In this document: positions 1-64,000 of the stretch, piece by piece
Layout: each line of letters opens with the position of its first letter
Position numbering within the stretch: position 1 is the stretch's first letter
Assembly: GCF_000190375.1 (NCBI RefSeq)
Contig: NZ_AEWG01000074.1
Coordinates: forward strand, 62,001 to 126,000
DNA: 64,000 bases
Source: Rubrivivax benzoatilyticus JA2 = ATCC BAA-35
Lineage (GTDB): Bacteria; Pseudomonadota; Gammaproteobacteria; Burkholderiales; Burkholderiaceae_C
Reading direction: 5' to 3'
The notes under the pieces: generated by a model
The model's input: only the letters and a program-made list of their open reading frames with translations
Told to the model about the DNA's origin: nothing
Databases searched by the model: none
Program-made: the position numbers and the translations under genes

Positions 1-1247
1 TCGATCGCGCCGGCGCCCAGCACCTCGGCACCGTCCAGGCCCTGCACCCGTGCCTGCAGCCGCCAGGCGTGTTCGCTGGCGTTGGTCAGGCGCACGCGGT
101 AGACGTTCTCGACCCAGCCCGGCTCGGCTTCGCGCGCCATCACGCCGCGGTCGCGCATCAGGTCCACGCGCAGCGGCGAGCGCATCACCAGCCCGGCGGC
201 CAGCGCGCTGCCGACGCCCAGCAGCAGCGCGCCGTAGACCGGCACGCGCCAGCGCCGCGCCGGCGCCGGCTGGCCGTCGAAGCGGCGCTGGCTGTCGAAA
301 CGGATCAGCCCGCGCGCGTCGCCCAGCTTGTCCATCACCGCGTCGCAGGCGTCGACGCAGACGCCGCAGCTGATGCACTCGCTCTGCAGCCCGGCGCGGA
401 TGTCGATGCCGGCCGGGCAGACCTGCACGCACAGCGTGCAGTCGACGCAGGCGCCCTGGCCGCGTGCGGCGGCGTTCTCGCCGCGGGCGCGGTGGCCACG
501 CGGTTCGCCGCGCTGTCGGTCGTAGCCGACGACGTGCGAGTCGGGGTCGAGCATCGAGCCCTGGAAACGCGCGTACGGGCACATGTGGCGGCAGACCTGC
601 TCACGCAGCAGCCCGGCGTTCAGGTAGGTGAAGCCGCCGTAGACCAGGGCCCAGAAGGCGTACCAGCCGGCGGTGCCGGCCAGCAGCGCCGGCAGCAGCT
701 CGCGCATCGGCGTGAACCAGGCGACGAAGCTGATGCCGGTCCACAGCGACAGCGCCGTCCAGGCCAGATGCTTGCCGCCGCGGCCCGCCAGCTTGGTGGC
801 ACCCCAGGGCGCCGCGTCCAGGCGCTGGCGCGCCGCACGGTCGCCTTCGAAGCGTGCCTCCAGCCAGATGAACATCTCGGTGTAGACCGTCTGCGGGCAG
901 GCGAAGCCGCACCACAGCCGTCCGGCCAGCGCGGTGACGAAGAACAGCAGCAGCGCGCAGAACACCAGCAGCCCGCTGAGGAACACCATGTCCTGCGGCA
1001 CCAGCACCAGGTCGAAGAGGTAGAAGCGCTGCGTCTCCAGGCTGAACAGCACCGCCGGCCGGCCGTTCCACGGCAGCCAGGGCAGGCCGTAGAACACCGC
1101 CTGCGTCAACCAGACCAGCGCCCAGCGCCAGCGTGTGTAGCGGCCGGAGGTCGAACGCGGGTGGATCTTCAGCCGCGGCGTCAGCAGCGGCGTGTGGCCG
1201 TCGGCGGCCACGGGCTTCAAGGGGATCACGCGGGCGGGTGTGCTCAT
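1..1247 (-). CDS. ccoG: Cytochrome c oxidase accessory protein CcoG (FixG/RdxA type), C-terminus cut by window edge
   Basis: Membrane iron-sulfur protein needed for cbb3-type cytochrome oxidase maturation, probably in copper handling for the CcoN subunit. About 415 residues are visible from an ATG (MSTPARVIPLKP) at 1247. Several hydrophobic segments lie between residues about 44 and 215. A two-cluster ferredoxin motif follows near residue 270: CVDCTLCVQVCP and then CISCGVCVDAC. The gene continues past base 1. It diverges from the MocR regulator at 1406 with a 158-bp shared upstream region. The usual ccoNOPQ neighbours would lie outside the window. The identification is firm from the Cys motifs and topology. 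Confidence 0.93.
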   Translation of the reverse strand, partial: MSTPARVIPLKPVAADGHTPLLTPRLKIHPRSTSGRYTRWRWALVWLTQAVFYGLPWLPWNGRPAVLFSLETQRFYLFDLVLVPQDMVFLSGLLVFCALLLFFVTALAGRLWCGFACPQTVYTEMFIWLEARFEGDRAARQRLDAAPWGATKLAGRGGKHLAWTALSLWTGISFVAWFTPMRELLPALLAGTAGWYAFWALVYGGFTYLNAGLLREQVCRHMCPYARFQGSMLDPDSHVVGYDRQRGEPRGHRARGENAAARGQGACVDCTLCVQVCPAGIDIRAGLQSECISCGVCVDACDAVMDKLGDARGLIRFDSQRRFDGQPAPARRWRVPVYGALLLGVGSALAAGLVMRSPLRVDLMRDRGVMAREAEPGWVENVYRVRLTNASEHAWRLQARVQGLDGAEVLGAGAI

Positions 1248-1288
1248 GGCGTCTTGCGGGAAGTCAAGCGCACTGTGCCGCGTCGAAA

Positions 1289-1406
1289 CTGATCCGATAA
1301 GACTCAGAAGCCAGACAAAAAACCGGATCAGATAGCCCGCCCGAGGGCATCGCACCGGGCCGCTGCCAGCGGCGCTACAGTGGCTCGCCAACCGGGACCG
1401 GATCAG
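1289..1406. promoter_or_regulatory. Three copies of the octamer CGGATCAG in the ccoG/MocR intergenic region
   Basis: CGGATCAG occurs at 1324-1331 and 1399-1406, and inverted (CTGATCCG) at 1289-1296. The third copy overlaps the GTG start of the MocR gene. MocR/GntR-type regulators often bind repeated sites in their own divergent promoter, so this is a candidate autoregulatory operator set. The repeats are seen; the role is inferred. Confidence 0.4.
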
Positions 1407-2830
1407 TGAAGCGCTACGAACGTTATGCCGAGGAAATCGCCGAACTGATCCGCAGCGGCACGCTGCGGCCGGGCGAGCGCCTGCCTTCGGTGCGCCAGGC
1501 CAGCGCCAGCCGGCGCATCAGCCCGGCGACGGTCTTCGAGGCCTATTACCGGCTCGAGGCGCGTGGCCTGATCCAGGCCCGGCCGCGTTCGGGCTACTAC
1601 GTCGCCGAGCCGGTGGCCGCACGCGCCGCCGAGCCGGCGACGGCCTCGCCGAGCCCGCGCACCACCGAAGTCGAGATCAGCGAACTGGTCTTCGACGTGC
1701 TCGGCTCGACACGCCGGCCCGACGTCGTGCCGCTGGGCTCGGCCTTCCCGAGCCCGGCGCTGTTCCCGCTGGACGCGCTGGCGCGCACGCTGACGCCGGC
1801 GATGCGCCGCCTGGACGCCGGCCGCATCGTCGAGGAGCTGACCACCGGCAGCGAGGCGCTGCGCCGCCAGATCGGCCTGCGTTACGTCGTCGCCGGCACC
1901 GCGGTCGATGCACGCGAGTTGGTCGTCACCGACGGCGCGATGGAGGCGCTGAACCTGTGCCTGCAGGCCGTCACGCGGCCCGGCGACCTGGTCGCCGTCG
2001 AGTCGCCGACCTTCTACGCCGCGCTGCAGGCGCTGGAGCGGCTGCAGTTGCGCGCCGTCGAGGTCGCCACGCACCCGCGCCACGGCATCGAGGTCGACTC
2101 GCTGGCCGAGGTGCTGCAGCGCCACCCGGTGAAGGCCTGCTGGTTCATGCCCAGCTTCCAGAACCCGCTGGGCAGCCTGATGCCCGAGGCGAACAAACGC
2201 GCGCTGGTCGAGCTGCTGGCGCGCCAGGGCGTGCCGCTGATCGAGGACGACGTCTACGGCGAGCTGCACTTCGGTGCCCGCCGCCCGCCGCCGGCCAAGG
2301 CTTTCGACCGCGACGGGCTGGTGATGCACTGCAGCTCGTTCTCCAAGTGCCTGGCGCCGGGTTACCGCGTCGGATGGACCGCGGCGGGGCGCTACGCCCA
2401 GGCGGTGCAGCGACTGAAGCTGATGACGACGCTGACCACCGCGATGCCCTCGCAGGAGGCGCTGGCCGCCTACCTGCAGCACGGCGGCTACGACCGCCAC
2501 CTGCGCCAGCTTCGCCAGGCGCTGGCCGACAGCCAGGCGCGCATGCTGGCCGCGCTGGTGCGCCACTTCCCGGCCGGCACGCGCGTCACGCGGCCAGAGG
2601 GCGGCTACTTCCTCTGGGTCGAGCTGCCCGAAGGCGTCGACACGCTGCTGCTGCAGCGCCAGGCCGCGGCGCACGACATCGGCCTGGCGCCGGGGCCGCT
2701 GTTCTCGGCCGACCGGCGTTTCGCGCGCTGTCTGCGGCTGAACTACGGCCACCCGGCCGATGCGCGCATCGAGCCGGCGCTGCGCACGCTGGGGCAGCTG
2801 GCGCGGGCCCAGCTCGGCGGTGGGCACTGA
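1406..2830 (+). CDS. MocR-type regulator: GntR winged helix fused to PLP aminotransferase-like domain
   Basis: The protein has 474 residues. Residues about 1-70 form a GntR-type winged helix (LRPGERLPSVRQASASRRIS, then PATVFEAYYRLEARGLI). Residues about 110-465 form a fold-type I aminotransferase-like domain. That domain has MPSFQNPLG, IEDDVYGEL and the PLP-lysine region SSFSKCLAPGYRVGW. The length fits the MocR/PdxR family, which uses PLP or its adducts as an effector. The start is a GTG placed by the beginning of the HTH domain. It diverges from ccoG. The regulated pathway cannot be read from the sequence; neighbours give no PLP-biosynthesis link. Confidence 0.9.
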   Translation: MKRYERYAEEIAELIRSGTLRPGERLPSVRQASASRRISPATVFEAYYRLEARGLIQARPRSGYYVAEPVAARAAEPATASPSPRTTEVEISELVFDVLGSTRRPDVVPLGSAFPSPALFPLDALARTLTPAMRRLDAGRIVEELTTGSEALRRQIGLRYVVAGTAVDARELVVTDGAMEALNLCLQAVTRPGDLVAVESPTFYAALQALERLQLRAVEVATHPRHGIEVDSLAEVLQRHPVKACWFMPSFQNPLGSLMPEANKRALVELLARQGVPLIEDDVYGELHFGARRPPPAKAFDRDGLVMHCSSFSKCLAPGYRVGWTAAGRYAQAVQRLKLMTTLTTAMPSQEALAAYLQHGGYDRHLRQLRQALADSQARMLAALVRHFPAGTRVTRPEGGYFLWVELPEGVDTLLLQRQAAAHDIGLAPGPLFSADRRFARCLRLNYGHPADARIEPALRTLGQLARAQLGGGH

Positions 2831-2932
2831 AGGCGGCCGCCGCATCCCTAGCTGGCCTGCGGGCAGGCCGGGGTTCGCGGCGTAGGCTGCCGGAGCCGGC
2901 GCCTCCCCGCGTGCCGGCCCCGAGGAGGGCCC

Positions 2933-3691
2933 ATGTCACGAGATCCCGTCCAGTACGTGCGCGCACTCGCGCTGCCCGAGATCGAACGCCGCGTCACGCG
3001 CAGCGGCGCCAGCGTGCCGGAGTTCGGCAGCGGCCAGGAGGTGGTGGCCGTGGGCGCCCAGCTCGCCGAGTTCCGGCCGGTCGTCAAGCCGGCGCAGCGC
3101 TCGGCGGTGGCCGACTGCCTGCTGTTGGCGCAGCTGGCCGCCAACAAGGCTTCCAACGGCAACCCCGACGTGATGGCCTGGTACACGAAGTACGTCGAGG
3201 TGCTGCAGAACGTCGGCTGGACGACACGGTCGATGGAGTTCCACGACACCGCCGTCGGCGACGACAACGCCGGCGTGCACCAGGCGATCCTGCCGGTGCT
3301 GACCGCCGCGCTCGGCGGCGCCGCGGTTGCCGCGACCTCGCTCGTCGTCTCGGTGCTCAAGGGCCTGAAGGAGATGGACGCCGGCAGCCCGTGGATCACG
3401 ATCTTCGACCGCAGCAGCATGCACGTCGGCGGCGCCAAGTTCCAGCTCGGCTCGGTCGACGCCGACGAGGCGGCCGGGACCGTCAACGTGCGGCTGGCGG
3501 CCCTGGCGATCGAGGCGCGCCGCCAGATCACCCAGGTGCTGTTCTTCAAGCTCGCGTCGGAGCACGCGAGGCTGCGCGCGGCGCAGGCGCACTTCGACAT
3601 CGGGTTCGAGCGCCTGCTCGCGGTGCAGCCGGCGGTCGCGGCGCGGGTGCAGCCCTTCCTGCTGGACAACATCGGCAAGGTCGAACTCTGA
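2933..3691 (+). CDS. Hypothetical protein, 252 aa, unrecognised family
   Basis: I do not recognise this protein. The ATG at 2933 is preceded by a good Shine-Dalgarno (GAGGAG, about 2920). There is no signal peptide. A short hydrophobic stretch rich in Ala, Gly and Val (residues about 122-142, ILPVLTAALGGAAVAATSLV) could insert in or associate with a membrane. Otherwise the composition is that of a soluble mixed alpha/beta protein. It stands alone: about 100 bp separates it from the MocR gene, and the SOS box follows it by 100 bp. A pore-forming or toxin-like role could be imagined from the hydrophobic segment, but nothing else supports one. Confidence 0.7.
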   Translation: MSRDPVQYVRALALPEIERRVTRSGASVPEFGSGQEVVAVGAQLAEFRPVVKPAQRSAVADCLLLAQLAANKASNGNPDVMAWYTKYVEVLQNVGWTTRSMEFHDTAVGDDNAGVHQAILPVLTAALGGAAVAATSLVVSVLKGLKEMDAGSPWITIFDRSSMHVGGAKFQLGSVDADEAAGTVNVRLAALAIEARRQITQVLFFKLASEHARLRAAQAHFDIGFERLLAVQPAVAARVQPFLLDNIGKVEL

Positions 3692-3791
3692 GCCCGGCCG
3701 GCCCGACGCGACACCGCTTCGCGGGTGTCGCGGCGGGCAAGGGCGCCCGGGGTCCGACGCGGCGCCGCCACGCCGGGCTTGCGCAGCGATA

Positions 3792-3807
3792 CTGTATGCC
3801 CATACAG
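3792..3807 (+). promoter_or_regulatory. LexA-type SOS box
   Basis: CTGTATGCCCATACAG has the CTG-N10-CAG form of the proteobacterial LexA site, and its outer seven bases are perfectly symmetric (CTGTATG/CATACAG). It overlaps a plausible -10 element (CATACA, 3801-3806) that lies 16 bp from TTGCGC (3779-3784). LexA binding here would block a promoter firing toward the 28-codon ORF at 3835. Confidence 0.7.
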
Positions 3808-3834
3808 TTACGTATCTTCACCGGAGCCGCCGCC

Positions 3835-3921
3835 ATGAACACCGCCGCGAAGTACCGCCAGACCTACCGTCCCGCGCCGCCGGCTCCGGCCTGGTTGCGG
3901 CGCTTCTGGCTTCTGTTCTGA
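3835..3921 (+). CDS. Small SOS-controlled peptide candidate, 28 aa
   Basis: This is a 28-codon ORF (MNTAAKYRQTYRPAPP, then APAWLRRFWLLF). The ATG follows GGAG (3823-3826) at a spacing of 8 nt. It begins 27 bp after a perfect LexA-type box with an overlapping promoter. The peptide has a basic, Pro-rich N-terminal half and a short aromatic/hydrophobic end (WLRRFWLLF) that could interact with the inner membrane. SOS-induced membrane peptides of about this size, such as TisB and SidA, are known in other bacteria, but no sequence similarity is claimed. The diguanylate cyclase frame begins 14 bp downstream at the earliest, and no terminator is visible between them. Confidence 0.55.
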   Translation: MNTAAKYRQTYRPAPPAPAWLRRFWLLF

Positions 3922-4055
3922 GCCGCTCGCCGTGCGTGGCAGACGCTGCGCGCACGGCGGCTCCCGTCGCCGGGGCGCGGGCTTGCATGACATCTGTCGC
4001 CCCGGCTGCGTCATCGCAGCTTCATCTATCGGTCGTACAGCCGATAACAAGGCGA

Positions 4056-5183
4056 ATGGCGCGCCGTCAAGTCTCCTGGAGTGCGCTCGTGCTCGGCACG
4101 AGCCACGGCCGCCGCACGCGCGTCTCCCAGTCGCTGCTGGCGATGCCGCCGCTGCTGCTGATCCACGCGCTGCTCGTGCTCGCGTGGCGCCAGGGTGTGC
4201 TGCCGGGCGCGACGGTCGCGTGGTACGTCGCCGTCACGCTCGTCGGCTGCGTGGCCTTCTACGCCGCGGTGCGCAGCGGCCTGGGGGAGCGGGCCCGCGT
4301 CGAGCCGTCGCTGAGCGCGCCGCAGATGGTGTTCGCGATGCTCTGCACCGCCAGCGCTTACGCCTTGTGCGGGCCCTACCGGTCAGCGCTGCTGTGCCTG
4401 ATGCCGCTGATCCTGTGTTTCGGCATCTTCGCGCTGGAGTCGCGTGCGTCGCGTGCGCTGGCCAACTTCGGCATCGTGCTGATGGGCGGCGTGATGGCCG
4501 CCCTGGCGGCCGAGTCGCCGCAGTCGCATCCGGCACTGGTGGAGGCCGCGAGCTGGGCCTTCCTCGCCACGTCGATGACGATGATGCAGGTTCTGTCCGA
4601 CCGTCTGAGCCGCTTGCGCTCGCGGCTGACGCGCCAGAAGAACGAGCTGAGCCAGGCGCTGGAGCGCATCCGGCTGCTGGCCACGCGCGACACCTTGACC
4701 GGCCTACTGAACCGGCGCGCCGCGATGGACGAGCTTCGGCGAGCGGCAGGGCAGGCGGCCCGACACGAACGCCCGCTGGTCGTTGCGCTGGTCGACCTGG
4801 ACCGCTTCAAACAGATCAACGACGGCCATGGCCACCAGACCGGCGACCGCGTGCTCCAGGCCTTCGCCGACGTCGCCCAGCGAGAACTGCGCGCCGAGGA
4901 CTGCGTCTCGCGCTGGGGAGGCGAGGAGTTCCTCTTCATCCTGCCCGACACCTCCGAGGACGAGGCCTGTGCCTGCCTGGAGCGCGTGCTGGCGGTGTGC
5001 GCCGAGATCATCGTCGACGGCCTGCCGACGAACTGGCGGATCGGCTTCTCCGCCGGCGTCGCGCGCTGCCTGGGGCCTGCCGACCTGGAGCCCGCCATCG
5101 AACGTGCCGACCGGGCGATGTACCGCGCCAAGCTGGCCGGCCGCGGACGCATCCATCGCGCGCAGCCTCCCGAGACGCGCTGA
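4056..5183 (+). CDS. Membrane diguanylate cyclase with GGEEF domain
   Basis: Makes c-di-GMP from GTP. From the ATG at 4056 the protein has 375 residues. Five to six hydrophobic segments (residues about 28-185) form a membrane sensory region, followed by a short coiled-coil linker (LSRLRSRLTRQKNELSQALE). The GGDEF domain starts at RDTLTGLLNRR and carries the active-site GGEEF. An RxxD inhibitory site (RAED) lies five residues before it, so product inhibition is expected. The frame is open back to a GTG at 3936, which would add 40 residues without a clear domain. That longer form would start only 14 bp after the SOS-box peptide gene. Confidence 0.88.
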   Translation: MARRQVSWSALVLGTSHGRRTRVSQSLLAMPPLLLIHALLVLAWRQGVLPGATVAWYVAVTLVGCVAFYAAVRSGLGERARVEPSLSAPQMVFAMLCTASAYALCGPYRSALLCLMPLILCFGIFALESRASRALANFGIVLMGGVMAALAAESPQSHPALVEAASWAFLATSMTMMQVLSDRLSRLRSRLTRQKNELSQALERIRLLATRDTLTGLLNRRAAMDELRRAAGQAARHERPLVVALVDLDRFKQINDGHGHQTGDRVLQAFADVAQRELRAEDCVSRWGGEEFLFILPDTSEDEACACLERVLAVCAEIIVDGLPTNWRIGFSAGVARCLGPADLEPAIERADRAMYRAKLAGRGRIHRAQPPETR

Positions 5184-5263
5184 GCGGCGTTGCGGCTTGC
5201 AGGTGCCGCCATCGTGTGGGCGGTGCGGAAAGCTGAAGACGCCAGGCTGCTGTGCGACCGCCT

Positions 5264-5291
5264 ATTTGACATAATATACATTGTCGCTGTT
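5264..5291 (+). other. Xer/dif-like recombination site, left boundary of inserted module
   Basis: The sequence reads ATTTGACATAA - TATACA - TTGTCGCTGTT. The first 11-bp arm differs from the E. coli dif XerD arm (complement orientation ATTTAACATAA) at one base. The six-base centre TATACA is identical to dif in that orientation. The XerC-side arm is divergent. The last 18 bp recur at 6796-6813 with a single mismatch. I read it as a hybrid attachment site. Confidence 0.55.
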
Positions 5292-5317
5292 CTCAGGATG
5301 AGAAAGCCTGACGCGAC

Positions 5318-6925
5318 ATGACGTTGCAACTGTTCAGCATCGAGCATGCCCCGCGTGCGCTCCCACTTTGGGAAACCGTGCTGGACGACCTCGGCCGGCC
5401 GCCGCCCGCGCGCGTCGGGCGCGCGCTGGGCGTCGGCACGTCCACGGTCTACCGCTGGAACGCCAGCGGCAACGCGCCACGCATGGCGGTGCTGGCGCTG
5501 TTCTGGCTGACCCGCTGGGGCCGCTCCGCCATCGACGCCCAGGCGACGAACGACGCCATCACCGCCGTTCAACTGGCCCGGGCTCTCGCCGAGGAACGCC
5601 AGCAGCTACGCGCCCAGGTGGCCGACCTCGAGGACCTCAATAGGGCACTTCGGCTGGAGCTATCGACTCGGCCGGCGCTCCGTGACAGTGGCGCCACTGA
5701 TCCCCGCTCCCGCATAGGCACTTCGCCCGAGGACCACCGGGAGGCACCCGACGCAGCAACGCGAGAGCCTCTGGCGTGGCCTCCGGTCGACGTGGCGCTG
5801 GCTTGGCCCGCTCTGCCGGCGCTGGCTTCACAAGCTCCGGCCGAGGCGCCGAGTCAGCCCCCGCGACCTGGCGCCGACTGTTCAGGTAGTCGCGAAGCGC
5901 CACCGCCAGGAGCGCACTCACCGAAATCCCGAGCGTGTCAGCGTACGCCTGCGCCTCGTTTCGCAGCGCGTCAGGCAGTCGAAGTGTCATCGCCATGCGG
6001 TGGCCCCAAGGTAGCAGAGTGCCACCATTCTGACGCCGTTTCCCGGTTGTTGGTACTAGGACAAGCCCACCGACCCCCGGCCAACCGATCCGCCGACGCG
6101 CCGGCTTCGCCGTGCGCGGCCGCGCAGCCTGTCTCGCGTCGTCCGCTTCGGCCCGGTCCCGGGCCGGGCGACGCTCCGCGCGCCTCGGCCGGTCCCTTGG
6201 TTCTCGCAGCCGCCAGCGATCCAGTGCGCGCGGGCGCCGTGGGCGGCGCGGCCACGTCGGCTCACGCGGCCAGCAGCGGCGCCAGCTCCACCGACCTCGG
6301 GCTTGAGCTGGCCCGACGGCGCTTCGCGCCTGTCTCGGCTTCGGGGCCTAAACGGCCCCTTACCTGGGGGCTCGATAGCCCCCAGACCCCGGCGCCTAGG
6401 GCGCCAGGTTCCGCAACCCCCGCCAACGCGCAAGGAGGCTCCATGCCCAACACCTGCCCCACCCCGTACCACTGGCTCAGCACCGATGAAGTCGTGCAAC
6501 TGGCCCTGACCGCCTACCACGCGGCGTGCCGCAACTACGACCAGTGGGCCGCCAAGCACCCCGAGGACGCCGCAGACGACGCAGCGAGCGGCGACATGGG
6601 CAACCGCGAGCTGGCGGCCAGTGTCGGCGAAATTTTCACCTACCAGCTCGAACACCTGGGCCACACCAAAGGCGTGCCGGGGTTCGACGGCGGCTGCACG
6701 GAATGGATGCGGCGCAACCCGGAGTATTGGGGCCTGGCCAGCGAGTATGTGGACAACTCTCCGAGAAACTCGGCCGAGAAACTCGCTCAGCCTGATATAC
6801 ATTGTCGTTGTTTTGGCCCCATCGCTGCTGTCGGATTTCGTTACATCTTCTCCCTGAGAACATCGTCACCCTCGCTAAGTGCCTGTGCCGACACGCCGTT
6901 TCTTCGAGGGCTCGGCTTTTGCTAG
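5318..6925 (+). CDS. HTH-like module protein; only the first ~120 codons look genuine, frame stays open to 6925
   Basis: The ATG at 5318 lies just inside the left Xer-like site. Residues 1-120 look like a real protein. A predicted helix-turn-helix (RVGRALGVGTSTVYRWNASG) is followed by a helical region and a coiled coil (ARALAEERQQLRAQVADLED). Beyond about residue 125 the composition becomes Pro/Ala/Arg-rich and lies antisense to the convincing RHH/SEC-C gene at 5637-5996. The original stop may have been lost, or the true product is unclear. The frame is the same as the gene that starts at 6443. Function unknown; DNA binding is inferred from the HTH. Confidence 0.5.
   Translation: MTLQLFSIEHAPRALPLWETVLDDLGRPPPARVGRALGVGTSTVYRWNASGNAPRMAVLALFWLTRWGRSAIDAQATNDAITAVQLARALAEERQQLRAQVADLEDLNRALRLELSTRPALRDSGATDPRSRIGTSPEDHREAPDAATREPLAWPPVDVALAWPALPALASQAPAEAPSQPPRPGADCSGSREAPPPGAHSPKSRACQRTPAPRFAARQAVEVSSPCGGPKVAECHHSDAVSRLLVLGQAHRPPANRSADAPASPCAAAQPVSRRPLRPGPGPGDAPRASAGPLVLAAASDPVRAGAVGGAATSAHAASSGASSTDLGLELARRRFAPVSASGPKRPLTWGLDSPQTPAPRAPGSATPANAQGGSMPNTCPTPYHWLSTDEVVQLALTAYHAACRNYDQWAAKHPEDAADDAASGDMGNRELAASVGEIFTYQLEHLGHTKGVPGFDGGCTEWMRRNPEYWGLASEYVDNSPRNSAEKLAQPDIHCRCFGPIAAVGFRYIFSLRTSSPSLSACADTPFLRGLGFC
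5637..5996 (-). CDS. Ribbon-helix-helix protein with C-terminal SEC-C zinc motif
   Basis: The protein has 119 residues. Residues about 1-42 (AMTLRLPDALRNEAQAYADT, then LGISVSALLAVALRDYL) fit an Arc/CopG-type ribbon-helix-helix, the fold of many antitoxins and small repressors. After a Pro/Ala-rich linker, residues about 92-108 carry a SEC-C metal-binding motif (KCLCGSGDQWRHCHG: Cys-x-Cys-x-Ser-Gly, then Cys-His). A second ATG two codons in (5990) is possible. It lies on the opposite strand to the other module genes. A toxin partner is not evident, so an orphan antitoxin or a module repressor is the best guess. Confidence 0.7.
   Translation of the reverse strand: MAMTLRLPDALRNEAQAYADTLGISVSALLAVALRDYLNSRRQVAGADSAPRPELVKPAPAERAKPAPRRPEATPEALALLRRVPPGGPRAKCLCGSGDQWRHCHGAPAESIAPAEVPY
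6343..6405. repeat. Array of three perfect hairpins upstream of the 6443 gene
   Basis: There are three consecutive inverted repeats within 63 bp. GGGGCC/GGCCCC lies at 6343-6359 with a 5-nt loop. TGGGGGCT/AGCCCCCA lies at 6365-6384 with a 4-nt loop. GGCGCC/GGCGCC lies at 6391-6405 with a 3-nt loop. They sit 26 bp before a strong Shine-Dalgarno. No T-run follows, so simple termination is unlikely. In a mobile module, such foldable DNA could be a single-strand origin, a packaging signal or a folded recombination substrate. Confidence 0.6.
6443..6925 (+). CDS. Unrecognised module protein, 3' end altered by the right junction
   Basis: The ATG follows a strong AAGGAGG Shine-Dalgarno (about 6431-6437). 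The first ~118 residues (MPNTCPTPYHWLSTDEVVQL, later GEIFTYQLEHLGHTKGVPGF) look like a compact soluble helical protein. I recognise no family. The frame crosses the right Xer-like site at 6796-6813 and continues into flanking DNA to a stop at 6925, giving 160 codons in all. In a circularised module it would instead read SQDEKA and stop at 5309-5311, six bases before the 5318 start. The integrated C-terminus is therefore probably not the native one. Confidence 0.6.
   Translation: MPNTCPTPYHWLSTDEVVQLALTAYHAACRNYDQWAAKHPEDAADDAASGDMGNRELAASVGEIFTYQLEHLGHTKGVPGFDGGCTEWMRRNPEYWGLASEYVDNSPRNSAEKLAQPDIHCRCFGPIAAVGFRYIFSLRTSSPSLSACADTPFLRGLGFC
6786..6813 (+). other. Xer/dif-like recombination site, right boundary of inserted module
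   Basis: The site carries TATACA (6797-6802) and TTGTCGTTGTT (6803-6813), matching the left site except for one C-to-T change. The preceding 11 bases (GCTCAGCCTGA) are coding sequence of the 6443 gene and poorly resemble a XerD arm. Element-borne attachment sites in Xer-using phages are often degenerate on one side, which fits. Confidence 0.5.
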
Positions 6926-6957
6926 CGCGTGCGGTCCATCTTGCAAGCCCCCATCCC

Positions 6958-7599
6958 ATGATTCGTGTGCCTGGGTCGCCCCGTGCGGCCGTCGTGTCGC
7001 TGGCTTTCGGCGCCTCGTGCTGCCTCGCGGCACCGGCCACGGGTGTTCCGGACACCCCGCCTGCGGCGCCGGGTCCGTCGGCTTCGACGGCCACGGCCGG
7101 CGGCATCGACGTCGTGCCCGGCGCGTCGCAGACCATCCGCCTGCTGCTGGAACTGCAGAACGGCCAGCCGCAAGCCGCGACCGGCAGCGACGGCACCAAC
7201 CCGGCGCGCGCAAGACCGCAGGACAGCGCTCGCAGCGGCACGGCCGCCGTGATGCAGGAGCCGCAGGAGCACGACGTCGCTGGCGGCCACACCGAGGCCG
7301 CGGCCGAGCCGTCGACCCAGTGGACCGGAGGCCCGGCCGGCGCCGGTGGCGAACCGTCAGCTGCGCCCGCGCCCAGCCCGGTGCGCAGCGCCGAGCCGTC
7401 TGCCGTGCGACGCGCCGTCGCCTATCTGCGCGAGCACCGCCTGCAGGTCTTCGTCGGCGGGCTGATCGTCCTGGCGGTGGCCGCCATCGGCACGGTCGTC
7501 TCGGCGCGCCAGCGTTCGGCGCGCGCGCGACGGCGTGTCACTGCAGATCCGGTTCGCCCGACTCGTCATCGTCGTCCGCAGTCACCTCCGAGCCGATGA
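6958..7599 (+). CDS. Exported Ala/Pro-rich membrane-anchored hypothetical protein
   Basis: From the ATG at 6958 the protein has 213 residues. It has a signal-peptide-like start (AAVVSLAFGASCCLAAPATG) and a long low-complexity Ala/Pro/Gly/Thr-rich middle. One transmembrane helix lies near residue 170 (VFVGGLIVLAVAAIGTVVSA), followed by a basic tail. The arrangement suggests a periplasmic, probably disordered, domain tethered to the inner membrane. The 3' end overlaps the opposite-strand gene ending at 7538 by about 60 bp, so the stop may be imprecise. No family is recognised. Confidence 0.5.
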   Translation: MIRVPGSPRAAVVSLAFGASCCLAAPATGVPDTPPAAPGPSASTATAGGIDVVPGASQTIRLLLELQNGQPQAATGSDGTNPARARPQDSARSGTAAVMQEPQEHDVAGGHTEAAAEPSTQWTGGPAGAGGEPSAAPAPSPVRSAEPSAVRRAVAYLREHRLQVFVGGLIVLAVAAIGTVVSARQRSARARRRVTADPVRPTRHRRPQSPPSR

Positions 7600-7744
7600 C
7601 GGCGCGGAGCACCGGACGGTCCAGCGGGCGGCAGATCCGGCGGTTCAGCTGACCCAGTCGTTCGGAACGCTCGATCGCGGCGAGCACGACCTCGGGATTC
7701 ATCATCAGCGTGAACGGATTGCTGCGAGACGTGATGCGGGCCAT
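7538..7744 (-). CDS. Small conserved-looking hypothetical protein, 68 aa
   Basis: This 68-residue protein begins ARITSRSNPFTLMMNPEVVL and ends in an acidic tail (TADDDDESGEPDLQ). The core pattern, with NPFxLMM-P followed by a helix and then NRRICRPLDRP, resembles small uncharacterised Burkholderiales proteins I have seen. No function is known to me. It is convergent with, and overlaps, the 6958-7599 gene. Confidence 0.6.
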   Translation of the reverse strand: MARITSRSNPFTLMMNPEVVLAAIERSERLGQLNRRICRPLDRPVLRAVIGSEVTADDDDESGEPDLQ

Positions 7745-7861
7745 GGCGGACCTCCCGTTGGCCGGCGATTCCGGCTGATCTCAATGTACGGGCGGCGGCT
7801 CGGCCTGCCGAGTCGGGCCGATGCCATGGCGGATGTCGGCGGCTTTCCGACAAGCGTGCTG

Positions 7862-8518
7862 TCAGCGCCGCGCCGCGCCGGCCTTGGCGGCGGCGTCGAG
7901 CTGGTCGGCCAGCGCGTCGTGGCCGGTCTGGCGGGCGAAGTCGGCGGCACTGAGGCCGCGGGCGTTGCGCAGTGCCGGGTCGGCGCCCAGGCCGAGCAGC
8001 GCCAGGGCGTTGCGCTGGTCGCCGTAACCGGCGGCCATCATCAGCGGCGTGCTGCCGTTGGGTGATCGGGCGTCGATGCGGGCGCCCAGCGCGACCAGCC
8101 GGGTGACGATGCGCATGTCGGGCCCGCTGGCCGCGTAATGCAGCGGCGTCCAGCCCTCGCGGTCGATCGCGGCCCCCCGCGCGACGAGGCGCTCGACCCA
8201 GTCCAGCCGGCCGTGGATCGCCGCCATCATCAGCGCCGTCTCGCCGCGGGCACTGGCGCGGTCGATGTCGATGCGCGGGTCCTGCAGCAGACGCTGCGCG
8301 ACACGATCGGCGCGCTCCTTGATCGCCAGCGCCAGAGCGAGCTCACCCTGCTCGCTGACCGAGTTCGGGTCGAAGCCGCGCTCGAGCAGCCGGCTCACGG
8401 CGCTGTCGTTGTCGATCTGGACCGCGCGGAAGAAATCGACGTAGGAATCGGCTGCGGCGGGAAAAACGCTCAGTGCGACAGCTGCCTGTAGGATGAACTT
8501 CAACCAACGCTTGAACAT
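7862..8518 (-). CDS. Secreted ankyrin-repeat protein
   Basis: The protein has 218 residues from the ATG at 8518 (MFKRWLKFILQAAVALSVFP), whose start is a signal peptide ending near AAADS. A start at 8551 would place 11 polar residues before it. Four to five ankyrin repeats follow (GETALMMAAIHGRLDWVERL, then GWTPLHYAASG and GSTPLMMAAGYGDQRNALAL). It is a periplasmic protein-binding scaffold by family analogy. It lies 73 bp downstream of tatD and is probably the last gene of the mltG-tmk-holB-pilZ-tatD operon, as is common in Burkholderiales. Confidence 0.88.
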   Translation of the reverse strand: MFKRWLKFILQAAVALSVFPAAADSYVDFFRAVQIDNDSAVSRLLERGFDPNSVSEQGELALALAIKERADRVAQRLLQDPRIDIDRASARGETALMMAAIHGRLDWVERLVARGAAIDREGWTPLHYAASGPDMRIVTRLVALGARIDARSPNGSTPLMMAAGYGDQRNALALLGLGADPALRNARGLSAADFARQTGHDALADQLDAAAKAGAARR

Positions 8519-8591
8519 CTGGACAGATCCCGATCTTCCGAGAAAACTCATTTCAGGACAGCAACTTGTGGCCTGAAGCTGAAGTGTCTTC

Positions 8592-9386
8592 TCAAGCCTG
8601 CGCAGAGGCCGTCGAGACCCTGAACAGCCGCTCGAAGTTGCGTGTCGTCGCGGCGCCCACCTCGGCCGGGTCCAGCCCCTTGAGCTCGGCGAGCCTGGCC
8701 GCGACGTGGGCGACGTAGGCCGGCTCGTTGGTCCTGCCGCGGTGCGGCACCGGGGCCAGGTAGGGACTGTCGGTCTCGATCAGGCAGCGATCGAGCGGCA
8801 CCTCCAGCGCCACCGCGCGCAACTCCTCGGCGTTGCGGAAGGTCAGGATGCCGGAGAACGAGATGTGGAACCCCAGGTCCAGCGCCGCACGCGCGACCTC
8901 GCGCGTCTCGGTGAAGCAGTGGAAGACGCCGCCGACCGCCTCCGCGCCCTCCTCTTTCAGGATCGCCAGCGTGTCCTCGGCCGACGACCGCGTGTGCACG
9001 ACCAGCGGCAGGCCGGTCTCGCGCGCGGCGCGGATGTGCACGCGGAAACGCTCGCGCTGCCACGCCATGTCGGCCAGGCTGCGGCCGTTGAGCCGGTAGT
9101 AGTCCAGCCCGGTCTCGCCGATGGCGACGACACGGTCGCGGCGGGCCAGCGCCACCAGCGTCGACAGGTCGGGCTCGGCCTGGCCTTCGGTGTCGGGATG
9201 CACGCCGACGCTGCACCACAGCTCGCGGTGGGCCAGCGCCAGCGCATGCACGGCCTCGAACTCCTCGAGCGTGGTGCAGATCGTCAGCGCGGCGTGCACG
9301 CCGGCGGCGGCCATGTCGGCCAGCACGGCGTCGACGCGGCCGTGCAATTCAGGAAACGTCAGGTGGCAGTGCGAGTCGACGAACAT
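8592..9386 (-). CDS. tatD: TatD-family metal-dependent hydrolase
   Basis: Metal-dependent DNase/hydrolase of the TatD family, 264 residues from the ATG at 9386. That start is chosen because the metal motif HCHL begins four residues later; the frame is open to a GTG at 9425. Other family motifs are GETGLDYYR, VVHTRSS, GVFHCFTE and IETDSPYLAP. It is the gene downstream of pilZ in the conserved tmk-holB-pilZ-tatD order. Confidence 0.94.
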   Translation of the reverse strand: MFVDSHCHLTFPELHGRVDAVLADMAAAGVHAALTICTTLEEFEAVHALALAHRELWCSVGVHPDTEGQAEPDLSTLVALARRDRVVAIGETGLDYYRLNGRSLADMAWQRERFRVHIRAARETGLPLVVHTRSSAEDTLAILKEEGAEAVGGVFHCFTETREVARAALDLGFHISFSGILTFRNAEELRAVALEVPLDRCLIETDSPYLAPVPHRGRTNEPAYVAHVAARLAELKGLDPAEVGAATTRNFERLFRVSTASAQA

Positions 9387-9432
9387 GGGCAATGCAGGAC
9401 CGTGCTCGCGCCGGCCGGGTGTCACGACGGGG

Positions 9433-9837
9433 TCAGATCGTCTGCGTCGGCTTGGACGAGGAGATCGACGTGCCGAGCACTTCCTCGATCTTCAGCCGCA
9501 GCGCGCGGGTCTTCTCGTCGGCCGGGAAACGCACGCCGACGCCCTGGGTGCGGCCGCCGGAGGCGTTGGCCGGGGTGATCCAGGCGACCTTGCCGGCGAC
9601 CGGGTAACGCTGCGGGTCCTCGGGCAGCGACAGCAGCAGGTAGATGTCGTCGCCCAGCCGGTAGTCACGCGTGGTCGGCACGAACAGCCCGCCTTCGCTG
9701 AGAAAGGGGATGTAGGCCGCGTACAGCGCGCCCTTCTCGCGGAACACCAGCTGGATCACGCTGGGGCGGCTCTGCAGGCCGGCTGGCGCCGTGGCCGGGC
9801 CCAGCCCGCCAAGTCTCGACGGCACGCGATCTGTCAT
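9433..9837 (-). CDS. pilZ: PilZ domain protein (type IV pilus assembly)
   Basis: The protein has 134 residues. Its PilZ fold resembles the short type IV pilus PilZ (FREKGALYAAYIPFLSEGGL, then FVPTTRDYRLGDDIYLLLSL). The N-terminal RxxxR c-di-GMP motif is not evident. That suits the orthodox PilZ, which does not bind c-di-GMP but works with PilB/FimX-type partners in pilus biogenesis. The ATG overlaps the holB stop by four bases (ATGA), implying translational coupling. Confidence 0.9.
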   Translation of the reverse strand: MTDRVPSRLGGLGPATAPAGLQSRPSVIQLVFREKGALYAAYIPFLSEGGLFVPTTRDYRLGDDIYLLLSLPEDPQRYPVAGKVAWITPANASGGRTQGVGVRFPADEKTRALRLKIEEVLGTSISSSKPTQTI

Positions 9838-10850
9838 GAGCGCAGTGTAAGCGCGGCGCTCGCCTGGGCGACCAGCGCGTCGACCAGCAGCGGCTCGTGC
9901 CAGGGGTGCTCGTCGTGGCGGGCGACGCGCTGCAGCGCCTGATGCCAGTCGTGCAGCGCCTGCGGACTGCGCGCACGCGGCACGCTGCCGGCCGGGAAGT
10001 AACGCGGCGCGGCGCCCGCGCCGATCGCCGCCGCGTCGTGGCAGAGCTTCTGCAGCGCGTCGACGATGCGCGGCACCGGCCAGCCCGAAACGGCCTGCGC
10101 CTGGCCGCGCGCCAGCGCCGCCGGCAGCGCGCGCCAGGCCGCGGCGCTGACACCGTCGGCAGCCAGCGCCTGGGCATCCAGGGGCCGGCCGGCGGCCGCG
10201 GCCAGCAGCACCTCGGGTTCGGCGACGCCCTGCCCGGCCAGCCAGTCCAGCGCCTGCGCCGTCGGCGGGGCGGCCAGCGCGACGCGGTGGCAGCGGCTGC
10301 GCACGGTGGGCAGCAGGTGCTGCGGGTCGCCGGCGCCGAGCAGCAGCCGGGTGCCGGGCGGCGGCTCCTCCAGCGTCTTCAGCAGCGCGTTGGCGGCCTG
10401 CAGGTTGATCGCCTCGGCCGGATGCAGCACGACGACCTTGCCGCGGCCGCGCGAGGTGGTGCGCGCCACCCAGTCGATCGCGTGGCGGATCTCGTCGATG
10501 CGGATCTGGCGGCTGGGTTTCTTCTTGCCTTCGTCCTCGGTCTTGTCCCCCGGGGCCGGCCAGGCATGGCTCTGGCGGGCCGTCGCAGGCATCAGCACCA
10601 GCAGGTCCGGGTGCAGCTTGCTCTGCACGAGATGGCAGCTCGGGCAGCGGCCGCAGGCCGGGCGCGGATGGCCGTCGTGGCCCTCGCACAGCCAGCTCTG
10701 CGCCAGCGCGACGGCGAAATGCAGCGTGCCGACACCGGCCGCGCCGTGCAGCAGCAGCGCGTGGCCACGCTGGCGTGCCAGCGTGTCGGCCAGCGGCGCG
10801 GCCAGCCAGGGCAGCGGCGGCGCGCCGTGTTCGTCGACGACCAGGTTCAC
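9834..10850 (-). CDS. holB: DNA polymerase III subunit delta'
   Basis: Clamp-loader subunit, 338 residues. A zinc module (CGRCPSC) sits near residue 65, followed by the sensor region [15 protein letters not shown] and the SRC motif (TVRSRCHRV). The Walker A position reads [10 protein letters not shown], with Thr in place of Lys, as expected for delta', which does not bind ATP. The start is the GTG whose bases overlap the tmk stop (GTGA). A charged insert ([13 protein letters not shown]) separates the zinc module from the helical part. Confidence 0.93.
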
Positions 10851-11464
10851 CACGGGCCGCGAGACTCCAAGGCGGCTTCGAGCTGCGCCCGCACCGCGTC
10901 GGGCGTGGCTGCGGCGTCGAGGATCACGAAGCGGCCCGGGTCGGCCGCGGCGCGGCGGGCGTAACCCGAGCGCACACGCTCGAAGAAGGCCTCGTCCTGG
11001 CTCTCGAAGCGGTCGGGTGCACGCACCGCGGCGCGGCGCGCGGCAGCGACCGCCGTCGGCAGGTCGAACCACACGGTCAGGTCGGGCTGGCGGCCCTGCT
11101 GGACCCAGGTTTCCAGCGTGGCGAGCACGCCGAGGTCGAAGCCGCGGCCGGCGCCCTGGTAGGCGAAGGTCGCGTCGGTGAAACGGTCGCAAAGCACGAC
11201 GGCACCCGCAGCCAGCGCCGGCTCGATGCGCGTGGCGAGGTGGTCGCGACGTGCGGCGAAGACCAGCAGCGCCTCGGTCAGCGCGTCCATCGGCTGGTGC
11301 AGCACCAGTTCGCGCAGGCGTTCGGCGAGTTCGGTGCCGCCGGGCTCGCGCGTCACCAGCACCTCGCGGCCACGCTCGCGCAGCCAGCCGGCCAGCCACT
11401 CGATGTGCGAGCTCTTGCCGGCGCCGTCGATGCCTTCGAAGCTGAGGAAGCGGCCCGCCGTCAC
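10847..11464 (-). CDS. tmk: Thymidylate kinase
   Basis: Phosphorylates dTMP to dTDP; 205 residues. It has P-loop [11 protein letters not shown], the [11 protein letters not shown] motif, [17 protein letters not shown] and the C-terminal FE(R)VRSGYARRA region. The GTG start overlaps the mltG stop by four bases (GTGA), and its own stop overlaps the holB start, so the three genes are tightly coupled. Confidence 0.96.
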
Positions 11465-12477
11465 TTGCGGCCGCGCTGGAACTGGTTCACCGCGCGATTA
11501 TGGGCGTCCAGCGTTTCGCTGAACTGGCTGCTGCCGTCGCCGCGGGCGACGAAGTACAGCGCCTTGGTCGCCGCCGGCTGCACCGCGGCGCGCAGCGAGG
11601 CGCGCCCGGGCATCGCGATCGGCGTCGGCGGCAGGCCGGGACGGGTGTAGGTGTTGAACGGGCCGTCGGTTTCCAGGTGCACGCGGCGCAGGTTGCCGTC
11701 GAAACGTTCGCCCAGGCCGTAGATGACGGTCGGGTCGGTCTGCAGCGGCATGCCGACACGCAGCCGGTTGGTGAACACGCCGGCAACCAGCGAACGGTCG
11801 GCCTCGCGGCCGGTCTCCTTCTCGACGATCGAGGCCAGCGTCAGCGCCTGCTCGGGCGTCTTCAGCGGCAGGTCGGCGGCGCGTTCGGCCCAGGCAGCGT
11901 CCAGTTCCTGCTGCATCTTGGCGTAGGCGCGCTTCAACACCAGCAGGTCGCTGACGCCGACGCTGTAGGCGTAGGTGTCGGGGAAGAAGCGGCCTTCGGG
12001 CGCGATGCCGGGCGCGCCGATCGCGGCCATCAGCTCGGCGTCGCTCATCTGCGCGGTGGTCGGCTTCAGCCGCGGCGCCTTGGCGAGCTCGGCACGGAAC
12101 TGGCGCCAGGTCCAGCCTTCGATCAGGCGCACGGTGGCGAGCTGCTCGTCACCCTCGACCATCTTGGCCAGCAGCGTGCGCGGCGTCGCGCCGGGTTCGA
12201 CGGCATAACTGCCGGCGCGGATGCGGCGCGCCTCGCCCGACCAGCGGAACCACTCGTAGAGCAGGCGCGGCGACGTGACGACACCGGCGCGCACCCAGGC
12301 CTCGGCGATCTGCCGCGGCGGCGTGCCGGCTTCGACCGAGACTTCCACCGTCGGCGCGGCCAGCTCCAGCGGGCGGCCGAGCCACCACAGCGCGATGACC
12401 ACGCCGACCAGCGGCAGCAGCAACAAGGACAGGATCGCAGCCTGCCACCGGCCCGAGCCGGACCCCCTTCTAGACAT
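11461..12477 (-). CDS. mltG: Endolytic murein transglycosylase MltG
   Basis: Inner-membrane lytic transglycosylase that cleaves nascent glycan strands. It has 338 residues from the ATG at 12477 (MSRRGSGSG), which leaves a short basic cytoplasmic tail before one membrane helix ([20 protein letters not shown]). A LysM-like region ([20 protein letters not shown]) precedes the YceG domain with catalytic Glu in [10 protein letters not shown] and downstream [10 protein letters not shown] and [12 protein letters not shown]. It is the first gene of the mltG-tmk-holB-pilZ-tatD operon and diverges from ygfZ. Confidence 0.95.
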
Positions 12478-12500
12478 GGGCGGCGATGATAATGGGCCGC

Positions 12501-13457
12501 ATGAAGTCAACCGTCGCTGCCATGTCAAAGCTCCAGGGTGCCGTTCGTCTGACCGACTGGGGCGTGATCCGGGCCTCCGGCAACGATGCCGCCGCCTTTC
12601 TGCAAGGCCAGTTGACGCAGGAGGTTCTGCGCCTGGATGCGGGCACCGTGCGCCTCGCCGGTTACTGCTCGGCCAAGGGCCGGCTGCTGGCCAGTTTCGT
12701 CGTCTGGCGCCGCGGCCCGGCCGAGTTCCTGCTGGCCTGCAGCGCCGACCTGCTGCCGGCCGTGCTCAAGCGCCTGAAGATGTTCGTGCTGCGCGCCCAG
12801 TGCCAGCTCGAGGACGCCAGCGCCGAATGGCCGCTGTGGGGGCTGGCCGGTGACGCGGCGGCGGCCGCGCTCGGTGCCGGGGCGCCGGCTGCGGCCTGGC
12901 GGCGCGTCGCGCCCGACGAAGCCAGCGAGCTGCTGCGCCTGGACGACGTGCAGGGCGTGCCGCGCTGGCTGTTCGCCGGCGCCGAGCCGCCGGTGCTGCC
13001 GGCGCTGCCGGCGCTGGCGCCCGAAGCCTGGGCCTGGCTGGAGGTGCAGAGCGCGGTGCCGCGCATCGTCGCCGCCACCGTCGAGCAGTTCGTGCCGCAG
13101 ATGGTGAACCTGGAACTCGTCGGCGGCGTCAACTTCCAGAAGGGCTGCTACCCCGGCCAGGAGATCGTCGCGCGCAGCCAGTACCGCGGCACGCTCAAGC
13201 GCCGCGCCTTCCTGTTCGACGCCGACGCCCCGGCCGCCCCTGGCCAGGACGTCTATGCCGCCGACGATCCGGCACAGCCGGCCGGCATGGTCGTCGCCGC
13301 GGCGCCGGCACCCGACGGCTCCGGCGCCTGGGCGGTGCTGGCCGAAACCAAGATCGCCGCGCTGGCCGACGGTGTCGCGCTGCACCTGGGCGCCGCCGAC
13401 GGCCCGGCGCTGCGCCCGGCCGCCCTGCCCTACGCCATCCCGGCGGCCGAGGCCTGA
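12501..13457 (+). CDS. ygfZ: Folate-dependent iron-sulfur cluster protein YgfZ (GcvT-like)
   Basis: Tetrahydrofolate-binding protein that assists Fe-S enzyme maturation and tRNA modification; about 318 residues. The diagnostic motif KGCYPGQEIVAR, with its conserved Cys, is present near residue 215. Alternative in-frame starts exist at 12486 and 12522; 12501 is a compromise. It diverges from mltG and its stop overlaps the next ATG (TGATG). Confidence 0.92.
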   Translation: MKSTVAAMSKLQGAVRLTDWGVIRASGNDAAAFLQGQLTQEVLRLDAGTVRLAGYCSAKGRLLASFVVWRRGPAEFLLACSADLLPAVLKRLKMFVLRAQCQLEDASAEWPLWGLAGDAAAAALGAGAPAAAWRRVAPDEASELLRLDDVQGVPRWLFAGAEPPVLPALPALAPEAWAWLEVQSAVPRIVAATVEQFVPQMVNLELVGGVNFQKGCYPGQEIVARSQYRGTLKRRAFLFDADAPAAPGQDVYAADDPAQPAGMVVAAAPAPDGSGAWAVLAETKIAALADGVALHLGAADGPALRPAALPYAIPAAEA

Positions 13458-13732
13458 TGGCCGCGCCGGCGCGGCGCTACGTCTACTACCGCGTCGCCGA
13501 ACGCGACGTCGAGGCTTGCGCGGTGGCGGCGCGCGCCGCCTTCGCAGCGCTGCCCTTCGCCGTCGAGCTGTTGCGCCGGCCCGAGACACGCGACGGCTTG
13601 GCGACGCTGATGGAAGTGCACGGCGCTGCTGACGAACGCGAGGCCGACACCGCCGAGGCGCACCTGGCGGCGGCGCTGGCACCGTGGATCGTCGGCGAGC
13701 GCCACGTCGAGCGCTTCGTGCCGCTGGCCTGA
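13457..13732 (+). CDS. DUF4936 family protein
   Basis: A 91-residue protein with the tandem pattern YVYYRVAERDVEACAVAARA and a C-terminal HVERFVPLA. It matches the DUF4936 family that regularly follows ygfZ in Burkholderiales. The function is unknown. The ATG overlaps the ygfZ stop, so the two are translationally coupled. Confidence 0.85.
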   Translation: MAAPARRYVYYRVAERDVEACAVAARAAFAALPFAVELLRRPETRDGLATLMEVHGAADEREADTAEAHLAAALAPWIVGERHVERFVPLA

Positions 13733-13751
13733 ACTTGCGCCGCGCACCGGC

Positions 13752-14210
13752 TCAGATCCGGCGGCGCATCTCCTGGTGCACGATGCCGGCCTCGACGAAG
13801 CTCGGGCCGACGGCCTCGAACCCCGCCCGGTCGTAGAAGCCGATCGCGCTCTCTTGCGCGTGCAGCATCACCGTGGCGTGGCCCGCGGCACGCGCGGCGT
13901 CGATCAGGGCGTCGAGCACCCGGCGGCCGAGACCACCGCCTCGGTGCGCCGCCAGCACGGCCATGCGGCCCACACGCACCACGCCCGGCTCGTCGCTGGT
14001 CAGCCAGCGCCCGGTGGCCACCGGCACGCCATCCGCGCAGGCGACGACGTGCAGCGCGCCGGCGTCGGCCGCGTCCCATTCCAGTTCGGCCGGGATGCCC
14101 TGCTCGACGACGAAGACTGCGCTGCGCACGGCCTGCGCGTCGGTGCCGAGTTCAGCCCAGGTGCCGACGCGCAGCGTCGTCGGCGATCGGAAGGTGTCGT
14201 GCGTCGTCAT
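13752..14210 (-). CDS. GNAT-family N-acetyltransferase
   Basis: A 152-residue GNAT enzyme, ElaA/YjcF-like. The acetyl-CoA-binding segment VLAAHRGGGLGRRVLDALID and the later motif LHAQESAIGFYDRAGF are clear. VFVVEQGIPAELEWD is typical of the subfamily. The substrate is not predictable. It overlaps the upstream esterase stop by four bases (ATGA), so the pair is probably one operon. Confidence 0.9.
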   Translation of the reverse strand: MTTHDTFRSPTTLRVGTWAELGTDAQAVRSAVFVVEQGIPAELEWDAADAGALHVVACADGVPVATGRWLTSDEPGVVRVGRMAVLAAHRGGGLGRRVLDALIDAARAAGHATVMLHAQESAIGFYDRAGFEAVGPSFVEAGIVHQEMRRRI

Positions 14211-15118
14211 GGGTTCCAGGCGTGTTTCAGCGCCGCGGCAGCCTGTTCGAGAGCCATGGCGGCCTCGGGCAGCGCGCGGCCCATCTTGATGAAGTCGTGG
14301 GTCAAACCGCGCGCGATCTCCAGCGCCACCGGCACGCCGGCGAGGCGCAGCCGGTCGGCGTAGGCGATGCCTTCGTCGACCAGCGGGTCGCATTCGGCCA
14401 GCAGCAGGCAGGCCGGCGCGACGCCATCCAGGTCCTCGGCCTCCAGCGGCGCGAAACGCCAGTCGCGGCGGTGGTGGTGGTCGATGTAGCGGTCGAAGAA
14501 CCAGGCGATCGTCGCGGCGTCGATCAGAAAGCCGTTGGCGAACAGCGTGTGGCTGGCGGTGTCGGCGTGCGCCGTCGTGCCCGGCGTCAACAGCAGCTGC
14601 AGCGCCAGCGGCAGGCCGAGGTCGCGGGCGTGGATCGCGCAGACCGCGGCCAGCGTGCCGCCGGCGCTGTCGCCGCCGACCGCCAGCCGGGAGCTGTCCA
14701 GCCCCAGCGTGCCGGCGTTCGCCGCCAGCCAGGCCATCGCCGCCCAGGCGTCGTCGACCGCGGCCGGAAAACGATGCTCGGGCGCCAGCCGGTAGTCCAG
14801 CGCGACGACGGCGCCGCCGCTGCGCCGCGCGAGCTGGCGGCACAGGCTGTCGTGGGTCTCCAGGCTGCCGACGACGAAGCCGCCGCCATGCAGGTACAGC
14901 AGCAGCGGCAGGCGTTCGTGCGACGGCGCGTAGAGCCGCGCGCGCAGCGCCGTGCCGTCGGCGGCGGGGATCGTGAAGTCCTCGACACGCGCCAGCGGCG
15001 CACGCGGCAGGTCCAGCACTTCGGCGGCGGTTTCGTAGGCGGCGCGGGCGGCCGCGGGTTCCATCGCATGGAAGGGCCTGCGCTCGGCGCGGCGGATGCG
15101 TTCGAGCAGGCCCGCCAT
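14207..15118 (-). CDS. Alpha/beta hydrolase, hormone-sensitive-lipase-type esterase
   Basis: A 303-residue carboxylesterase of bacterial family IV. It has the oxyanion motif YLHGGGFVVGS, nucleophile elbow GGDSAGG, Asp in AECDPLVDEG and catalytic His in LTHDFIKMG. It probably hydrolyses short-chain acyl esters. The ATG at 15118 (MAGLLERIRR) begins the domain, diverging by 51 bp from the alcohol dehydrogenase. Confidence 0.93.
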   Translation of the reverse strand: MAGLLERIRRAERRPFHAMEPAAARAAYETAAEVLDLPRAPLARVEDFTIPAADGTALRARLYAPSHERLPLLLYLHGGGFVVGSLETHDSLCRQLARRSGGAVVALDYRLAPEHRFPAAVDDAWAAMAWLAANAGTLGLDSSRLAVGGDSAGGTLAAVCAIHARDLGLPLALQLLLTPGTTAHADTASHTLFANGFLIDAATIAWFFDRYIDHHHRRDWRFAPLEAEDLDGVAPACLLLAECDPLVDEGIAYADRLRLAGVPVALEIARGLTHDFIKMGRALPEAAMALEQAAAALKHAWNP

Positions 15119-15169
15119 TGCGGGTTTCAGCAGATGCGTTCCCAAGGTGGCCGCGAGGATACTGGCCCG

Positions 15170-16318
15170 ATGGCCCGAATGTTCTACGTCACCCAGATCG
15201 ACCTCGATTTCGGCGCGGTGCGCCTGCTGCGCGCCGAGTGCGAACGCACCGGCATGCGCCGCCCGCTCGTCGTCACCGACGCCGGCGTGCGTGCTGCCGG
15301 CGTGCTGCAGCCGGCGCTGGACGCGCTCGGCGACCTGCCGCACGCGGTCTACGACGGCACGCCGTCCAACCCGACCGAAGCCGCGGTGCGCGAGGCCGTG
15401 CGCGTCTGGCGCGAACACGGCTGCGACGGGCTGGTGGCCGTCGGTGGCGGCTCGTCGATCGACCTGGCCAAGGGCGTCGCGATCGCCGCGACGCACGACG
15501 GCCCGCTGGCGCACTACGCGACGATCGAAGGCGGCAGCGCACGCATCAGCGAGCGTGTCGCGCCGCTGATCGCGGTGCCGACGACCGCAGGCACCGGCAG
15601 CGAGGTCGCACGCGGTGCGATCGTCATCGTCGACGACGGCCGCAAGCTGGGTTTCCACAGCTGGCATCTGGTGCCCAAGGCCGCGCTGCTCGACCCCGAG
15701 CTGACGCTGGCGCTGCCCCCGAAGCTGACCGCGGCCACCGGCATGGACGCGATCGCGCACTGCATCGAGACCTTTCTCGCCCCGGCGCCGATCCCGCCGG
15801 CCGACGGCATCGCGCTCGACGGCCTGGCGCGCGGCTGGGCGCACATCGAACGTGCGACCCGCGACGGCCAGGACCGCGAGGCGCGCTGGAACATGATGAG
15901 CGCCAGCATGCAGGGCGCGCTGGCCTTCCAGAAAGGCCTGGGCTGCGTGCATTCGCTGAGCCACGCGCTGGGCGGTGCCGACCCGCGGCTGCACCACGGC
16001 AGTCTGAACGCGGTCTTCCTGCCGGCGGTGCTGTGTTTCAACGCCAAGGCCGAGTCGGTGCGCCGCGACAAGCGCATGCAGCGCCTGGCGCAGGCGATGG
16101 GCCTGCCGGGTTGCGGCGACGACGGTGCCGAAATCGCCGAGGCCGTGCGTGCGCTCAACGCCCGCCTCGGCCTGCCCTCGGGTCTGGCCGAGATGGGCGT
16201 CACGCGCGAACTGTTCGGCAAGGTCGTGGCCGGCGCGCTGGCCGACCACTGCCACAAGACCAACCCGCGGCTGGCCAGCGCCGAGGACTACCGGGCGATG
16301 CTCGAAGCGTCGATGTAG
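15170..16318 (+). CDS. Iron-containing (group III) alcohol dehydrogenase
   Basis: A 382-residue NAD(P)-dependent dehydrogenase. It has the cofactor motif AVGGGSSIDLAK, PTTAGTGSEV, and metal ligands in TGMDAIAHCIE, CVHSLSHALGG and LHHGSLNAVFLP. The family reduces or oxidises short-chain alcohols and aldehydes; the exact substrate is unknown. The ATG at 15170 has a GAGG about 11 nt upstream. It is convergent with the following dehydrogenase gene, whose stop is one base away. Confidence 0.93.
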   Translation: MARMFYVTQIDLDFGAVRLLRAECERTGMRRPLVVTDAGVRAAGVLQPALDALGDLPHAVYDGTPSNPTEAAVREAVRVWREHGCDGLVAVGGGSSIDLAKGVAIAATHDGPLAHYATIEGGSARISERVAPLIAVPTTAGTGSEVARGAIVIVDDGRKLGFHSWHLVPKAALLDPELTLALPPKLTAATGMDAIAHCIETFLAPAPIPPADGIALDGLARGWAHIERATRDGQDREARWNMMSASMQGALAFQKGLGCVHSLSHALGGADPRLHHGSLNAVFLPAVLCFNAKAESVRRDKRMQRLAQAMGLPGCGDDGAEIAEAVRALNARLGLPSGLAEMGVTRELFGKVVAGALADHCHKTNPRLASAEDYRAMLEASM

Positions 16319-16319
16319 T

Positions 16320-17231
16320 TCAGCCCGGGGTCAGCTGCGACCAGGCGTCGCGCAGCACCTGCGCCGAATGCGCCAGGGCCTCGGCTTCGTCGTCGGCGAG
16401 CGACGGCGGGATCACCTTCGTCGCGCCGTCGCGGCCGACGATCGCCGGCAGCGACAGCGCGACACCGTCCAGCCCCTCGCCCGCGTGGCAGCGTGTGACG
16501 GTCAGCACGCGGTGCTCGTCACGCACGATGGCGCGCACCAGGTCGGCGGTGACGAGGCCGATCGCGTGGTTCGTGACCCCCTTGCGCTGGATGATCTCGT
16601 AGGCCGCGCGCTTGACCTCATGGCCCAGCCGCTGTTCGTCGTCGCGCGTCCAGCCCGGCCAGTCGCGCAGCGGGCAGCCGCCGACCTGGGCGCCGGACCA
16701 TTGCACGATCTCCGAGTCGCCGTGTTCGCCCAGCACCTGGGCGTGCACCGAACGCGAGTCCACCGCCAGCCGTTCGGCCAGCGCCTGGCGCAGGCGCGCG
16801 GTGTCGAGCATCGTGCCGGTGCCGAGGACACGCTCCGGCGGAAGCCCCGAGGACTGCTGCAGCACGCGCGTCAACACGTCGACCGGGTTGGAGATCGCGA
16901 CGATGATCCCCGCATGGCGGCCGACGACGCGGCCGATGTCGCTGGCGACGCGGAAGTTGTCGGCCAGCAGCTGCAGCCGCGATTCGCCCGGACGGCCGTT
17001 GCGGCCGGCGGCGAAGACGACGACGTCGCAACGCGAGACCTCGTCGAGGTCGACCGCACGCACCGTGGCGCGTGGGTAGTACGGCGCGCCCTGCGCCAGG
17101 TCCATCGCCTCGCCTTCGGCGCGCGCGGCGTCGCGGTCGTGCAGCAGCAGTTCACGCGTGACGCCGCCGTGCAGCAGCGAGACCGCCACGCTGGCGCCGA
17201 CATAACCGACGCCGATGATTCCGACTTTCAT
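16320..17231 (-). CDS. Lactate/malate dehydrogenase-family L-2-hydroxyacid dehydrogenase
   Basis: A 303-residue NAD-dependent enzyme with a Rossmann start (VGIIGVGYVGASVA) and catalytic His in GEHGDSE. The substrate loop reads AGRNGRPGESRLQL. The overall pattern (PGExRL) is that of L-lactate dehydrogenase, but the residue that is Gln in LDH and Arg in MDH is Gly here, so substrate preference may be broader. The ATG at 17231 starts directly at the Rossmann fold. It lies downstream of aceA on the same strand, separated by a terminator (17302-17333). Confidence 0.9.
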   Translation of the reverse strand: MKVGIIGVGYVGASVAVSLLHGGVTRELLLHDRDAARAEGEAMDLAQGAPYYPRATVRAVDLDEVSRCDVVVFAAGRNGRPGESRLQLLADNFRVASDIGRVVGRHAGIIVAISNPVDVLTRVLQQSSGLPPERVLGTGTMLDTARLRQALAERLAVDSRSVHAQVLGEHGDSEIVQWSGAQVGGCPLRDWPGWTRDDEQRLGHEVKRAAYEIIQRKGVTNHAIGLVTADLVRAIVRDEHRVLTVTRCHAGEGLDGVALSLPAIVGRDGATKVIPPSLADDEAEALAHSAQVLRDAWSQLTPG

Positions 17232-17301
17232 CGAGTCACCTCCTGGCGGGCCATGCTACGCCGCCGGGCTTCCCGCGGGGCAAATCCCGACTTCGCATGG
17301 C

Positions 17302-17333
17302 AAAACGGCACGACCCTCGCGGGCCGTGCCGTT
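17302..17333 (-). terminator. Rho-independent terminator after aceA
   Basis: On the minus strand AACGGCACG pairs with CGTGCCGTT (17325-17333 with 17304-17312). An inner CCC/GGG extension is possible, and the stem is followed by TTTTG. It lies about 70 bp beyond the aceA stop and before the hydroxyacid dehydrogenase. Confidence 0.75.
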
Positions 17334-17402
17334 CGCCTGTCTCCTCTGGCTTCCTCTCGGAACCGGTTGCGCGCCGGGCGCTGCGGCCCGGCGCGGGGCG
17401 CG

Positions 17403-18698
<1,296 letters not shown>

Positions 18699-18770
18699 CG
18701 GAAGACTCCTGGTCCAAGGGAGAAACGATGACGCAAGCGTACCCTTCGCGACGCGCGCTGCCAAGACTTC

Positions 18771-18786
18771 TGTCTTATATAAGACA
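18771..18786. promoter_or_regulatory. Perfect 16-bp palindrome in the aceA promoter region
   Basis: TGTCTTATATAAGACA is a perfect inverted repeat 73-88 bp upstream of the aceA start, inside a 217-bp stretch that is notably AT-rich for this genome. The position suits an operator. TCTTATATAAGA-type sites are typical of GntR-type regulators of short-chain fatty acid and methylcitrate genes. Which regulator acts here is not known. Confidence 0.55.
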
Positions 18787-18915
18787 AAAGATTGAGTCTC
18801 GACAAATCAACGACTTAGCAAGACATTCCCGCGATGCGAGATCGCTTTCTTTCATATGGCGCATTTTGCTGCGGTGCAGCGTCGCCCGATCCCGCGATGC
18901 GGAAGAAGCCTTCCA

Positions 18916-19635
18916 TCACGTGAGATCGATGCCGCTCGCCGCCAGCCAGCGCCGGTAAAAGCCATCGGCCAGGCCTTGCTGCGCGGCCAGTGCGGCCAGG
19001 CCATGCCGACGCATGGCCTCGCCGTCCTGCACGCTGGCGTGCGCGCCGAGCGCCTGCCGATAGCGCGCGCCGTCGTCGCACGACCATCGCGCCAGCTTCT
19101 CGGCGTCCTGCTCGACATGGAACTGCAGCGCCAGGTGCGGGCCGATCGCGAAGGCCTGGTTCGGACAGGCTGCGCTGCCGGCCAGGCGCACGGCGTCACG
19201 CGGCAGCTCGAACGCCTCGTAGTGCCACTGGAAGACCGTGTGCTGCCGCGCCTCGCCGAACCAGGCGCGCGCGACGTCCGAGTCGGCGACGTCGATCGGC
19301 AACCAGCCGATCTCGGGGGCCGGCGACTCGACGACACGCGCACCGAGTGCCCGCGCCATCAGCTGCCCGCCGAGGCAGTGGCCGATCACCGGCCGCGAGC
19401 GCTGCATCGCGTCGAGGATCAGGCGCTCGCCGGCGCGCAGCGCCGACAGCGGGTCGTTGGCGCTCATCTCGCCGCCCAGCAGGGCCAGCGCGGCATAGGC
19501 TTCGGTCGATTCGGGGAACGCCTCTCCGGCCTCGGCGTTGCGGACCTCGAAGGCGACGCCACGCGCGCGCAGCCACGTCGCCAGAAAGGCCGGCCCGTCG
19601 CTCGACTGGTGCTGCAGCACGAGCACCGGCTTCAT
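18916..19635 (-). CDS. Class I glutamine amidotransferase-like protein
   Basis: A 239-residue stand-alone GATase1 domain with nucleophile motif GHCLGGQLMA and HVE near residue 175 (LQFHVEQD), the Cys-His-Glu triad of the family. A similar role to GMP-synthase-like hydrolases is likely, but the substrate is unknown. It diverges from the agmatinase gene by 62 bp. Confidence 0.9.
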   Translation of the reverse strand: MKPVLVLQHQSSDGPAFLATWLRARGVAFEVRNAEAGEAFPESTEAYAALALLGGEMSANDPLSALRAGERLILDAMQRSRPVIGHCLGGQLMARALGARVVESPAPEIGWLPIDVADSDVARAWFGEARQHTVFQWHYEAFELPRDAVRLAGSAACPNQAFAIGPHLALQFHVEQDAEKLARWSCDDGARYRQALGAHASVQDGEAMRRHGLAALAAQQGLADGFYRRWLAASGIDLT

Positions 19636-19697
19636 CGCCCGCGCTTCCTTATGATGGCTGCCACTGCGGCGCGATCGCGCCGCTGCCCTCCCGTCCG

Positions 19698-20654
19698 ATG
19701 AGCCACTTCGCCTTCCTTTCCGATCACGCCTCGTTCCTGAAGGTGCCGACGCGCGAGGCCGCGCCGGCGATGCCGTTCTGCGTCGCCGGCGTCGCCTGGG
19801 ACGGCGCGGTGACCAACCGGCCCGGTGCACGCTTCGGGCCACGCGCGATCCGCGCCGCCAGCCACATGCTCTGCGACGCCACGCATCCGCTGTTCGGCAC
19901 GTCGCCGATCGGCGCGCTGGCCGACGCCGGCGACCTGCCGCTGCCCAACACCTCGATCGAGGGCATGCGGCGTGCGCTGCAGCCCGCGGCGGCGGAACTG
20001 ATCGCCGCCCACCACATGGCCTGGCTGGGCGGCGACCACTCGATGACGCTGCCGCTGCTGCGCGAGTACCGCGCCCGGCTCGGCCGGCCGCTGGCGGTGA
20101 TCCATTTCGACGCCCATTGCGACACCTGGGAAGACCACTTCGGCGAGCCCTCGGGCCACGGCACCTGGGTGCACGAGGCCTTCGTCGAAGGCCTGGTCGA
20201 TCCTGCCTGCTTCGTCCAGGTCGGCATCCGCTCGGCCGCGGTGCGCGAGGCCCGCGACTACGTGCCCGACCGGGGCGGCCTGTTCTTCGGCGCGCGCGAG
20301 CTGCGCGGCCTGGAGAGCCCGGCGCAACTGGCTCCGGTGCTGGCCGCGGTGCGCGAGCGTTTCGCCGCGCACGGCATGCCGCCGGTCTATCTGTCGCTGG
20401 ACATCGACTGCCTGGATCCGGCGTTCGCGCCCGGCACCGGCACCCCGGAACCGGGCGGCATGAGCACCAACCAGGTGCTGACGCTGCTCGAGGAGTGGGC
20501 AGACCTTGCTTTCGTGGGCATGGATTGCGTCGAGGTCTCGCCGCCGTACGATCATGCGGAACTCGCGTCGTCGGCCGCCGCGACCTTCGTCTGGACCTAC
20601 CTGTCCGGCCGGCTGTCCCAGGCCCCGACCGGAGCAGGAGCGGTGCGCCGGTGA
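19698..20654 (+). CDS. speB: Agmatinase (ureohydrolase family)
   Basis: Hydrolyses agmatine to putrescine and urea. The protein has 318 residues and manganese motifs GGDHSMTLP, HFDAHCDTWED and LSLDIDCLDPAFAPGTGTPE. A guanidinobutyrase or similar relative cannot be excluded by eye. It lies just before the putrescine catabolic region, so feeding putrescine into that pathway is a sensible reading. Confidence 0.9.
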   Translation: MSHFAFLSDHASFLKVPTREAAPAMPFCVAGVAWDGAVTNRPGARFGPRAIRAASHMLCDATHPLFGTSPIGALADAGDLPLPNTSIEGMRRALQPAAAELIAAHHMAWLGGDHSMTLPLLREYRARLGRPLAVIHFDAHCDTWEDHFGEPSGHGTWVHEAFVEGLVDPACFVQVGIRSAAVREARDYVPDRGGLFFGARELRGLESPAQLAPVLAAVRERFAAHGMPPVYLSLDIDCLDPAFAPGTGTPEPGGMSTNQVLTLLEEWADLAFVGMDCVEVSPPYDHAELASSAAATFVWTYLSGRLSQAPTGAGAVRR

Positions 20655-20732
20655 CGGCGAACCGAACTTGATCCCGCGCAAGTCCGGCACTTTGCTCGTT
20701 CGAACAATCAGGAAAACCCTGAAGGAGTCGCG

Positions 20733-21257
20733 ATGGTTGCTAGCTCTGGAACCAAGGCCCGTCCCGCCCGCATCCCGGCGCCGCCGGTTCCGCCTTTCGA
20801 GGCGCTCGACCGCACGCATGCCCGCGTGATCGAGGTGCTGGGCCAGTTCGACCGCCTGCTGGCGCACATCGACGAGAACGGTGCCGACGAGGTGGCGCGC
20901 GCCAGCGCCGCCGAGATCCACGCGTTCTTCAGCGGCCACGCCCGCCAGCACCACGCCGACGAAGAGCGTTTCGTCTTCCCGCAGCTGCTGGCCAAGGGCG
21001 ATGCCGAACTGGTGCAGAGCATCAAGCGTCTGCAGCAGGACCACGGCTGGCTCGAGGAAGACTGGCTGGAGCTGGCGCCGCAGATCGAGGCCATCGCCGA
21101 GGGCTACAACTGGTACGACCTGGTGATGCTGCGCCACGCGCTGCCGGTCTTCACCGCGCTCTACTACGAGCACATCGGCCTGGAGGAGTCGCTGGTCTAC
21201 CCGGCGGCCCGGCGCCACCAGGCCTCGCTGGAGGAAGGCGCGAAGTCGCGCGGCTGA
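20733..21257 (+). CDS. Hemerythrin-domain protein
   Basis: A 174-residue four-helix protein with hemerythrin-like metal ligands: DRTHARV, the HARQHHADEE region, LQQDHGWLEE and YYEHIGLEESLVYP. Proteins of this kind bind a di-iron centre and sense or store oxygen or protect Fe-S clusters. The ATG at 20733 follows GAAGGAG at a good distance. A strong terminator lies 22 bp after the stop. Confidence 0.88.
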   Translation: MVASSGTKARPARIPAPPVPPFEALDRTHARVIEVLGQFDRLLAHIDENGADEVARASAAEIHAFFSGHARQHHADEERFVFPQLLAKGDAELVQSIKRLQQDHGWLEEDWLELAPQIEAIAEGYNWYDLVMLRHALPVFTALYYEHIGLEESLVYPAARRHQASLEEGAKSRG

Positions 21258-21279
21258 GCGGCATCGTCTCCAGCCGACG

Positions 21280-21303
21280 CGGGCGCCCGAGGGCGCCCGT
21301 TTT
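21280..21303 (+). terminator. Rho-independent terminator after the hemerythrin gene
   Basis: CGGGCGCCC (21280-21288) and GGGCGCCCG (21291-21299) form a strong hairpin followed by TTTT. It lies between two convergent genes, the hemerythrin gene and the Lrp gene. Confidence 0.8.
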
Positions 21304-21313
21304 CGTTGTGGCG

Positions 21314-21805
21314 TCACAGCGGCAAGGCGCTGGTCTTCTTCACGGTGCGCAGCACCAACATGGAGTTGGAGCGCACCACGCCGGGCAGGCGGGGCAGCAC
21401 CTCGGCGTGGAAACGCTCCAGGTCCTCGGCGTCGCGGTAGGTGAAGCGCACCAGGTAGTCGTTGGCCCCGGCGACGTAGAAGCAGTCGAGGATCTCCGGC
21501 GTGTCCTTCACCGCGCGCTCGAAGGCTTCGAGCTTGCCCGGCTGCGTGCTCTCCAGGTTGACGATGGTGTAGCTCGTGCCGTGGCGACCGATGGCGCGTG
21601 GATTGAGCAGCGCGACGTAGCGGTCGACGACGCCCTGCTCCTCCAGCGCCTTGACGCGCCGCAGGCAGGCCGACGGCGACAGGTGAACACGCTGCGCGAG
21701 GTCGACGTTGGACAGCCGGCCGTCGATCTGCAGTTCCTGCAGGATGGCCCGGTCGATCGCGTCGAGTTTGGCAGGCCATTGCGGCGATGCTTCGCTAGTT
21801 CGCAT
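21314..21805 (-). CDS. Lrp/AsnC-family transcriptional regulator
   Basis: A 163-residue protein. An N-terminal AsnC-type HTH (LDAIDRAILQELQIDGRLSN, then LAQRVHLSPSACLRRVKALE) is followed by a RAM ligand-binding domain (DTPEILDCFYVAGANDYLVR). It diverges from the 15-kb polyamine-catabolic gene run starting at 21981, with 175 bp between them. It is the obvious local regulator, probably sensing an amino acid or polyamine-derived metabolite. Confidence 0.92.
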   Translation of the reverse strand: MRTSEASPQWPAKLDAIDRAILQELQIDGRLSNVDLAQRVHLSPSACLRRVKALEEQGVVDRYVALLNPRAIGRHGTSYTIVNLESTQPGKLEAFERAVKDTPEILDCFYVAGANDYLVRFTYRDAEDLERFHAEVLPRLPGVVRSNSMLVLRTVKKTSALPL

Positions 21806-21980
21806 GAAATTGCGCTTTCCGTCAGTTCGATCGCATCATAGTGCGTTGCCACGGGCCAACCCGCATCGACCGAGCACGCACATTGCTAACGGTCCTGGCT
21901 AGACTGAGGCCGGGTCCCGCACCCGTCTTCCCACGTCGAAACACCCGGCGCCGGCCTTGGCGCCACCCCGGAACACCGCC

Positions 21981-23288
21981 ATGACTCAGGATCTTTCCGC
22001 CTACTGGATGCCCTTCACCGCCAACCGGCAGTTCAAGAAGGCTCCGCGCCTGCTGACCCGCTCGGAAGGCATGTACTACTGGGACGACCGTGGCCGCCAG
22101 ATCCTCGATGGCGTGGCCGGCCTGTGGTGCGTCAACGCCGGCCACGCGCGCCCGAAGATCGTGCAGGCCATCCAGGCCCAGGCCGCCGAACTGGACTACG
22201 CGCCGCCGTTCCAGATGGCGCACCCCAAGGCGTTCGAGCTCGCCGACCGTCTCGCCAAGCTGGCACCGGCCGGGCTGGACCACGTCTTCTTCACGAACTC
22301 GGGCTCCGAGTCGGTCGAGACGGCGCTGAAGATCGCGCTGGCCTATCACCGCGCGCGCGGTGAAGGCAGCCGCACGCGGCTGATCGGCCGCGAGCGTGGT
22401 TACCACGGCGTCAACTTCGGCGGCATCTCGGTCGGCGGCATCGTCGGAAACCGCAAGGTCTTCGGCACGCTGCTGGGGGGTGTCGACCACATCCGCCACA
22501 CCCACGACCCGGCGCGCAACGCCTTCAGCGTCGGCCAGCCCGCGCACGGCGCCGAACTCGCCGACGACCTGGAGCGCCTGGTCGCGCTGCACGACGCGTC
22601 GACGATCGCCGCGGTCATCGTCGAGCCGGTCGCCGGCTCCACCGGCGTGCTGCTGCCGCCCCAGGGCTACCTGCAGCGCCTGCGCGAGATCTGCGACCGC
22701 CACGGCATCCTGCTGATCTTCGACGAGGTCATCACCGGTTTCGGCCGCACCGGCCAGCCCTTCGCGGCGCAGACCTTCGGCGTGACGCCGGACCTCGTGA
22801 CGCTGGCCAAGGGCGTGACCAACGGCACCGTGCCGATGGGTGCCGTGCTCGTGAAGGACACGATCCACGACACCTTCATGAACGGGCCCGAGCACCTGAT
22901 CGAGTTCGCCCACGGCTACACCTATTCCGGCCACCCGCTGGCCTGCGCCGCCGGCCTGGCGACACTCGACACCTACGCCGAGGAAGGCCTGCTGACCCGC
23001 GCCACCGAGCTCGGCGGCCACTTCGCGCAGGCGGTGCATTCGCTGAAGGGCGAGCCGCACGTCATCGACGTGCGCAACGTCGGCTTCGTCGGCGGCATCG
23101 AGCTGGCCACGCGCCCGGGCGAGCCCGGCAAGCGCGCCTTCGACGCCTTCCTCGATTGCTACGAGCAGGGCGTGCTGATCCGCACCACCGGTGACGTCAT
23201 CGCGCTGTCGCCGCCGCTGATCATCGAGACGGCTCAGATCGACCGCATCGTCGAGACGATCCGCACGGCCCTGCGCCGCCTGGCCTGA
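21981..23288 (+). CDS. Class III aminotransferase (omega-amino acid--pyruvate type)
   Basis: A 435-residue PLP enzyme. It has IFDEVITGFGRTG for PLP contact, catalytic Lys in LAKGVTNGTVPMG, and HGYTYSGHPLACAAGL. The start SAYWMPFTANRQFK is typical of beta-alanine/omega-amino-acid:pyruvate transaminases. As first gene of the polyamine run it may transaminate putrescine, 4-aminobutyrate or beta-alanine, the last of which arises from spermidine breakdown. The ATG at 21981 is 176 bp from the divergent Lrp gene. Confidence 0.92.
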   Translation: MTQDLSAYWMPFTANRQFKKAPRLLTRSEGMYYWDDRGRQILDGVAGLWCVNAGHARPKIVQAIQAQAAELDYAPPFQMAHPKAFELADRLAKLAPAGLDHVFFTNSGSESVETALKIALAYHRARGEGSRTRLIGRERGYHGVNFGGISVGGIVGNRKVFGTLLGGVDHIRHTHDPARNAFSVGQPAHGAELADDLERLVALHDASTIAAVIVEPVAGSTGVLLPPQGYLQRLREICDRHGILLIFDEVITGFGRTGQPFAAQTFGVTPDLVTLAKGVTNGTVPMGAVLVKDTIHDTFMNGPEHLIEFAHGYTYSGHPLACAAGLATLDTYAEEGLLTRATELGGHFAQAVHSLKGEPHVIDVRNVGFVGGIELATRPGEPGKRAFDAFLDCYEQGVLIRTTGDVIALSPPLIIETAQIDRIVETIRTALRRLA

Positions 23289-23314
23289 CGCACGGACGCC
23301 CGGAGGCCGCCGCG

Positions 23315-24616
23315 ATGCCGCTGCTCGACACGGACCAGGACCTGGCCCGCGACTCCTATTACGCGGCGACCGCGGCGCGTGGCCCCGGCCATGCACCGCT
23401 GACCGGCACGACGAGCTGCGACGTCGCCGTCGTCGGCGGCGGTCTGGCCGGGCTGTCGGCGGCGCTGGAGCTGCGCCAGCGCGGCTTCGACGTCGTGCTG
23501 ATCGAAGGCCGCCAGCTCGCCTGGGGCGGCAGCGGCCGCAACGGCGGCCAGGCGATCCACGGCCTGGCCTGCGACCAGGCCACGATCGAGGCCCAGCTCG
23601 GCCTGGACGAAGCCAAACGTGTCTGGGCGATGTCGATCGAGGCGCTGGACCTGATCCGCGAGCGCATCGCCCGCCACGACATCGAGTGCGAATGGCGCGA
23701 CGGCTACCTCGGCCTGGCGACCAACGCCCGCAAGGGCGCCGAACTCGCCGAATGGGCCGACCGCATGGACTCGGTCTACGGCTACCCGCTGACCCGCGTC
23801 GGCCACGCCGAGGTGCGCGACTGGATCGACAGCCCGCGATTCCACAGCGGCGTGCACGACCCGCGCTCCGGGCACCTGCATCCGCTGAAGTACGCGCTGG
23901 GCATCGCGCGCGCGGCCGCCGAGGCCGGCGTGCGCCTGCACGAACACAGCCCGGTGGTGTCGATGACGCCGGGCGAGCCGGCCGTGCTGCGCACCGCCGG
24001 CGGCGAGGTGCACGCCCGGCGCGTGCTGCTCGCCGGCAACGTGTACCTCTCGGGACTGGCGCCGGCGCTCGAGCCGCGCATCATGCCGGTCGGCACGTAC
24101 ATTGCGTGCAGCAGCGTGCTCGACGACGCGGTGGCCGACCGGCTGATCCCGTCGCGATCGGCGGTCTGCGACACCAACTTCGTGCTCGACTACTTCCGCA
24201 CCACCGACGACAACCGCATGCTCTACGGCGGCCGCGTCAGCTACAGCACGCTGACGCCGTCCAACCTCGCACAGAGCATGCGCCAGCGCATGCTGCTGAG
24301 CTTCCCCCAGCTCGCGTCGGCCCAGGTCGACTACGCCTGGGGCGGTTTCGTCGACATCTCGATGAACCGCGCCCCCGACTTCGGCCGCCTCGCCGGCGCG
24401 CCCAACGTCTACTACCTGCAAGGTTTCTCCGGTCACGGGCTCGCCCTGACCGGAATGGCCGGCCGCCTCGTCGCCGAGGCGATCGCCGGCGACGCGTCCC
24501 GCTTCGACGTCTTCGCCAGGCTGCGCCACCGGGCCTTCCCCGGTGGCCGGATGCTGCGTACACCCGCATTGGTGCTCGGCATGGCCTGGTATAGGCTGCG
24601 GGACATCCTAGGCTGA
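23315..24616 (+). CDS. puuB: FAD-dependent oxidoreductase, gamma-glutamylputrescine oxidase-like
   Basis: A 433-residue DAO-family flavoprotein. It has the Rossmann motif VAVVGGGLAGLSAALELRQR, GRNGGQAIHGLACDQ and the C-terminal FSGHGLALTGMAGRLVAEAI. In the Puu pathway PuuB oxidises gamma-glutamylputrescine to the aldehyde. The assignment is supported by adjacent puuD- and puuA-like genes. It starts 26 bp after the aminotransferase. Confidence 0.87.
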   Translation: MPLLDTDQDLARDSYYAATAARGPGHAPLTGTTSCDVAVVGGGLAGLSAALELRQRGFDVVLIEGRQLAWGGSGRNGGQAIHGLACDQATIEAQLGLDEAKRVWAMSIEALDLIRERIARHDIECEWRDGYLGLATNARKGAELAEWADRMDSVYGYPLTRVGHAEVRDWIDSPRFHSGVHDPRSGHLHPLKYALGIARAAAEAGVRLHEHSPVVSMTPGEPAVLRTAGGEVHARRVLLAGNVYLSGLAPALEPRIMPVGTYIACSSVLDDAVADRLIPSRSAVCDTNFVLDYFRTTDDNRMLYGGRVSYSTLTPSNLAQSMRQRMLLSFPQLASAQVDYAWGGFVDISMNRAPDFGRLAGAPNVYYLQGFSGHGLALTGMAGRLVAEAIAGDASRFDVFARLRHRAFPGGRMLRTPALVLGMAWYRLRDILG

Positions 24617-24629
24617 CCCTCGCTACTTC

Positions 24630-25409
24630 ATGAGTCAAAGCACGCCCGTCGTTCTCGTCACCAGCTGCAATCGCCCCTCGGGCGAACACCCGTTCCACGT
24701 CGCCGGACGCAAGTACGTCGACGCCGTGCGCCTCGCCGGCGCCTTGCCGCTGATCGCACCGCCCTTCGGGCCCGACGAGATCGACGCGCTGCTGGACACC
24801 TGCGACGGCGTCCTGCTGACGGGCTCGCAATCCAACGTGCACCCCTCGCATTTCAACGAGGCGGTGCTCGACCCCTCGCTGCCGCTGGACCCGGACCGCG
24901 ACGCCTGGACGCTGCCGCTGATCCGGCGGGCGCTCGAACGCGGCGTGCCGCTGTTCGGCATCTGCCGCGGTTTCCAGGAGGTCAACGTCGCGCTCGGCGG
25001 CACGCTGTACCAGGCGGTGCACCAGGCCGAGGGCCGCCACGACCACCGCGCGCCGGCCGACCAGCCGGCGGCGATTCAGTACGACCTGGCGCACCGTGTC
25101 GACGTCGTCGCCGGCGGCGTGCTGGCGGCGATCACCGGGCGCGAGCACTTCGAGGTCAACTCGGTGCACGGCCAGGGCGTCTGCCGGCTCGCGCCCGGCC
25201 TGCGCGCCGAGGCCCATGCGCCCGACGGTCTCGTCGAAGCCTTCACCCTGCCCGCCGCGCCGTGCTTCAACCTCTGCGTCCAGTGGCACCCCGAGTGGCG
25301 TGCCGCGGACAACCCCGTCTCGGTCCAGCTCTTCAACGCGTTCGGCGTCGCCGTGCGTGCCTACCGCGACCGGGTGCGCGGGCCCTTGCCTCGCGTCCCT
25401 GCCGCTTGA
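24630..25409 (+). CDS. puuD: Gamma-glutamyl-gamma-aminobutyrate hydrolase
   Basis: A 259-residue class I amidotransferase-type hydrolase with nucleophile Cys in LFGICRGFQEVNVALGG, NSVHGQGV and the His-Glu pair in QWHPEWRA. PuuD releases glutamate and GABA from gamma-glutamyl-GABA. It starts 13 bp after the puuB-like gene, in the same transcription unit. Confidence 0.92.
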   Translation: MSQSTPVVLVTSCNRPSGEHPFHVAGRKYVDAVRLAGALPLIAPPFGPDEIDALLDTCDGVLLTGSQSNVHPSHFNEAVLDPSLPLDPDRDAWTLPLIRRALERGVPLFGICRGFQEVNVALGGTLYQAVHQAEGRHDHRAPADQPAAIQYDLAHRVDVVAGGVLAAITGREHFEVNSVHGQGVCRLAPGLRAEAHAPDGLVEAFTLPAAPCFNLCVQWHPEWRAADNPVSVQLFNAFGVAVRAYRDRVRGPLPRVPAA

Positions 25410-25472
25410 ACGACAGGGTTTCGTGCGCCGCCCCTTCGATCGCGGCGCGCCGACAGCGAAGACAGGTACCCC

Positions 25473-26840
25473 ATGGTCAAGAAAGATCCCTACACCTTCA
25501 GCGAGCTCGAACAGTGGCTCGACAAGAACCGCGTCACCGAGATCGAGTGCCTCGTGCCCGACCTCACCGGCGTGGCCCGCGGCAAGATCCTGCCGCGCGA
25601 GAAGTTCACCGAAGACCGCGGCATGCGGCTGCCCGAGGCCATCGTCGCGATGGGCGTGACCGGCGAGTTCCCCGAGGAGGGGCCGTACTACGACGTCATC
25701 ACGCCGACCGACCGCGACATGCACCTGCAGCCGGACCCGACGACGGTGCGCATCGTGCCCTGGGCGAGCGACCCGACGGCACAGGTCATCCACGACTGCT
25801 ACGACCGCGAAGGCAAGCTCGTGCCGTTCGCGCCGCGTTCGGTGCTGCGCCGCGTCTGCGACCTGTACGCCGATCTCGGGCTGGAGCCGGTGGTGGCGCC
25901 CGAGCTCGAGTTCTATCTCGTGGCGCGCAACACCGACCCCGACGTGCCGCTGAAGCCGCCGGTCGGCCGCAGCGGCCGCAGCGAGACCTCGCGCCAGGCG
26001 TATTCGATCGACGCGGTCAACGAGTTCGACCCGCTGTTCGAGGACGTCTACGACTACTGCGAGAAGATGGGCCTGAACGTGGACACGCTGATCCACGAGA
26101 TCGGCGCCGGGCAGATGGAGATCAACTTCTTCCACGCCCACCCGCTGGGCCTGGCCGACGAGGTCTTCCTCTTCAAGCGCACGGTGCGCGAGGCGGCGCT
26201 GCGCCACGACATGTTCGCGACCTTCATGGCCAAGCCGATCGCCGGCGAGCCGGGCAGCGCGATGCACGTGCACCAGAGCATCGTGCGCAAGAGCGACGGC
26301 CGCAACATCTTCAGCAACGACGACGGCACGCCGAGCAAGGAGTTCTACTGGTACATCGGCGGCCTGCAGAAATACATCCCGGCGGCGATGGCGCTGTTCG
26401 CCCCCTACGTCAACAGCTACCGCCGGCTGGCGCGCTTCACCGCGGCGCCGATCAACATCCAGTGGGGCACCGACAACCGCACCGTCGGCATCCGCAGCCC
26501 GGTGGCGTCGCCGAACGCGCGCCGCATCGAGAACCGCGTCATCGGCGCGGACGCCAACCCGTACGTCGCGCTGGCCGCGACGCTGGCCTGCGGCTGGCTC
26601 GGCATCCAGCACCGCATCGAGCCCTCGGCCGAGTGCAAGGGCGACGCCTACCTCGGCGAGTACGCCCTGCCCCGCAGCCTGGGCGAGGCGCTGACGCTGC
26701 TGCGCGACGAGCGCGAGCTCGCGCGTGTGCTCGGCGAGGACTTCATCACCGTCTACACCGAGGTGAAGGAGATCGAGCACGCCGAATTCATGAAGGTGAT
26801 CTCGCCCTGGGAGCGTGAACACCTGCTGCTCCACGTCTGA
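25473..26840 (+). CDS. puuA: Gamma-glutamylputrescine synthetase (glutamine synthetase family)
   Basis: A 455-residue glutamine-synthetase-fold ligase. It has ELEFYLV, IHEIGAGQMEINFFHAHPLG, HVHQSIV and the NRTVGIRSP/ENRVIGADANPY region. PuuA joins glutamate to putrescine with ATP, the first step of the pathway. It lies between puuD and a second aminotransferase. Confidence 0.92.
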   Translation: MVKKDPYTFSELEQWLDKNRVTEIECLVPDLTGVARGKILPREKFTEDRGMRLPEAIVAMGVTGEFPEEGPYYDVITPTDRDMHLQPDPTTVRIVPWASDPTAQVIHDCYDREGKLVPFAPRSVLRRVCDLYADLGLEPVVAPELEFYLVARNTDPDVPLKPPVGRSGRSETSRQAYSIDAVNEFDPLFEDVYDYCEKMGLNVDTLIHEIGAGQMEINFFHAHPLGLADEVFLFKRTVREAALRHDMFATFMAKPIAGEPGSAMHVHQSIVRKSDGRNIFSNDDGTPSKEFYWYIGGLQKYIPAAMALFAPYVNSYRRLARFTAAPINIQWGTDNRTVGIRSPVASPNARRIENRVIGADANPYVALAATLACGWLGIQHRIEPSAECKGDAYLGEYALPRSLGEALTLLRDERELARVLGEDFITVYTEVKEIEHAEFMKVISPWEREHLLLHV

Positions 26841-26850
26841 AGGAAGCCCG

Positions 26851-28233
26851 ATGTCCACGCAACGCACCACCCGGGAATGGCAGGCCGCCGACGCGGCGCA
26901 CTTCCTGCACCCGTTCACCGACTTCCAGGCGCTGTCGCGCAAGGGAGCGCGCGTCATCGAACGCGCCGAGAACATCTACCTCTGGGACACCGAGGGCCAC
27001 AAGATCCTCGACGCGATGAGCGGGCTGTGGTGCGTCAACGTCGGCTACGGCCAGCAGGCGCTGGTCGACGCCGCGACCGCGCAGCTCAAGCAGCTGCCGT
27101 TCTACAACGCCTTCTTCCAGACCGCGACGCCGCCGGCCATCGAGCTGGCCGAGCTGCTGGCCGAGGTGACGCCGCCGCAGTTCCAGCACGTCTTCTTCAG
27201 CGGCTCGGGCAGCGAAGGCAACGACACCGTGGTGCGCATGGTGCGCCGCTACTGGGACCTGCTCGGCCAGCCCGAGCGCCAGGTCATCATCAGCCGCGAC
27301 AACGCCTATCACGGCTCGACGATGGCTGGCGCCTCGCTGGGCGGCATGAGCGGCATGCACGCCCAGGGCGGGCTGCCGATCCCCGGCATCGTGCACATCG
27401 GCCAGCCCTACTGGCACGAACACGGCAAGGGCCTGTCGCGCGACGAGTTCGGCCTCGTCGCCGCACGCTGGCTCGAAGCCAAGATCCTCGAGCTCGGCCC
27501 CGAGCGAGTCGCCGCCTTCATCGGCGAGCCGATCCAGGGCGCCGGCGGCGTCATCATCCCGCCGGCGACCTACTGGCCCGAAGTCCAGCGCATCTGCGAC
27601 CAGTACGGCATCCTGCTGGTCAGCGACGAGGTCATCTGCGGCTTCGGCCGCACCGGCCGCTGGTTCGGCTGCGAGACCATGGGCACCAGGCCCGACCTGA
27701 TGACCTTCGCCAAGGGCGTGACCAGCGGCTACGTGCCGCTGGGCGGCGTGATGGTCGGCGAGCGCATCGCCAAGGTGCTGATCGAGAAGGGCGGCGAGTT
27801 CAACCACGGCTACACCTACAGCGGCCACCCGGTGGCCTGCGCGGTGGCCCTGGCCAACATCAAGCTGATGCGCGAGCTCAAGCTCGTCGAGCACGTGCGC
27901 GACGACGTCGGCCCGTATCTTGCGAGTCAGTTCGCGACGCTGCGCGACCATCCGCTGGTCGCCGACGCGGAAAGCTGCGGGCTGATGGGGGCGATCCTGC
28001 TGGCCAAAGACAAGGCGACGGGCACGCCCTTCCCCGAGTCCGTGGAGATCGGCATGGTCTGCCGGGGCCACTGCTTCCGCGAAGGCCTGATCATGCGGGC
28101 GGTCGGTGACCGGATGATCATCGCGCCCCCGCTCGTGATCACCCGGCAGCAGATCGACGAGATGATGGGTCTGATCCGTCGTTGCCTGGATCTGACGCTT
28201 GCCGACGCCAAGGCGGGCGGCTGGCTGTCCTAG
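26851..28233 (+). CDS. spuC: Class III aminotransferase, putrescine--pyruvate (SpuC) type
   Basis: A 460-residue PLP enzyme beginning AAHFLHPFTDFQALSRKGAR, the signature of SpuC-like polyamine:pyruvate transaminases. It has catalytic Lys in FAKGVTSGYVPLGGVMVG and NHGYTYSGHPVACAVAL. It converts putrescine directly to 4-aminobutyraldehyde, parallel to the gamma-glutamylated route. It starts 10 bp after puuA with AAGGAAG upstream. Confidence 0.92.
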   Translation: MSTQRTTREWQAADAAHFLHPFTDFQALSRKGARVIERAENIYLWDTEGHKILDAMSGLWCVNVGYGQQALVDAATAQLKQLPFYNAFFQTATPPAIELAELLAEVTPPQFQHVFFSGSGSEGNDTVVRMVRRYWDLLGQPERQVIISRDNAYHGSTMAGASLGGMSGMHAQGGLPIPGIVHIGQPYWHEHGKGLSRDEFGLVAARWLEAKILELGPERVAAFIGEPIQGAGGVIIPPATYWPEVQRICDQYGILLVSDEVICGFGRTGRWFGCETMGTRPDLMTFAKGVTSGYVPLGGVMVGERIAKVLIEKGGEFNHGYTYSGHPVACAVALANIKLMRELKLVEHVRDDVGPYLASQFATLRDHPLVADAESCGLMGAILLAKDKATGTPFPESVEIGMVCRGHCFREGLIMRAVGDRMIIAPPLVITRQQIDEMMGLIRRCLDLTLADAKAGGWLS

Positions 28234-28289
28234 CTGTCTTAGACTCGCGCGCTGTTCACGACAATCCCCACCCCTTCGGAGGTTCCCTC

Positions 28290-29390
28290 ATGAACTTGAA
28301 GTCCGTCCTAGCGATGGCAGGCCTGGCCCTGGCCTGCTCATCCGTGTTCGCCCAGGAAGAAGAAAAGATCCTGAACGTCTACAACTGGTCGGACTACATC
28401 GCCGAGGACACGATCCGCAACTTCGAGAAGGAAACCGGGATCAAGGTCCGGTACGACAACTTCGACAACAACGAGATCGTGCACGCCAAGCTGGTGGCGG
28501 GCAAGACGGGCTACGACATCGTCGTGCCGTCGTCCAACTGGGCCAAGCTGCAGCTCGAAGGCGGCCTGCTGCGCAAGCTGGACAAGGCGCAGATCCCGAA
28601 CCTGAAGAACCTCGACCCGGCGGTGCAGGCGGCGCTGGCCAAGATGGACCCGGGCAACGAGTACATGGTCGACTGGCTGTGGGGCTACACCACGGTCGGC
28701 ATCAACGTCGACAAGGTCAAGGCGGCGCTGGGCTCGATGCCGATGCCCGACAACGCCTGGGACCTGGTCTTCAAGCCCGAGTACATCTCCAAGCTCAAGA
28801 GCTGCGGCGTCAGCTTCCTGGACTCGGCCTCCGAGGTCGTGCCCGCGGCGCTGCACTACCTGGGCAAGCCCTCGTTCAGCAAGACGCCGAGCGACTACGC
28901 CGCGGCCGGCCAGCTGCTGAAGAGCGTGCGGCCGCACATCACGCTGTTCAGCTCGTCGGGCTACATCAACGACATGGCCAACGGCTCGATCTGCCTGGCG
29001 CTGGGCTGGTCGGGTGACATCAACATCGCGCGCCAGCGGGCGATCGACGGCAAGACCGGCCAGAAGATCGAGGCGCTGATCCCGAAGACCGGCGGCCTGC
29101 TGTTCTTCGACGTGATGGTGATCCCGGCGGACGCGCCGCGTCCGGGCAACGCGCACAAGTTCATCAACTACATCCTGCGTCCCGAGGTTCACGCGTCGCT
29201 GACCAACAAGGTCTTCTACGCCAACCCGAACGCCGAGTCGCGCAAGTTCGTCAAGCCCGAAGTGGCCAACAATCCGACGGTCTTCCTGTCGCCCTCGGAC
29301 ATGGCCCGCATGGTTTCGCCGGACTCGCTGAACAACGACCTGCGCCGGCTGATGACCCGGACCTTCACCTCGTTCAAGACGGGGATGTAG
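28290..29390 (+). CDS. potF: Putrescine ABC transporter periplasmic binding protein
   Basis: The protein has 366 residues with a signal peptide (AMAGLALACSSVFAQEEE, cleaved about residue 22). The PotD/PotF fold follows (LNVYNWSDYIAEDTIRNFEK), with YDIVVPSSNW, MVDWLWGYTTVGIN and LALGWSGDINIAR. YNWSDYI contains aromatic residues used for polyamine binding in PotF/SpuD. The ATG at 28290 follows GGAGG. It is the first gene of the importer; a hairpin-rich spacer separates it from the ATPase. Confidence 0.93.
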   Translation: MNLKSVLAMAGLALACSSVFAQEEEKILNVYNWSDYIAEDTIRNFEKETGIKVRYDNFDNNEIVHAKLVAGKTGYDIVVPSSNWAKLQLEGGLLRKLDKAQIPNLKNLDPAVQAALAKMDPGNEYMVDWLWGYTTVGINVDKVKAALGSMPMPDNAWDLVFKPEYISKLKSCGVSFLDSASEVVPAALHYLGKPSFSKTPSDYAAAGQLLKSVRPHITLFSSSGYINDMANGSICLALGWSGDINIARQRAIDGKTGQKIEALIPKTGGLLFFDVMVIPADAPRPGNAHKFINYILRPEVHASLTNKVFYANPNAESRKFVKPEVANNPTVFLSPSDMARMVSPDSLNNDLRRLMTRTFTSFKTGM

Positions 29391-29413
29391 CCCCCGGGAT
29401 CTGAGCCCCCCGT

Positions 29414-29480
29414 AGCGCCTGCGGCGCTCCCCCCCGAGGGGGGCGCCGCCAGCGGACCGGCGGAGCCGGTCCGCGGCGGC
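29414..29480. repeat. Three-hairpin REP-like element between potF and potG
   Basis: There are three successive inverted repeats. AGCGCC/GGCGCT lies at 29414-29428, CCCCCC/GGGGGG at 29430-29443, and CGGACCGGC/GCCGGTCCG at 29453-29473 with outer GCCGCC/GGCGGC pairing to 29480. They begin 23 bp after the potF stop. Such elements after a binding-protein gene often stabilise its mRNA relative to the downstream permease genes. Confidence 0.6.
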
Positions 29481-29543
29481 AGCTTGACTCGCTTTCCGCT
29501 CGTTCTTTTTCCTTCTTCAGATAGACACAGGCCCGCCGCTGAG

Positions 29544-30643
<1,100 letters not shown>

Positions 30644-30647
<4 letters not shown>

Positions 30648-31576
30648 GCGCGGCCGTGCAACGTCTGAAGTCCTGGTTCAACGGCCGGCAGCTCGTCATC
30701 GCGCTGCCGTACGCGTTCCTGCTGCTGTTCTTCCTGTTCCCGTTCCTGATCGTCGGCAAGATCAGCGTCTCCGAGATGGAGACGGTCGCGTTCAAGGACG
30801 TGATCAGCTTCGCCGACGGCGTCTTCCAGCTGACGCTGAAGTTCGGCAACTACCTCTACATCGCCGAGGACAGCCTCTACTTCCGCACCTACCTGAGCAG
30901 CGTGCAGTACGCGGCGACGACGACGCTGCTGTGCCTGGCCATCGGCTACCCGTTCGCCTACTTCATGGCACGCGCGCGCAGCACGGTGCAGCCGGCGCTG
31001 CTGATGCTGGTGATGCTGCCGTTCTGGACCTCGTTCCTGCTGCGCGTCTACGCCTGGAAGGGTCTGCTGAGCGACGGCGGCGTCGTCGCCCAGTTCGTCG
31101 TCGGCATCGGCCTGGACCAGTTGCTGGCCGCCATCGGCCTGATCCCGGCGCCGGGCAAGCTGATGAACACGCCGTTCTCGCTGATCCTCGGCATGGTCTA
31201 CACCTACCTGCCGTTCATGATCCTGCCGCTGTACGCCAACCTGTCCAAGATGGACCTGCGGCTGCTGGAGGCGGCGGCCGACCTCGGCGCCTCGCCCTGG
31301 GTGGCCTTCTGGAAGATCACCGTGCCGCTGTCCAAGGCCGGGATCATCGCCGGCTCGATGCTGGTGTTCATCCCCTGCGTCGGCGAGTACGTGATCCCCG
31401 AACTGCTCGGCGGCCCCGAGACGCTGATGATCGGCCGCGTCATCTGGGACGAGTTCTTCTCCAACAACGACTGGCCGATGGCCTCGAGCGTCGCGGTCAT
31501 CATGATCCTGCTGATCATCGTGCCGCTGGCGATCTTCAACAAATACCAGGCCGAAGCCCAGGAGGCACAGCGATGA
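30644..31576 (+). CDS. potH: Putrescine ABC transporter permease PotH
   Basis: A 310-residue inner-membrane permease with six predicted helices. The EAA loop that contacts the ATPase reads LRLLEAAADLGASPWVAFWK. The GTG start overlaps the potG stop, and the potI ATG overlaps its own stop (ATGA), so the three are coupled. RVYAWKGLLSDGGVV is typical of PotB/PotH-type permeases. Confidence 0.94.
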
Positions 31577-32412
31577 AGCCTTCGCGTTTCAACCTGTGGT
31601 TCGGGCGCGCCTGGCTGGCGGCGGGCTACACCTTCCTGTTCGTGCCCATCGTCGCGCTGGTCGTCTACTCGTTCAACGACTCGCCGCTGCCCAACGTCTG
31701 GCGCGGCTTCACGCTGCGCTGGTACCAGTCGCTGATCCACGACACCGAGATCATCTCGGGGCTGTGGCTGAGCCTCAAGGTCGCCTTCCTGACGGCCTGT
31801 GGCTCGGTCGTGCTGGGCACCTTGGCGGCCTTCGTGCTCGTCAAGTACAAGCGCTTCTTCGGCCGCACCGTGTTCTCCGGCATGGTCAACGCGCCGCTGG
31901 TGATGCCCGAGGTCGTCGTCGGCCTGTCGCTGCTGCTGATGCTGGTCAGCGTGCAGCGTGCGCTGGGCTTCCCCGAACGCGGCCTGACGACGATCTGGAT
32001 CGGCCACCTGCTGCTCGGCATGGCCTACGCGACGGTGGTCGTGCAGTCGCGGCTGCACGACCTGAACCCGCGGCTGGAGGAGGCGGCGATGGACCTCGGC
32101 GCCCGCCCGGCCCAGGTCTTCTGGCTGGTGACGCTGCCGATGATCGGCCAGTCGCTGGTCTCGGCCTGGCTGCTGACCTTCACGATCTCGCTGGACGACG
32201 TCGTGCTGTCGAACTTCCTGTCCGGCCCCGGGGCGACGACGATGCCGCTGGTCATCTTCTCGCGTGCCCGCCTGGGGCTGAACCCGAGCGTCAACGCCGT
32301 CGCCGCGATCACCGTCGCCGTCGTCGCGATCGGCGTGATCGTCGCCAGCTACGTCATTGCCCGTCGCGAGCGCCAGCGTCTGCTGGACCTGGCCGCCGCG
32401 TCCCGCGCCTGA
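31573..32412 (+). CDS. potI: Putrescine ABC transporter permease PotI
   Basis: A 279-residue permease of the PotC/PotI type with six predicted helices. It has VYSFNDSPLPNVWRGFTLRW, the EAA loop RLEEAAMDLGARPAQVFWLV and FTISLDDVVLSNFLSGPG. It completes the PotFGHI importer. Confidence 0.94.
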   Translation: MKPSRFNLWFGRAWLAAGYTFLFVPIVALVVYSFNDSPLPNVWRGFTLRWYQSLIHDTEIISGLWLSLKVAFLTACGSVVLGTLAAFVLVKYKRFFGRTVFSGMVNAPLVMPEVVVGLSLLLMLVSVQRALGFPERGLTTIWIGHLLLGMAYATVVVQSRLHDLNPRLEEAAMDLGARPAQVFWLVTLPMIGQSLVSAWLLTFTISLDDVVLSNFLSGPGATTMPLVIFSRARLGLNPSVNAVAAITVAVVAIGVIVASYVIARRERQRLLDLAAASRA

Positions 32413-32453
32413 GCATCGAACCGGATCCGAAGACCACCCGAGGAGGAATCCTG

Positions 32454-33827
32454 ATGAAGCCCGTCCGCCTGACCGCCCTCGTCATCGCGATCGGGGCCGC
32501 CTTCCCCGCGGCCGCCCAGAGCAACGAGGAACTGCTGAAGGAACTGCGTGCGCTGCGCGACCGCGTCGGCGAACTCGAGAAGAAGCTCGCCGCGCAGCCC
32601 GCGGCCGCGCCGCAGCCCGGCCAGTGGGGCATGACGCCCGAGCAGGCGCAGGAGCTGGCGCGCATCGGCACCAAGGCCGAGGCGCTGCAGGACGACCTCG
32701 AGATGCAGGGCTTCAAGGGCCTGAAGATCAGTGGCCAGATCGACCCGACCTGGATCTACAACCGCCGCGCCGACAACGCCTCCTTCGTGCTGCTCAACGG
32801 CGAGGATGGCCGCTACACCTACGACAACTCGTACTTCGGCATGGCCGTGCTCGATTTCCTGAAGGAGACCGAGGGCGGCACGATCTGGCACCTGACGCTG
32901 GCGCCCGAACGCGGCACCGGCGCGCTGACCAACGGCGGCTCGATCGTGCACGAGGCCTCGGTGTCGATCCCGTTGGGCGACCTGCAGAACCGCCTCTGGG
33001 TGGGCCAGATCCCCGACTGGACCGGCTACGAGATGACGCTGCCCGACGGCAACAAGCTCGTCACCCACAACCTGCTGTTCGACTTCATGGCGCCGACGTC
33101 GTACACCGGCGCGGTCTACGAGCTGACCAGCGGCAAGTGGGTGGCCAAGGTCGGCCTGGCCAACTTCAACACGCCGCGCCAGGGCCGGGGCCAGAAGTCG
33201 CCGTCGCTGATCTACCGCGTCGACTACTCGAAGGGCGAGTTCAGCGGCTTCGGCTTCACCGGCCTGCACGGCAAGACCGTCAACTACGCCGCCGACGGCA
33301 CCGACGCCGAAGGCGAGCGCACCCAGGTCCACCTGCTCGAAGCCGACGCCTACTACACGCGGGGCGACCTCTCGCTGTTCGGCCAGATCAGCTACGGCCA
33401 GCAGAAGAAGGCCGCGATCTACCAGGAGGACGGCCCGCGCGACGCACGCTGGTGGGGCCTGTCGACGACCGCGGCCTACAAGATCACGCCGCGTCTGGAA
33501 GGCGTGGTGCGCGCCGACTACATCCACAACCGCAAGAACGGCGGCGGCCTGCTCGGCTACAGCTTCGACGACGGTGCCAACGGCATCGGCCGGGCGCTCA
33601 GCGGCTACGACGAAGACGGCAATCCGATCGTCGTCGGCGATCCGTCCAAGGGCGCCAACCGCTACGCGCTGACGGTCGGCGGCAACTACCTCTACGACGA
33701 GAACACGATCTTCAAGCTCGAGTACCGCTACGACGGTGCCTCGCTGGCCGTGTTCGAGGACGTGAAGGACGGCAGCTACCGCAAGAACAACCACCTGCTC
33801 GGCGCCTCGGTGGTCGTCAAGTTCTGA
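32454..33827 (+). CDS. DUF3138 outer-membrane porin-like protein
   Basis: A 457-residue exported protein. It has a signal peptide (ALVIAIGAAFPAAAQ), a short coiled coil (NEELLKELRALRDRVGELEK) and then a long region of alternating amphipathic strands ending in VVVKF, with C-terminal Phe as for outer-membrane barrels. It matches the DUF3138 family of beta-proteobacteria, whose substrate is unknown. It lies between potI and puuC with 40-55 bp gaps, which suggests an outer-membrane channel for polyamines or related compounds. Confidence 0.82.
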   Translation: MKPVRLTALVIAIGAAFPAAAQSNEELLKELRALRDRVGELEKKLAAQPAAAPQPGQWGMTPEQAQELARIGTKAEALQDDLEMQGFKGLKISGQIDPTWIYNRRADNASFVLLNGEDGRYTYDNSYFGMAVLDFLKETEGGTIWHLTLAPERGTGALTNGGSIVHEASVSIPLGDLQNRLWVGQIPDWTGYEMTLPDGNKLVTHNLLFDFMAPTSYTGAVYELTSGKWVAKVGLANFNTPRQGRGQKSPSLIYRVDYSKGEFSGFGFTGLHGKTVNYAADGTDAEGERTQVHLLEADAYYTRGDLSLFGQISYGQQKKAAIYQEDGPRDARWWGLSTTAAYKITPRLEGVVRADYIHNRKNGGGLLGYSFDDGANGIGRALSGYDEDGNPIVVGDPSKGANRYALTVGGNYLYDENTIFKLEYRYDGASLAVFEDVKDGSYRKNNHLLGASVVVKF

Positions 33828-33882
33828 CGCCGCGCCCCCCGGCGGGCCGGCACGGCCCGTGCCGAGCCCTCCAGGAGACGCG

Positions 33883-35379
33883 ATGACTTCCTCTACCCCG
33901 AACTGGCACGAACGTGCCGCGGCGCTGGCCTTCGACGGCCGCGCGCTGATCGACGGCCAGCGCATTGCCGGAGCCTCCGGCGAGACCTTCGAGAAACGCT
34001 CGCCGATCGACGGCCGCCGCCTCGGCGACGTGGTGCGCGGCCGCGCCGAGGACGTGGACCGCGCGGTGGCTGCGGCCCGCGCCGCCTTCGACGACCGCCG
34101 CTGGGCCGGCAAGGCCCCGGCGGTGCGCAAGAAGATCCTGCAGCGTTTCGCCGACGCCATCCTCGCCGCCAAGGACGAGCTGGCCCTGCTCGAGACGCTG
34201 GACATGGGCAAGCCGATCCGCTGGTCGCTGGCGGTCGACGTGCCGGCGACGGCACGCTGCATCGCCTGGTACGCCGAGGCGGTGGACAAGGTCTACGACG
34301 AGATCGCGCCGACCGCCGACAACGCGCTGGCGCTGATCACGCGCGAGCCGATGGGCGTCGTCGGCGCCATCGTGCCCTGGAACTACCCGATGATCATGGC
34401 CGCCTGGAAACTCGGGCCGGCGCTGGCGGCGGGCAACTCGGTGGTGCTGAAGCCCAGCGAGAAGAGCCCGTTCACCGCGCTGCGGCTGGCCGAGATCGCC
34501 ATCGAGGCCGGGCTGCCGCCGGGTGTCTTCAACGTCGTGCCGGGTTACGGCGGTGAAGCCGGCGAGGCGCTGGCGCTGCACCCCGACGTCGACGCGATCG
34601 GCTTCACCGGCAGCACGCGCATCGGCCGGCGCATGCTGGAGTACGCGGGCCGCTCCAACCTGAAGCGCGTCTACAACGAGCTGGGCGGCAAGTCGGCATT
34701 CCTCGTCTTCCCCGACGCCGACCTGGGCCGCGCCGCCGAGACGGTGGCCGACAGCATCTTCTTCAACCAGGGCGAGAGCTGCAACGCACCGTCGCGCCTG
34801 CTGGTGCACGACAGCATCGCCGACGAGTTCGCCGCACGCGTGGCGGCGCTGGCGCCCAGGTTCACGCCGGCCGACCCGCTGGAGCCCTCGACCGTGATGG
34901 GCGCGCTGGTCGACGAGCAGCAGATGGCCACGGTGCTCGGCTACATCGACGCCGGCCTGGCCGAAGGTGCGAGCTGCCTGGCCGGCGGCCGGCGCGCGCG
35001 CGCCGACAGCGGCGGCTTCTACGTCGAGCCGACGGTCTTCGCCGGCGTGACGAACACGATGCGCATCGCCCGCGAGGAGATCTTCGGCCCGGTGCTGTCG
35101 GTGCTGCGTTTCGCCGACGAGGCCGAGGCGGTGGCGATGGCCAACGCCAGCGCCTACGGCCTGCAGGCCAGCGTCTGGAGCGACAACGTGCACCGCGCGC
35201 ACCGCGTCGCGCGTGCGCTGCGCGCCGGCACCGTGCACGTCAACCAGTACGACGAGGACGACATCACCGTCCCGTTCGGGGGCTACAAGCAGAGCGGCAA
35301 CGGCCGCGACAAGAGCCTGCACGCCTTCGACAAGTACACCGAGTTGAAGACCACCTGGCTGCGCATCAACCCGGCATGA
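33883..35379 (+). CDS. puuC: Aldehyde dehydrogenase, gamma-glutamyl-aminobutyraldehyde (PuuC) type
   Basis: A 498-residue NAD(P)-dependent aldehyde dehydrogenase with PWNYPMIMAAWKLGPALAAG, cofactor loop GFTGSTRIGR, catalytic Glu in NELGGKSAFLVF and Cys in NQGESCNAPSRLLV, and EIFGPVLSVLRF. In this context it oxidises the aldehyde made by PuuB or SpuC. The stop overlaps the next ATG (ATGA). Confidence 0.93.
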   Translation: MTSSTPNWHERAAALAFDGRALIDGQRIAGASGETFEKRSPIDGRRLGDVVRGRAEDVDRAVAAARAAFDDRRWAGKAPAVRKKILQRFADAILAAKDELALLETLDMGKPIRWSLAVDVPATARCIAWYAEAVDKVYDEIAPTADNALALITREPMGVVGAIVPWNYPMIMAAWKLGPALAAGNSVVLKPSEKSPFTALRLAEIAIEAGLPPGVFNVVPGYGGEAGEALALHPDVDAIGFTGSTRIGRRMLEYAGRSNLKRVYNELGGKSAFLVFPDADLGRAAETVADSIFFNQGESCNAPSRLLVHDSIADEFAARVAALAPRFTPADPLEPSTVMGALVDEQQMATVLGYIDAGLAEGASCLAGGRRARADSGGFYVEPTVFAGVTNTMRIAREEIFGPVLSVLRFADEAEAVAMANASAYGLQASVWSDNVHRAHRVARALRAGTVHVNQYDEDDITVPFGGYKQSGNGRDKSLHAFDKYTELKTTWLRINPA

Positions 35380-36671
35380 AGCCGCTGCGCGAGCGGCTCG
35401 AAGCCGCCGGCGTGCACACGCTGCTGGTCCAGTTCACCGACGTGCACGGCGTCGCCAAGGGCAAGCTCGTGCCGCTGGCGCACCTGGACGAGGTGCTCGC
35501 CACCGGCGCCGGTTTCGCCGGGCCGTCGATCTGGGGCACGGCGCTGCCGCGCTGCGGCCCGCGCTCCGAGTACTACGCCCGCGGCGACGCCGCGACCGCC
35601 CTGCCCTTGCCGTGGTGGCCGGGGGTCGCGCGCCTGGTCGGCGACGGTTTCGTGGCCGGCGAACCCTTCGACGCCTGTCCGCGCCAGGTGCTGCGCCGCG
35701 CGCGCGAGCGCCTGGCCGCGCACGGGCTCGCGATGCAGACCGGCATCGAGCCCGAGTTCTTCCTGCTCAAGCGCGACGAGGCCGGCCGCTGGCTGCCGGC
35801 CGACGACGCCGACCGCCTGGACAAACCGTCGTACGACCTGAAGTCGCTGCCGCGCCAGCATGGGTTTCTGCACGCGCTGTCTTCCGCGCTGGCCGACGCC
35901 GAGCTGGACGTGCTGCAGATCGACCACGAGGACGCCCACGGCCAGTACGAGGTCAACTTCGCGCACGACGAGGCGCTGGCGAGCTGCGACCACCTGATGC
36001 TGTTCAAGCTGGCCGCGCATGCACTGGCCGAGGAGCGTGGGCTCGTCTTCTCGATGATGCCCAAACCCTTCGCCGACCAGCCGGGCAGCGGGCTGCACTT
36101 CCACGTCTCGCTGTGGCGCGGCGCCGAACCGGCGGCCGAGCTGCTGCCGGCCTTCGTCGCCGGTGTGCTGGCCCATGCACCGGCGCTGGCCGCGCTCGCC
36201 GCGCCGACCGTCAACTCGTACAAGCGGCTGACGGTCGGCGAATCGCTGTCGGGCACGACCTGGGCGCCGGCCTGCATCGCCCACGGGCCGAACAACCGCA
36301 CCGCGCTCGTGCGCACCCTGCCCGGCCGCTTCGAGTGGCGGCTGCCCGACGCCAGCGCCAACCCATACCTGGCCACCGCAGGGCTGATCGCCGCCGGGCT
36401 CGACGGCCTCGAACGCGGCCTGGTGCCGCCGCCGGCCGTCGACGACGACCTGTTCGCACTCGACCTGGCGACGATCCGCGCGCGTGGCATCGGCCTGCTG
36501 CCGCAGTCGCTGGCCGAGGCGCTGGACGCGCTGGCCGCCGACCCGGTGGTGCTGGGCGCGCTCGGGCCCACGCTGGGCCCGGAGTTCCTGCGCCTCAAAC
36601 GCGCCGAGTGGACCGCGTACACGCGCCACGTCAGCGGCTGGGAGCTGGAGCGCTACGCCGCGGCTTTTTGA
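35376..36671 (+). CDS. Second glutamine-synthetase-family ligase (GlnT/PuuA-like)
   Basis: A 431-residue glutamine-synthetase-fold protein distinct from puuA in this window. It has VQFTDVHGVAKGKLVPL, EPEFFLLKRDE, HEDAHGQYEVNFAHDEAL, GSGLHFHVSLW and GPNNRTALVRT. It resembles type III/GlnT-like enzymes, some of which gamma-glutamylate amines. It is coupled to puuC by a four-base overlap, so a second gamma-glutamyl-polyamine synthetase is likely; this is not proven. Confidence 0.85.
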   Translation: MKPLRERLEAAGVHTLLVQFTDVHGVAKGKLVPLAHLDEVLATGAGFAGPSIWGTALPRCGPRSEYYARGDAATALPLPWWPGVARLVGDGFVAGEPFDACPRQVLRRARERLAAHGLAMQTGIEPEFFLLKRDEAGRWLPADDADRLDKPSYDLKSLPRQHGFLHALSSALADAELDVLQIDHEDAHGQYEVNFAHDEALASCDHLMLFKLAAHALAEERGLVFSMMPKPFADQPGSGLHFHVSLWRGAEPAAELLPAFVAGVLAHAPALAALAAPTVNSYKRLTVGESLSGTTWAPACIAHGPNNRTALVRTLPGRFEWRLPDASANPYLATAGLIAAGLDGLERGLVPPPAVDDDLFALDLATIRARGIGLLPQSLAEALDALAADPVVLGALGPTLGPEFLRLKRAEWTAYTRHVSGWELERYAAAF

Positions 36672-37591
36672 TGACCTCGCCTCGTGTTCCGCTGCTGGCC
36701 TATGCCTGCCTGGCCTCCGGCATGGCGCTGGTCGGCTGCTATGTCGGCCTGTCGCGGCTGCTCGTCGCGGCGCTGCCCGTCTTTCTGCTCGCCTGGCTGA
36801 GGTTCGGCATCGCCGCGGTGGCGATGGCGCACTGGGTCAAGCGCCCGGCCGACGAAGCGCCCTTGTCGGCGCACGACCGCAAGCTGCTGTTCTGGGAGAG
36901 TTTTCTCGGCAACTTCCTGTTCAGCATCTGCATGCTGTTCGGCGTCAAGGCGACCTCGGCGCTGGCCGCCGGTGTCGTGATGGCGGCAATCCCCGCCGCG
37001 GTGGCGATCCTGTCGCGGATCTTCCTCGGCGAACGCATCTCGCGGCGGGTGATGGCGGCCATCGTGCTGGCCGTGGCCGGCATCGCGCTGTTGGCGCTGG
37101 CCAAGGCGCCGGCCGGCAGCGCCGAGGCCGAGGCCCCTTGGTGGGGCTACGCGCTGCTGCTGGGCGCCGTGGTCTGCGAGGCGAGCTACGTCGTCATCGG
37201 CAAACGCCTCACCGGCAACGTCTCGCCCAAGCGCATCAGCGCGCTGATCAACCTCTGGGGGCTGGCGCTGGTCACGCCGTTCGGCGTCTGGCAGGCGCTC
37301 AGTTTCGACTTCGGCGCCGTCGCGCCGTCGACCTGGGCGCTGCTGGTGTTCTACGCCATCGCCGCCAGCATGGTGACGGTCTGGCTGTGGATGGCCGGGC
37401 TGCGCCACGTGCCGGCGTCGCAGGCGGGGGTGTTCACCGTGATGCTGCCGGTTGCCGCCGCGCTGGTCGGCGTCGTCTTCCTCGGCGAGCACTTCGGCGC
37501 CGGCCATGCCTGGGCATTTGCGCTGGCGCTGGGCGGGCTGTTGCTCGCCACCTGGCCGGCGCGGCAGGGGGCAGCGGCGGGTCAGCGGTAG
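36671..37591 (+). CDS. EamA/DMT-family transporter
   Basis: A 306-residue membrane protein with ten predicted helices in two EamA repeats (VFLLAWLRFGIAAVAMAHWV, and IFLGERISRRVMAAIVLAVA in the first half). Such proteins commonly export amino acids or other small metabolites. It begins at the last base of the preceding glutamine-synthetase-family gene's stop. Its own stop falls inside a 13-bp tandem repeat (37581-37619), so the C-terminal residues GQR are repeat-encoded. Confidence 0.9.
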   Translation: MTSPRVPLLAYACLASGMALVGCYVGLSRLLVAALPVFLLAWLRFGIAAVAMAHWVKRPADEAPLSAHDRKLLFWESFLGNFLFSICMLFGVKATSALAAGVVMAAIPAAVAILSRIFLGERISRRVMAAIVLAVAGIALLALAKAPAGSAEAEAPWWGYALLLGAVVCEASYVVIGKRLTGNVSPKRISALINLWGLALVTPFGVWQALSFDFGAVAPSTWALLVFYAIAASMVTVWLWMAGLRHVPASQAGVFTVMLPVAAALVGVVFLGEHFGAGHAWAFALALGGLLLATWPARQGAAAGQR

Positions 37592-37619
37592 GGGTCAGCG
37601 GTAGGGGTCAGCGGTAGGG
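37581..37619. repeat. Three 13-bp tandem repeats spanning the EamA stop codon
   Basis: GTCAGCGGTAGGG-type units start at 37581, 37594 and 37607 with a period of 13 bp. A fourth copy diverges at 37620 into a palindrome. The first TAG in the array is the transporter stop; each unit repeats a TAG. Confidence 0.8.
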
Positions 37620-37644
37620 GTCAGGTCCCGAGGGACCTGACCCC
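37617..37644. repeat. Perfect 28-bp palindrome, REP-like or terminator
   Basis: GGGGTCAGGTCCC (37617-37629), a 2-nt centre (GA), and GGGACCTGACCCC (37632-37644). It lies between the convergent EamA and glycine-zipper genes. No T-run follows on either strand, so a dispersed REP-type element is as likely as a terminator. Confidence 0.75.
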
Positions 37645-37672
37645 GGCCTTTCCGGCCTCTCTGCCCCCAGCC

Positions 37673-37891
37673 TCATTTCTTGCCCTTGCTGGTCTCGTGG
37701 CCGATGACGCCACCGACCGCGGCGCCGCCGATCGTGCCGGCCGCGCTGCCGCCGGTCAGCACCGAGCCGGCGACACCGCCGATGCCGGCGCCGATCGCGG
37801 TGTCGCGCTGCTGGGTCGTCATGCCGGAGCACCCGGCGAGCGCCACGGCGGCCACAACGCTGGCAATGGCGAGAGGGCGTGTCGTGTTCAT
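37673..37891 (-). CDS. Glycine-zipper lipoprotein, OsmB-like
   Basis: A 72-residue protein with a lipoprotein signal (IASVVAAVALAGC, lipobox LAGC). A glycine-zipper membrane segment follows (AIGAGIGGVAGSVLTGG, then GTIGGAAVGGVIG). The pattern matches small outer-membrane or periplasmic lipoproteins such as OsmB, often osmotically induced. The ATG is preceded by AAGGAG about 8 nt upstream. Confidence 0.85.
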   Translation of the reverse strand: MNTTRPLAIASVVAAVALAGCSGMTTQQRDTAIGAGIGGVAGSVLTGGSAAGTIGGAAVGGVIGHETSKGKK

Positions 37892-38008
37892 GGTTCCACT
37901 CCTTGCAGGATCCGGGGCTCGGTGGCCCCGATGGAACCAGTGTGGAACACCGCCGGTGCGGCCGGCGTCGGCGGGCTCCTAAGCCGCTGTACGGCCTGTC
38001 CTACGCCG

Positions 38009-38664
38009 TCAGCCGCGCCGCGCGCTGCGGCCGTAGCTGCGGAACCTGGCGATCACCTCGTCCATCTCGGCACGGCCGAGCACCCGCGGCTCGGTCACCG
38101 CCAGCGCCTTCAGGTAGACCTCGCACAGCGACTCGATCTCCTGGCAGACCTTCATCGCCTCGGCCAGCGTCGCGCCGGCGGCCACCAGCCCGTGGTGCGC
38201 CAGCAGGCAGGCCTTGCGATCGGCCATCGCCTCGCCGACCGCCGCCGAAAGCGCCTCGGTGCCGAAGGTGTGATACGGCACCAGCGGCACGGTGTCGCCA
38301 CCGGCCACCGCGATCATGTAGTGGAAGGCCGGCAGCGGCCGGTCCAGGCAGGCCAGCGCGGTGGCGTTCGGCGAATGCGTGTGCACGACGGCGTTCAGGT
38401 CCGGCCGGGCGCGGTAGACCGCCTGGTGGAAATGCCACTCCGACGACGGCTGCCAGGTGCCTTCGACACGCCCGTCGGCGAGGAAGACACGCACGAAGTC
38501 CTCGCCGCAGACCTCGGAGCCCATGCCGGTCGGCGTGATCAGCATCGCGTCGCCGCAGCGAACGCTGAGGTTGCCGGTGCTGCCGCGGTTCAGCCCGCGC
38601 GCGTCGAGCAGCCGCACCGCGGCGGCGGCGTCCTCGCGTGCGGCGACCTCGACGAAGGGCACGC

Positions 38665-38668
<4 letters not shown>
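38009..38668 (-). CDS. Class II aldolase/adducin family protein, methylthioribulose-phosphate aldolase or dehydratase
   Basis: A 219-residue class II aldolase fold. It has zinc ligands in VVHTHSPNATAL and LAHHGLV, catalytic Glu region SSEWHFH and GNLSVRCGD. It lies directly after mtnA, whose stop region overlaps its ATG, and after mtnP. In organisms using the DHAP shunt an aldolase of this family (Ald2) splits 5-methylthioribulose-1-phosphate to DHAP and an aldehyde. MtnB dehydratases share the fold. With no mtnC, mtnD or mtnE nearby, I favour the aldolase. Confidence 0.85.
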
Positions 38669-40622
<1,954 letters not shown>

Positions 40623-40769
40623 AGGTCGTCGAGGCGCCGCGGCACGCGGCGGAGTCGGGAACGAGGAAGGCCGGCGCCCGCGTAGGCGGCCGGCCTCGTG
40701 CCGCCGGCGTTCACGCCGCCGGCGATGCGGCATCCTACGTCGCGCTGCCGCGTCTGCGGCTGCCGAATG

Positions 40770-41798
40770 TCAAGCCGCCGGAGCGCCCTGCTCCGCCGCG
40801 GCACGCGCCGGGCGCTGCGCCAGCGCGTGCACGACGGCCGCCGGCTCGGCCTTCAGGCGGTGGTCCGACCAGACCTGGCGCCAGCGACGCGCGCCGGGTT
40901 CGCCGTTCCACAGGCCCAGCATGTGGCGCGCGACGTGCGCCCAGGGCACGCCGGCGGCGGCCTGGCGCTCCATGTAGCGCACCATCGCCAGCTCCACGGC
41001 CGCACGGTCCTGCGCCGGCGCGGGCTCGCCGAAGAACCGTTCGTCCCAGGTCGAGAGCGTCCAGGGCTCGTGATACGCGGCGCGGCCGACCATCACGCCG
41101 TCGACGTGGGCGAGCTGCGCGGCGATCGCCTCGTCGCCGGCGATGCCGCCGTTGACGACGATGGTGAGCTGCGGGAACTCGGTTTTCAGCCGGTGCGCGA
41201 CCTCGTAGCGCAGCGGCGGGATGTCGCGGTTCTCCTTCGGGCTCAGGCCTTCGAGCCAGGCGTTGCGCGCATGCACGATGAAGACCTCGCAGCCGGCCTC
41301 GGCCACGCTGCCGACGAAGTCGCGCACGAAGGCGTAGCTCTCGTCCTTGCCCAGGCCGATGCGGTGCTTGACGGTCACCGGCAGCGACACCGCGTCGCGC
41401 ATCGCCTTCACCGCGTCGGCGACCAGCGCCGGCTCGTTCATCAGGCAGGCGCCGAAAGCGCCGCGCTGCACACGCGGGCTGGGGCAGCCGCAGTTCAGGT
41501 TGACCTCGTCGTAGCCCCAGCGCTCGGCCAGCTTCGCGCAGGCGGCCAGGTCGGCGGGCTCGCTGCCGCCGAGCTGCAGCGCGACCGGATGCTCCTCGTC
41601 GCCGAAGTCGAGGTGCCGCGGCTGGTCGCCGTGCAGCAGCGCACCGGTGGTCACCATCTCGGTGTACAGGCGCGCGTGCTGGGTCAGCAGGCGGTGGAAG
41701 TGGCGGCAGTGGCGGTCGGTCCAGTCCAACATAGGCGCAACACAAAGGCGCCAGGGGCTGGGTTCGACGGCAGGGACGGAAGCAGGAACGGCAGACAT
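40770..41798 (-). CDS. dusA: tRNA-dihydrouridine(20/20a) synthase
   Basis: FMN enzyme that reduces uridines in the tRNA D-loop. It has 342 residues with APMLDWTDRHCRHFHRLL, catalytic Cys in NLNCGCPSPRVQ, VKHRIGLGKDESYAF, HARNAWLEGLSPKENR and VVNGGIAGDEA. The length and KENR segment fit DusA rather than DusB or DusC. The 147 bp between it and mtnP hold no gene I can see. Confidence 0.95.
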   Translation of the reverse strand: MSAVPASVPAVEPSPWRLCVAPMLDWTDRHCRHFHRLLTQHARLYTEMVTTGALLHGDQPRHLDFGDEEHPVALQLGGSEPADLAACAKLAERWGYDEVNLNCGCPSPRVQRGAFGACLMNEPALVADAVKAMRDAVSLPVTVKHRIGLGKDESYAFVRDFVGSVAEAGCEVFIVHARNAWLEGLSPKENRDIPPLRYEVAHRLKTEFPQLTIVVNGGIAGDEAIAAQLAHVDGVMVGRAAYHEPWTLSTWDERFFGEPAPAQDRAAVELAMVRYMERQAAAGVPWAHVARHMLGLWNGEPGARRWRQVWSDHRLKAEPAAVVHALAQRPARAAAEQGAPAA

Positions 41799-41838
41799 CG
41801 CAGGGCTCGCGCGCCGGGCGGCGCAGCCGGCGATTGTC

Positions 41839-42645
41839 TCAGCCCGGCGCGCGCACGAAGTCCTGCAGGGCCTCGATCACGCGCTCCGGGGCGCTCATGT
41901 GCGGCAGATGACCTTCGGCATCGATGACACGCAGCGTGCTGCCGGCGATCGTGCGGTGCAGGAACTCGGCCGCCTCCAGCGGCACGGCGGCGTCGGCTCG
42001 TGTCTGCAGCAGCAGCGTCGGGCGCTGCAGGCGCTGCAGGGTCTGGCGGTAGTCGCACTGGAAGATCGAGCACAGCACGGTCAGGATCGCGTCGGCCGGC
42101 ACGCTCTTGATCGCCCGGGCGAAGTGCTCGGCGAGTTCGGGCCGGTCGCGGTTGCCCATCGCCACCGGCGCGAACTGTTCGGCCCAGGCGTCGCGGCCGA
42201 TCGTCACCGCGCGGTACAGCGCGTTCAGGTCGGCCTCGCTGAAGCCGCCGTGGTAGCCGGGCTCGTCGAGGTAACGCGCCGACGCGCCAATGCAGGCCAG
42301 GCGCGCAAACTGCTCCGGACGCGCGATCGCGGCGAGCATGGAGGCCGTGGCGCCCATCGAATGGCCGACCAGCACGACGTCCTTCAGTGCCAGTTCGTCG
42401 AGCAGCATGTTGAGGTCACGCGCGTAGCCGTCCATCGTCAGGTAACGATGCTGCTCGAAGGCCGCCGGGTCCGAACGGCCGGCGCCGACGTGGTCGTACA
42501 GCACGATGCGGAACTCGTCGGCGAATGCGGGCCAGATCGTGTCCCAGGCGCGCTGATCGGTGCCGAAACCGTGCGCGAACACGAGGCTCCGGGCCGCGCC
42601 GGCGCGGCCCACGATGTGGACGTGGTGCTTGTCTCGCACTTCCAA
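41839..42645 (-). CDS. Alpha/beta hydrolase, RsbQ/KAI2-like
   Basis: A 268-residue hydrolase resembling Bacillus RsbQ and plant KAI2/D14. It has VFAHGFGTDQRAWDTIWPAF, VLYDHVGAGRSD, nucleophile VGHSMGATAS and His in AEGHLPHMS. The start chosen is TTG at 42645 because GGGGAGG precedes it by about 6 nt; GTG two codons in is possible. RsbQ-type enzymes partner PAS-domain regulators in sensing; no such partner is in the window. Confidence 0.85.
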   Translation of the reverse strand: MEVRDKHHVHIVGRAGAARSLVFAHGFGTDQRAWDTIWPAFADEFRIVLYDHVGAGRSDPAAFEQHRYLTMDGYARDLNMLLDELALKDVVLVGHSMGATASMLAAIARPEQFARLACIGASARYLDEPGYHGGFSEADLNALYRAVTIGRDAWAEQFAPVAMGNRDRPELAEHFARAIKSVPADAILTVLCSIFQCDYRQTLQRLQRPTLLLQTRADAAVPLEAAEFLHRTIAGSTLRVIDAEGHLPHMSAPERVIEALQDFVRAPG

Positions 42646-42710
42646 GAGCGGCCTCCCCAAGGTCCTCCGCGAGCGATTGTCACCAGCGACCGGACGGCAA
42701 GAAGCCGGTC

Positions 42711-43592
42711 TCAGGCCCGGCGTGTATTGGCTTCGATCGTGTCGGCAAAACGCGGCAGCAGCTCGGCCGGCAGGTCGTGGCCCATGCCGTCGACGATCTC
42801 GACCTGCGCGCCGCGGATCTTGACGCCCAGGTCGTGCGCCGCCGCCGGCGGCACCAGCGGGTCGGCGCGGCCGTGCAGCACGACGGTCGGCGCGCGGATC
42901 GCGCCGAGCATCGGCGTGCGGTCGCCGTCGGCGATGACGGCGGCGATCTGGCGCGCCGTGCCGGCCGGGCGCCAGGCGCGGTCGACCGCCTGCTCGAAGC
43001 GGCGGCGCATCACCGCCGGGTCGGGCGGATAGCCGGGGCTGCCGATGCGCTGCATCACGCGCTCCAGGTGGGCGACGATCGCGGCGCGCGAGTTGTCCGC
43101 CGGGCGAGCGAGCAGCGCCTGGCGCGCACGCAGCGTCGGCTGCGGCAGGCCGCGCGCGCCCGAGGTCGTCATCATCAGCGCCAGGCTGCGCACGCGCTCC
43201 GGGCGACGCGCGGCGATGTGCTGGGCGATCATGCCGCCCATCGAGGCGCCGCACAGGTGCGCAGAAGCCAGTCCCAGCGCGTCCATCACGCCCAGCGTGT
43301 CGGCCGCCATGTCGGCCAGCCGGTACGGCGAGCGTGACGGCAGGTGCAGCGCGTAGCGGATGCCGGCGAACGCGAGGTTGGGCACGCCCAGCGCGTCGAA
43401 ACCCTGGCTCAGGCCGGCATCGCGGTTGTCGAAGCGCACGACGCGAAAGCCCCGCTCGACGAGCTGCTGCACGAACTCCTCGGGCCAGGCCGTGAGCTGC
43501 ATGCCCAGCCCCATCACGAGCACCAGCGGCGTGCCGTCGGGCGGGCCGCGGTCGTCGACTTCGATGGCGATGCCGTTGGCGGTGACCTGCAT
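42711..43592 (-). CDS. Alpha/beta hydrolase
   Basis: A 293-residue hydrolase of the aclacinomycin-methylesterase/3-oxoadipate-enol-lactonase branch. It has LVLVMGLGMQLTAWP, FDNRDAGLSQ, nucleophile CGASMGGMIAQ, Asp in LHGRADPLVPP and His in GMGHDLP. The substrate is unknown. It lies between the RsbQ-like and AhpD-like genes on the same strand. Confidence 0.9.
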   Translation of the reverse strand: MQVTANGIAIEVDDRGPPDGTPLVLVMGLGMQLTAWPEEFVQQLVERGFRVVRFDNRDAGLSQGFDALGVPNLAFAGIRYALHLPSRSPYRLADMAADTLGVMDALGLASAHLCGASMGGMIAQHIAARRPERVRSLALMMTTSGARGLPQPTLRARQALLARPADNSRAAIVAHLERVMQRIGSPGYPPDPAVMRRRFEQAVDRAWRPAGTARQIAAVIADGDRTPMLGAIRAPTVVLHGRADPLVPPAAAHDLGVKIRGAQVEIVDGMGHDLPAELLPRFADTIEANTRRA

Positions 43593-43690
43593 CAGCGGCC
43601 CCCTGCCCCGGCGCGGAACGGGCCGCGGCGGCGGCACGGGACGCGGACAGTCATGGCGCCGATGTTATCGGCAGCCGTGCCGCCGCGGTC

Positions 43691-44053
43691 TCAGGCGGCG
43701 GGCGCCGCACGTTCGCCGCCGAACTCCTCGTAGGCCTGCAGGGCCTTGGCCGCGTACATCAGCGACGGCCCGCCGCCCATGTAGACGCACAGCCCCAGCA
43801 TCTCCTCGAACTCGGCACGCGTGCAGCCGAGCTTGACCAGCGCGTCGGCGTGAAAGCCGACACAGGGATCGCAGCGTGCGCCGACCGACAGCGCCATCGC
43901 GATCAGTTCCTTGGTCTTCTTGTCCAGCGTGCCGCTCTTCGTGGCCGCCATGGCCAGGGCGGAGAAGCCCCGGGTGGTGTCGGGAATGTCGGCGCGCAGC
44001 TTGGCCAGCGAGGCCGAGATCGAGGCGGTGAGGTCGCGATAGGAGTCGGTCAT
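43691..44053 (-). CDS. Carboxymuconolactone decarboxylase family protein (AhpD-like)
   Basis: A 120-residue helical protein with the AhpD-type redox motif (ALSVGARCDPCVGFHADALV: Cys-x-x-Cys and the following His). Such proteins act as small alkylhydroperoxidase-like thiol reductases. The ATG at 44053 is well placed; the gene stands alone about 100 bp from the hydrolase. Confidence 0.9.
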   Translation of the reverse strand: MTDSYRDLTASISASLAKLRADIPDTTRGFSALAMAATKSGTLDKKTKELIAMALSVGARCDPCVGFHADALVKLGCTRAEFEEMLGLCVYMGGGPSLMYAAKALQAYEEFGGERAAPAA

Positions 44054-44171
44054 GATACGGGGCGGGGTATGGTTGCCAACCCGCATTCTGCCCCTTCCGA
44101 CGGCCGTGTGCTTGCCCTGGCACAAGCCGCGGCAGCGTCGGGCCAGCGGCCTGCCCGCCCGCACCAGCGTC

Positions 44172-44591
44172 TCACTCGACGACGAAGAGGAAGCCGACCA
44201 GCTCGCCGCGCTCGTCCTGCATCTCGTAGACGTCGGCGCCGTCCACCGCCGCCGGGCCGGACATCCGGGTCGCGGCCGCCCGGGCCGCAGCCAGCGCCGC
44301 CAGGCGGTCGGGCACGGCGTCCCAGGCGGCATGCTGCTGCTGGTGCGCCTGTTCACGCGCCGCCAGCACCGCCGGCGTGTCGCCGGCTTCGCCGTCGGGG
44401 GTCAGCGTGCCATCGGCGCGCGCACGCAGGTACTCGTCGCGCACGGCCGCGCGTGACGGCGCCTCGGGAGCGGCCACCGGCACCAGGCGCACGCCGGGCG
44501 GCACGCGGGCCGGCTCGGCCAGCGGCTCCTGGGCGACGGCGCTGCCGGCGGCCAGGGCCAGCGCAGCGATCAAGGGGGACATCGGGTTCAT
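44172..44591 (-). CDS. Secreted Ala-rich hypothetical protein
   Basis: A 139-residue protein with a signal peptide (PLIAALALAAGSAVAQE) and an Ala/Arg/Glu-rich helical body ending DERGELVGFLFVVE. The ATG at 44591 has AGGAG 8 nt upstream. No family is recognised; it is presumably periplasmic. The 281 bp between it and the lipocalin gene hold no further gene I can support. Confidence 0.7.
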   Translation of the reverse strand: MNPMSPLIAALALAAGSAVAQEPLAEPARVPPGVRLVPVAAPEAPSRAAVRDEYLRARADGTLTPDGEAGDTPAVLAAREQAHQQQHAAWDAVPDRLAALAAARAAATRMSGPAAVDGADVYEMQDERGELVGFLFVVE

Positions 44592-44872
44592 CGGACATCT
44601 CCTGGTGCGAGGGCGGGTTCGAGCCGGCCGGCATCGGGCGGTCGTACAGGCTGGTCGCCGTCCTCGTGACGGGCCGCCGGGAAGGCTGCCCCATGACGAC
44701 AACCGTACGCCGCCACCCGGCGGGTGCAGGTCGGGCGGCAAGGCACGGTGGCGTAGGACGAAGCCGTGTGCAGCGCGCGCCCGGCCTTGGAGCAGGCGCG
44801 ACGAGGCGCGAGCCCGCACGCCTGACGGTGTGACCGCCGCGGGGGAACGCGGTGCCCCCGCTGTTCGCGTCG

Positions 44873-45808
44873 TCAGACGCGGCCCGGTGTGCGCGTCGCG
44901 GCGTCGCCGCCCGGGTCGGCGGCTCCGTCCTCCGGCGGGAGATGCAGGTGCAGCCGCTCGACGGCGAAGCCTTCGCTGCGCGCGATGTCCAGCAGGGCCT
45001 GCAGCGTCTGCGGCGCAACCGACGGCGTGCGCGACAGCAGCCACAGCGACTCCCGGCTCGGGTGGCCGAGCAGCGCCACCGTGTAGCCGCGATCCAGCGC
45101 GAGGATGCGGCAGTCGGCCCAGCCCAGCGGCAGCGCGTGCAGCCAGGACGGCAGGAAGTTCTGCTCCAGCCGGGCATTGCCGCTGCCCGGCACCACGCGC
45201 ACCACGCCGCGGGCGACACGCTCGCGGCCGTCGGCCCCACGGCCACGGTTCTCGACCCGCAGCCCGTCGCCGGACAGGGTGTAGTGCACCTGCGGCGAGC
45301 CGACGCCCGCGGCAGCGCGCCGCGAGCCCAGCCGCGCCACCTCGTGCCAGGTGCCGGCGTAGCGCGCCAGATCGACGTGCTCGACGGTGGCCAGCGGCGG
45401 CCAGGCCGGCGGCTGCATCCACTTCTGCAGCAGCGGCACGCCGACTCCGAGCACGGCAGCCGCCGTGGCGGGGCTGGTGCGGTCGCGCCAGCGTGCCGGC
45501 AGCAGCGGCCACAGCAGCCCCAGCAGGCTGGCCCAGGGCAGCGCGGCGGCGTCGCCACCCACGGGCGGCGGCACGCGGGCGGACGGCGGAACGGTGGCAG
45601 GCCCCGTCTTCAGCACGCGCCACAGCGCTGTTCCGGCGAGCAGCACGGCCAGCCCCGAGGCCGCCAGGCGCCACGGGCTGGCCGCGCGGCGCGCACGCCG
45701 GCCCAGCGTCTCGGCGCCGGCGACCAGCCGCCGTTGACGCGCGATCAGCGCCGCCTCGGCCGCCTCGATGCGCGCGTCCAGGTCGGCGTCAGGCGGCAGC
45801 ACGTTCAT
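44873..45808 (-). CDS. Membrane-anchored bacterial lipocalin with helical N-terminal extension
   Basis: A 311-residue protein. Residues about 143-290 match bacterial lipocalin Blc closely (VDLARYAGTWHEVARLGSRR, NFLPSW, CRILALDRGYTVALLGHPSR and SLWLLSRTPSVAPQTLQALL). Instead of the usual lipoprotein signal it has a charged helical stretch (residues 1-45) and hydrophobic segments near 47-66 and 88-106. These resemble the membrane proteins encoded by the genes before it. The stop of the YqjE-like gene overlaps its start by 20 bp. A role in lipid handling at the inner membrane under envelope stress is inferred. Confidence 0.85.
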   Translation of the reverse strand: MNVLPPDADLDARIEAAEAALIARQRRLVAGAETLGRRARRAASPWRLAASGLAVLLAGTALWRVLKTGPATVPPSARVPPPVGGDAAALPWASLLGLLWPLLPARWRDRTSPATAAAVLGVGVPLLQKWMQPPAWPPLATVEHVDLARYAGTWHEVARLGSRRAAAGVGSPQVHYTLSGDGLRVENRGRGADGRERVARGVVRVVPGSGNARLEQNFLPSWLHALPLGWADCRILALDRGYTVALLGHPSRESLWLLSRTPSVAPQTLQALLDIARSEGFAVERLHLHLPPEDGAADPGGDAATRTPGRV

Positions 45809-46259
45809 CGGCAGGGCCCGGGTTGGCCTGGCGCGGCGGGGACGTCGGCGTCAGCGTCAGGTGACGCCGCGTGCGCGGCAGTTGCAGCAGCGGCACCAGA
45901 CGGCGGATGCGCCGCAGCGCCAGCAGCGCCGCCGCCAGATTCAGCGCCAGCACCAGGGCCAGTGCCCAGGCCCAGTGCAGGCCGGCTTCGAGCAGCGCGA
46001 CGGTGGCGCCGGCCCACAGCGCCAGCCAGCCGGTGACGGCCAGTACCGCGACCGCCACGACCAGCATCAGGATCTGCGCCAGCGCACGGCCGGCGCGCAC
46101 CAGCTCGAGCGACAGCAGCTCGACCCGGTCGCTGACCAGGCCGGGCAGTTCCTGCAGCAACGACTGCAGCGTGCCCAGCCAGCCCTGGGGCGGCGGCGGG
46201 GACGAGGCCGCACCGGCCCCGCCCTCGCCGTCCGGTGCTGCGCTGCGGGCGTCGTCCAT
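45789..46259 (-). CDS. Phage-holin-like/YqjE family membrane protein
   Basis: A 156-residue protein. A helical membrane-proximal part (QSLLQELPGLVSDRVELLSL) is followed by two transmembrane helices (ILMLVVAVAVLAVTGWLALW and ALALVLALNLAAALLAL). It matches the YqjE/holin-3_6 family found beside YqjD-type genes. The function is unknown; these operons are stress- and stationary-phase-related in enterics. Confidence 0.85.
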   Translation of the reverse strand: MDDARSAAPDGEGGAGAASSPPPPQGWLGTLQSLLQELPGLVSDRVELLSLELVRAGRALAQILMLVVAVAVLAVTGWLALWAGATVALLEAGLHWAWALALVLALNLAAALLALRRIRRLVPLLQLPRTRRHLTLTPTSPPRQANPGPADERAAA

Positions 46260-46268
46260 CGGCGCCGC

Positions 46269-46604
46269 TCAGCGCGTCAGGCGCGCGATCAGCACACCGA
46301 CGGCCAGCGCGGTGGCGATCGCGGCGATCGGGTGCTCGCGCACCGTCTCGCGCAGGCTCTCGGTCCACTCGTCGCCGGTCTCGCGCAAGGCATCGGCCTT
46401 GGCATGCAGGCGCTCCTGGGCGTCGTGCACGCCGTCGTGCAGCCGGCTGACGTGCGGCGCGGCACGATCGGCCAGACGGTCGATGGTCTCGTGCGCGCCC
46501 TGCACCACGCGCTGCAGCAGTTCGTCCTGCTGGACGCGGCCGTCGGGGCTGCCGGCCGTGGCGGCGGCGGCAGCGCGGGGGGTGTCGTCGGGAGTCGAAG
46601 TCAT
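46269..46604 (-). CDS. DUF883/YqjD-type membrane protein
   Basis: A 111-residue protein with a long amphipathic helix (DELLQRVVQGAHETIDRLAD, later LHAKADALRETGDEWTESLR) and a C-terminal membrane helix (HPIAAIATALAVGVLIARLTR). This is the layout of YqjD/ElaB proteins, which are inner-membrane-anchored and bind ribosomes in E. coli. It lies 9 bp before the YqjE-like gene. Confidence 0.85.
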   Translation of the reverse strand: MTSTPDDTPRAAAAATAGSPDGRVQQDELLQRVVQGAHETIDRLADRAAPHVSRLHDGVHDAQERLHAKADALRETGDEWTESLRETVREHPIAAIATALAVGVLIARLTR

Positions 46605-46617
46605 CGGGGGTCTCCAG

Positions 46618-46860
46618 TCAACGCGGCGTGCCGCGACGGAACAGGTTGACGAGGGTCGGCACGATGACCGCGCCGGCCAGCGAAACGAGGAGCGCGCCAA
46701 GGCTGGACTCGCCGATGCCGACCTGCGGCGACAGCAGCCAGACCGCCAACGCCGCGCCGATGACGCCGCCGACGGCGTGGAGGAACAGGCCCTGCTGCGC
46801 GTCGGAGCGCGTGATCCTGCGGGCGCCCCCGCCGACGGCAAGCCAGACGACGGGGTTCAT
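46618..46860 (-). CDS. GlsB/YeaQ/YmgE family stress membrane protein
   Basis: An 80-residue protein with three hydrophobic segments (PVVWLAVGGGARRI, FLHAVGGVIGAALAVWLL and SLGALLVSLAGAVIVPTLVN). This is the pattern of transglycosylase-associated/GlsB-type stress proteins. It is the first gene of the four-gene membrane-stress operon; the ATG at 46860 has GGAG upstream. Confidence 0.85.
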   Translation of the reverse strand: MNPVVWLAVGGGARRITRSDAQQGLFLHAVGGVIGAALAVWLLSPQVGIGESSLGALLVSLAGAVIVPTLVNLFRRGTPR

Positions 46861-46948
46861 CACCGGCAGCTCCAGTCTCCATCATCTGGCAATCGCAGTG
46901 CCCGGACCGATGCGGGGGGCTTCGCGCCGAGGCCGGGGCGCGGCGCGC

Positions 46949-47980
46949 TCAGGCGTCGAAGCCGGCGGCCAGGGCCTTGACGACCTCGGCCGCGGGCGCT
47001 TCGCGGCAGCCGTCGCGGCGCGTGCCCGACCACAGCGGCGTGAAGTCGTCGCGGCCCAGCGCCTCGGCACGTTCACGCAGCGGCGCCAGCGCCGCCGACG
47101 CCAGCGGGAACGGCGGCGCCACCGCGCTCAGCGGGCCCAGCTCGCGCATCGCCCGGTTGACGAGCCCGCGCGCCAGGCCGCCGGAGAACAGGTTGGTCAG
47201 CACCGTTGGCTCCGACGGCTCGCGCAGCCGGGCGCGGTGCAGCGCCGAGGTGCGGGCCTCGTCGCAGAGCAGGAAGGCGGTGCCGCACTGCACGGCCGTG
47301 GCGCCGCGCTCCATCGCCGCACGCACGCCGGCCGCGTCGGCGATGCCGCCGGCGGCGATGACCGGCACGTCCAGCCGCGCCACCAGCGCCGAGACCAGCG
47401 TCGCGGTGTCGAGCTGGCGCGCCGGGTCCGGGTCGAGGAAGTGGCCGCGGTGGCCGCCGGCCTCCAGCCCCTGGGCGATGACGGCGTCGACGCCGCGAGC
47501 CTGCAGCCAGAGCGCCTCGTCCAGCGTCGTCGCCGAAGCCAGCACGAAGGCGCCCCAGCGGTGCACGCGCGCCAGCAAGGCCGGCTCGGGCAGGCCGAAG
47601 TGGAAGCTGACGATCGGCGGACGCACGGCCTCCAGCAGTTCCGCGGCCTCGGCGCCGAAGGGTTGTCGGCTGGCCACTGCCGCACCGGGCCCGGGCGGCG
47701 GCAGGCCCAGTTCGTCGTAGTACGGCGCCAACGCGGCCAGCCAGCGGCGGTCGAACGCCGCCGCGGGCGGCGGCGGCACGTGGGCGAAGAAGTTGACGTT
47801 GTACGGCCGGCCGGCGTCACGCAGCCGCTGCAGCGACTGCTCGAGCGCTGGCAGCGGCAGCATCGCCGCTGCCAGCGAGCCGATCGCGCCGGCGTCGGCG
47901 GCAGCCAGCGCCAGGCACTCGTCCTGTACGCCGGCCATCGGGGCCTGGATCAGGGCCAGGGTCTGGAACGGGAGGCGCAT
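46949..47980 (-). CDS. Nitronate monooxygenase (2-nitropropane dioxygenase type)
   Basis: A 343-residue FMN enzyme with IQAPMAGVQDECLALAAADA, NVNFFAH, VDAVIAQGLEAGGHRGHF, PVIAAGGIADAAGVRAAMER and GATAVQCGTAFL. It oxidises alkyl nitronates such as propionate-3-nitronate. The ATG at 47980 directly precedes the barrel. Confidence 0.93.
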   Translation of the reverse strand: MRLPFQTLALIQAPMAGVQDECLALAAADAGAIGSLAAAMLPLPALEQSLQRLRDAGRPYNVNFFAHVPPPPAAAFDRRWLAALAPYYDELGLPPPGPGAAVASRQPFGAEAAELLEAVRPPIVSFHFGLPEPALLARVHRWGAFVLASATTLDEALWLQARGVDAVIAQGLEAGGHRGHFLDPDPARQLDTATLVSALVARLDVPVIAAGGIADAAGVRAAMERGATAVQCGTAFLLCDEARTSALHRARLREPSEPTVLTNLFSGGLARGLVNRAMRELGPLSAVAPPFPLASAALAPLRERAEALGRDDFTPLWSGTRRDGCREAPAAEVVKALAAGFDA

Positions 47981-48059
47981 GCATCGATTCTGCGTCGCTG
48001 CAGATGCCCCCGGTTCCGCTGGTGGCAGGCCGGACGCGGCGCCGTGCCGGCGCGAGAGA

Positions 48060-49217
48060 TCAGGCTGGAGCGGCATCGCCCAGCCGCCCTGCGCCGCGGC
48101 GCTCGGCCACCGCGCACAAGACCTGCTCGAAACGCTGCAGCACGAGAGGCCAGTCGGCCGCGACAGCGCTCTCGCGGGCCCGGCGGCGCAGGGCCGAGCC
48201 GGGCCGGGCCTGCGCCAGCGCGCGGGCCAGTGCGGCCTCGAAGCCGGCTTCGTCGCCCGGCGGCGCCAGGCAGCCGTTGTCGCCGTCGACCACGTGCACC
48301 GCGGCGGCGGCGGTGTCGAAGGCGGCGAGCGCCAGCCCGCTGGCCAGGGCTTCCAGCGTCACGTTGCCGAAGGTGTCGGTCAGGCTAGGGAAGGCGAAGG
48401 CGTCGGCGCTGGCGTAGTGACGCGCGAGCTCCTCGCCGGTGCGCTGGCCGACGAAACACGCCTCGGGGTGACGGCGCTGCAGGCTCGGGCGCTGCGGGCC
48501 GTCGCCGACGACCACCATGCGCAGCCCCGGCCGGGCGGCGCGCAGCCGCTCCCAGCAGCGCAGCGCCAGCGCGACGTTCTTCTCCGCCGCCAGCCGGCCG
48601 ACGTGCAGCAGCACCGGGTCGGCGGCGGCGGCGCCCCAGGCGGCACGCAGCCTGTCGTCGCGCCGCGCCGGATCGAAACGCCGGGCGTCGACGCCGCGGC
48701 CGCTGACCGCCAGCCGCCGGAAGCCGGCTGCCGCGAGCTCGGCCGCCAGCGCGGCGGTCGGCACGAAGCTGCAGTCGGCGCGCTCGTGCAGACGCTGCAG
48801 CCAGGCCAGCACCAGCGGCTCCAGCCAGCCCAGCCCGTAGTGCCGGCTATAGGCGTGGAAATTGGTGCGGAAGTCGGCACTGGTCGGGATGCCCTCGGCG
48901 CGGGCGGCGGCCAGCGCGGCGTGCGCCAGCGGCCCGGGTGTCGCGACATGCACCAGTGCCGGCGCGATCCGACGCCAGCGCCGACGCAACGCGGCCCGTG
49001 TCGCCAGTCCCCAGCGCAGCTCGGGATACATCGGGATCGGCGCGCCGGCACAGCGCCATTCGTCGGCGTCGTCGCGTGCCGCCTCGCCACGCTGGCGCGG
49101 GCGCACCAGATGCACCGGGTGGCCTGCGGCCCGGAGGTGGGCCACGGTGCGCGCGGTCGTCAGCGCGACGCCGTTGACTTCGGGCGGATAGGTTTCGGTG
49201 ACGTAGACGATCTGCAC
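48060..49217 (-). CDS. Glycosyltransferase family 4 (MgtA/GPI-GnT-like)
   Basis: A 385-residue GT-B enzyme. It has an N-terminal acceptor domain (VYVTETYPPEVNGVALTTAR, HVATPGPLAHAAL and TNFHAYSRHYG) and a C-terminal donor domain (LLHVGRLAAEKNVALALRCW, ADAFAFPSLTDTFGNVTLEA). Close relatives transfer mannose or glucose to lipids or phosphatidylinositol-like acceptors. The GTG at 49217 is chosen because AGAGGG precedes it. Confidence 0.9.
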   Translation of the reverse strand: MQIVYVTETYPPEVNGVALTTARTVAHLRAAGHPVHLVRPRQRGEAARDDADEWRCAGAPIPMYPELRWGLATRAALRRRWRRIAPALVHVATPGPLAHAALAAARAEGIPTSADFRTNFHAYSRHYGLGWLEPLVLAWLQRLHERADCSFVPTAALAAELAAAGFRRLAVSGRGVDARRFDPARRDDRLRAAWGAAAADPVLLHVGRLAAEKNVALALRCWERLRAARPGLRMVVVGDGPQRPSLQRRHPEACFVGQRTGEELARHYASADAFAFPSLTDTFGNVTLEALASGLALAAFDTAAAAVHVVDGDNGCLAPPGDEAGFEAALARALAQARPGSALRRRARESAVAADWPLVLQRFEQVLCAVAERRGAGRLGDAAPA

Positions 49218-49518
49218 GTTCCCTCTCGTGAATGACGCCGCAGGCGGCACAGGGCGCCTTGGCCGCAGGCGCGGTCTTGGCCCCGCGTGCGCATGACCCC
49301 GAATGCCGACCTGCCTCGAAGCCGTTTCGCCGACGCGTCGGCCGCCCGCCAGGCGGTCGATTGCGACCTGCCGCTCATTGAGCCGGCGCTGCGTGACAGT
49401 GACGTGAGCGGCCTGGGCGTGCTGCATCCGGCGCGGACCGTGTCGAGCACGACCGTCACGGTGCCACGCATGGAGCATGCTGCAGCGCAGCAACGCTCTG
49501 GTATAAGGACTCATCCTG

Positions 49519-49638
49519 GTGACCCCTGACGCCATGAACCGCTTCTTGCCCCCGCTCTCCGTCCACGATCGATCGGTTCCCGTCGTCCAGGCCGCCGCGC
49601 CTGCGCCGCTGCAGGCGCGGGTGGCGGCTGCACGCTGA
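49519..49638 (+). CDS. Possible small protein, 39 aa, before the NifX-like gene
   Basis: A GTG at 49519 follows AAGGA (49505-49509) by 9 nt and opens a 39-codon frame (TPDAMNRFLPPLSVHDRSVP, then VVQAAAPAPLQARVAAAR). It stops 13 bp before the NifX-like ATG. An ATG five codons in (49534) is an alternative. I recognise nothing in it. The 300 bp to its left (49218-49518) hold nothing I can support. Confidence 0.35.
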   Translation: MTPDAMNRFLPPLSVHDRSVPVVQAAAPAPLQARVAAAR

Positions 49639-49651
49639 GGCCCGCCGCGCC

Positions 49652-50038
49652 ATGCGCATCGCTGTCGCCGTCGACGAGAACGCCGGCCGCATCGCCGGCC
49701 ACGCCGGCCAGTGTCGCCACTGGCTCGTCTACGAATGCCGCGCCGGCCAGCCGCTGCCGCAGCCGCAGACCCTCGAGCTGAGCCGGGAGCAGCTGCCGCA
49801 TCACTTCAGGGACGACGGCCCGCATCCGCTGCGCGGCTGCGAGATGCTGGTCGTGGGCAGTGCCGGCGACGGCTTCGTGCGTCACATGGCCAGCTGGGGC
49901 GCGGAGGTCGTGCGCACCGGCGAGTCGGACCCGCGCCGCGCGCTCGAGCGCCTGATCGCGGGCGACCCGCTGCCCGACACCCGACCGGACGTCACGCGGC
50001 TGCTGTGCAAGCTGCGTGACGTCTTCTCGCGCCACTGA
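49652..50038 (+). CDS. NifX/NifB-like dinitrogenase iron-molybdenum cofactor family protein
   Basis: A 128-residue protein of the RNase-H-like NifX/NafY/NifB-C family (RIAVAVDENAGRIAGHAGQC, CEMLVVGSAGDGFVRHMASW and GAEVVRTGES). Members bind FeMo-cofactor or other metal clusters, but many stand-alone copies have no tie to nitrogen fixation. No nif genes are in the window. Confidence 0.88.
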   Translation: MRIAVAVDENAGRIAGHAGQCRHWLVYECRAGQPLPQPQTLELSREQLPHHFRDDGPHPLRGCEMLVVGSAGDGFVRHMASWGAEVVRTGESDPRRALERLIAGDPLPDTRPDVTRLLCKLRDVFSRH

Positions 50039-50082
50039 GGCCCGCGCTTGACCCGGGGCGCGCCCGGCGCGAGCATGGGCCG

Positions 50083-50460
50083 ATGAACGATCCTGTTCGC
50101 AGCGCCCGCCGCCAGAGGCGGGCCGTCATCGGCCTGGTGCTGGTTTCGACGCTGGGCGGCGGCTGCGCATCGGCCGATGGCGAGCGCGTGAGCGTCTTTC
50201 TTTCCGCGGGCACGCGGCAGTGCGAGCCGGCCGCGGCCGATCCGATGGACGCCGCGCTGCAGCGCCTGGCGGCTGCCGGCGTGCAGGCGACCGCACCGCG
50301 CTGCGGCCACGATGGGCGCATCCGCGCGGCGATGTGCGGCCTGTCAGACGGCCGCATCCTGGTCGTCGATGTGCCCGGCGCGATGCTGGACAAGGCACGG
50401 ACCTTGGGCTGGCGGCCACTGGCCGAGCTACCCGACGCGCAGCTGCGGCGCTGCGAGTGA
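50083..50460 (+). CDS. Small lipoprotein, hypothetical
   Basis: A 125-residue protein with a basic start and lipoprotein-type signal (AVIGLVLVSTLGGGC). The mature part has three Cys and a pattern DPMDAALQRLAAAGV. No family is recognised. It lies downstream of the NifX-like gene and is convergent with the PpaA/AerR-type gene. Confidence 0.65.
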   Translation: MNDPVRSARRQRRAVIGLVLVSTLGGGCASADGERVSVFLSAGTRQCEPAAADPMDAALQRLAAAGVQATAPRCGHDGRIRAAMCGLSDGRILVVDVPGAMLDKARTLGWRPLAELPDAQLRRCE

Positions 50461-50484
50461 TCTCGGCCGGCGCGGCCGCCGGAG

Positions 50485-51504
50485 TCAGTGCAGCAGCTCG
50501 AAGCGCGAGGCCCAGCGGCTGCTGCCGTCGGCGCCGACGCGGCGTGCCGCGCTGCGGTCCTCGTGGAAGGCCCGCCCGCTGACGACGACGACCAGGTTCG
50601 GGTTGAGCGACACGGCACGGGCCCGGGAGATGAACTGCGCCAGGCGGTCGAGCCGGTGCGAGCGACGGAACGACGGGCTCAGCGAGATGCAGAGCACGTC
50701 GTAGTGGCGCGCGGCAACCAGGGTCTGCAGGGCGTCGTCGGTTTCCGGGTACTCGGACTGCGGCAGCCAGCCGGCCTGCCAGAGCGACTCCGCGTCGAGC
50801 GCGGCGCCGAGCATGTGGGGCTCGCCGGGCAAAGGCACGACCAGCGCGGCACGGCCGGCATGGCCGGCGACGCGCGAGCCGCAGCCGTCGAGCTGGCGCA
50901 GCTCCGACAGCAGCCGGCACAGCCCGATGGTGACCTCGCTCTCGGTGCAGTCGTCGGACGACCACAGATCACCCAGACGTCGAGCCGCCGGCTCGACGAG
51001 CCCGGTGAACAGGCGGTGCAGTGAACCGTGGCCGGCGTAGTGCTCGCAAAGCAGCTCTCGCACGCCGGTGCCGGTGGGCCCCACCAGGCGGCGAGCCAGT
51101 TCGATGGCCCGGCGCTCGTCGACGACAGCCGGCAGCGACTGGTGCCAGGCCACGAGGCCGGGCAGCAGCACGGACTCGATCAGGCGCATCACCTCGGGCT
51201 GCGAGCGCCCGGTGGGCGCCGGTGCGCCATGGCGCCCGGCGGACACCACGGCCGGCATCGTGCAGGGCGCCATCGCGACGCCGCCTGCACAGGCCGAGAC
51301 GCCCATCTGCAACGGCAAGACGACCGAGCGCCGGCGCACCGCAGCGCTGCGCAGCGCGTACCACAGGCGTGCCAGGCGGTCGGCTGGGCCAAGAAGCCAG
51401 AGTGCCGCGCGCAGGGTGCCGCTCCACCGGGGCGAGATCGACTTGCCAGCGTCCCGCGGTGACGGCTCCGAGGCGGGCGCAGGTCCGGTACTGCGTTCCG
51501 TCAT
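50485..51504 (-). CDS. Cobalamin-binding regulator, PpaA/AerR type
   Basis: A 339-residue protein. Residues about 165-205 form the helical cap (LVEPAARRLGDLWSSDDCTE, then VTIGLCRLLSELRQ). Residues about 215-335 form a B12-binding-type domain with LVVPLPGEPHMLGAALDAES, CISLSPSF and LNPNLVVVVSGRAFH. The His in PGEPHMLG matches the cobalamin-ligand position in AerR. AerR/PpaA proteins use adenosylcobalamin to tune photosynthesis gene expression, often with PpsR/CrtJ. The N-terminal ~100 residues are low-complexity and a later start is possible. Confidence 0.8.
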   Translation of the reverse strand: MTERSTGPAPASEPSPRDAGKSISPRWSGTLRAALWLLGPADRLARLWYALRSAAVRRRSVVLPLQMGVSACAGGVAMAPCTMPAVVSAGRHGAPAPTGRSQPEVMRLIESVLLPGLVAWHQSLPAVVDERRAIELARRLVGPTGTGVRELLCEHYAGHGSLHRLFTGLVEPAARRLGDLWSSDDCTESEVTIGLCRLLSELRQLDGCGSRVAGHAGRAALVVPLPGEPHMLGAALDAESLWQAGWLPQSEYPETDDALQTLVAARHYDVLCISLSPSFRRSHRLDRLAQFISRARAVSLNPNLVVVVSGRAFHEDRSAARRVGADGSSRWASRFELLH

Positions 51505-51608
51505 GCGCCAATCCTAATCACGAATGCCGGACGGGCATGTGGTTGCGACAAACACTAGTCACTTTCCCTGAGTCCTGCGTGCGTCCGCCTGCCGGAACAC
51601 GAGAGACG

Positions 51609-53057
51609 ATGCCATCTGACGGAAAGCAGCCCGATCTTCTCTCCGTTATCGTCGTGCCCGATGGACTCCGGCCCCCTTCCCCGCGCGCACCGCTGGCCCG
51701 CCCGCTCGCGCTGCGCTGGCGTGACGCGCTGCTGCAGTTGTCGGCCTGGGCCTCGCTGGCCCTGGCGGTGGCGGCCGTGGCGGCGGCCTGGGTGGCCTAC
51801 CGCTGGCTGGAGCCGACGCCCGAGCGCCGCATCGTCATGGCCAGCGGGCCGGCACAAGGCGCTTACGAGGAGTTCGCGCGGCGTTACGTCCCGCTGCTGC
51901 GCGCGCACGGTGTCGAGGTCGAGATCCGGCCCACCGGCGGCTCGGCCGACAACCTCCGGCTGCTGCGCGATCCGGCCTCCGGCGTGCAGGTGGCGTTCGT
52001 GCAAGGCGGCGTCGACGAGATCGTTGACCGGGACTCCGACACGCTGCAGTCGCTGGGCACGATCGCGCACGAGCCGCTGTGGGTGTTCTACCGCGAGGCC
52101 AGTGCGCGGGGTTTCGGGCCAAGGGGGCCGAACCGCGTGGCGCAGATGGCCGGCTGGCGCGTCGAGGTCGGCCCGCAAGGCGGCGGCACGGCGCCGCTGT
52201 GGCGGCAGATCCTGGCCGCCAACGGCGTCGACCCAAGAGCGATGCGGCTCGAGCACCGGCCGACCGTGTTCGGCGTCGTCGAGCTCGTCGAGGGCCGGGC
52301 CGACGCGCTGGCGATGGTCTCGGCCGCCGATGCGCCGCTGGTGCAGTACCTGCTGCGCGCACCCGGCGTGCGACTGATGGACTTCGAGCAGGCCCAGGCC
52401 TACGCCCGTCGGTTCCCGTTCCTGCACGCGCTGGCGCTGCCGCGAGGCGTCGTCGACCTGGCGCACGACCAGCCGCCGCACGACCTGCACCTGGTGGCCA
52501 CCAGCGCCTCGCTGGTGGCCCGGCAGGACCTGCACCCGGCGCTGGTTCAACTGCTGGTACAGGCCGCCCGCCAGGCGCATGGAGGTGCCGGCTGGCTGCA
52601 CGCACCCAACGAGTTCCCGCAGGCGGCCAGTGCCGAGTGGCCGCTGGCGCCGGAGGCCGAGCGATTCGCGCGCAGCGGCCCGCCCTGGCTGCAGCGCTAC
52701 TTCCCGTTCTGGTTCGCAAGCTTCGTCGACCGCATGTGGATCGTGCTGCTGCCGCTGGCCGCGGCACTGATCCCCTTGTCGCGCGTGCTGCCGCCGCTGC
52801 TGGCGATGCGCTTCCGCTCGCGCGTCTACCGCTGGTACGCCAATCTGCGGGAGCTCGAGCAGGCCATCGAGCGGCCGGATGCGGAGTTCGGCCGCCTGCA
52901 CGCCGAGCTCGACCGCATCGACGCGCAGATCGCCCGTATCGGCCTGCCGCTGGCCTACACGGGCGAGCTGTACGACCTGCGCAGCCACGTGCAGCTGGTG
53001 CGCAAGCGGCTGCTGGTGCGCGCCTCGGCTCAGGCGGCGGAGACTGCCGCGGGCTGA
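51609..53057 (+). CDS. TAXI-family TRAP solute-binding protein with C-terminal membrane extension
   Basis: A 482-residue protein. One membrane helix lies near residues 42-66 (SAWASLALAVAAVAAAWVAY). The TAXI binding domain follows (RIVMASGPAQGAYEEFARRY, EIRPTGGSADNLRLL and AFVQGGVDEI). A second membrane helix near 378-402 (MWIVLLPLAAALIPLSRVL) precedes a helical cytoplasmic tail. The tail makes it longer than transport TAXI proteins. No TRAP permease gene is adjacent, so a sensory or orphan role is possible. Confidence 0.85.
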   Translation: MPSDGKQPDLLSVIVVPDGLRPPSPRAPLARPLALRWRDALLQLSAWASLALAVAAVAAAWVAYRWLEPTPERRIVMASGPAQGAYEEFARRYVPLLRAHGVEVEIRPTGGSADNLRLLRDPASGVQVAFVQGGVDEIVDRDSDTLQSLGTIAHEPLWVFYREASARGFGPRGPNRVAQMAGWRVEVGPQGGGTAPLWRQILAANGVDPRAMRLEHRPTVFGVVELVEGRADALAMVSAADAPLVQYLLRAPGVRLMDFEQAQAYARRFPFLHALALPRGVVDLAHDQPPHDLHLVATSASLVARQDLHPALVQLLVQAARQAHGGAGWLHAPNEFPQAASAEWPLAPEAERFARSGPPWLQRYFPFWFASFVDRMWIVLLPLAAALIPLSRVLPPLLAMRFRSRVYRWYANLRELEQAIERPDAEFGRLHAELDRIDAQIARIGLPLAYTGELYDLRSHVQLVRKRLLVRASAQAAETAAG

Positions 53058-53130
53058 CGCCGCAGCGCTGGGGACCGCGAGGCCGTCTGTTCGCGCCGGA
53101 ATGAGGCGAACGGAGCGTGTGGGCCGCGGC

Positions 53131-53592
53131 TCAGCAGGCGACGGATGCGCGCTGGCGCCGGGGCGATCGCACACGCGCCGGCTCGGCCTTCGCCGGCGAG
53201 TGGTGGCGCACCATGCGCAGGATGGTGCACACGGTTTCGCACCACGGCAGTTCGTGTGCCAGGCGGTTGAGGGCGACCATCGCCGACAGCCCCTCTTCGG
53301 CCGGCGCGGTCGCGCCGACGCAGCGCAGGTTGGACTCGATCCCGTTGGGATCGCTGAGCACCACCACGCCGGGCCGCAGTTCGGTCCAGCTCCATGTCGC
53401 GGCCACCTCGACGCCTTCGAGCGTGGCAGCCCACACGGTGTCGCCTTGCCAGCGGCCCTGCTCGTCACGCGGCGCGCGCACCCGAGTTCCCATGTGCCAC
53501 CACGCCGGCCATTCGGCGGGGTCGTCCGGCATGTACCATTCACGGATGGGCCACATCCGGATCATCCAGGGTTCGACGCAAACGGTGCCCAT
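53131..53592 (-). CDS. Hypothetical protein, 153 aa
   Basis: I recognise no family. The protein is Trp-rich at the N-terminus (EPWMIRMWPIREWYMPDDPA, then EWPAWWHMGTRV), with a central beta-rich part (DTVWAATLEGVEVAATWSW) and a basic C-terminus (SPRRQRASVAC). The ATG at 53592 is one of several possible starts. It lies between the TAXI gene and luxR and diverges from luxR. Confidence 0.55.
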   Translation of the reverse strand: MGTVCVEPWMIRMWPIREWYMPDDPAEWPAWWHMGTRVRAPRDEQGRWQGDTVWAATLEGVEVAATWSWTELRPGVVVLSDPNGIESNLRCVGATAPAEEGLSAMVALNRLAHELPWCETVCTILRMVRHHSPAKAEPARVRSPRRQRASVAC

Positions 53593-53651
53593 TAGATGAC
53601 GATCTGCAAAGGAATTCGCCGGCAAGGGCGCGACGATGCGCCACGGTCGGC

Positions 53652-54380
53652 ATGTTGGTCACGGCGATGAGATACCGGGATTTTCTGGACATTGGCACCG
53701 CGAGCGATCACGCGACGTTCAAGTCGCGGCTCGTGAGCTTTGCCCAGAATCTCGACTTCCAGATCGTCCAGGCCGTGCTGATGATCAAGCGCCCGTCGCA
53801 GCCGTCCGTCGTCTCGCGCCTGAGCAACCTGCCGTCGGACTTCGCCGAGGCGTCGATGGACGAGGCGGACTCGCGGCGCGACCCGGTGCTGCAGCGCCTG
53901 CGCACCGCGAGCGTGCCCTTCGTGTACGACCAGACGACGTACGTCGAGGCCGGCGCCGGCGACCTCTGGGAAACGCAGGCGCGCTACGGGTTCCGCACCG
54001 GCATCTCGATGTCGCTGCACATGCCCGGCGGCCGCCAGTTCCTGTTCGGCGTCGACCGCGAACAGGCATTGCCGGCCGACGAGCGCGAACTGATGCGCCT
54101 GATGGCCGACCTGCAGCTGCTGGCGGTGCACGCCCAGGAGACTGCGGCGCGGGTGATGATGCCGAAGCTCGACAGCCTCCCGAAGCGTCCGAAGCTCACG
54201 CCGCGCGAACGCGAGGTGCTGCAATGGACCCGCGAGGGCAAGTCGGCATGGGCGATCGGCCAGATCCTGTCGATGAGCGAGCACACGGTGGTGTTTCATC
54301 TTCGCAATGCGATGACGAAGCTCGAGGTCTCCAGCAAGCACAGCGCGGTGCTGAAAGCCATGGAGATCGGGCTGCTCTGA
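53652..54380 (+). CDS. LuxR-family regulator with autoinducer-binding-type domain (LuxR solo)
   Basis: A 242-residue protein (237 if begun at the ATG at 53667). Residues about 10-165 form an autoinducer-binding-type domain. Asp-Pro of the family (RRDPVLQRL) and the late Gly (GFRTGIS) are kept. The usual pocket Trp and Tyr appear replaced (PSDFAEASM, PFVYD). Residues about 178-240 form a LuxR HTH (LTPREREVLQWTREGKSAWA, TVVFHLRNAMTKL). No luxI is in the window, so it may sense foreign or non-AHL signals. Confidence 0.9.
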   Translation: MLVTAMRYRDFLDIGTASDHATFKSRLVSFAQNLDFQIVQAVLMIKRPSQPSVVSRLSNLPSDFAEASMDEADSRRDPVLQRLRTASVPFVYDQTTYVEAGAGDLWETQARYGFRTGISMSLHMPGGRQFLFGVDREQALPADERELMRLMADLQLLAVHAQETAARVMMPKLDSLPKRPKLTPREREVLQWTREGKSAWAIGQILSMSEHTVVFHLRNAMTKLEVSSKHSAVLKAMEIGLL

Positions 54381-54412
54381 GGCCTCGGCACGCGAGAGCC
54401 TCCCGGTTGGCG

Positions 54413-54446
54413 AAAAAAGAGGCGTCGCCCATGACGGGCGACGCCT
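54413..54446 (-). terminator. Strong rho-independent terminator for a minus-strand transcript
   Basis: On the minus strand an 11-bp perfect stem AGGCGTCGCCC/GGGCGACGCCT with a 5-nt loop is followed by C and six T. On the plus strand no T-run follows, so it does not primarily end luxR. It implies a minus-strand transcript from the right, where the only short ORF with a Shine-Dalgarno is 54609-54662. Confidence 0.75.
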
Positions 54447-54608
54447 GACGCGAGTGCGCTGGAGGGACGAACGCTCCCGCATCGAAGGCCCGGGTCGTGA
54501 TCACCAGCACTTGCCGGGCGCAGAAAACATTGCGCGCTGAAAACCGATGGCGCCGGGAGCGAAATCCCGCCGAATTCCATCGGGTCAGCACCGCAATTCA
54601 ATAATCAA

Positions 54609-54662
54609 TCAGAGGCCGCCGGTGCGAGGGAAGCCCAGGATTTCAGCAATGATGTCCCACAT
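54609..54662 (-). CDS. Possible 17-residue peptide or leader ORF
   Basis: The ATG at 54662 follows GGGAGA by about 5 nt and opens an 18-codon frame encoding MWDIIAEILGFPRTGGL. It is hydrophobic/acidic in its first half. It lies in a roughly 500-bp stretch (54381-54886) without other supported genes and upstream of the minus-strand terminator at 54413-54446. The stretch is visibly less GC-rich than the surroundings. It could be a peptide gene, or the region could be a small RNA. Not recognised. Confidence 0.35.
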   Translation of the reverse strand: MWDIIAEILGFPRTGGL

Positions 54663-54886
54663 GATCGTCTCCCGATTAAGCCTTGCGGCTGCCAATTCAG
54701 TGAGACGAATTCCACCAGCGGAACGCCGTTTCCGGTCCTCCAAACCTTTGCAGGTATGACCCGCAGACGCGCGCCGGCGCCGCCCGACGTCTGGTGACGG
54801 GGCGCTGCCAGAGGAGGTGCACCCCGCGACTCAGGGGCGGCGGATTGCGACGAGGGGCCTGAGCCGCCCGCCTGCGGCGGCCGGGC

Positions 54887-55111
54887 TCAGTCGAAGGCGC
54901 AGGAACCCGGGCCGCCGGCGCGGCCGCAGCCGGCGCACGGGTTCGGCATCGGTGCGGGCGCATGGGCTTCGGACTTGCCCGCGGCGAAAACCGACAGCTG
55001 TTTGTCCAGCGCCGTCGAGTGGCAGTGCGGGCATTCGGGAACAGTGTCCGAGCGCACCAGCGTCTCGAAGCGCTGGCCGCAGTCCTGGCAGGCGTATTCG
55101 TAGATCGGCAT
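54887..55111 (-). CDS. FmdB-family zinc-ribbon protein
   Basis: A 74-residue protein starting MPIYEYACQDCGQRFETLV, with a second Cys pair in ECPHCHS, the zinc-ribbon pattern of the FmdB family. A Cys-rich tail (NPCAGCGRAGGPGSC) adds two more possible ligands. The family is proposed to regulate transcription, but its role is unclear. Confidence 0.9.
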   Translation of the reverse strand: MPIYEYACQDCGQRFETLVRSDTVPECPHCHSTALDKQLSVFAAGKSEAHAPAPMPNPCAGCGRAGGPGSCAFD

Positions 55112-55188
55112 CGTCAATCGTCCAAATCGAGCGCAAGGCCGCACCGGCGCGAATGGAAAGACGCGGCACAACTGGCGGCCCAAGCAAA

Positions 55189-55216
55189 AGGCCCGGTATC
55201 TTGCGATACCGGGCCT
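55189..55216 (-). terminator. Rho-independent terminator after tRNA-Pro
   Basis: A 12-bp perfect stem AGGCCCGGTATC/GATACCGGGCCT with a 4-nt loop, followed on the minus strand by TTTTG. It lies 11 bp beyond the tRNA 3' end. Confidence 0.85.
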
Positions 55217-55227
55217 CGGCTTATCAA

Positions 55228-55304
55228 TGGTCGGGATGGCGGGATTCGAACTCGCGACCCCTTGCACCCCATGCAAGTGCGCTACCAGGCTGCGCTACAC
55301 CCCG
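55228..55304 (-). tRNA. tRNA-Pro (GGG anticodon), CCA encoded
   Basis: A 77-nt cloverleaf on the minus strand. The acceptor stem CGGGGTG/CATCCCG allows one G-T pair, with discriminator A and encoded CCA. The D-arm is GCGCAGCCTGGTAGCGC, the anticodon stem CTTGC/GCAAG with loop ATGGGGT (anticodon GGG), and the T-arm contains GTTCGAATC. It is in the usual place after ihfA and the merR-like gene. Confidence 0.97.
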
Positions 55305-55344
55305 ACGAAGCCCTGCAGTATACCTCAGGGAATGCGCTTGTGAA

Positions 55345-55782
55345 TCATGGCGTCAGCAACTCGCGGATCGACAGCAGTTCGGCCCGCAGATGCGACACCC
55401 CGTCCGACCAGTCCGCAGCCGTCGCGAGCTCGGAGTCGACCGCCTCGGCCGCCGGATCGGCGGCGCCCTCGAACTCCGCCGGCACCGAGCCGTCGATGGC
55501 GTCGAGCGCGGCGGCACGCGCTGCCGGATGGCCGTCGGCCAGCCGGTTGCGTGCGCCGCTGATCGTGAAGCCCTGGTCGTAAAGCAGCTCGCGGATGCGC
55601 CGGATCAGCAGCACCTCGTGATGCTGGTAATAGCGGCGGTTGCCCCGCCGCTTCATCGGCTTGAGCTGCGTGAACTCCTGTTCCCAGTACCGCAGCACAT
55701 ACGGCTTGACGCCGCACAGCTCGCTCACCTCACCGATCGTGAAGTAGCGTTTGGCAGGGATGGAGGGGAGCGTTTTCTCCAT
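55345..55782 (-). CDS. MerR-family transcriptional regulator
   Basis: A 145-residue protein with a MerR winged helix (YFTIGEVSELCGVKPYVLRY, WEQEF, NRRYYQHHEVLLIRRIRELL), followed by an Ala-rich helical tail without metal-ligand Cys. It is the standard MerR-like gene found after ihfA in beta- and gammaproteobacteria. The ATG at 55782 is preferred over an in-frame TTG three codons earlier. Confidence 0.92.
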   Translation of the reverse strand: MEKTLPSIPAKRYFTIGEVSELCGVKPYVLRYWEQEFTQLKPMKRRGNRRYYQHHEVLLIRRIRELLYDQGFTISGARNRLADGHPAARAAALDAIDGSVPAEFEGAADPAAEAVDSELATAADWSDGVSHLRAELLSIRELLTP

Positions 55783-55815
55783 TGAAAACAACAGGATCGA
55801 CGCGGGATCGAGACT

Positions 55816-56175
55816 TTACTCGAAGTCCACCTCGGCCGGCGTGTCGCCCTGCACGATCGCCTTCAACTTGTGACTCGCGTGGAAGGTGACGACGTTGCGC
55901 GCCTTGATCGGGATGAGCTCGCCGGTGCGCGGGTTGCGGCCCGGGCGCGGCGCCTTGCGGCGGATGTTGAAGTTGCCGAAGCCCGAGAGCTTGACGTCGT
56001 CGCCTTCGACGAGCGTGCCGTGCACGATCTCGAAGAAGGCTTCGACCATGTCCTTGGACTCGCGCTTGTTCAGGCCCAGACGGTCGAACAGCAGGTCGGC
56101 GAGCTCGGCCTTCGTGAGGGTCGGCGTCTCCAGCGACGGCAGGATGACGCGTTCCTTCGGTGCGGTGTCGGTCAT
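55816..56175 (-). CDS. ihfA: Integration host factor subunit alpha
   Basis: A 119-residue DNA-bending protein. It has [60 protein letters not shown] and [14 protein letters not shown]. An N-terminal extension of about 15 residues precedes the HU/IHF core. It follows pheT by 19 bp. Confidence 0.97.
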
Positions 56176-56194
56176 GTCGGATCTCGGCTAGGGC

Positions 56195-58603
56195 TCAGGT
56201 GCGAAGACGCGCGCCGCAGGCGGCCTGCACGCGCTCGACGGCGGCGGCGACGGCCGCTTCGATGCGCTCCTCGGTCAGTGTCGCGGCCGGGTCCAGCAGT
56301 TCCAGGCGCACGGCCAGGCTGCGTTCGCCCGCGGCCAGACCGCCACCCGGCTGAGCCGGCTTGTACAGGTCGAACAGCGTCGCCTGACGCACCAGGGCGT
56401 CGGCACGCAGGGCGGCGATCAGCGCGTCGTGGCGCACGCCCTCGCCCACCACCAGCGCCAGATCGCGCCAGACGGACTGCTGGCGCGACAGCGGTTCGAC
56501 GTTCGGCAGCGGGCGCTCGAGCAGCGCCGCAGCCTCGAGTTCGAAGACCACCGGAGCCTGCGGCAGCTCGTAGGCCTGGCGCCACTTCGGATGCAGCTCG
56601 CCGACGAAACCGACGGCACGGCCGTCGACCTCGACGCGCGCGCAGCGCCCCGGGTGCAGCGCCGGGTGCTCGGCGGCGACGAAGACCGGCTTGCGCGGCG
56701 CGAACAGCGCCTCGACATCGGCCTTGACGTCGAAGAAGTCGACCGGGCGCTCCTTCTGCCCCCACTGCAGCGGCGCGACGCCGCCGTAGGCCAGGCCGGC
56801 CACACGCAGCGGCTGGGCGACGCCGGCCACGGCCAGCGGGCCGTCGACCGCCGCCGGGTCGCGGCGGAAGACGCGGCCGATCTCGAAGACCCGCACGCGC
56901 GTCGTCTTGCGCGCCAGGTTGCCGCGCAGCACGGCGACCAGGCTGCCGATCAGGCTCGAGCGCATCACCGCCAGCGGCGCGGAGATCGGGTTCAGCACCT
57001 TGATCGGGTCGGCATTGCCGGCCAGCTCGCGCTCCCAGCGCTCCTCGACGAAGCTGAAGTTGATCGTCTCCTGGTAGTCGAGTGCGGCGACCGCACGCTG
57101 CAGCGCCGACGCGCTGCGGCGCGCCTCGGGGCGCACGCGCGCCGTCACCGGCGCCTGCGGCGGCGTCGCGGGCAGCTTGTCGTAGCCGACGACCCGCGCG
57201 ACTTCCTCGATCAGGTCTTCCTCGATCTTCAGGTCGAAGCGCCAGCTCGGCGGCGTCACGGTCAGGCGGCCGGGTTCTTCGCTGAATTGCAGTCCCAGGC
57301 GGCGGAAGACCTCGGCGCACTGCGGCTGCGTCAGCGGCAGGCCGGTGACCTTGGCGGCACGCTCGACACGCAGCGTCACCGGCTCGGCCTTCGGCAACGC
57401 CAGCGTCTGGTCGTCCATCGGGCCGGCTTCGCCGCCGCAGATGTCGATGATCAGCTGCGTGATGCGTTCGATGTGCTCGACGGTCAGCGCCGGGTCGACG
57501 CCACGCTCGAAACGGTGGCCGGCATCGGTGCTGAAGTTGTAGCGCCGCGAACGGCCCTGCACCGCCTCGGGCCACCAGAACGCGGCCTCGACGTAGACGT
57601 TCTTCGTGTCGTCGGACACCGCGGTGGCGTCGCCGCCCATGATGCCGGCCAGCGACTCGACCTGCACCGCGTCGGCGATGACGCCGACCTTGGCATCCAC
57701 GGTGATCGTGTTGCCGTTGAGCAGCTTCAGCGTCTCGCCTTCGTGGCCCCAGCGCACGACCAGCTTCTCGTGGATCTTGTCGAGGTCGAAGATGTGCGAC
57801 GGGCGGCCGAACTCGAACATCACGTAGTTCGAGATGTCGACCAGCGCGCTGACGCTGCGCTGGCCGCAGCGCGCCAGGCGGTCGACCATCCACTGCGGCG
57901 TCCTGGCCTTCGTGTCGACGCCGCGCACGACGCGGCCGGAGAAGCGGCCGCACAGGTCGGCGGCCTGCACCTCGACCGGCAGGCGCTGGTCGTGCGCCGG
58001 CACGACCGGCGCGATGGCCGGCGTCACCAGCGGCGTGCCGGTCAGCGCCGAGACCTCGCGTGCGATGCCGTAGACGCTCAGCGCGTGCGCCAGGTTGGGC
58101 GTGAGCTTGAGCGTGAAGACGGTGTCGTCGAGCTTCAGGTATTCGCGGATGTCGGTGCCCACCGGCGCGTCGGCCGGCAGTTCGAGCAGGCCGCCGTGCT
58201 CGTCGGCGATCTTCAGTTCGCGCGCCGAGCACAGCATGCCGAAGCTCTGCACGCCGCGCAGCTTGCCGACGCCGATCTTGAACGGCTTGCCGTCCTCGCC
58301 GGGCGGCAGGACCGCGCCGACGGTGGCCAGCGGCGCCTTCAGGCCGGCGCGCGCATTGGGCGCGCCGCAGACGATCTGCAGCGGCTCGGCGGCGCCGATG
58401 GACACCTTGCAGACACGCAGGCGGTCGGCCTGCGGATGCGGCTCGGCTTCGAGGATCTCGGCGACGACGATGCCGCTGAACGGCGGCGCCACCGGCGCCA
58501 GGCTCTCGACCTCAAGGCCGGACATGGTCAGCAGGTCAGCGAGCTGTTGCGTGCCGAGCGGGGGGTTGCAGAACTCGCGCAACCAGGATTCTGGGAACTG
58601 CAT
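56195..58603 (-). CDS. pheT: Phenylalanyl-tRNA synthetase beta subunit
   Basis: An 802-residue subunit. It has an N-terminal tRNA-binding/EMAP-like domain (VAEILEAEPHPQADRLRVCK), B3/B4 editing region, B5 domain (GLPLTQPQCAEVFRRLGLQF), catalytic-like core (NFSFVEERWERELAGNADPI) and C-terminal ferredoxin-like anticodon domain. It lies 15 bp downstream of pheS. Confidence 0.97.
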   Translation of the reverse strand: MQFPESWLREFCNPPLGTQQLADLLTMSGLEVESLAPVAPPFSGIVVAEILEAEPHPQADRLRVCKVSIGAAEPLQIVCGAPNARAGLKAPLATVGAVLPPGEDGKPFKIGVGKLRGVQSFGMLCSARELKIADEHGGLLELPADAPVGTDIREYLKLDDTVFTLKLTPNLAHALSVYGIAREVSALTGTPLVTPAIAPVVPAHDQRLPVEVQAADLCGRFSGRVVRGVDTKARTPQWMVDRLARCGQRSVSALVDISNYVMFEFGRPSHIFDLDKIHEKLVVRWGHEGETLKLLNGNTITVDAKVGVIADAVQVESLAGIMGGDATAVSDDTKNVYVEAAFWWPEAVQGRSRRYNFSTDAGHRFERGVDPALTVEHIERITQLIIDICGGEAGPMDDQTLALPKAEPVTLRVERAAKVTGLPLTQPQCAEVFRRLGLQFSEEPGRLTVTPPSWRFDLKIEEDLIEEVARVVGYDKLPATPPQAPVTARVRPEARRSASALQRAVAALDYQETINFSFVEERWERELAGNADPIKVLNPISAPLAVMRSSLIGSLVAVLRGNLARKTTRVRVFEIGRVFRRDPAAVDGPLAVAGVAQPLRVAGLAYGGVAPLQWGQKERPVDFFDVKADVEALFAPRKPVFVAAEHPALHPGRCARVEVDGRAVGFVGELHPKWRQAYELPQAPVVFELEAAALLERPLPNVEPLSRQQSVWRDLALVVGEGVRHDALIAALRADALVRQATLFDLYKPAQPGGGLAAGERSLAVRLELLDPAATLTEERIEAAVAAAVERVQAACGARLRT

Positions 58604-58618
58604 GCGGCTCTCGTCGGG

Positions 58619-59674
58619 TCAGCGGAACTGGGAAAGGAAGCGCAGGTCGTTGTCGAAGAACAGGCGCAGGTCGGGCACGCCGTAACGCAGCATGGCCAGG
58701 CGATCCGGACCCATGCCGAAGGCGAAGCCGATGTGGCGCTCGGGGTCGAGGCCGAAGTTGCGCACGACGTTCGGGTGCACCTGGCCGGAGCCGGCGACCT
58801 CGAGCCAGCGCCCGGCCAGCGGGCCGCTGCGGAAGGCGATGTCGATCTCGGCCGACGGTTCGGTGAACGGGAAGAACGACGGCCGGAAGCGCACGTCGAA
58901 GTCGTCGGTCTCGAAGAACTGGCGGATGAACTCCGAGAAGACGAACTTCAGGTCCTTGAAGCTGACGTTCTCGCCGATCCACAGGCCTTCGCACTGGTGG
59001 AACATCGGCGAGTGCGTCGCGTCGCTGTCGACGCGGTAGGTGCGGCCGGGGGCGACGACTCGGATCTCGGGGATGCTCTTGCCGGCGGCCAGATCGGCAG
59101 CGTGCTTGGCGGCGTGGGCACGTGCGTAGCGCACCTGCATCGGGCTGGTGTGCGGACGCAGGTTCAGCCAGCGGCCCTGCTCGTCCTTCAGGTCGACGTA
59201 GAAGGTGTCCTGCATCGAACGCGCCGGATGGTTCTCCGGGTTGTTCAGCGCGGTGAAGCTCATCCAGTCGGTCTCGATCTCGGGACCCTCGGCGACGTCG
59301 AAGCCCATCGAGCCGAAGATCTGCTCGATGCGCTCGATGACGCGGCTGACCGGGTGCAGCCCGCCGACCGAACGCCCGCGGCCGGGCAGCGTGACGTCCA
59401 GCGCCTCGGCGCGCAGCTGCGCGGCGAGTTCGGCTTCGGCCAGGCGCTCGCGCGCGGCCGTCAGCTCGGTCTCGATGCGGGCCTTGGCCTGGTTGATCTC
59501 GGCGCCGAGCGTCTTCTTCTGCTCGGGCGGCAAGGCGGCCATGCCCTTCAGCAGCTCGGTCACGCGACCGCTCTTGCCGAGGTAGCGCGCCTTGGCGTTC
59601 TCCAGTTCGGCCGGGTTGGGCGCCGCGCCGAAGTCGGCAACGGCAGCCTGCACCAGCGATTCGAGGTCGTTCAT
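58619..59674 (-). CDS. pheS: Phenylalanyl-tRNA synthetase alpha subunit
   Basis: A 351-residue catalytic subunit. It has an N-terminal coiled coil ([20 protein letters not shown]) and class II motifs: motif 1 region [34 protein letters not shown], motif 2 [15 protein letters not shown] and motif 3 [13 protein letters not shown]. It follows rplT after a terminator-like hairpin. Confidence 0.97.
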
Positions 59675-59727
59675 GTCGGCAGGATCTGCGGAGAGCCGGC
59701 GCCCACGGTGTCGGCTCGAGAAAACAA

Positions 59728-59755
59728 AAAGGCCGCCTGCAAGCTGACGGCCTTT
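59728..59755 (-). terminator. Terminator/attenuator between rplT and pheS
   Basis: On the minus strand AAAGGCCG/CGGCCTTT forms an 8-bp stem with a 12-nt loop and is followed by TTGTTTTC. It may end most infC-rpmI-rplT transcripts or act as the pheST attenuator. I see no Phe-rich leader peptide. Confidence 0.65.
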
Positions 59756-59791
59756 GGAACGCTCATGCCCCGGCGAGCCGGGGCTTGCCGG

Positions 59792-60148
59792 TCAAGCGAG
59801 CTGGGCCTTCACCTTCGCCACGATGGCGCCGAAAGCCGCCGGGTCCTTGACCGCCAGATCGGCCAGGACCTTGCGGTCGATGTCGATCTGCGCCTTCTTC
59901 AGGCCGGCCATGAACTTGCTGTAGGTGATGCCGAGCTCACGGCTCGCGGCGTTGATACGCGCGATCCAGAGCTGACGGAACACCCGCTTGCGGGTACGAC
60001 GGTCGCGGTAGGCGTACTGGCCCGCCTTCATCACCGCCTGCTTGGCGATGCGGAAGACGTTCTTGCGACGGCCACGGAAACCCTTGGCGAGGGCCAGGAT
60101 CTTCTTGTGGCGGGCGTGGGCGGTTACACCGCGTTTGACGCGAGGCAT
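59792..60148 (-). CDS. rplT: 50S ribosomal protein L20
   Basis: A 118-residue basic protein ([60 protein letters not shown]), diagnostic of L20. Lies 30 bp after rpmI. Confidence 0.98.
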
Positions 60149-60178
60149 TGTGTGGCTCCTTGTGCGTGCGTAAGAAGA

Positions 60179-60382
60179 TTACAGGCCGGCGAAGGGCAGC
60201 ATCGAGGCGATGTGGCCCATGTCGGTCTCGTGCACGTTCGCGGCGCCGCGCAGGTGGCGCTTACGGGTCGTGCTCTTCTTCGTCAGGATGTGGCGCTTGA
60301 ACGCCTGGCCCCGCTTGACGGTGCCACCCGGACGCACGCGGAAGCGCTTCTTCGCGCTGCTCTTGGTCTTCATCTTGGGCAT
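60179..60382 (-). CDS. rpmI: 50S ribosomal protein L35
   Basis: A 67-residue basic protein ([36 protein letters not shown]), diagnostic of L35. Between infC and rplT as usual. Confidence 0.98.
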
Positions 60383-60520
60383 GACTGCTCCTTCTAAGTG
60401 ACCCCTGCAGGCGTCGCCGGAAGAATCCGGCGTGCTTGTCGGCCTGCAGCGGCTTCTGCTCCCCCGCCGCGGTGACCGACCGCGGCGGCGGAATTCCATC
60501 AACTCAAACGGCCCGCGCCT

Positions 60521-61069
60521 TCACTTCCGCTTGGGCGCCAGCACCATGATCATCTGCCGGCCTTCGAGCTTGGGCATGTGCTCGACGACCGCCACGTCCG
60601 CCAGCTCGTCGCGGATGCGCTCCAGGAGACGCATGCCGATATCCTGGTGCGTGATCTCGCGGCCGCGGAAACGCAGCGTGACCTTGCCCTTGTCGCCGTC
60701 CTCCGCGATGAAGCGGCGCAGGTTGCGCATCTTGATCGCGTAGTCGCCTTCGTCGGTACCGGGACGGAACTTGACTTCCTTGACCTCGATGACCTTCTGC
60801 TTGGACTTGGCTTCGGCAGCCTTCTTCTGCTCCTGGTACTTGAACTTGCCGTAGTCCATCAGCCGACACACCGGCGGATCCGCAGTGGCCGCGATCTCGA
60901 CGAGATCGACGTCCAGCTCGCCAGCCATGCGCAGGGCCTCCATCGTCGGGACGATGCCCAGGGGTTCGTTGTCGACCCCGTTCAAGCGCACCTGCGGCGC
61001 CATGATCTCCCGATTCAGCCTGTGCTTGCGCTCCGCGTTGGGAGTGCGGCGATCCATGAACGTAGCGAT
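60521..61069 (-). CDS. infC: Translation initiation factor IF-3, probable AUC start
   Basis: IF-3 of about 182 residues ([74 protein letters not shown]). The first ATG (61057) lacks a Shine-Dalgarno at the right distance. AGGAG (61077-61081) is 7 nt from an in-frame ATC at 61067-61069. E. coli infC starts at AUU and autoregulates through IF-3 discrimination against such codons, so an AUC start here fits. Confidence 0.93.
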
Positions 61070-61076
61070 GTGTCAA

Positions 61077-61081
61077 CTCCT
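61077..61081 (-). promoter_or_regulatory. Shine-Dalgarno that decides the infC start
   Basis: AGGAG on the minus strand lies 7 nt upstream of ATC (61069-61067) but 19 nt upstream of the first ATG (61057). The spacing favours the rare codon. Confidence 0.6.
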
Positions 61082-61144
61082 CGAGCGGCCCGAAGGCGAC
61101 GGGCCGTCAATCCAAGACGTAGGTGCGGGCGGCGCGGGCAAGGC

Positions 61145-63052
61145 TCATACCTTGGCGGCGATGTCGCTGGCGATCTTCTGCTGGAAGTCTGCGAGAGGCA
61201 TCACGCCGAGATCGAGGTTGCCCCTCGCGCGCACGGCAACAGCCCCGTTTGCCTTCTCCTTGTCACCGACGACGAGGATGAACGGGGCCTTCTGCACAGA
61301 GTGCTCGCGGATTTTATAGTTGATTTTCTCGTTGCGCAGGTCCAGGTGCACTCGCAGCCCCTGCTTTTGCAGCGATTTCGCCACTTCGGCGGCGTAATCG
61401 GCCTGGGAATCCGTGATCGACGCCACCACCGCCTGCACCGGCGCCAGCCAGACCGGCAACGCGCCGGCGTGCTGCTCGATCAGGATGCCGATGAAACGCT
61501 CGAGGCTGCCGACGATCGCCCGGTGCAGCATCACCGGGTGGCGGCGCGAGCCGTCCTCGGCGACGTACTCGGCGTCCAGCCGCTCGGCCATCGAGAAATC
61601 GACCTGCATCGTGCCGCACTGCCATTGGCGACCGATCGCGTCCTTCAGCGTGTACTCGATCTTCGGGCCGTAGAACGCGCCATCGCCCGGGGCGATGACG
61701 TAGTCGCAGCCCGAGCGCTTCAGGCTCTCGATCAGCGCCTCCTCGGCCTTGTCCCAGATGGCGTCGCTGCCGATGCGCTTCTCGGGCCGCGTGGCGACCT
61801 TGTAGAGGATGTCGGTGAAGCCGAAGTCGCGGTAGACCTTCTGCAGCAGCGCCGTGTAGGCCACGCACTCGCCCAGGATCATGTCCTCGGTGCAGAAGAT
61901 GTGGCCGTCGTCCTGCGTGAAGCCGCGCACGCGCATGATGCCGTGCAGGCCGCCGGTGGGCTCGTTGCGGTGGCACTGGCCGAACTCGCCGTAGCGCAGC
62001 GGCAGGTCGCGGTAGCTCTTGATGCCCTGCTTGAAGATCAGGATGTGGCCGGGACAGTTCATCGGTTTCAGCGCGTAGTCGCGCTTCTCCGATTCCGTCG
62101 TGAACATGTTCTCGCGGTACTTGTCCCAGTGGCCGGTCTTCTCCCACAGCGCCTTGTCCAGGATCTGCGGGCCCTTGACCTCCTGGTAGCCGTTGTCGCG
62201 GTAGACACGGCGCATGTACTGCTCGACCTCCTGCCAGACGGTCCAGCCCTTGGGGTGCCAGAACACCGTGCCGGGCGAATGCTCGTCGAGGTGGAACAGG
62301 TCGAGCTCGCGGCCAAGCTTGCGGTGGTCGCGCTTCTCGGCTTCCTCGAGCATGCGCAGATAGCCCTGCAGCTCGTCCTTGGTCGCCCAGGCCGTGCCGT
62401 AGATGCGCTGCAGCTGCTCGTTGTTCTGGTCGCCGCGCCAGTAGGCTCCGGCCACCTTCATCAGCTTGAAGTGCTTGAGCCGGCCCGTGCTCGGCACGTG
62501 CGGGCCGCGGCACAGATCCTCGAAGTCGCCTTCGCGGTACAGCGAGACGTCTTCGTTGCTCGGGATGCTGCCGATGATCTCGGCCTTGTAGTCCTCGCCC
62601 AGGCCCTTGAAGTAGGCCACGGCCTCGTCGCGCGGCAGCACGCGGCGCACGACCGGCTCGTTCTTGGCCGCGAGTTCGGCCATGCGCTTCTCGATCGCCG
62701 CCAGGTCTTCCGGCGTGAACGGGCGCTTGTAGGCGAAGTCGTAATAGAAGCCGTTTTCGACCGTCGGGCCGATCGTCACCTGGGCCTCGGGGAACAGCTG
62801 CTTGACCGCGTAGGCCAGGAGGTGGGCCGTCGAGTGGCGGATCAGCTCCAGCGCGTCGGGGTCCTTCTCGGTGACGATCGCGAGCTGCGCGTCGCGTTCG
62901 ATGCGATAGCTCGTGTCGACCAGCTTGCCGTCGACGCGGCCGGCCAGTGCGGCCTTGGCCAGGCCGGCGCCGATCGAGGCGGCGACGTCGGCGACCGTCA
63001 GCGGCGCCGGGTATTCACGCCGGGAACCATCCGGCAGGGTGATCTGGATCAT
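61145..63052 (-). CDS. thrS: Threonyl-tRNA synthetase
   Basis: A 635-residue class II synthetase. It has a TGS domain ([20 protein letters not shown]), editing domain ([20 protein letters not shown]), catalytic core with [31 protein letters not shown] and [11 protein letters not shown], and anticodon domain ([20 protein letters not shown]). The ATG at 63052 follows GAGG; an in-frame TTG two codons earlier is less likely. It is the first gene of the translation block. Confidence 0.98.
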
Positions 63053-63070
63053 GTTCAACCTCGGGAAATG

Positions 63071-63097
63071 AAAAAGCGCGGAGCCAGGCCGCGCTTT
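63071..63097 (-). terminator. Terminator-like hairpin upstream of thrS
   Basis: On the minus strand AAAGCGCGG/CCGCGCTTT forms a 9-bp stem with a 7-nt loop, followed by TTC. It lies about 20 bp before the thrS ATG, so it may end transcription from the patatin-like gene or attenuate thrS. Confidence 0.6.
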
Positions 63098-63225
63098 GTC
63101 CGGAGAAAGGGAATCGCGGGACGCGCGGGGCTCAGACCTCGGTGGTGAACGGGGTAGTCCGCGGTGTCATAACCGTCATGCCTTTCTCGCCCTTGTTGGG
63201 TTGATGGGAACGGGCATTTTAGCCC

Positions 63226-64000
63226 TCATGCAAGCGCCGCAGCGTCGATCGTGCGCCCGGAAGCCACCAGCTCGGCGAATTCGTCGGCCAGGCGGCGGCT
63301 CTCGTCGACTGCGCGGCGCCACACGCGCACGCGGCCCGCAAGGTCGTCGCCGTAGGCCTTGAAGTCGGCGCGGTCGGGCAGCTTGCCGTTCGGCAGCGAG
63401 GCCACCCACTCGGGTGTCGGCGCCAGGACGACGACGTTGTCGAGCAGCGGTGTCGCGCGATGGCGGCGTTTCCAGGCCTTGTCCAGCCAGCCGGGCACGA
63501 CCTGTGGCTGGAAGTGCGGGTACAGCACCAGGCCGTCGGTCATCGCCGCGTAGCCCAGGTGCAGGTGGTAGTCGGTGATGCCACCGTCCCAGTAGGCGCC
63601 GCGCGGGCCACCCGGCACGTCGTGCACGGCGTCGAGCCAGAACGGGATCGAGCAGCTGGCCAGCACCGCCGGCGCGAGGTTGTGCGGTGTCAGCGCGCAG
63701 ACCCGGCTCGGATAGTCCGACAGCGCGAACGGCAGCGCGTCGCGCGGGTCGCTGAAGACGACCCGCTCGATCCAGCCGCCCAGCGCTCGCCGGCTGGCGG
63801 CGTTGGCGACGAAGGCGCCGGCGTAGCCGATCGGCGTGCGCCAGCGCCCTTCCCGCCGCAGGACATGGCGGCCGCGACTCGTGAAAACGTGCAGCCGAAA
63901 ACGCGGATGCGACAACACCTCGTCAGCGCGAACACCCAGTCGTGCGTTGACGGTCTGTCCGAATGATTCGCTGACCTGCCGCTTCGTCGGCGGCCGGCCC
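63226..64000 (-). CDS. Patatin-like phospholipase family protein, N-terminus beyond window
   Basis: The frame is open from the right edge to a stop at 63226, about 257 visible residues. It has FHLHV-type strand LHVFTSRGRHVL, a lid/active-site region VLASCSIPFWLDAVHDVPGG and the second catalytic-dyad motif WDGGITDYHLHLGY. The GxSxG nucleophile would lie outside the window. Patatin-like enzymes hydrolyse acyl chains from phospholipids. The substrate is unknown. Confidence 0.82.
   Translation of the reverse strand, partial: GRPPTKRQVSESFGQTVNARLGVRADEVLSHPRFRLHVFTSRGRHVLRREGRWRTPIGYAGAFVANAASRRALGGWIERVVFSDPRDALPFALSDYPSRVCALTPHNLAPAVLASCSIPFWLDAVHDVPGGPRGAYWDGGITDYHLHLGYAAMTDGLVLYPHFQPQVVPGWLDKAWKRRHRATPLLDNVVVLAPTPEWVASLPNGKLPDRADFKAYGDDLAGRVRVWRRAVDESRRLADEFAELVASGRTIDAAALA

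Follow-up and report, generated by a model that had tools for sequence, protein, structure and literature searches.

The 1521-bp unit found at the dif site in the window (the whole stretch of Rubrivivax benzoatilyticus JA2 DNA that was analysed, 64,000 nucleotides long) is probably an integrated satellite of filamentous phages (inoviruses), one that uses the host recombinases XerC and XerD, depends on the Rep protein of a helper phage acting in trans, and probably travels in helper virions. At the level of sequence, dif is occupied, a full dif and a XerC-arm half-site have been left at the two ends, the relatives of the unit are mostly found at dif, and its noncoding DNA carries a motif associated with inovirus rep genes. 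Excision, replication in trans, packaging and the role of the helix-turn-helix (HTH) protein are what we infer.

Junctions, dif and the empty site

The unit is bounded by a direct repeat (5274–5291 and 6795–6812) with 17 of 18 positions identical and a spacing of 1521 bp, in agreement with the first-pass annotation, which had reported two direct copies containing the sequence TATACA around a segment of about 1.5 kb. None of 2000 order-1 random sequences of 1.7 kb contained an 18-mer that differed from the left core at no more than one position, and none of 300 such sequences contained any pair of 18-mers at one mismatch or fewer. Among 62 pieces of 1.7 kb taken from the window itself, however, 8 contain some pair at this tolerance. 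On its own the repeat therefore carries little weight, and the argument depends on its dif content. A dif pattern consisting of the XerD arm and centre (up to one mismatch) has a single match in the 4.13-Mb, 164-contig assembly, at 5266 in the left copy. When a longer dif pattern (up to two mismatches) was searched for in 37 genomes of the genus, exactly one match was obtained in 22 and none in 15; the XerD arm and centre are common to the sites found, and the XerC arms are variable. The left copy, already credited with a near-perfect XerD arm, is the chromosomal dif, because it is the sole match in its genome, because there is one dif per genome across the genus, and because the D arm and centre are shared. 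This left junction (5264–5291, forward strand) is composed of the XerD arm ATTTGACATAA, the centre TATACA and the XerC arm TTGTCGCTGTT. The dif of genome G024 has the same XerC arm, and comparison with that genome suggests that the arm at the left junction was brought in by the element.

The right junction (6785–6812, forward strand) has a degenerate XerD arm, the centre TATACA and a XerC arm (TTGTCGTTGTT) that runs on into the chromosome, with a flank matching G024. Its matrix score is 11.0, versus 45.9 for the left site; with its centre and XerC arm kept and its XerD arm degenerate, it is a half-site, and these scores correspond to the composition of an attP-type site (good XerC arm and centre, degenerate XerD arm). 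Integration at dif through such a dif-mimic site characterizes the integrative mobile elements exploiting Xer (IMEX), to which the unit can be assigned on this point. Dimer resolution should continue, because one full dif remains. The GC skew of the window gave no informative signal.

Two Xer-type sites enclosing a few small regulatory genes are also what would be expected of a chromosomal relative of the plasmid dif (pdif) modules, with XerCD moving a cassette and no phage involved. A pdif module lies on a plasmid between two complete Xer sites, whereas the target here is the chromosome's own dif and the sites are direct, the right one being a half-site on the chromosome, which places the unit outside that class; the motif described below moreover ties the element to inovirus replication, and a relationship with pdif modules is scarcely credible. 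The first-pass annotation had suggested either a satellite or a chromosomal counterpart of these modules. The second suggestion is disfavoured on these grounds, and the first fits best because the unit carries a motif of the inovirus replication type without a rep gene.

The 1521-bp unit is an insertion: in G024 (taken as Rubrivivax gelatinosus DSM 1709), a single dif leads into the counterpart of the window's right flank. In that genome, dif is followed by CATTGTCGCTGTTATTTG, a gap and GTGTCGGATTCCGTTACA, resembling the window to the right of 6799, and homology resumes from 7417 at 83%. On the left of dif, local similarity between the two genomes is lost and the next homologous blocks (2878–3705 and 3789–3931) sit about 3 kb off in G024, so the empty site is clean on its right side only. 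G024 has a weaker HTH match on a different contig; of the 22 genus genomes with a dif match, the 21 besides G024 gave no match to the satellite-type HTH. The first-pass annotation had reckoned with the possibility that close relatives share the whole segment with no empty allele; the empty site in G024 favours a mobile unit. Wide gaps beside dif in two other genomes (G014 and G007) gave no match to the genes of the element.

The chromosomal flanks consist of a GGDEF gene left of dif (3936–5183, forward strand; E 2e-38) and of ankyrin-like and TatD-like genes, named by eye from the sequence (7862–9425, reverse strand). Genes of these last two kinds also accompany dif in relatives. In loci L075–L080 and L082 of the family described below, one or both are located no more than a few kb from dif or the element (in L078, on the opposite side of dif), and none were seen in the sequence examined around L081 and L083. 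A small conserved gene with an LNRRICRPLDR motif (7538–7744, reverse strand) is a constant neighbour of dif, and similar-looking open reading frames (ORFs) accompany the element in both L077 and L079, located on its ankyrin/TatD side.

Genes of the element and its relatives

The conserved part of the HTH gene spans 5318–5659 (forward strand), in a frame that is open to 6925 through the third gene, gp3, and the C-terminus of the protein is uncertain. Its best family matches are weak and below curated cut-offs (carph-isopro, E 6e-4; HTH_23, E 0.005), as are those of the second gene (5637–5996, reverse strand), which combines an RHH domain with a SEC-C type zinc motif (SEC-C, E 6e-4; RHH_5, E 0.003). 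The frame of gp3 (6443–6802, forward strand) crosses the right site and continues to 6925; family scans gave no function for it, and a search of 399 genomes of the order returned nothing beyond the window's own copy. Relatives of gp3 are present in L075, L076 and L080. The HTH gene and gp3 are treated as two genes because gp3 has its own AGGAGG upstream of an ATG and stands separate in these relatives. A GC-rich hairpin region (6069–6430, no strand assigned) precedes gp3; the stretch 6040–6445 folds better than its own shuffles (z −2.68, 0 of 100 as good), and Rfam gave no match between 5000 and 7500. This region is possibly a second-strand origin or a packaging signal.

The cargo is, therefore, as the first-pass annotation had described it (an HTH-like gene, an RHH/SEC-C gene, a hairpin array and a further gene), and its statements that the unit has no recombinase and no structural or replication genes of filamentous phages have also stood. 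Family scans, which would miss an unknown type, recognized no recombinase or integrase among the three ORFs, and there was no match to coat or assembly proteins among them and no rep or zot similarity. With neither a zot-type assembly ATPase nor coat proteins recognized in its three ORFs, the unit is not itself classified as an inovirus. In a model of the circular form, joining the ends of the element in the window, L075 and L076 sets the gp3 stop codon 3–6 nt before the HTH start (in L075, the HTH start codon is the analyst's choice); in the integrated state, the gp3 frame of the window runs into host DNA. This spacing suggests that a circular form is, or was, used.

A single HTH scan of genome contigs yielded 17 loci, nine of which (L075–L083) are satellite-type. 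In eight of these nine, dif lies about 58 bp before the HTH gene; L080 has no left dif in the sequence examined, only a right site. The second site (centre and C arm, poor D arm) lies at a distance from the first of 1692 bp in L075, 1589 bp in L076, 1393 bp in L077, 1186 bp in L078, 1397 bp in L079, 1298 bp in L081 and 1422 bp in L082; neither a right site nor an origin-type motif was found in L083. With the window and an element on a 4.04-Mb contig (L185, genome G536; sites 1467 bp apart), the family comprises 11 loci with the HTH gene, 10 of them with a left dif and 10 with a right half-site. The elements are 1.2–1.7 kb in size and occur, mostly at dif, in other Burkholderiales, several of the carriers being draft or metagenome assemblies. 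A locus with dif and a broken HTH gene (L113, G475) was left out of the 11, and assemblies appearing under two designations were counted once (L075 = G452, L076 = G468, L078 = G455, L079 = G677, L080 = G450, L081 = G703, L082 = G578, L083 = G454). The idea that the segment is a Xer/dif-type mobile unit without a recombinase of its own has, thus, gained ten further loci, in addition to the empty site and the distribution of the HTH gene in the genus.

The HTH gene is present in all 11 elements, the RHH/SEC-C gene in eight (the window, L075, L076, L077, L079, L081, L082 and L185, with a frame that appears interrupted in L075) and gp3 in four (the window, L075, L076 and L080). At E 1e-6, the HTH profile matched 11 of 81 genus genomes, six of them with satellite-type matches at E of about 1e-46 or better; across the family genomes, it matched 21 of 399 at 1e-20, five of them below 1e-45. 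In a 40-row HTH tree, in which bootstrap values had not settled, the 12 element rows and L084 form one clade (95/95); the other loci of the scan are outside this clade or absent from the tree (L086–L091) or were not included in it (L085). L084 (also L186; Pelomonas aquatica contig33) is a second satellite-type HTH copy with a different N-terminus and no dif nearby. Signs of tandem arrangement are seen in three elements: the DNA past the second site repeats the start of the element in L081 (Pelomonas aquatica KCTC 42961), a different, truncated HTH gene follows the second site in L082, and a partly similar stretch lies past it in L078.

Origin-type motifs and inovirus replication genes

A 23-nt motif of the inovirus type, ori1 (GTTGTTGGTACTAGGACAAGCCC; 6046–6068, forward strand), is a candidate helper-type rolling-circle origin carried without a rep gene, a feature beyond the reach of the first-pass annotation. 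The noncoding stretch bearing it is common to the window, L075, L076, L078 and L080, with a diverged copy in L082. At up to two mismatches, ori1 occurs in 5 of 81 genus genomes, by position always inside these elements, and gave no control matches. A relaxed ori1 pattern matched 19 viral contigs (IMG/VR), 16 of which encode a relative of the Rep protein of contig L051 (E 6e-63 or better, L051 included); the other three (L122, L124 and L127) have no Rep match and were kept in the counts. In those 16 contigs, ori1 is antisense near the 5′ end of rep and is usually followed by a GC hairpin, and 13 of them have a zot match. The L051 Rep matches replication-initiation families in PHROGs (phrog_2969, E 2e-30), and a Zot is encoded on the same contig (phrog_197, E 2e-54). 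The ori1 of the window differs from the commonest viral form at three positions. The conservation of ori1 in inoviruses may be coding in nature, because it lies inside rep there.

A second motif, ori2 (CTARATTTATNNCTAGGACAC), is present in L079, L081 and L185, with a one-base variant in L077, and 10 of the 11 elements carry either ori1 or ori2. A narrow ori2 pattern had no viral match; a wider one matched 17 viral contigs, 14 of them with a zot match (two of these weak). In 12 of the 17, a Rep of a second type, in which an HxH motif can be read by eye, is encoded 0.1–0.5 kb downstream on the same strand; four others lack this Rep (L190, L192, L194 and L205), one has neither a Rep nor a Zot match (L197), and all five were kept in the counts. 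Neither motif was found in the viral contigs of the other set at the tolerance used. These viral counts refer to contigs rather than independent phages: L123 and L051 (from which the Rep query was taken) are one contig, the second Rep query comes from L201, and the sequences around the motif resemble one another in L115, L120 and L129.

No similarity to Rep or Zot was detected in the 11 elements. At the motif level, they carry what would be the cis-acting replication signal of a helper, and the motifs resemble phage replication signals that have persisted in the absence of the replication gene. The Rep associated with ori1 was found in none of the 81 genus genomes, in a search run without a positive control, and Zot in two (G461 and G023), neither of which is a carrier. 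No resident helper was found in the carriers, and no packaging signal was identified. The failure to find a helper in carriers or a packaging signal, the three differences in the window's ori1, the possibly coding conservation of this motif in inoviruses, the lack of both right site and motif in L083, the broken state of L113 and the draft or metagenome nature of several carrier assemblies are points against a satellite.

The elements could instead be decayed inovirus prophages, separate phages that integrated at dif and lost most of their genes, leaving the left end and the origin. L083 and L113 do look decayed, the HTH gene and the motifs are shared with inoviruses, and the layout recurs in L103, an intact inovirus contig with dif and then an HTH gene on one side and, 5.75 kb away, a half-site. 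However, the HTH proteins of the elements form one clade, the sizes are similar, with frames and motifs kept, tandem copies exist, the motif stands apart from any rep remnant, and neither the RHH/SEC-C gene nor gp3 was seen in the 36 motif-bearing viral contigs; such an origin is considered unlikely. It is very unlikely that these are small autonomous rolling-circle plasmids integrating at dif with an unrecognized replication protein. Relatives of the HTH gene do lie beside rep in 2.8-kb Comamonas thiooxydans and 6.3-kb Polaromonas plasmids, but the plasmids checked lacked both motifs at the tolerance used, their HTH proteins fall outside the satellite clade, and the elements have no Rep similarity.

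For a satellite of filamentous phages, the following cycle can be proposed. Host XerC and XerD would recombine dif with the attP of the circular element (a XerC arm and centre with a poor XerD arm), in the manner of TLCphi; on infection by a matching inovirus, the HUH Rep of this helper would nick the motif and copy the element as single strands, and the helper coat would carry it to new cells. The HTH protein encoded beside att may regulate the element or assist Xer recombination, and the RHH/SEC-C protein and gp3 may be satellite-specific regulators or interference factors.

Known satellites and wider relatives of the element genes

RS1 and TLCphi are the nearest relatives of these elements, and both bring replication genes; RS1 carries its own, whereas none was recognized here. 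TLCphi of Vibrio cholerae (a TLC-class IMEX) is a satellite at dif without structural genes, with an autonomous replication module and an attP in which the XerC arm and centre resemble dif and the XerD arm is degenerate (PMC4246890). The elements share its location, its type of attP and its lack of structural genes, and differ in their size (1.2–1.7 kb) and in that no Rep, and hence no autonomous replication module, was found in them. TLCphi also encodes the XerD activator XafT (PMC9765430), and the position of the HTH gene beside att is only suggestive of an equivalent function. RS1 is a helper-dependent satellite of CTXphi that is integrated at dif by Xer (PMC4246890, Table 2; PMC11389934), features that the window's element shares, its own helper dependence being presumed; unlike the element, RS1 belongs to the single-strand attP(+) class (PMC4246890). 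XacF1, an inovirus integrated at dif by XerC/D, has its attP inside a regulator ORF (PMC5666396), just as the right site of the window lies inside the gp3 frame; dif-integrated inoviruses, such as XacF1 and L103, differ in carrying rep, zot and coat genes and in being 5–8 kb long. The PICMI, minimalist satellites of marine phages, are likewise reduced in gene content and helper-dependent (PMC10803314), but their helpers are virulent phages, whereas the putative helper here is filamentous and integration would be by host Xer. In open-licence papers, a scope that does not prove absence in print, no satellite of filamentous phages was recognized beyond RS1 and TLCphi.

More tentatively, and with somewhat less than even confidence, the elements may represent one lineage of viral satellites that integrate, occur in several Burkholderiales genera and, at 1.2–1.7 kb, rank with the smallest described. 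They would contain little beyond DNA sites, namely a Xer half-site and an origin of the helper type (at least two versions of which correspond to two Rep types of inoviruses), together with satellite-specific regulators. The HTH protein encoded at att would then be a Xer recombination factor of a new kind, found also in inoviruses, a tailless phage and small plasmids. If true, a family of very small satellites without rep would join a group whose known examples, RS1 and TLCphi, come from V. cholerae, and it would provide a clean system for studying the minimal DNA of a mobile element, here a single origin and Xer half-site with a few regulators. The matching of two origin types to two inovirus Rep types leads to direct predictions of helper range, and a rep-type origin motif without rep beside dif offers a general route to finding more such elements.

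The RHH/SEC-C gene and gp3 had no match in the viral contigs bearing ori1 (19) or ori2 (17), and the RHH profile had no confirmed match in viral contigs. The RHH protein had no match in plasmids and matched 35 Pseudomonas phage records over about half of the query, in the RHH part only. The RHH profile matched 347 of 399 genomes of the order; among the matches listed, only that of the window (E 2e-42) spans the whole profile, the best other match has an E of 5e-11, and most of the others cover the C-terminal part and lie within frames of about 900 amino acids, presumably SecA tails. The HTH protein had no match in phage records, even at E up to 1, and was matched in 7 of the 16 Rep-bearing ori1 viral contigs and in 1 of the 17 ori2 contigs. 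Judged by similarity, it is not satellite-specific: relatives occur in inovirus contigs and small plasmids, and one lies next to the capsid gene of a tailless phage (L185).

This capsid gene (phrog_8536, major head protein, E 2e-25) belongs to an 11.7-kb region of G536 (L185:288–11965) on the XerD-arm side of the same dif as the L185 element. An HTH gene of the same family reads away from dif in this region, and the far half-site keeps the XerD arm; the region is a mirror-image dif element, probably a tailless prophage. Relatives of the HTH gene in L051, L088, L104, L109 and L112 likewise flank a dif-like site on its XerD-arm side and point away from that site, and the site in L051 has a XerD arm but no XerC arm; the HTH gene may be placed on the side where the good arm is retained. 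The inovirus contig L103 (IMG/VR 3300050493_000069) has HTH genes on both sides of its full dif. An HTH relative is present in the 2.8-kb C. thiooxydans plasmids (L062 and L063), which are annotated with rep and hypothetical genes. In Saezia sanguinis (L188), two Rep and HTH units, one of them with Zot and each with a diverged ori1, lie about 6.56 kb apart and are apparently a tandem inovirus prophage.
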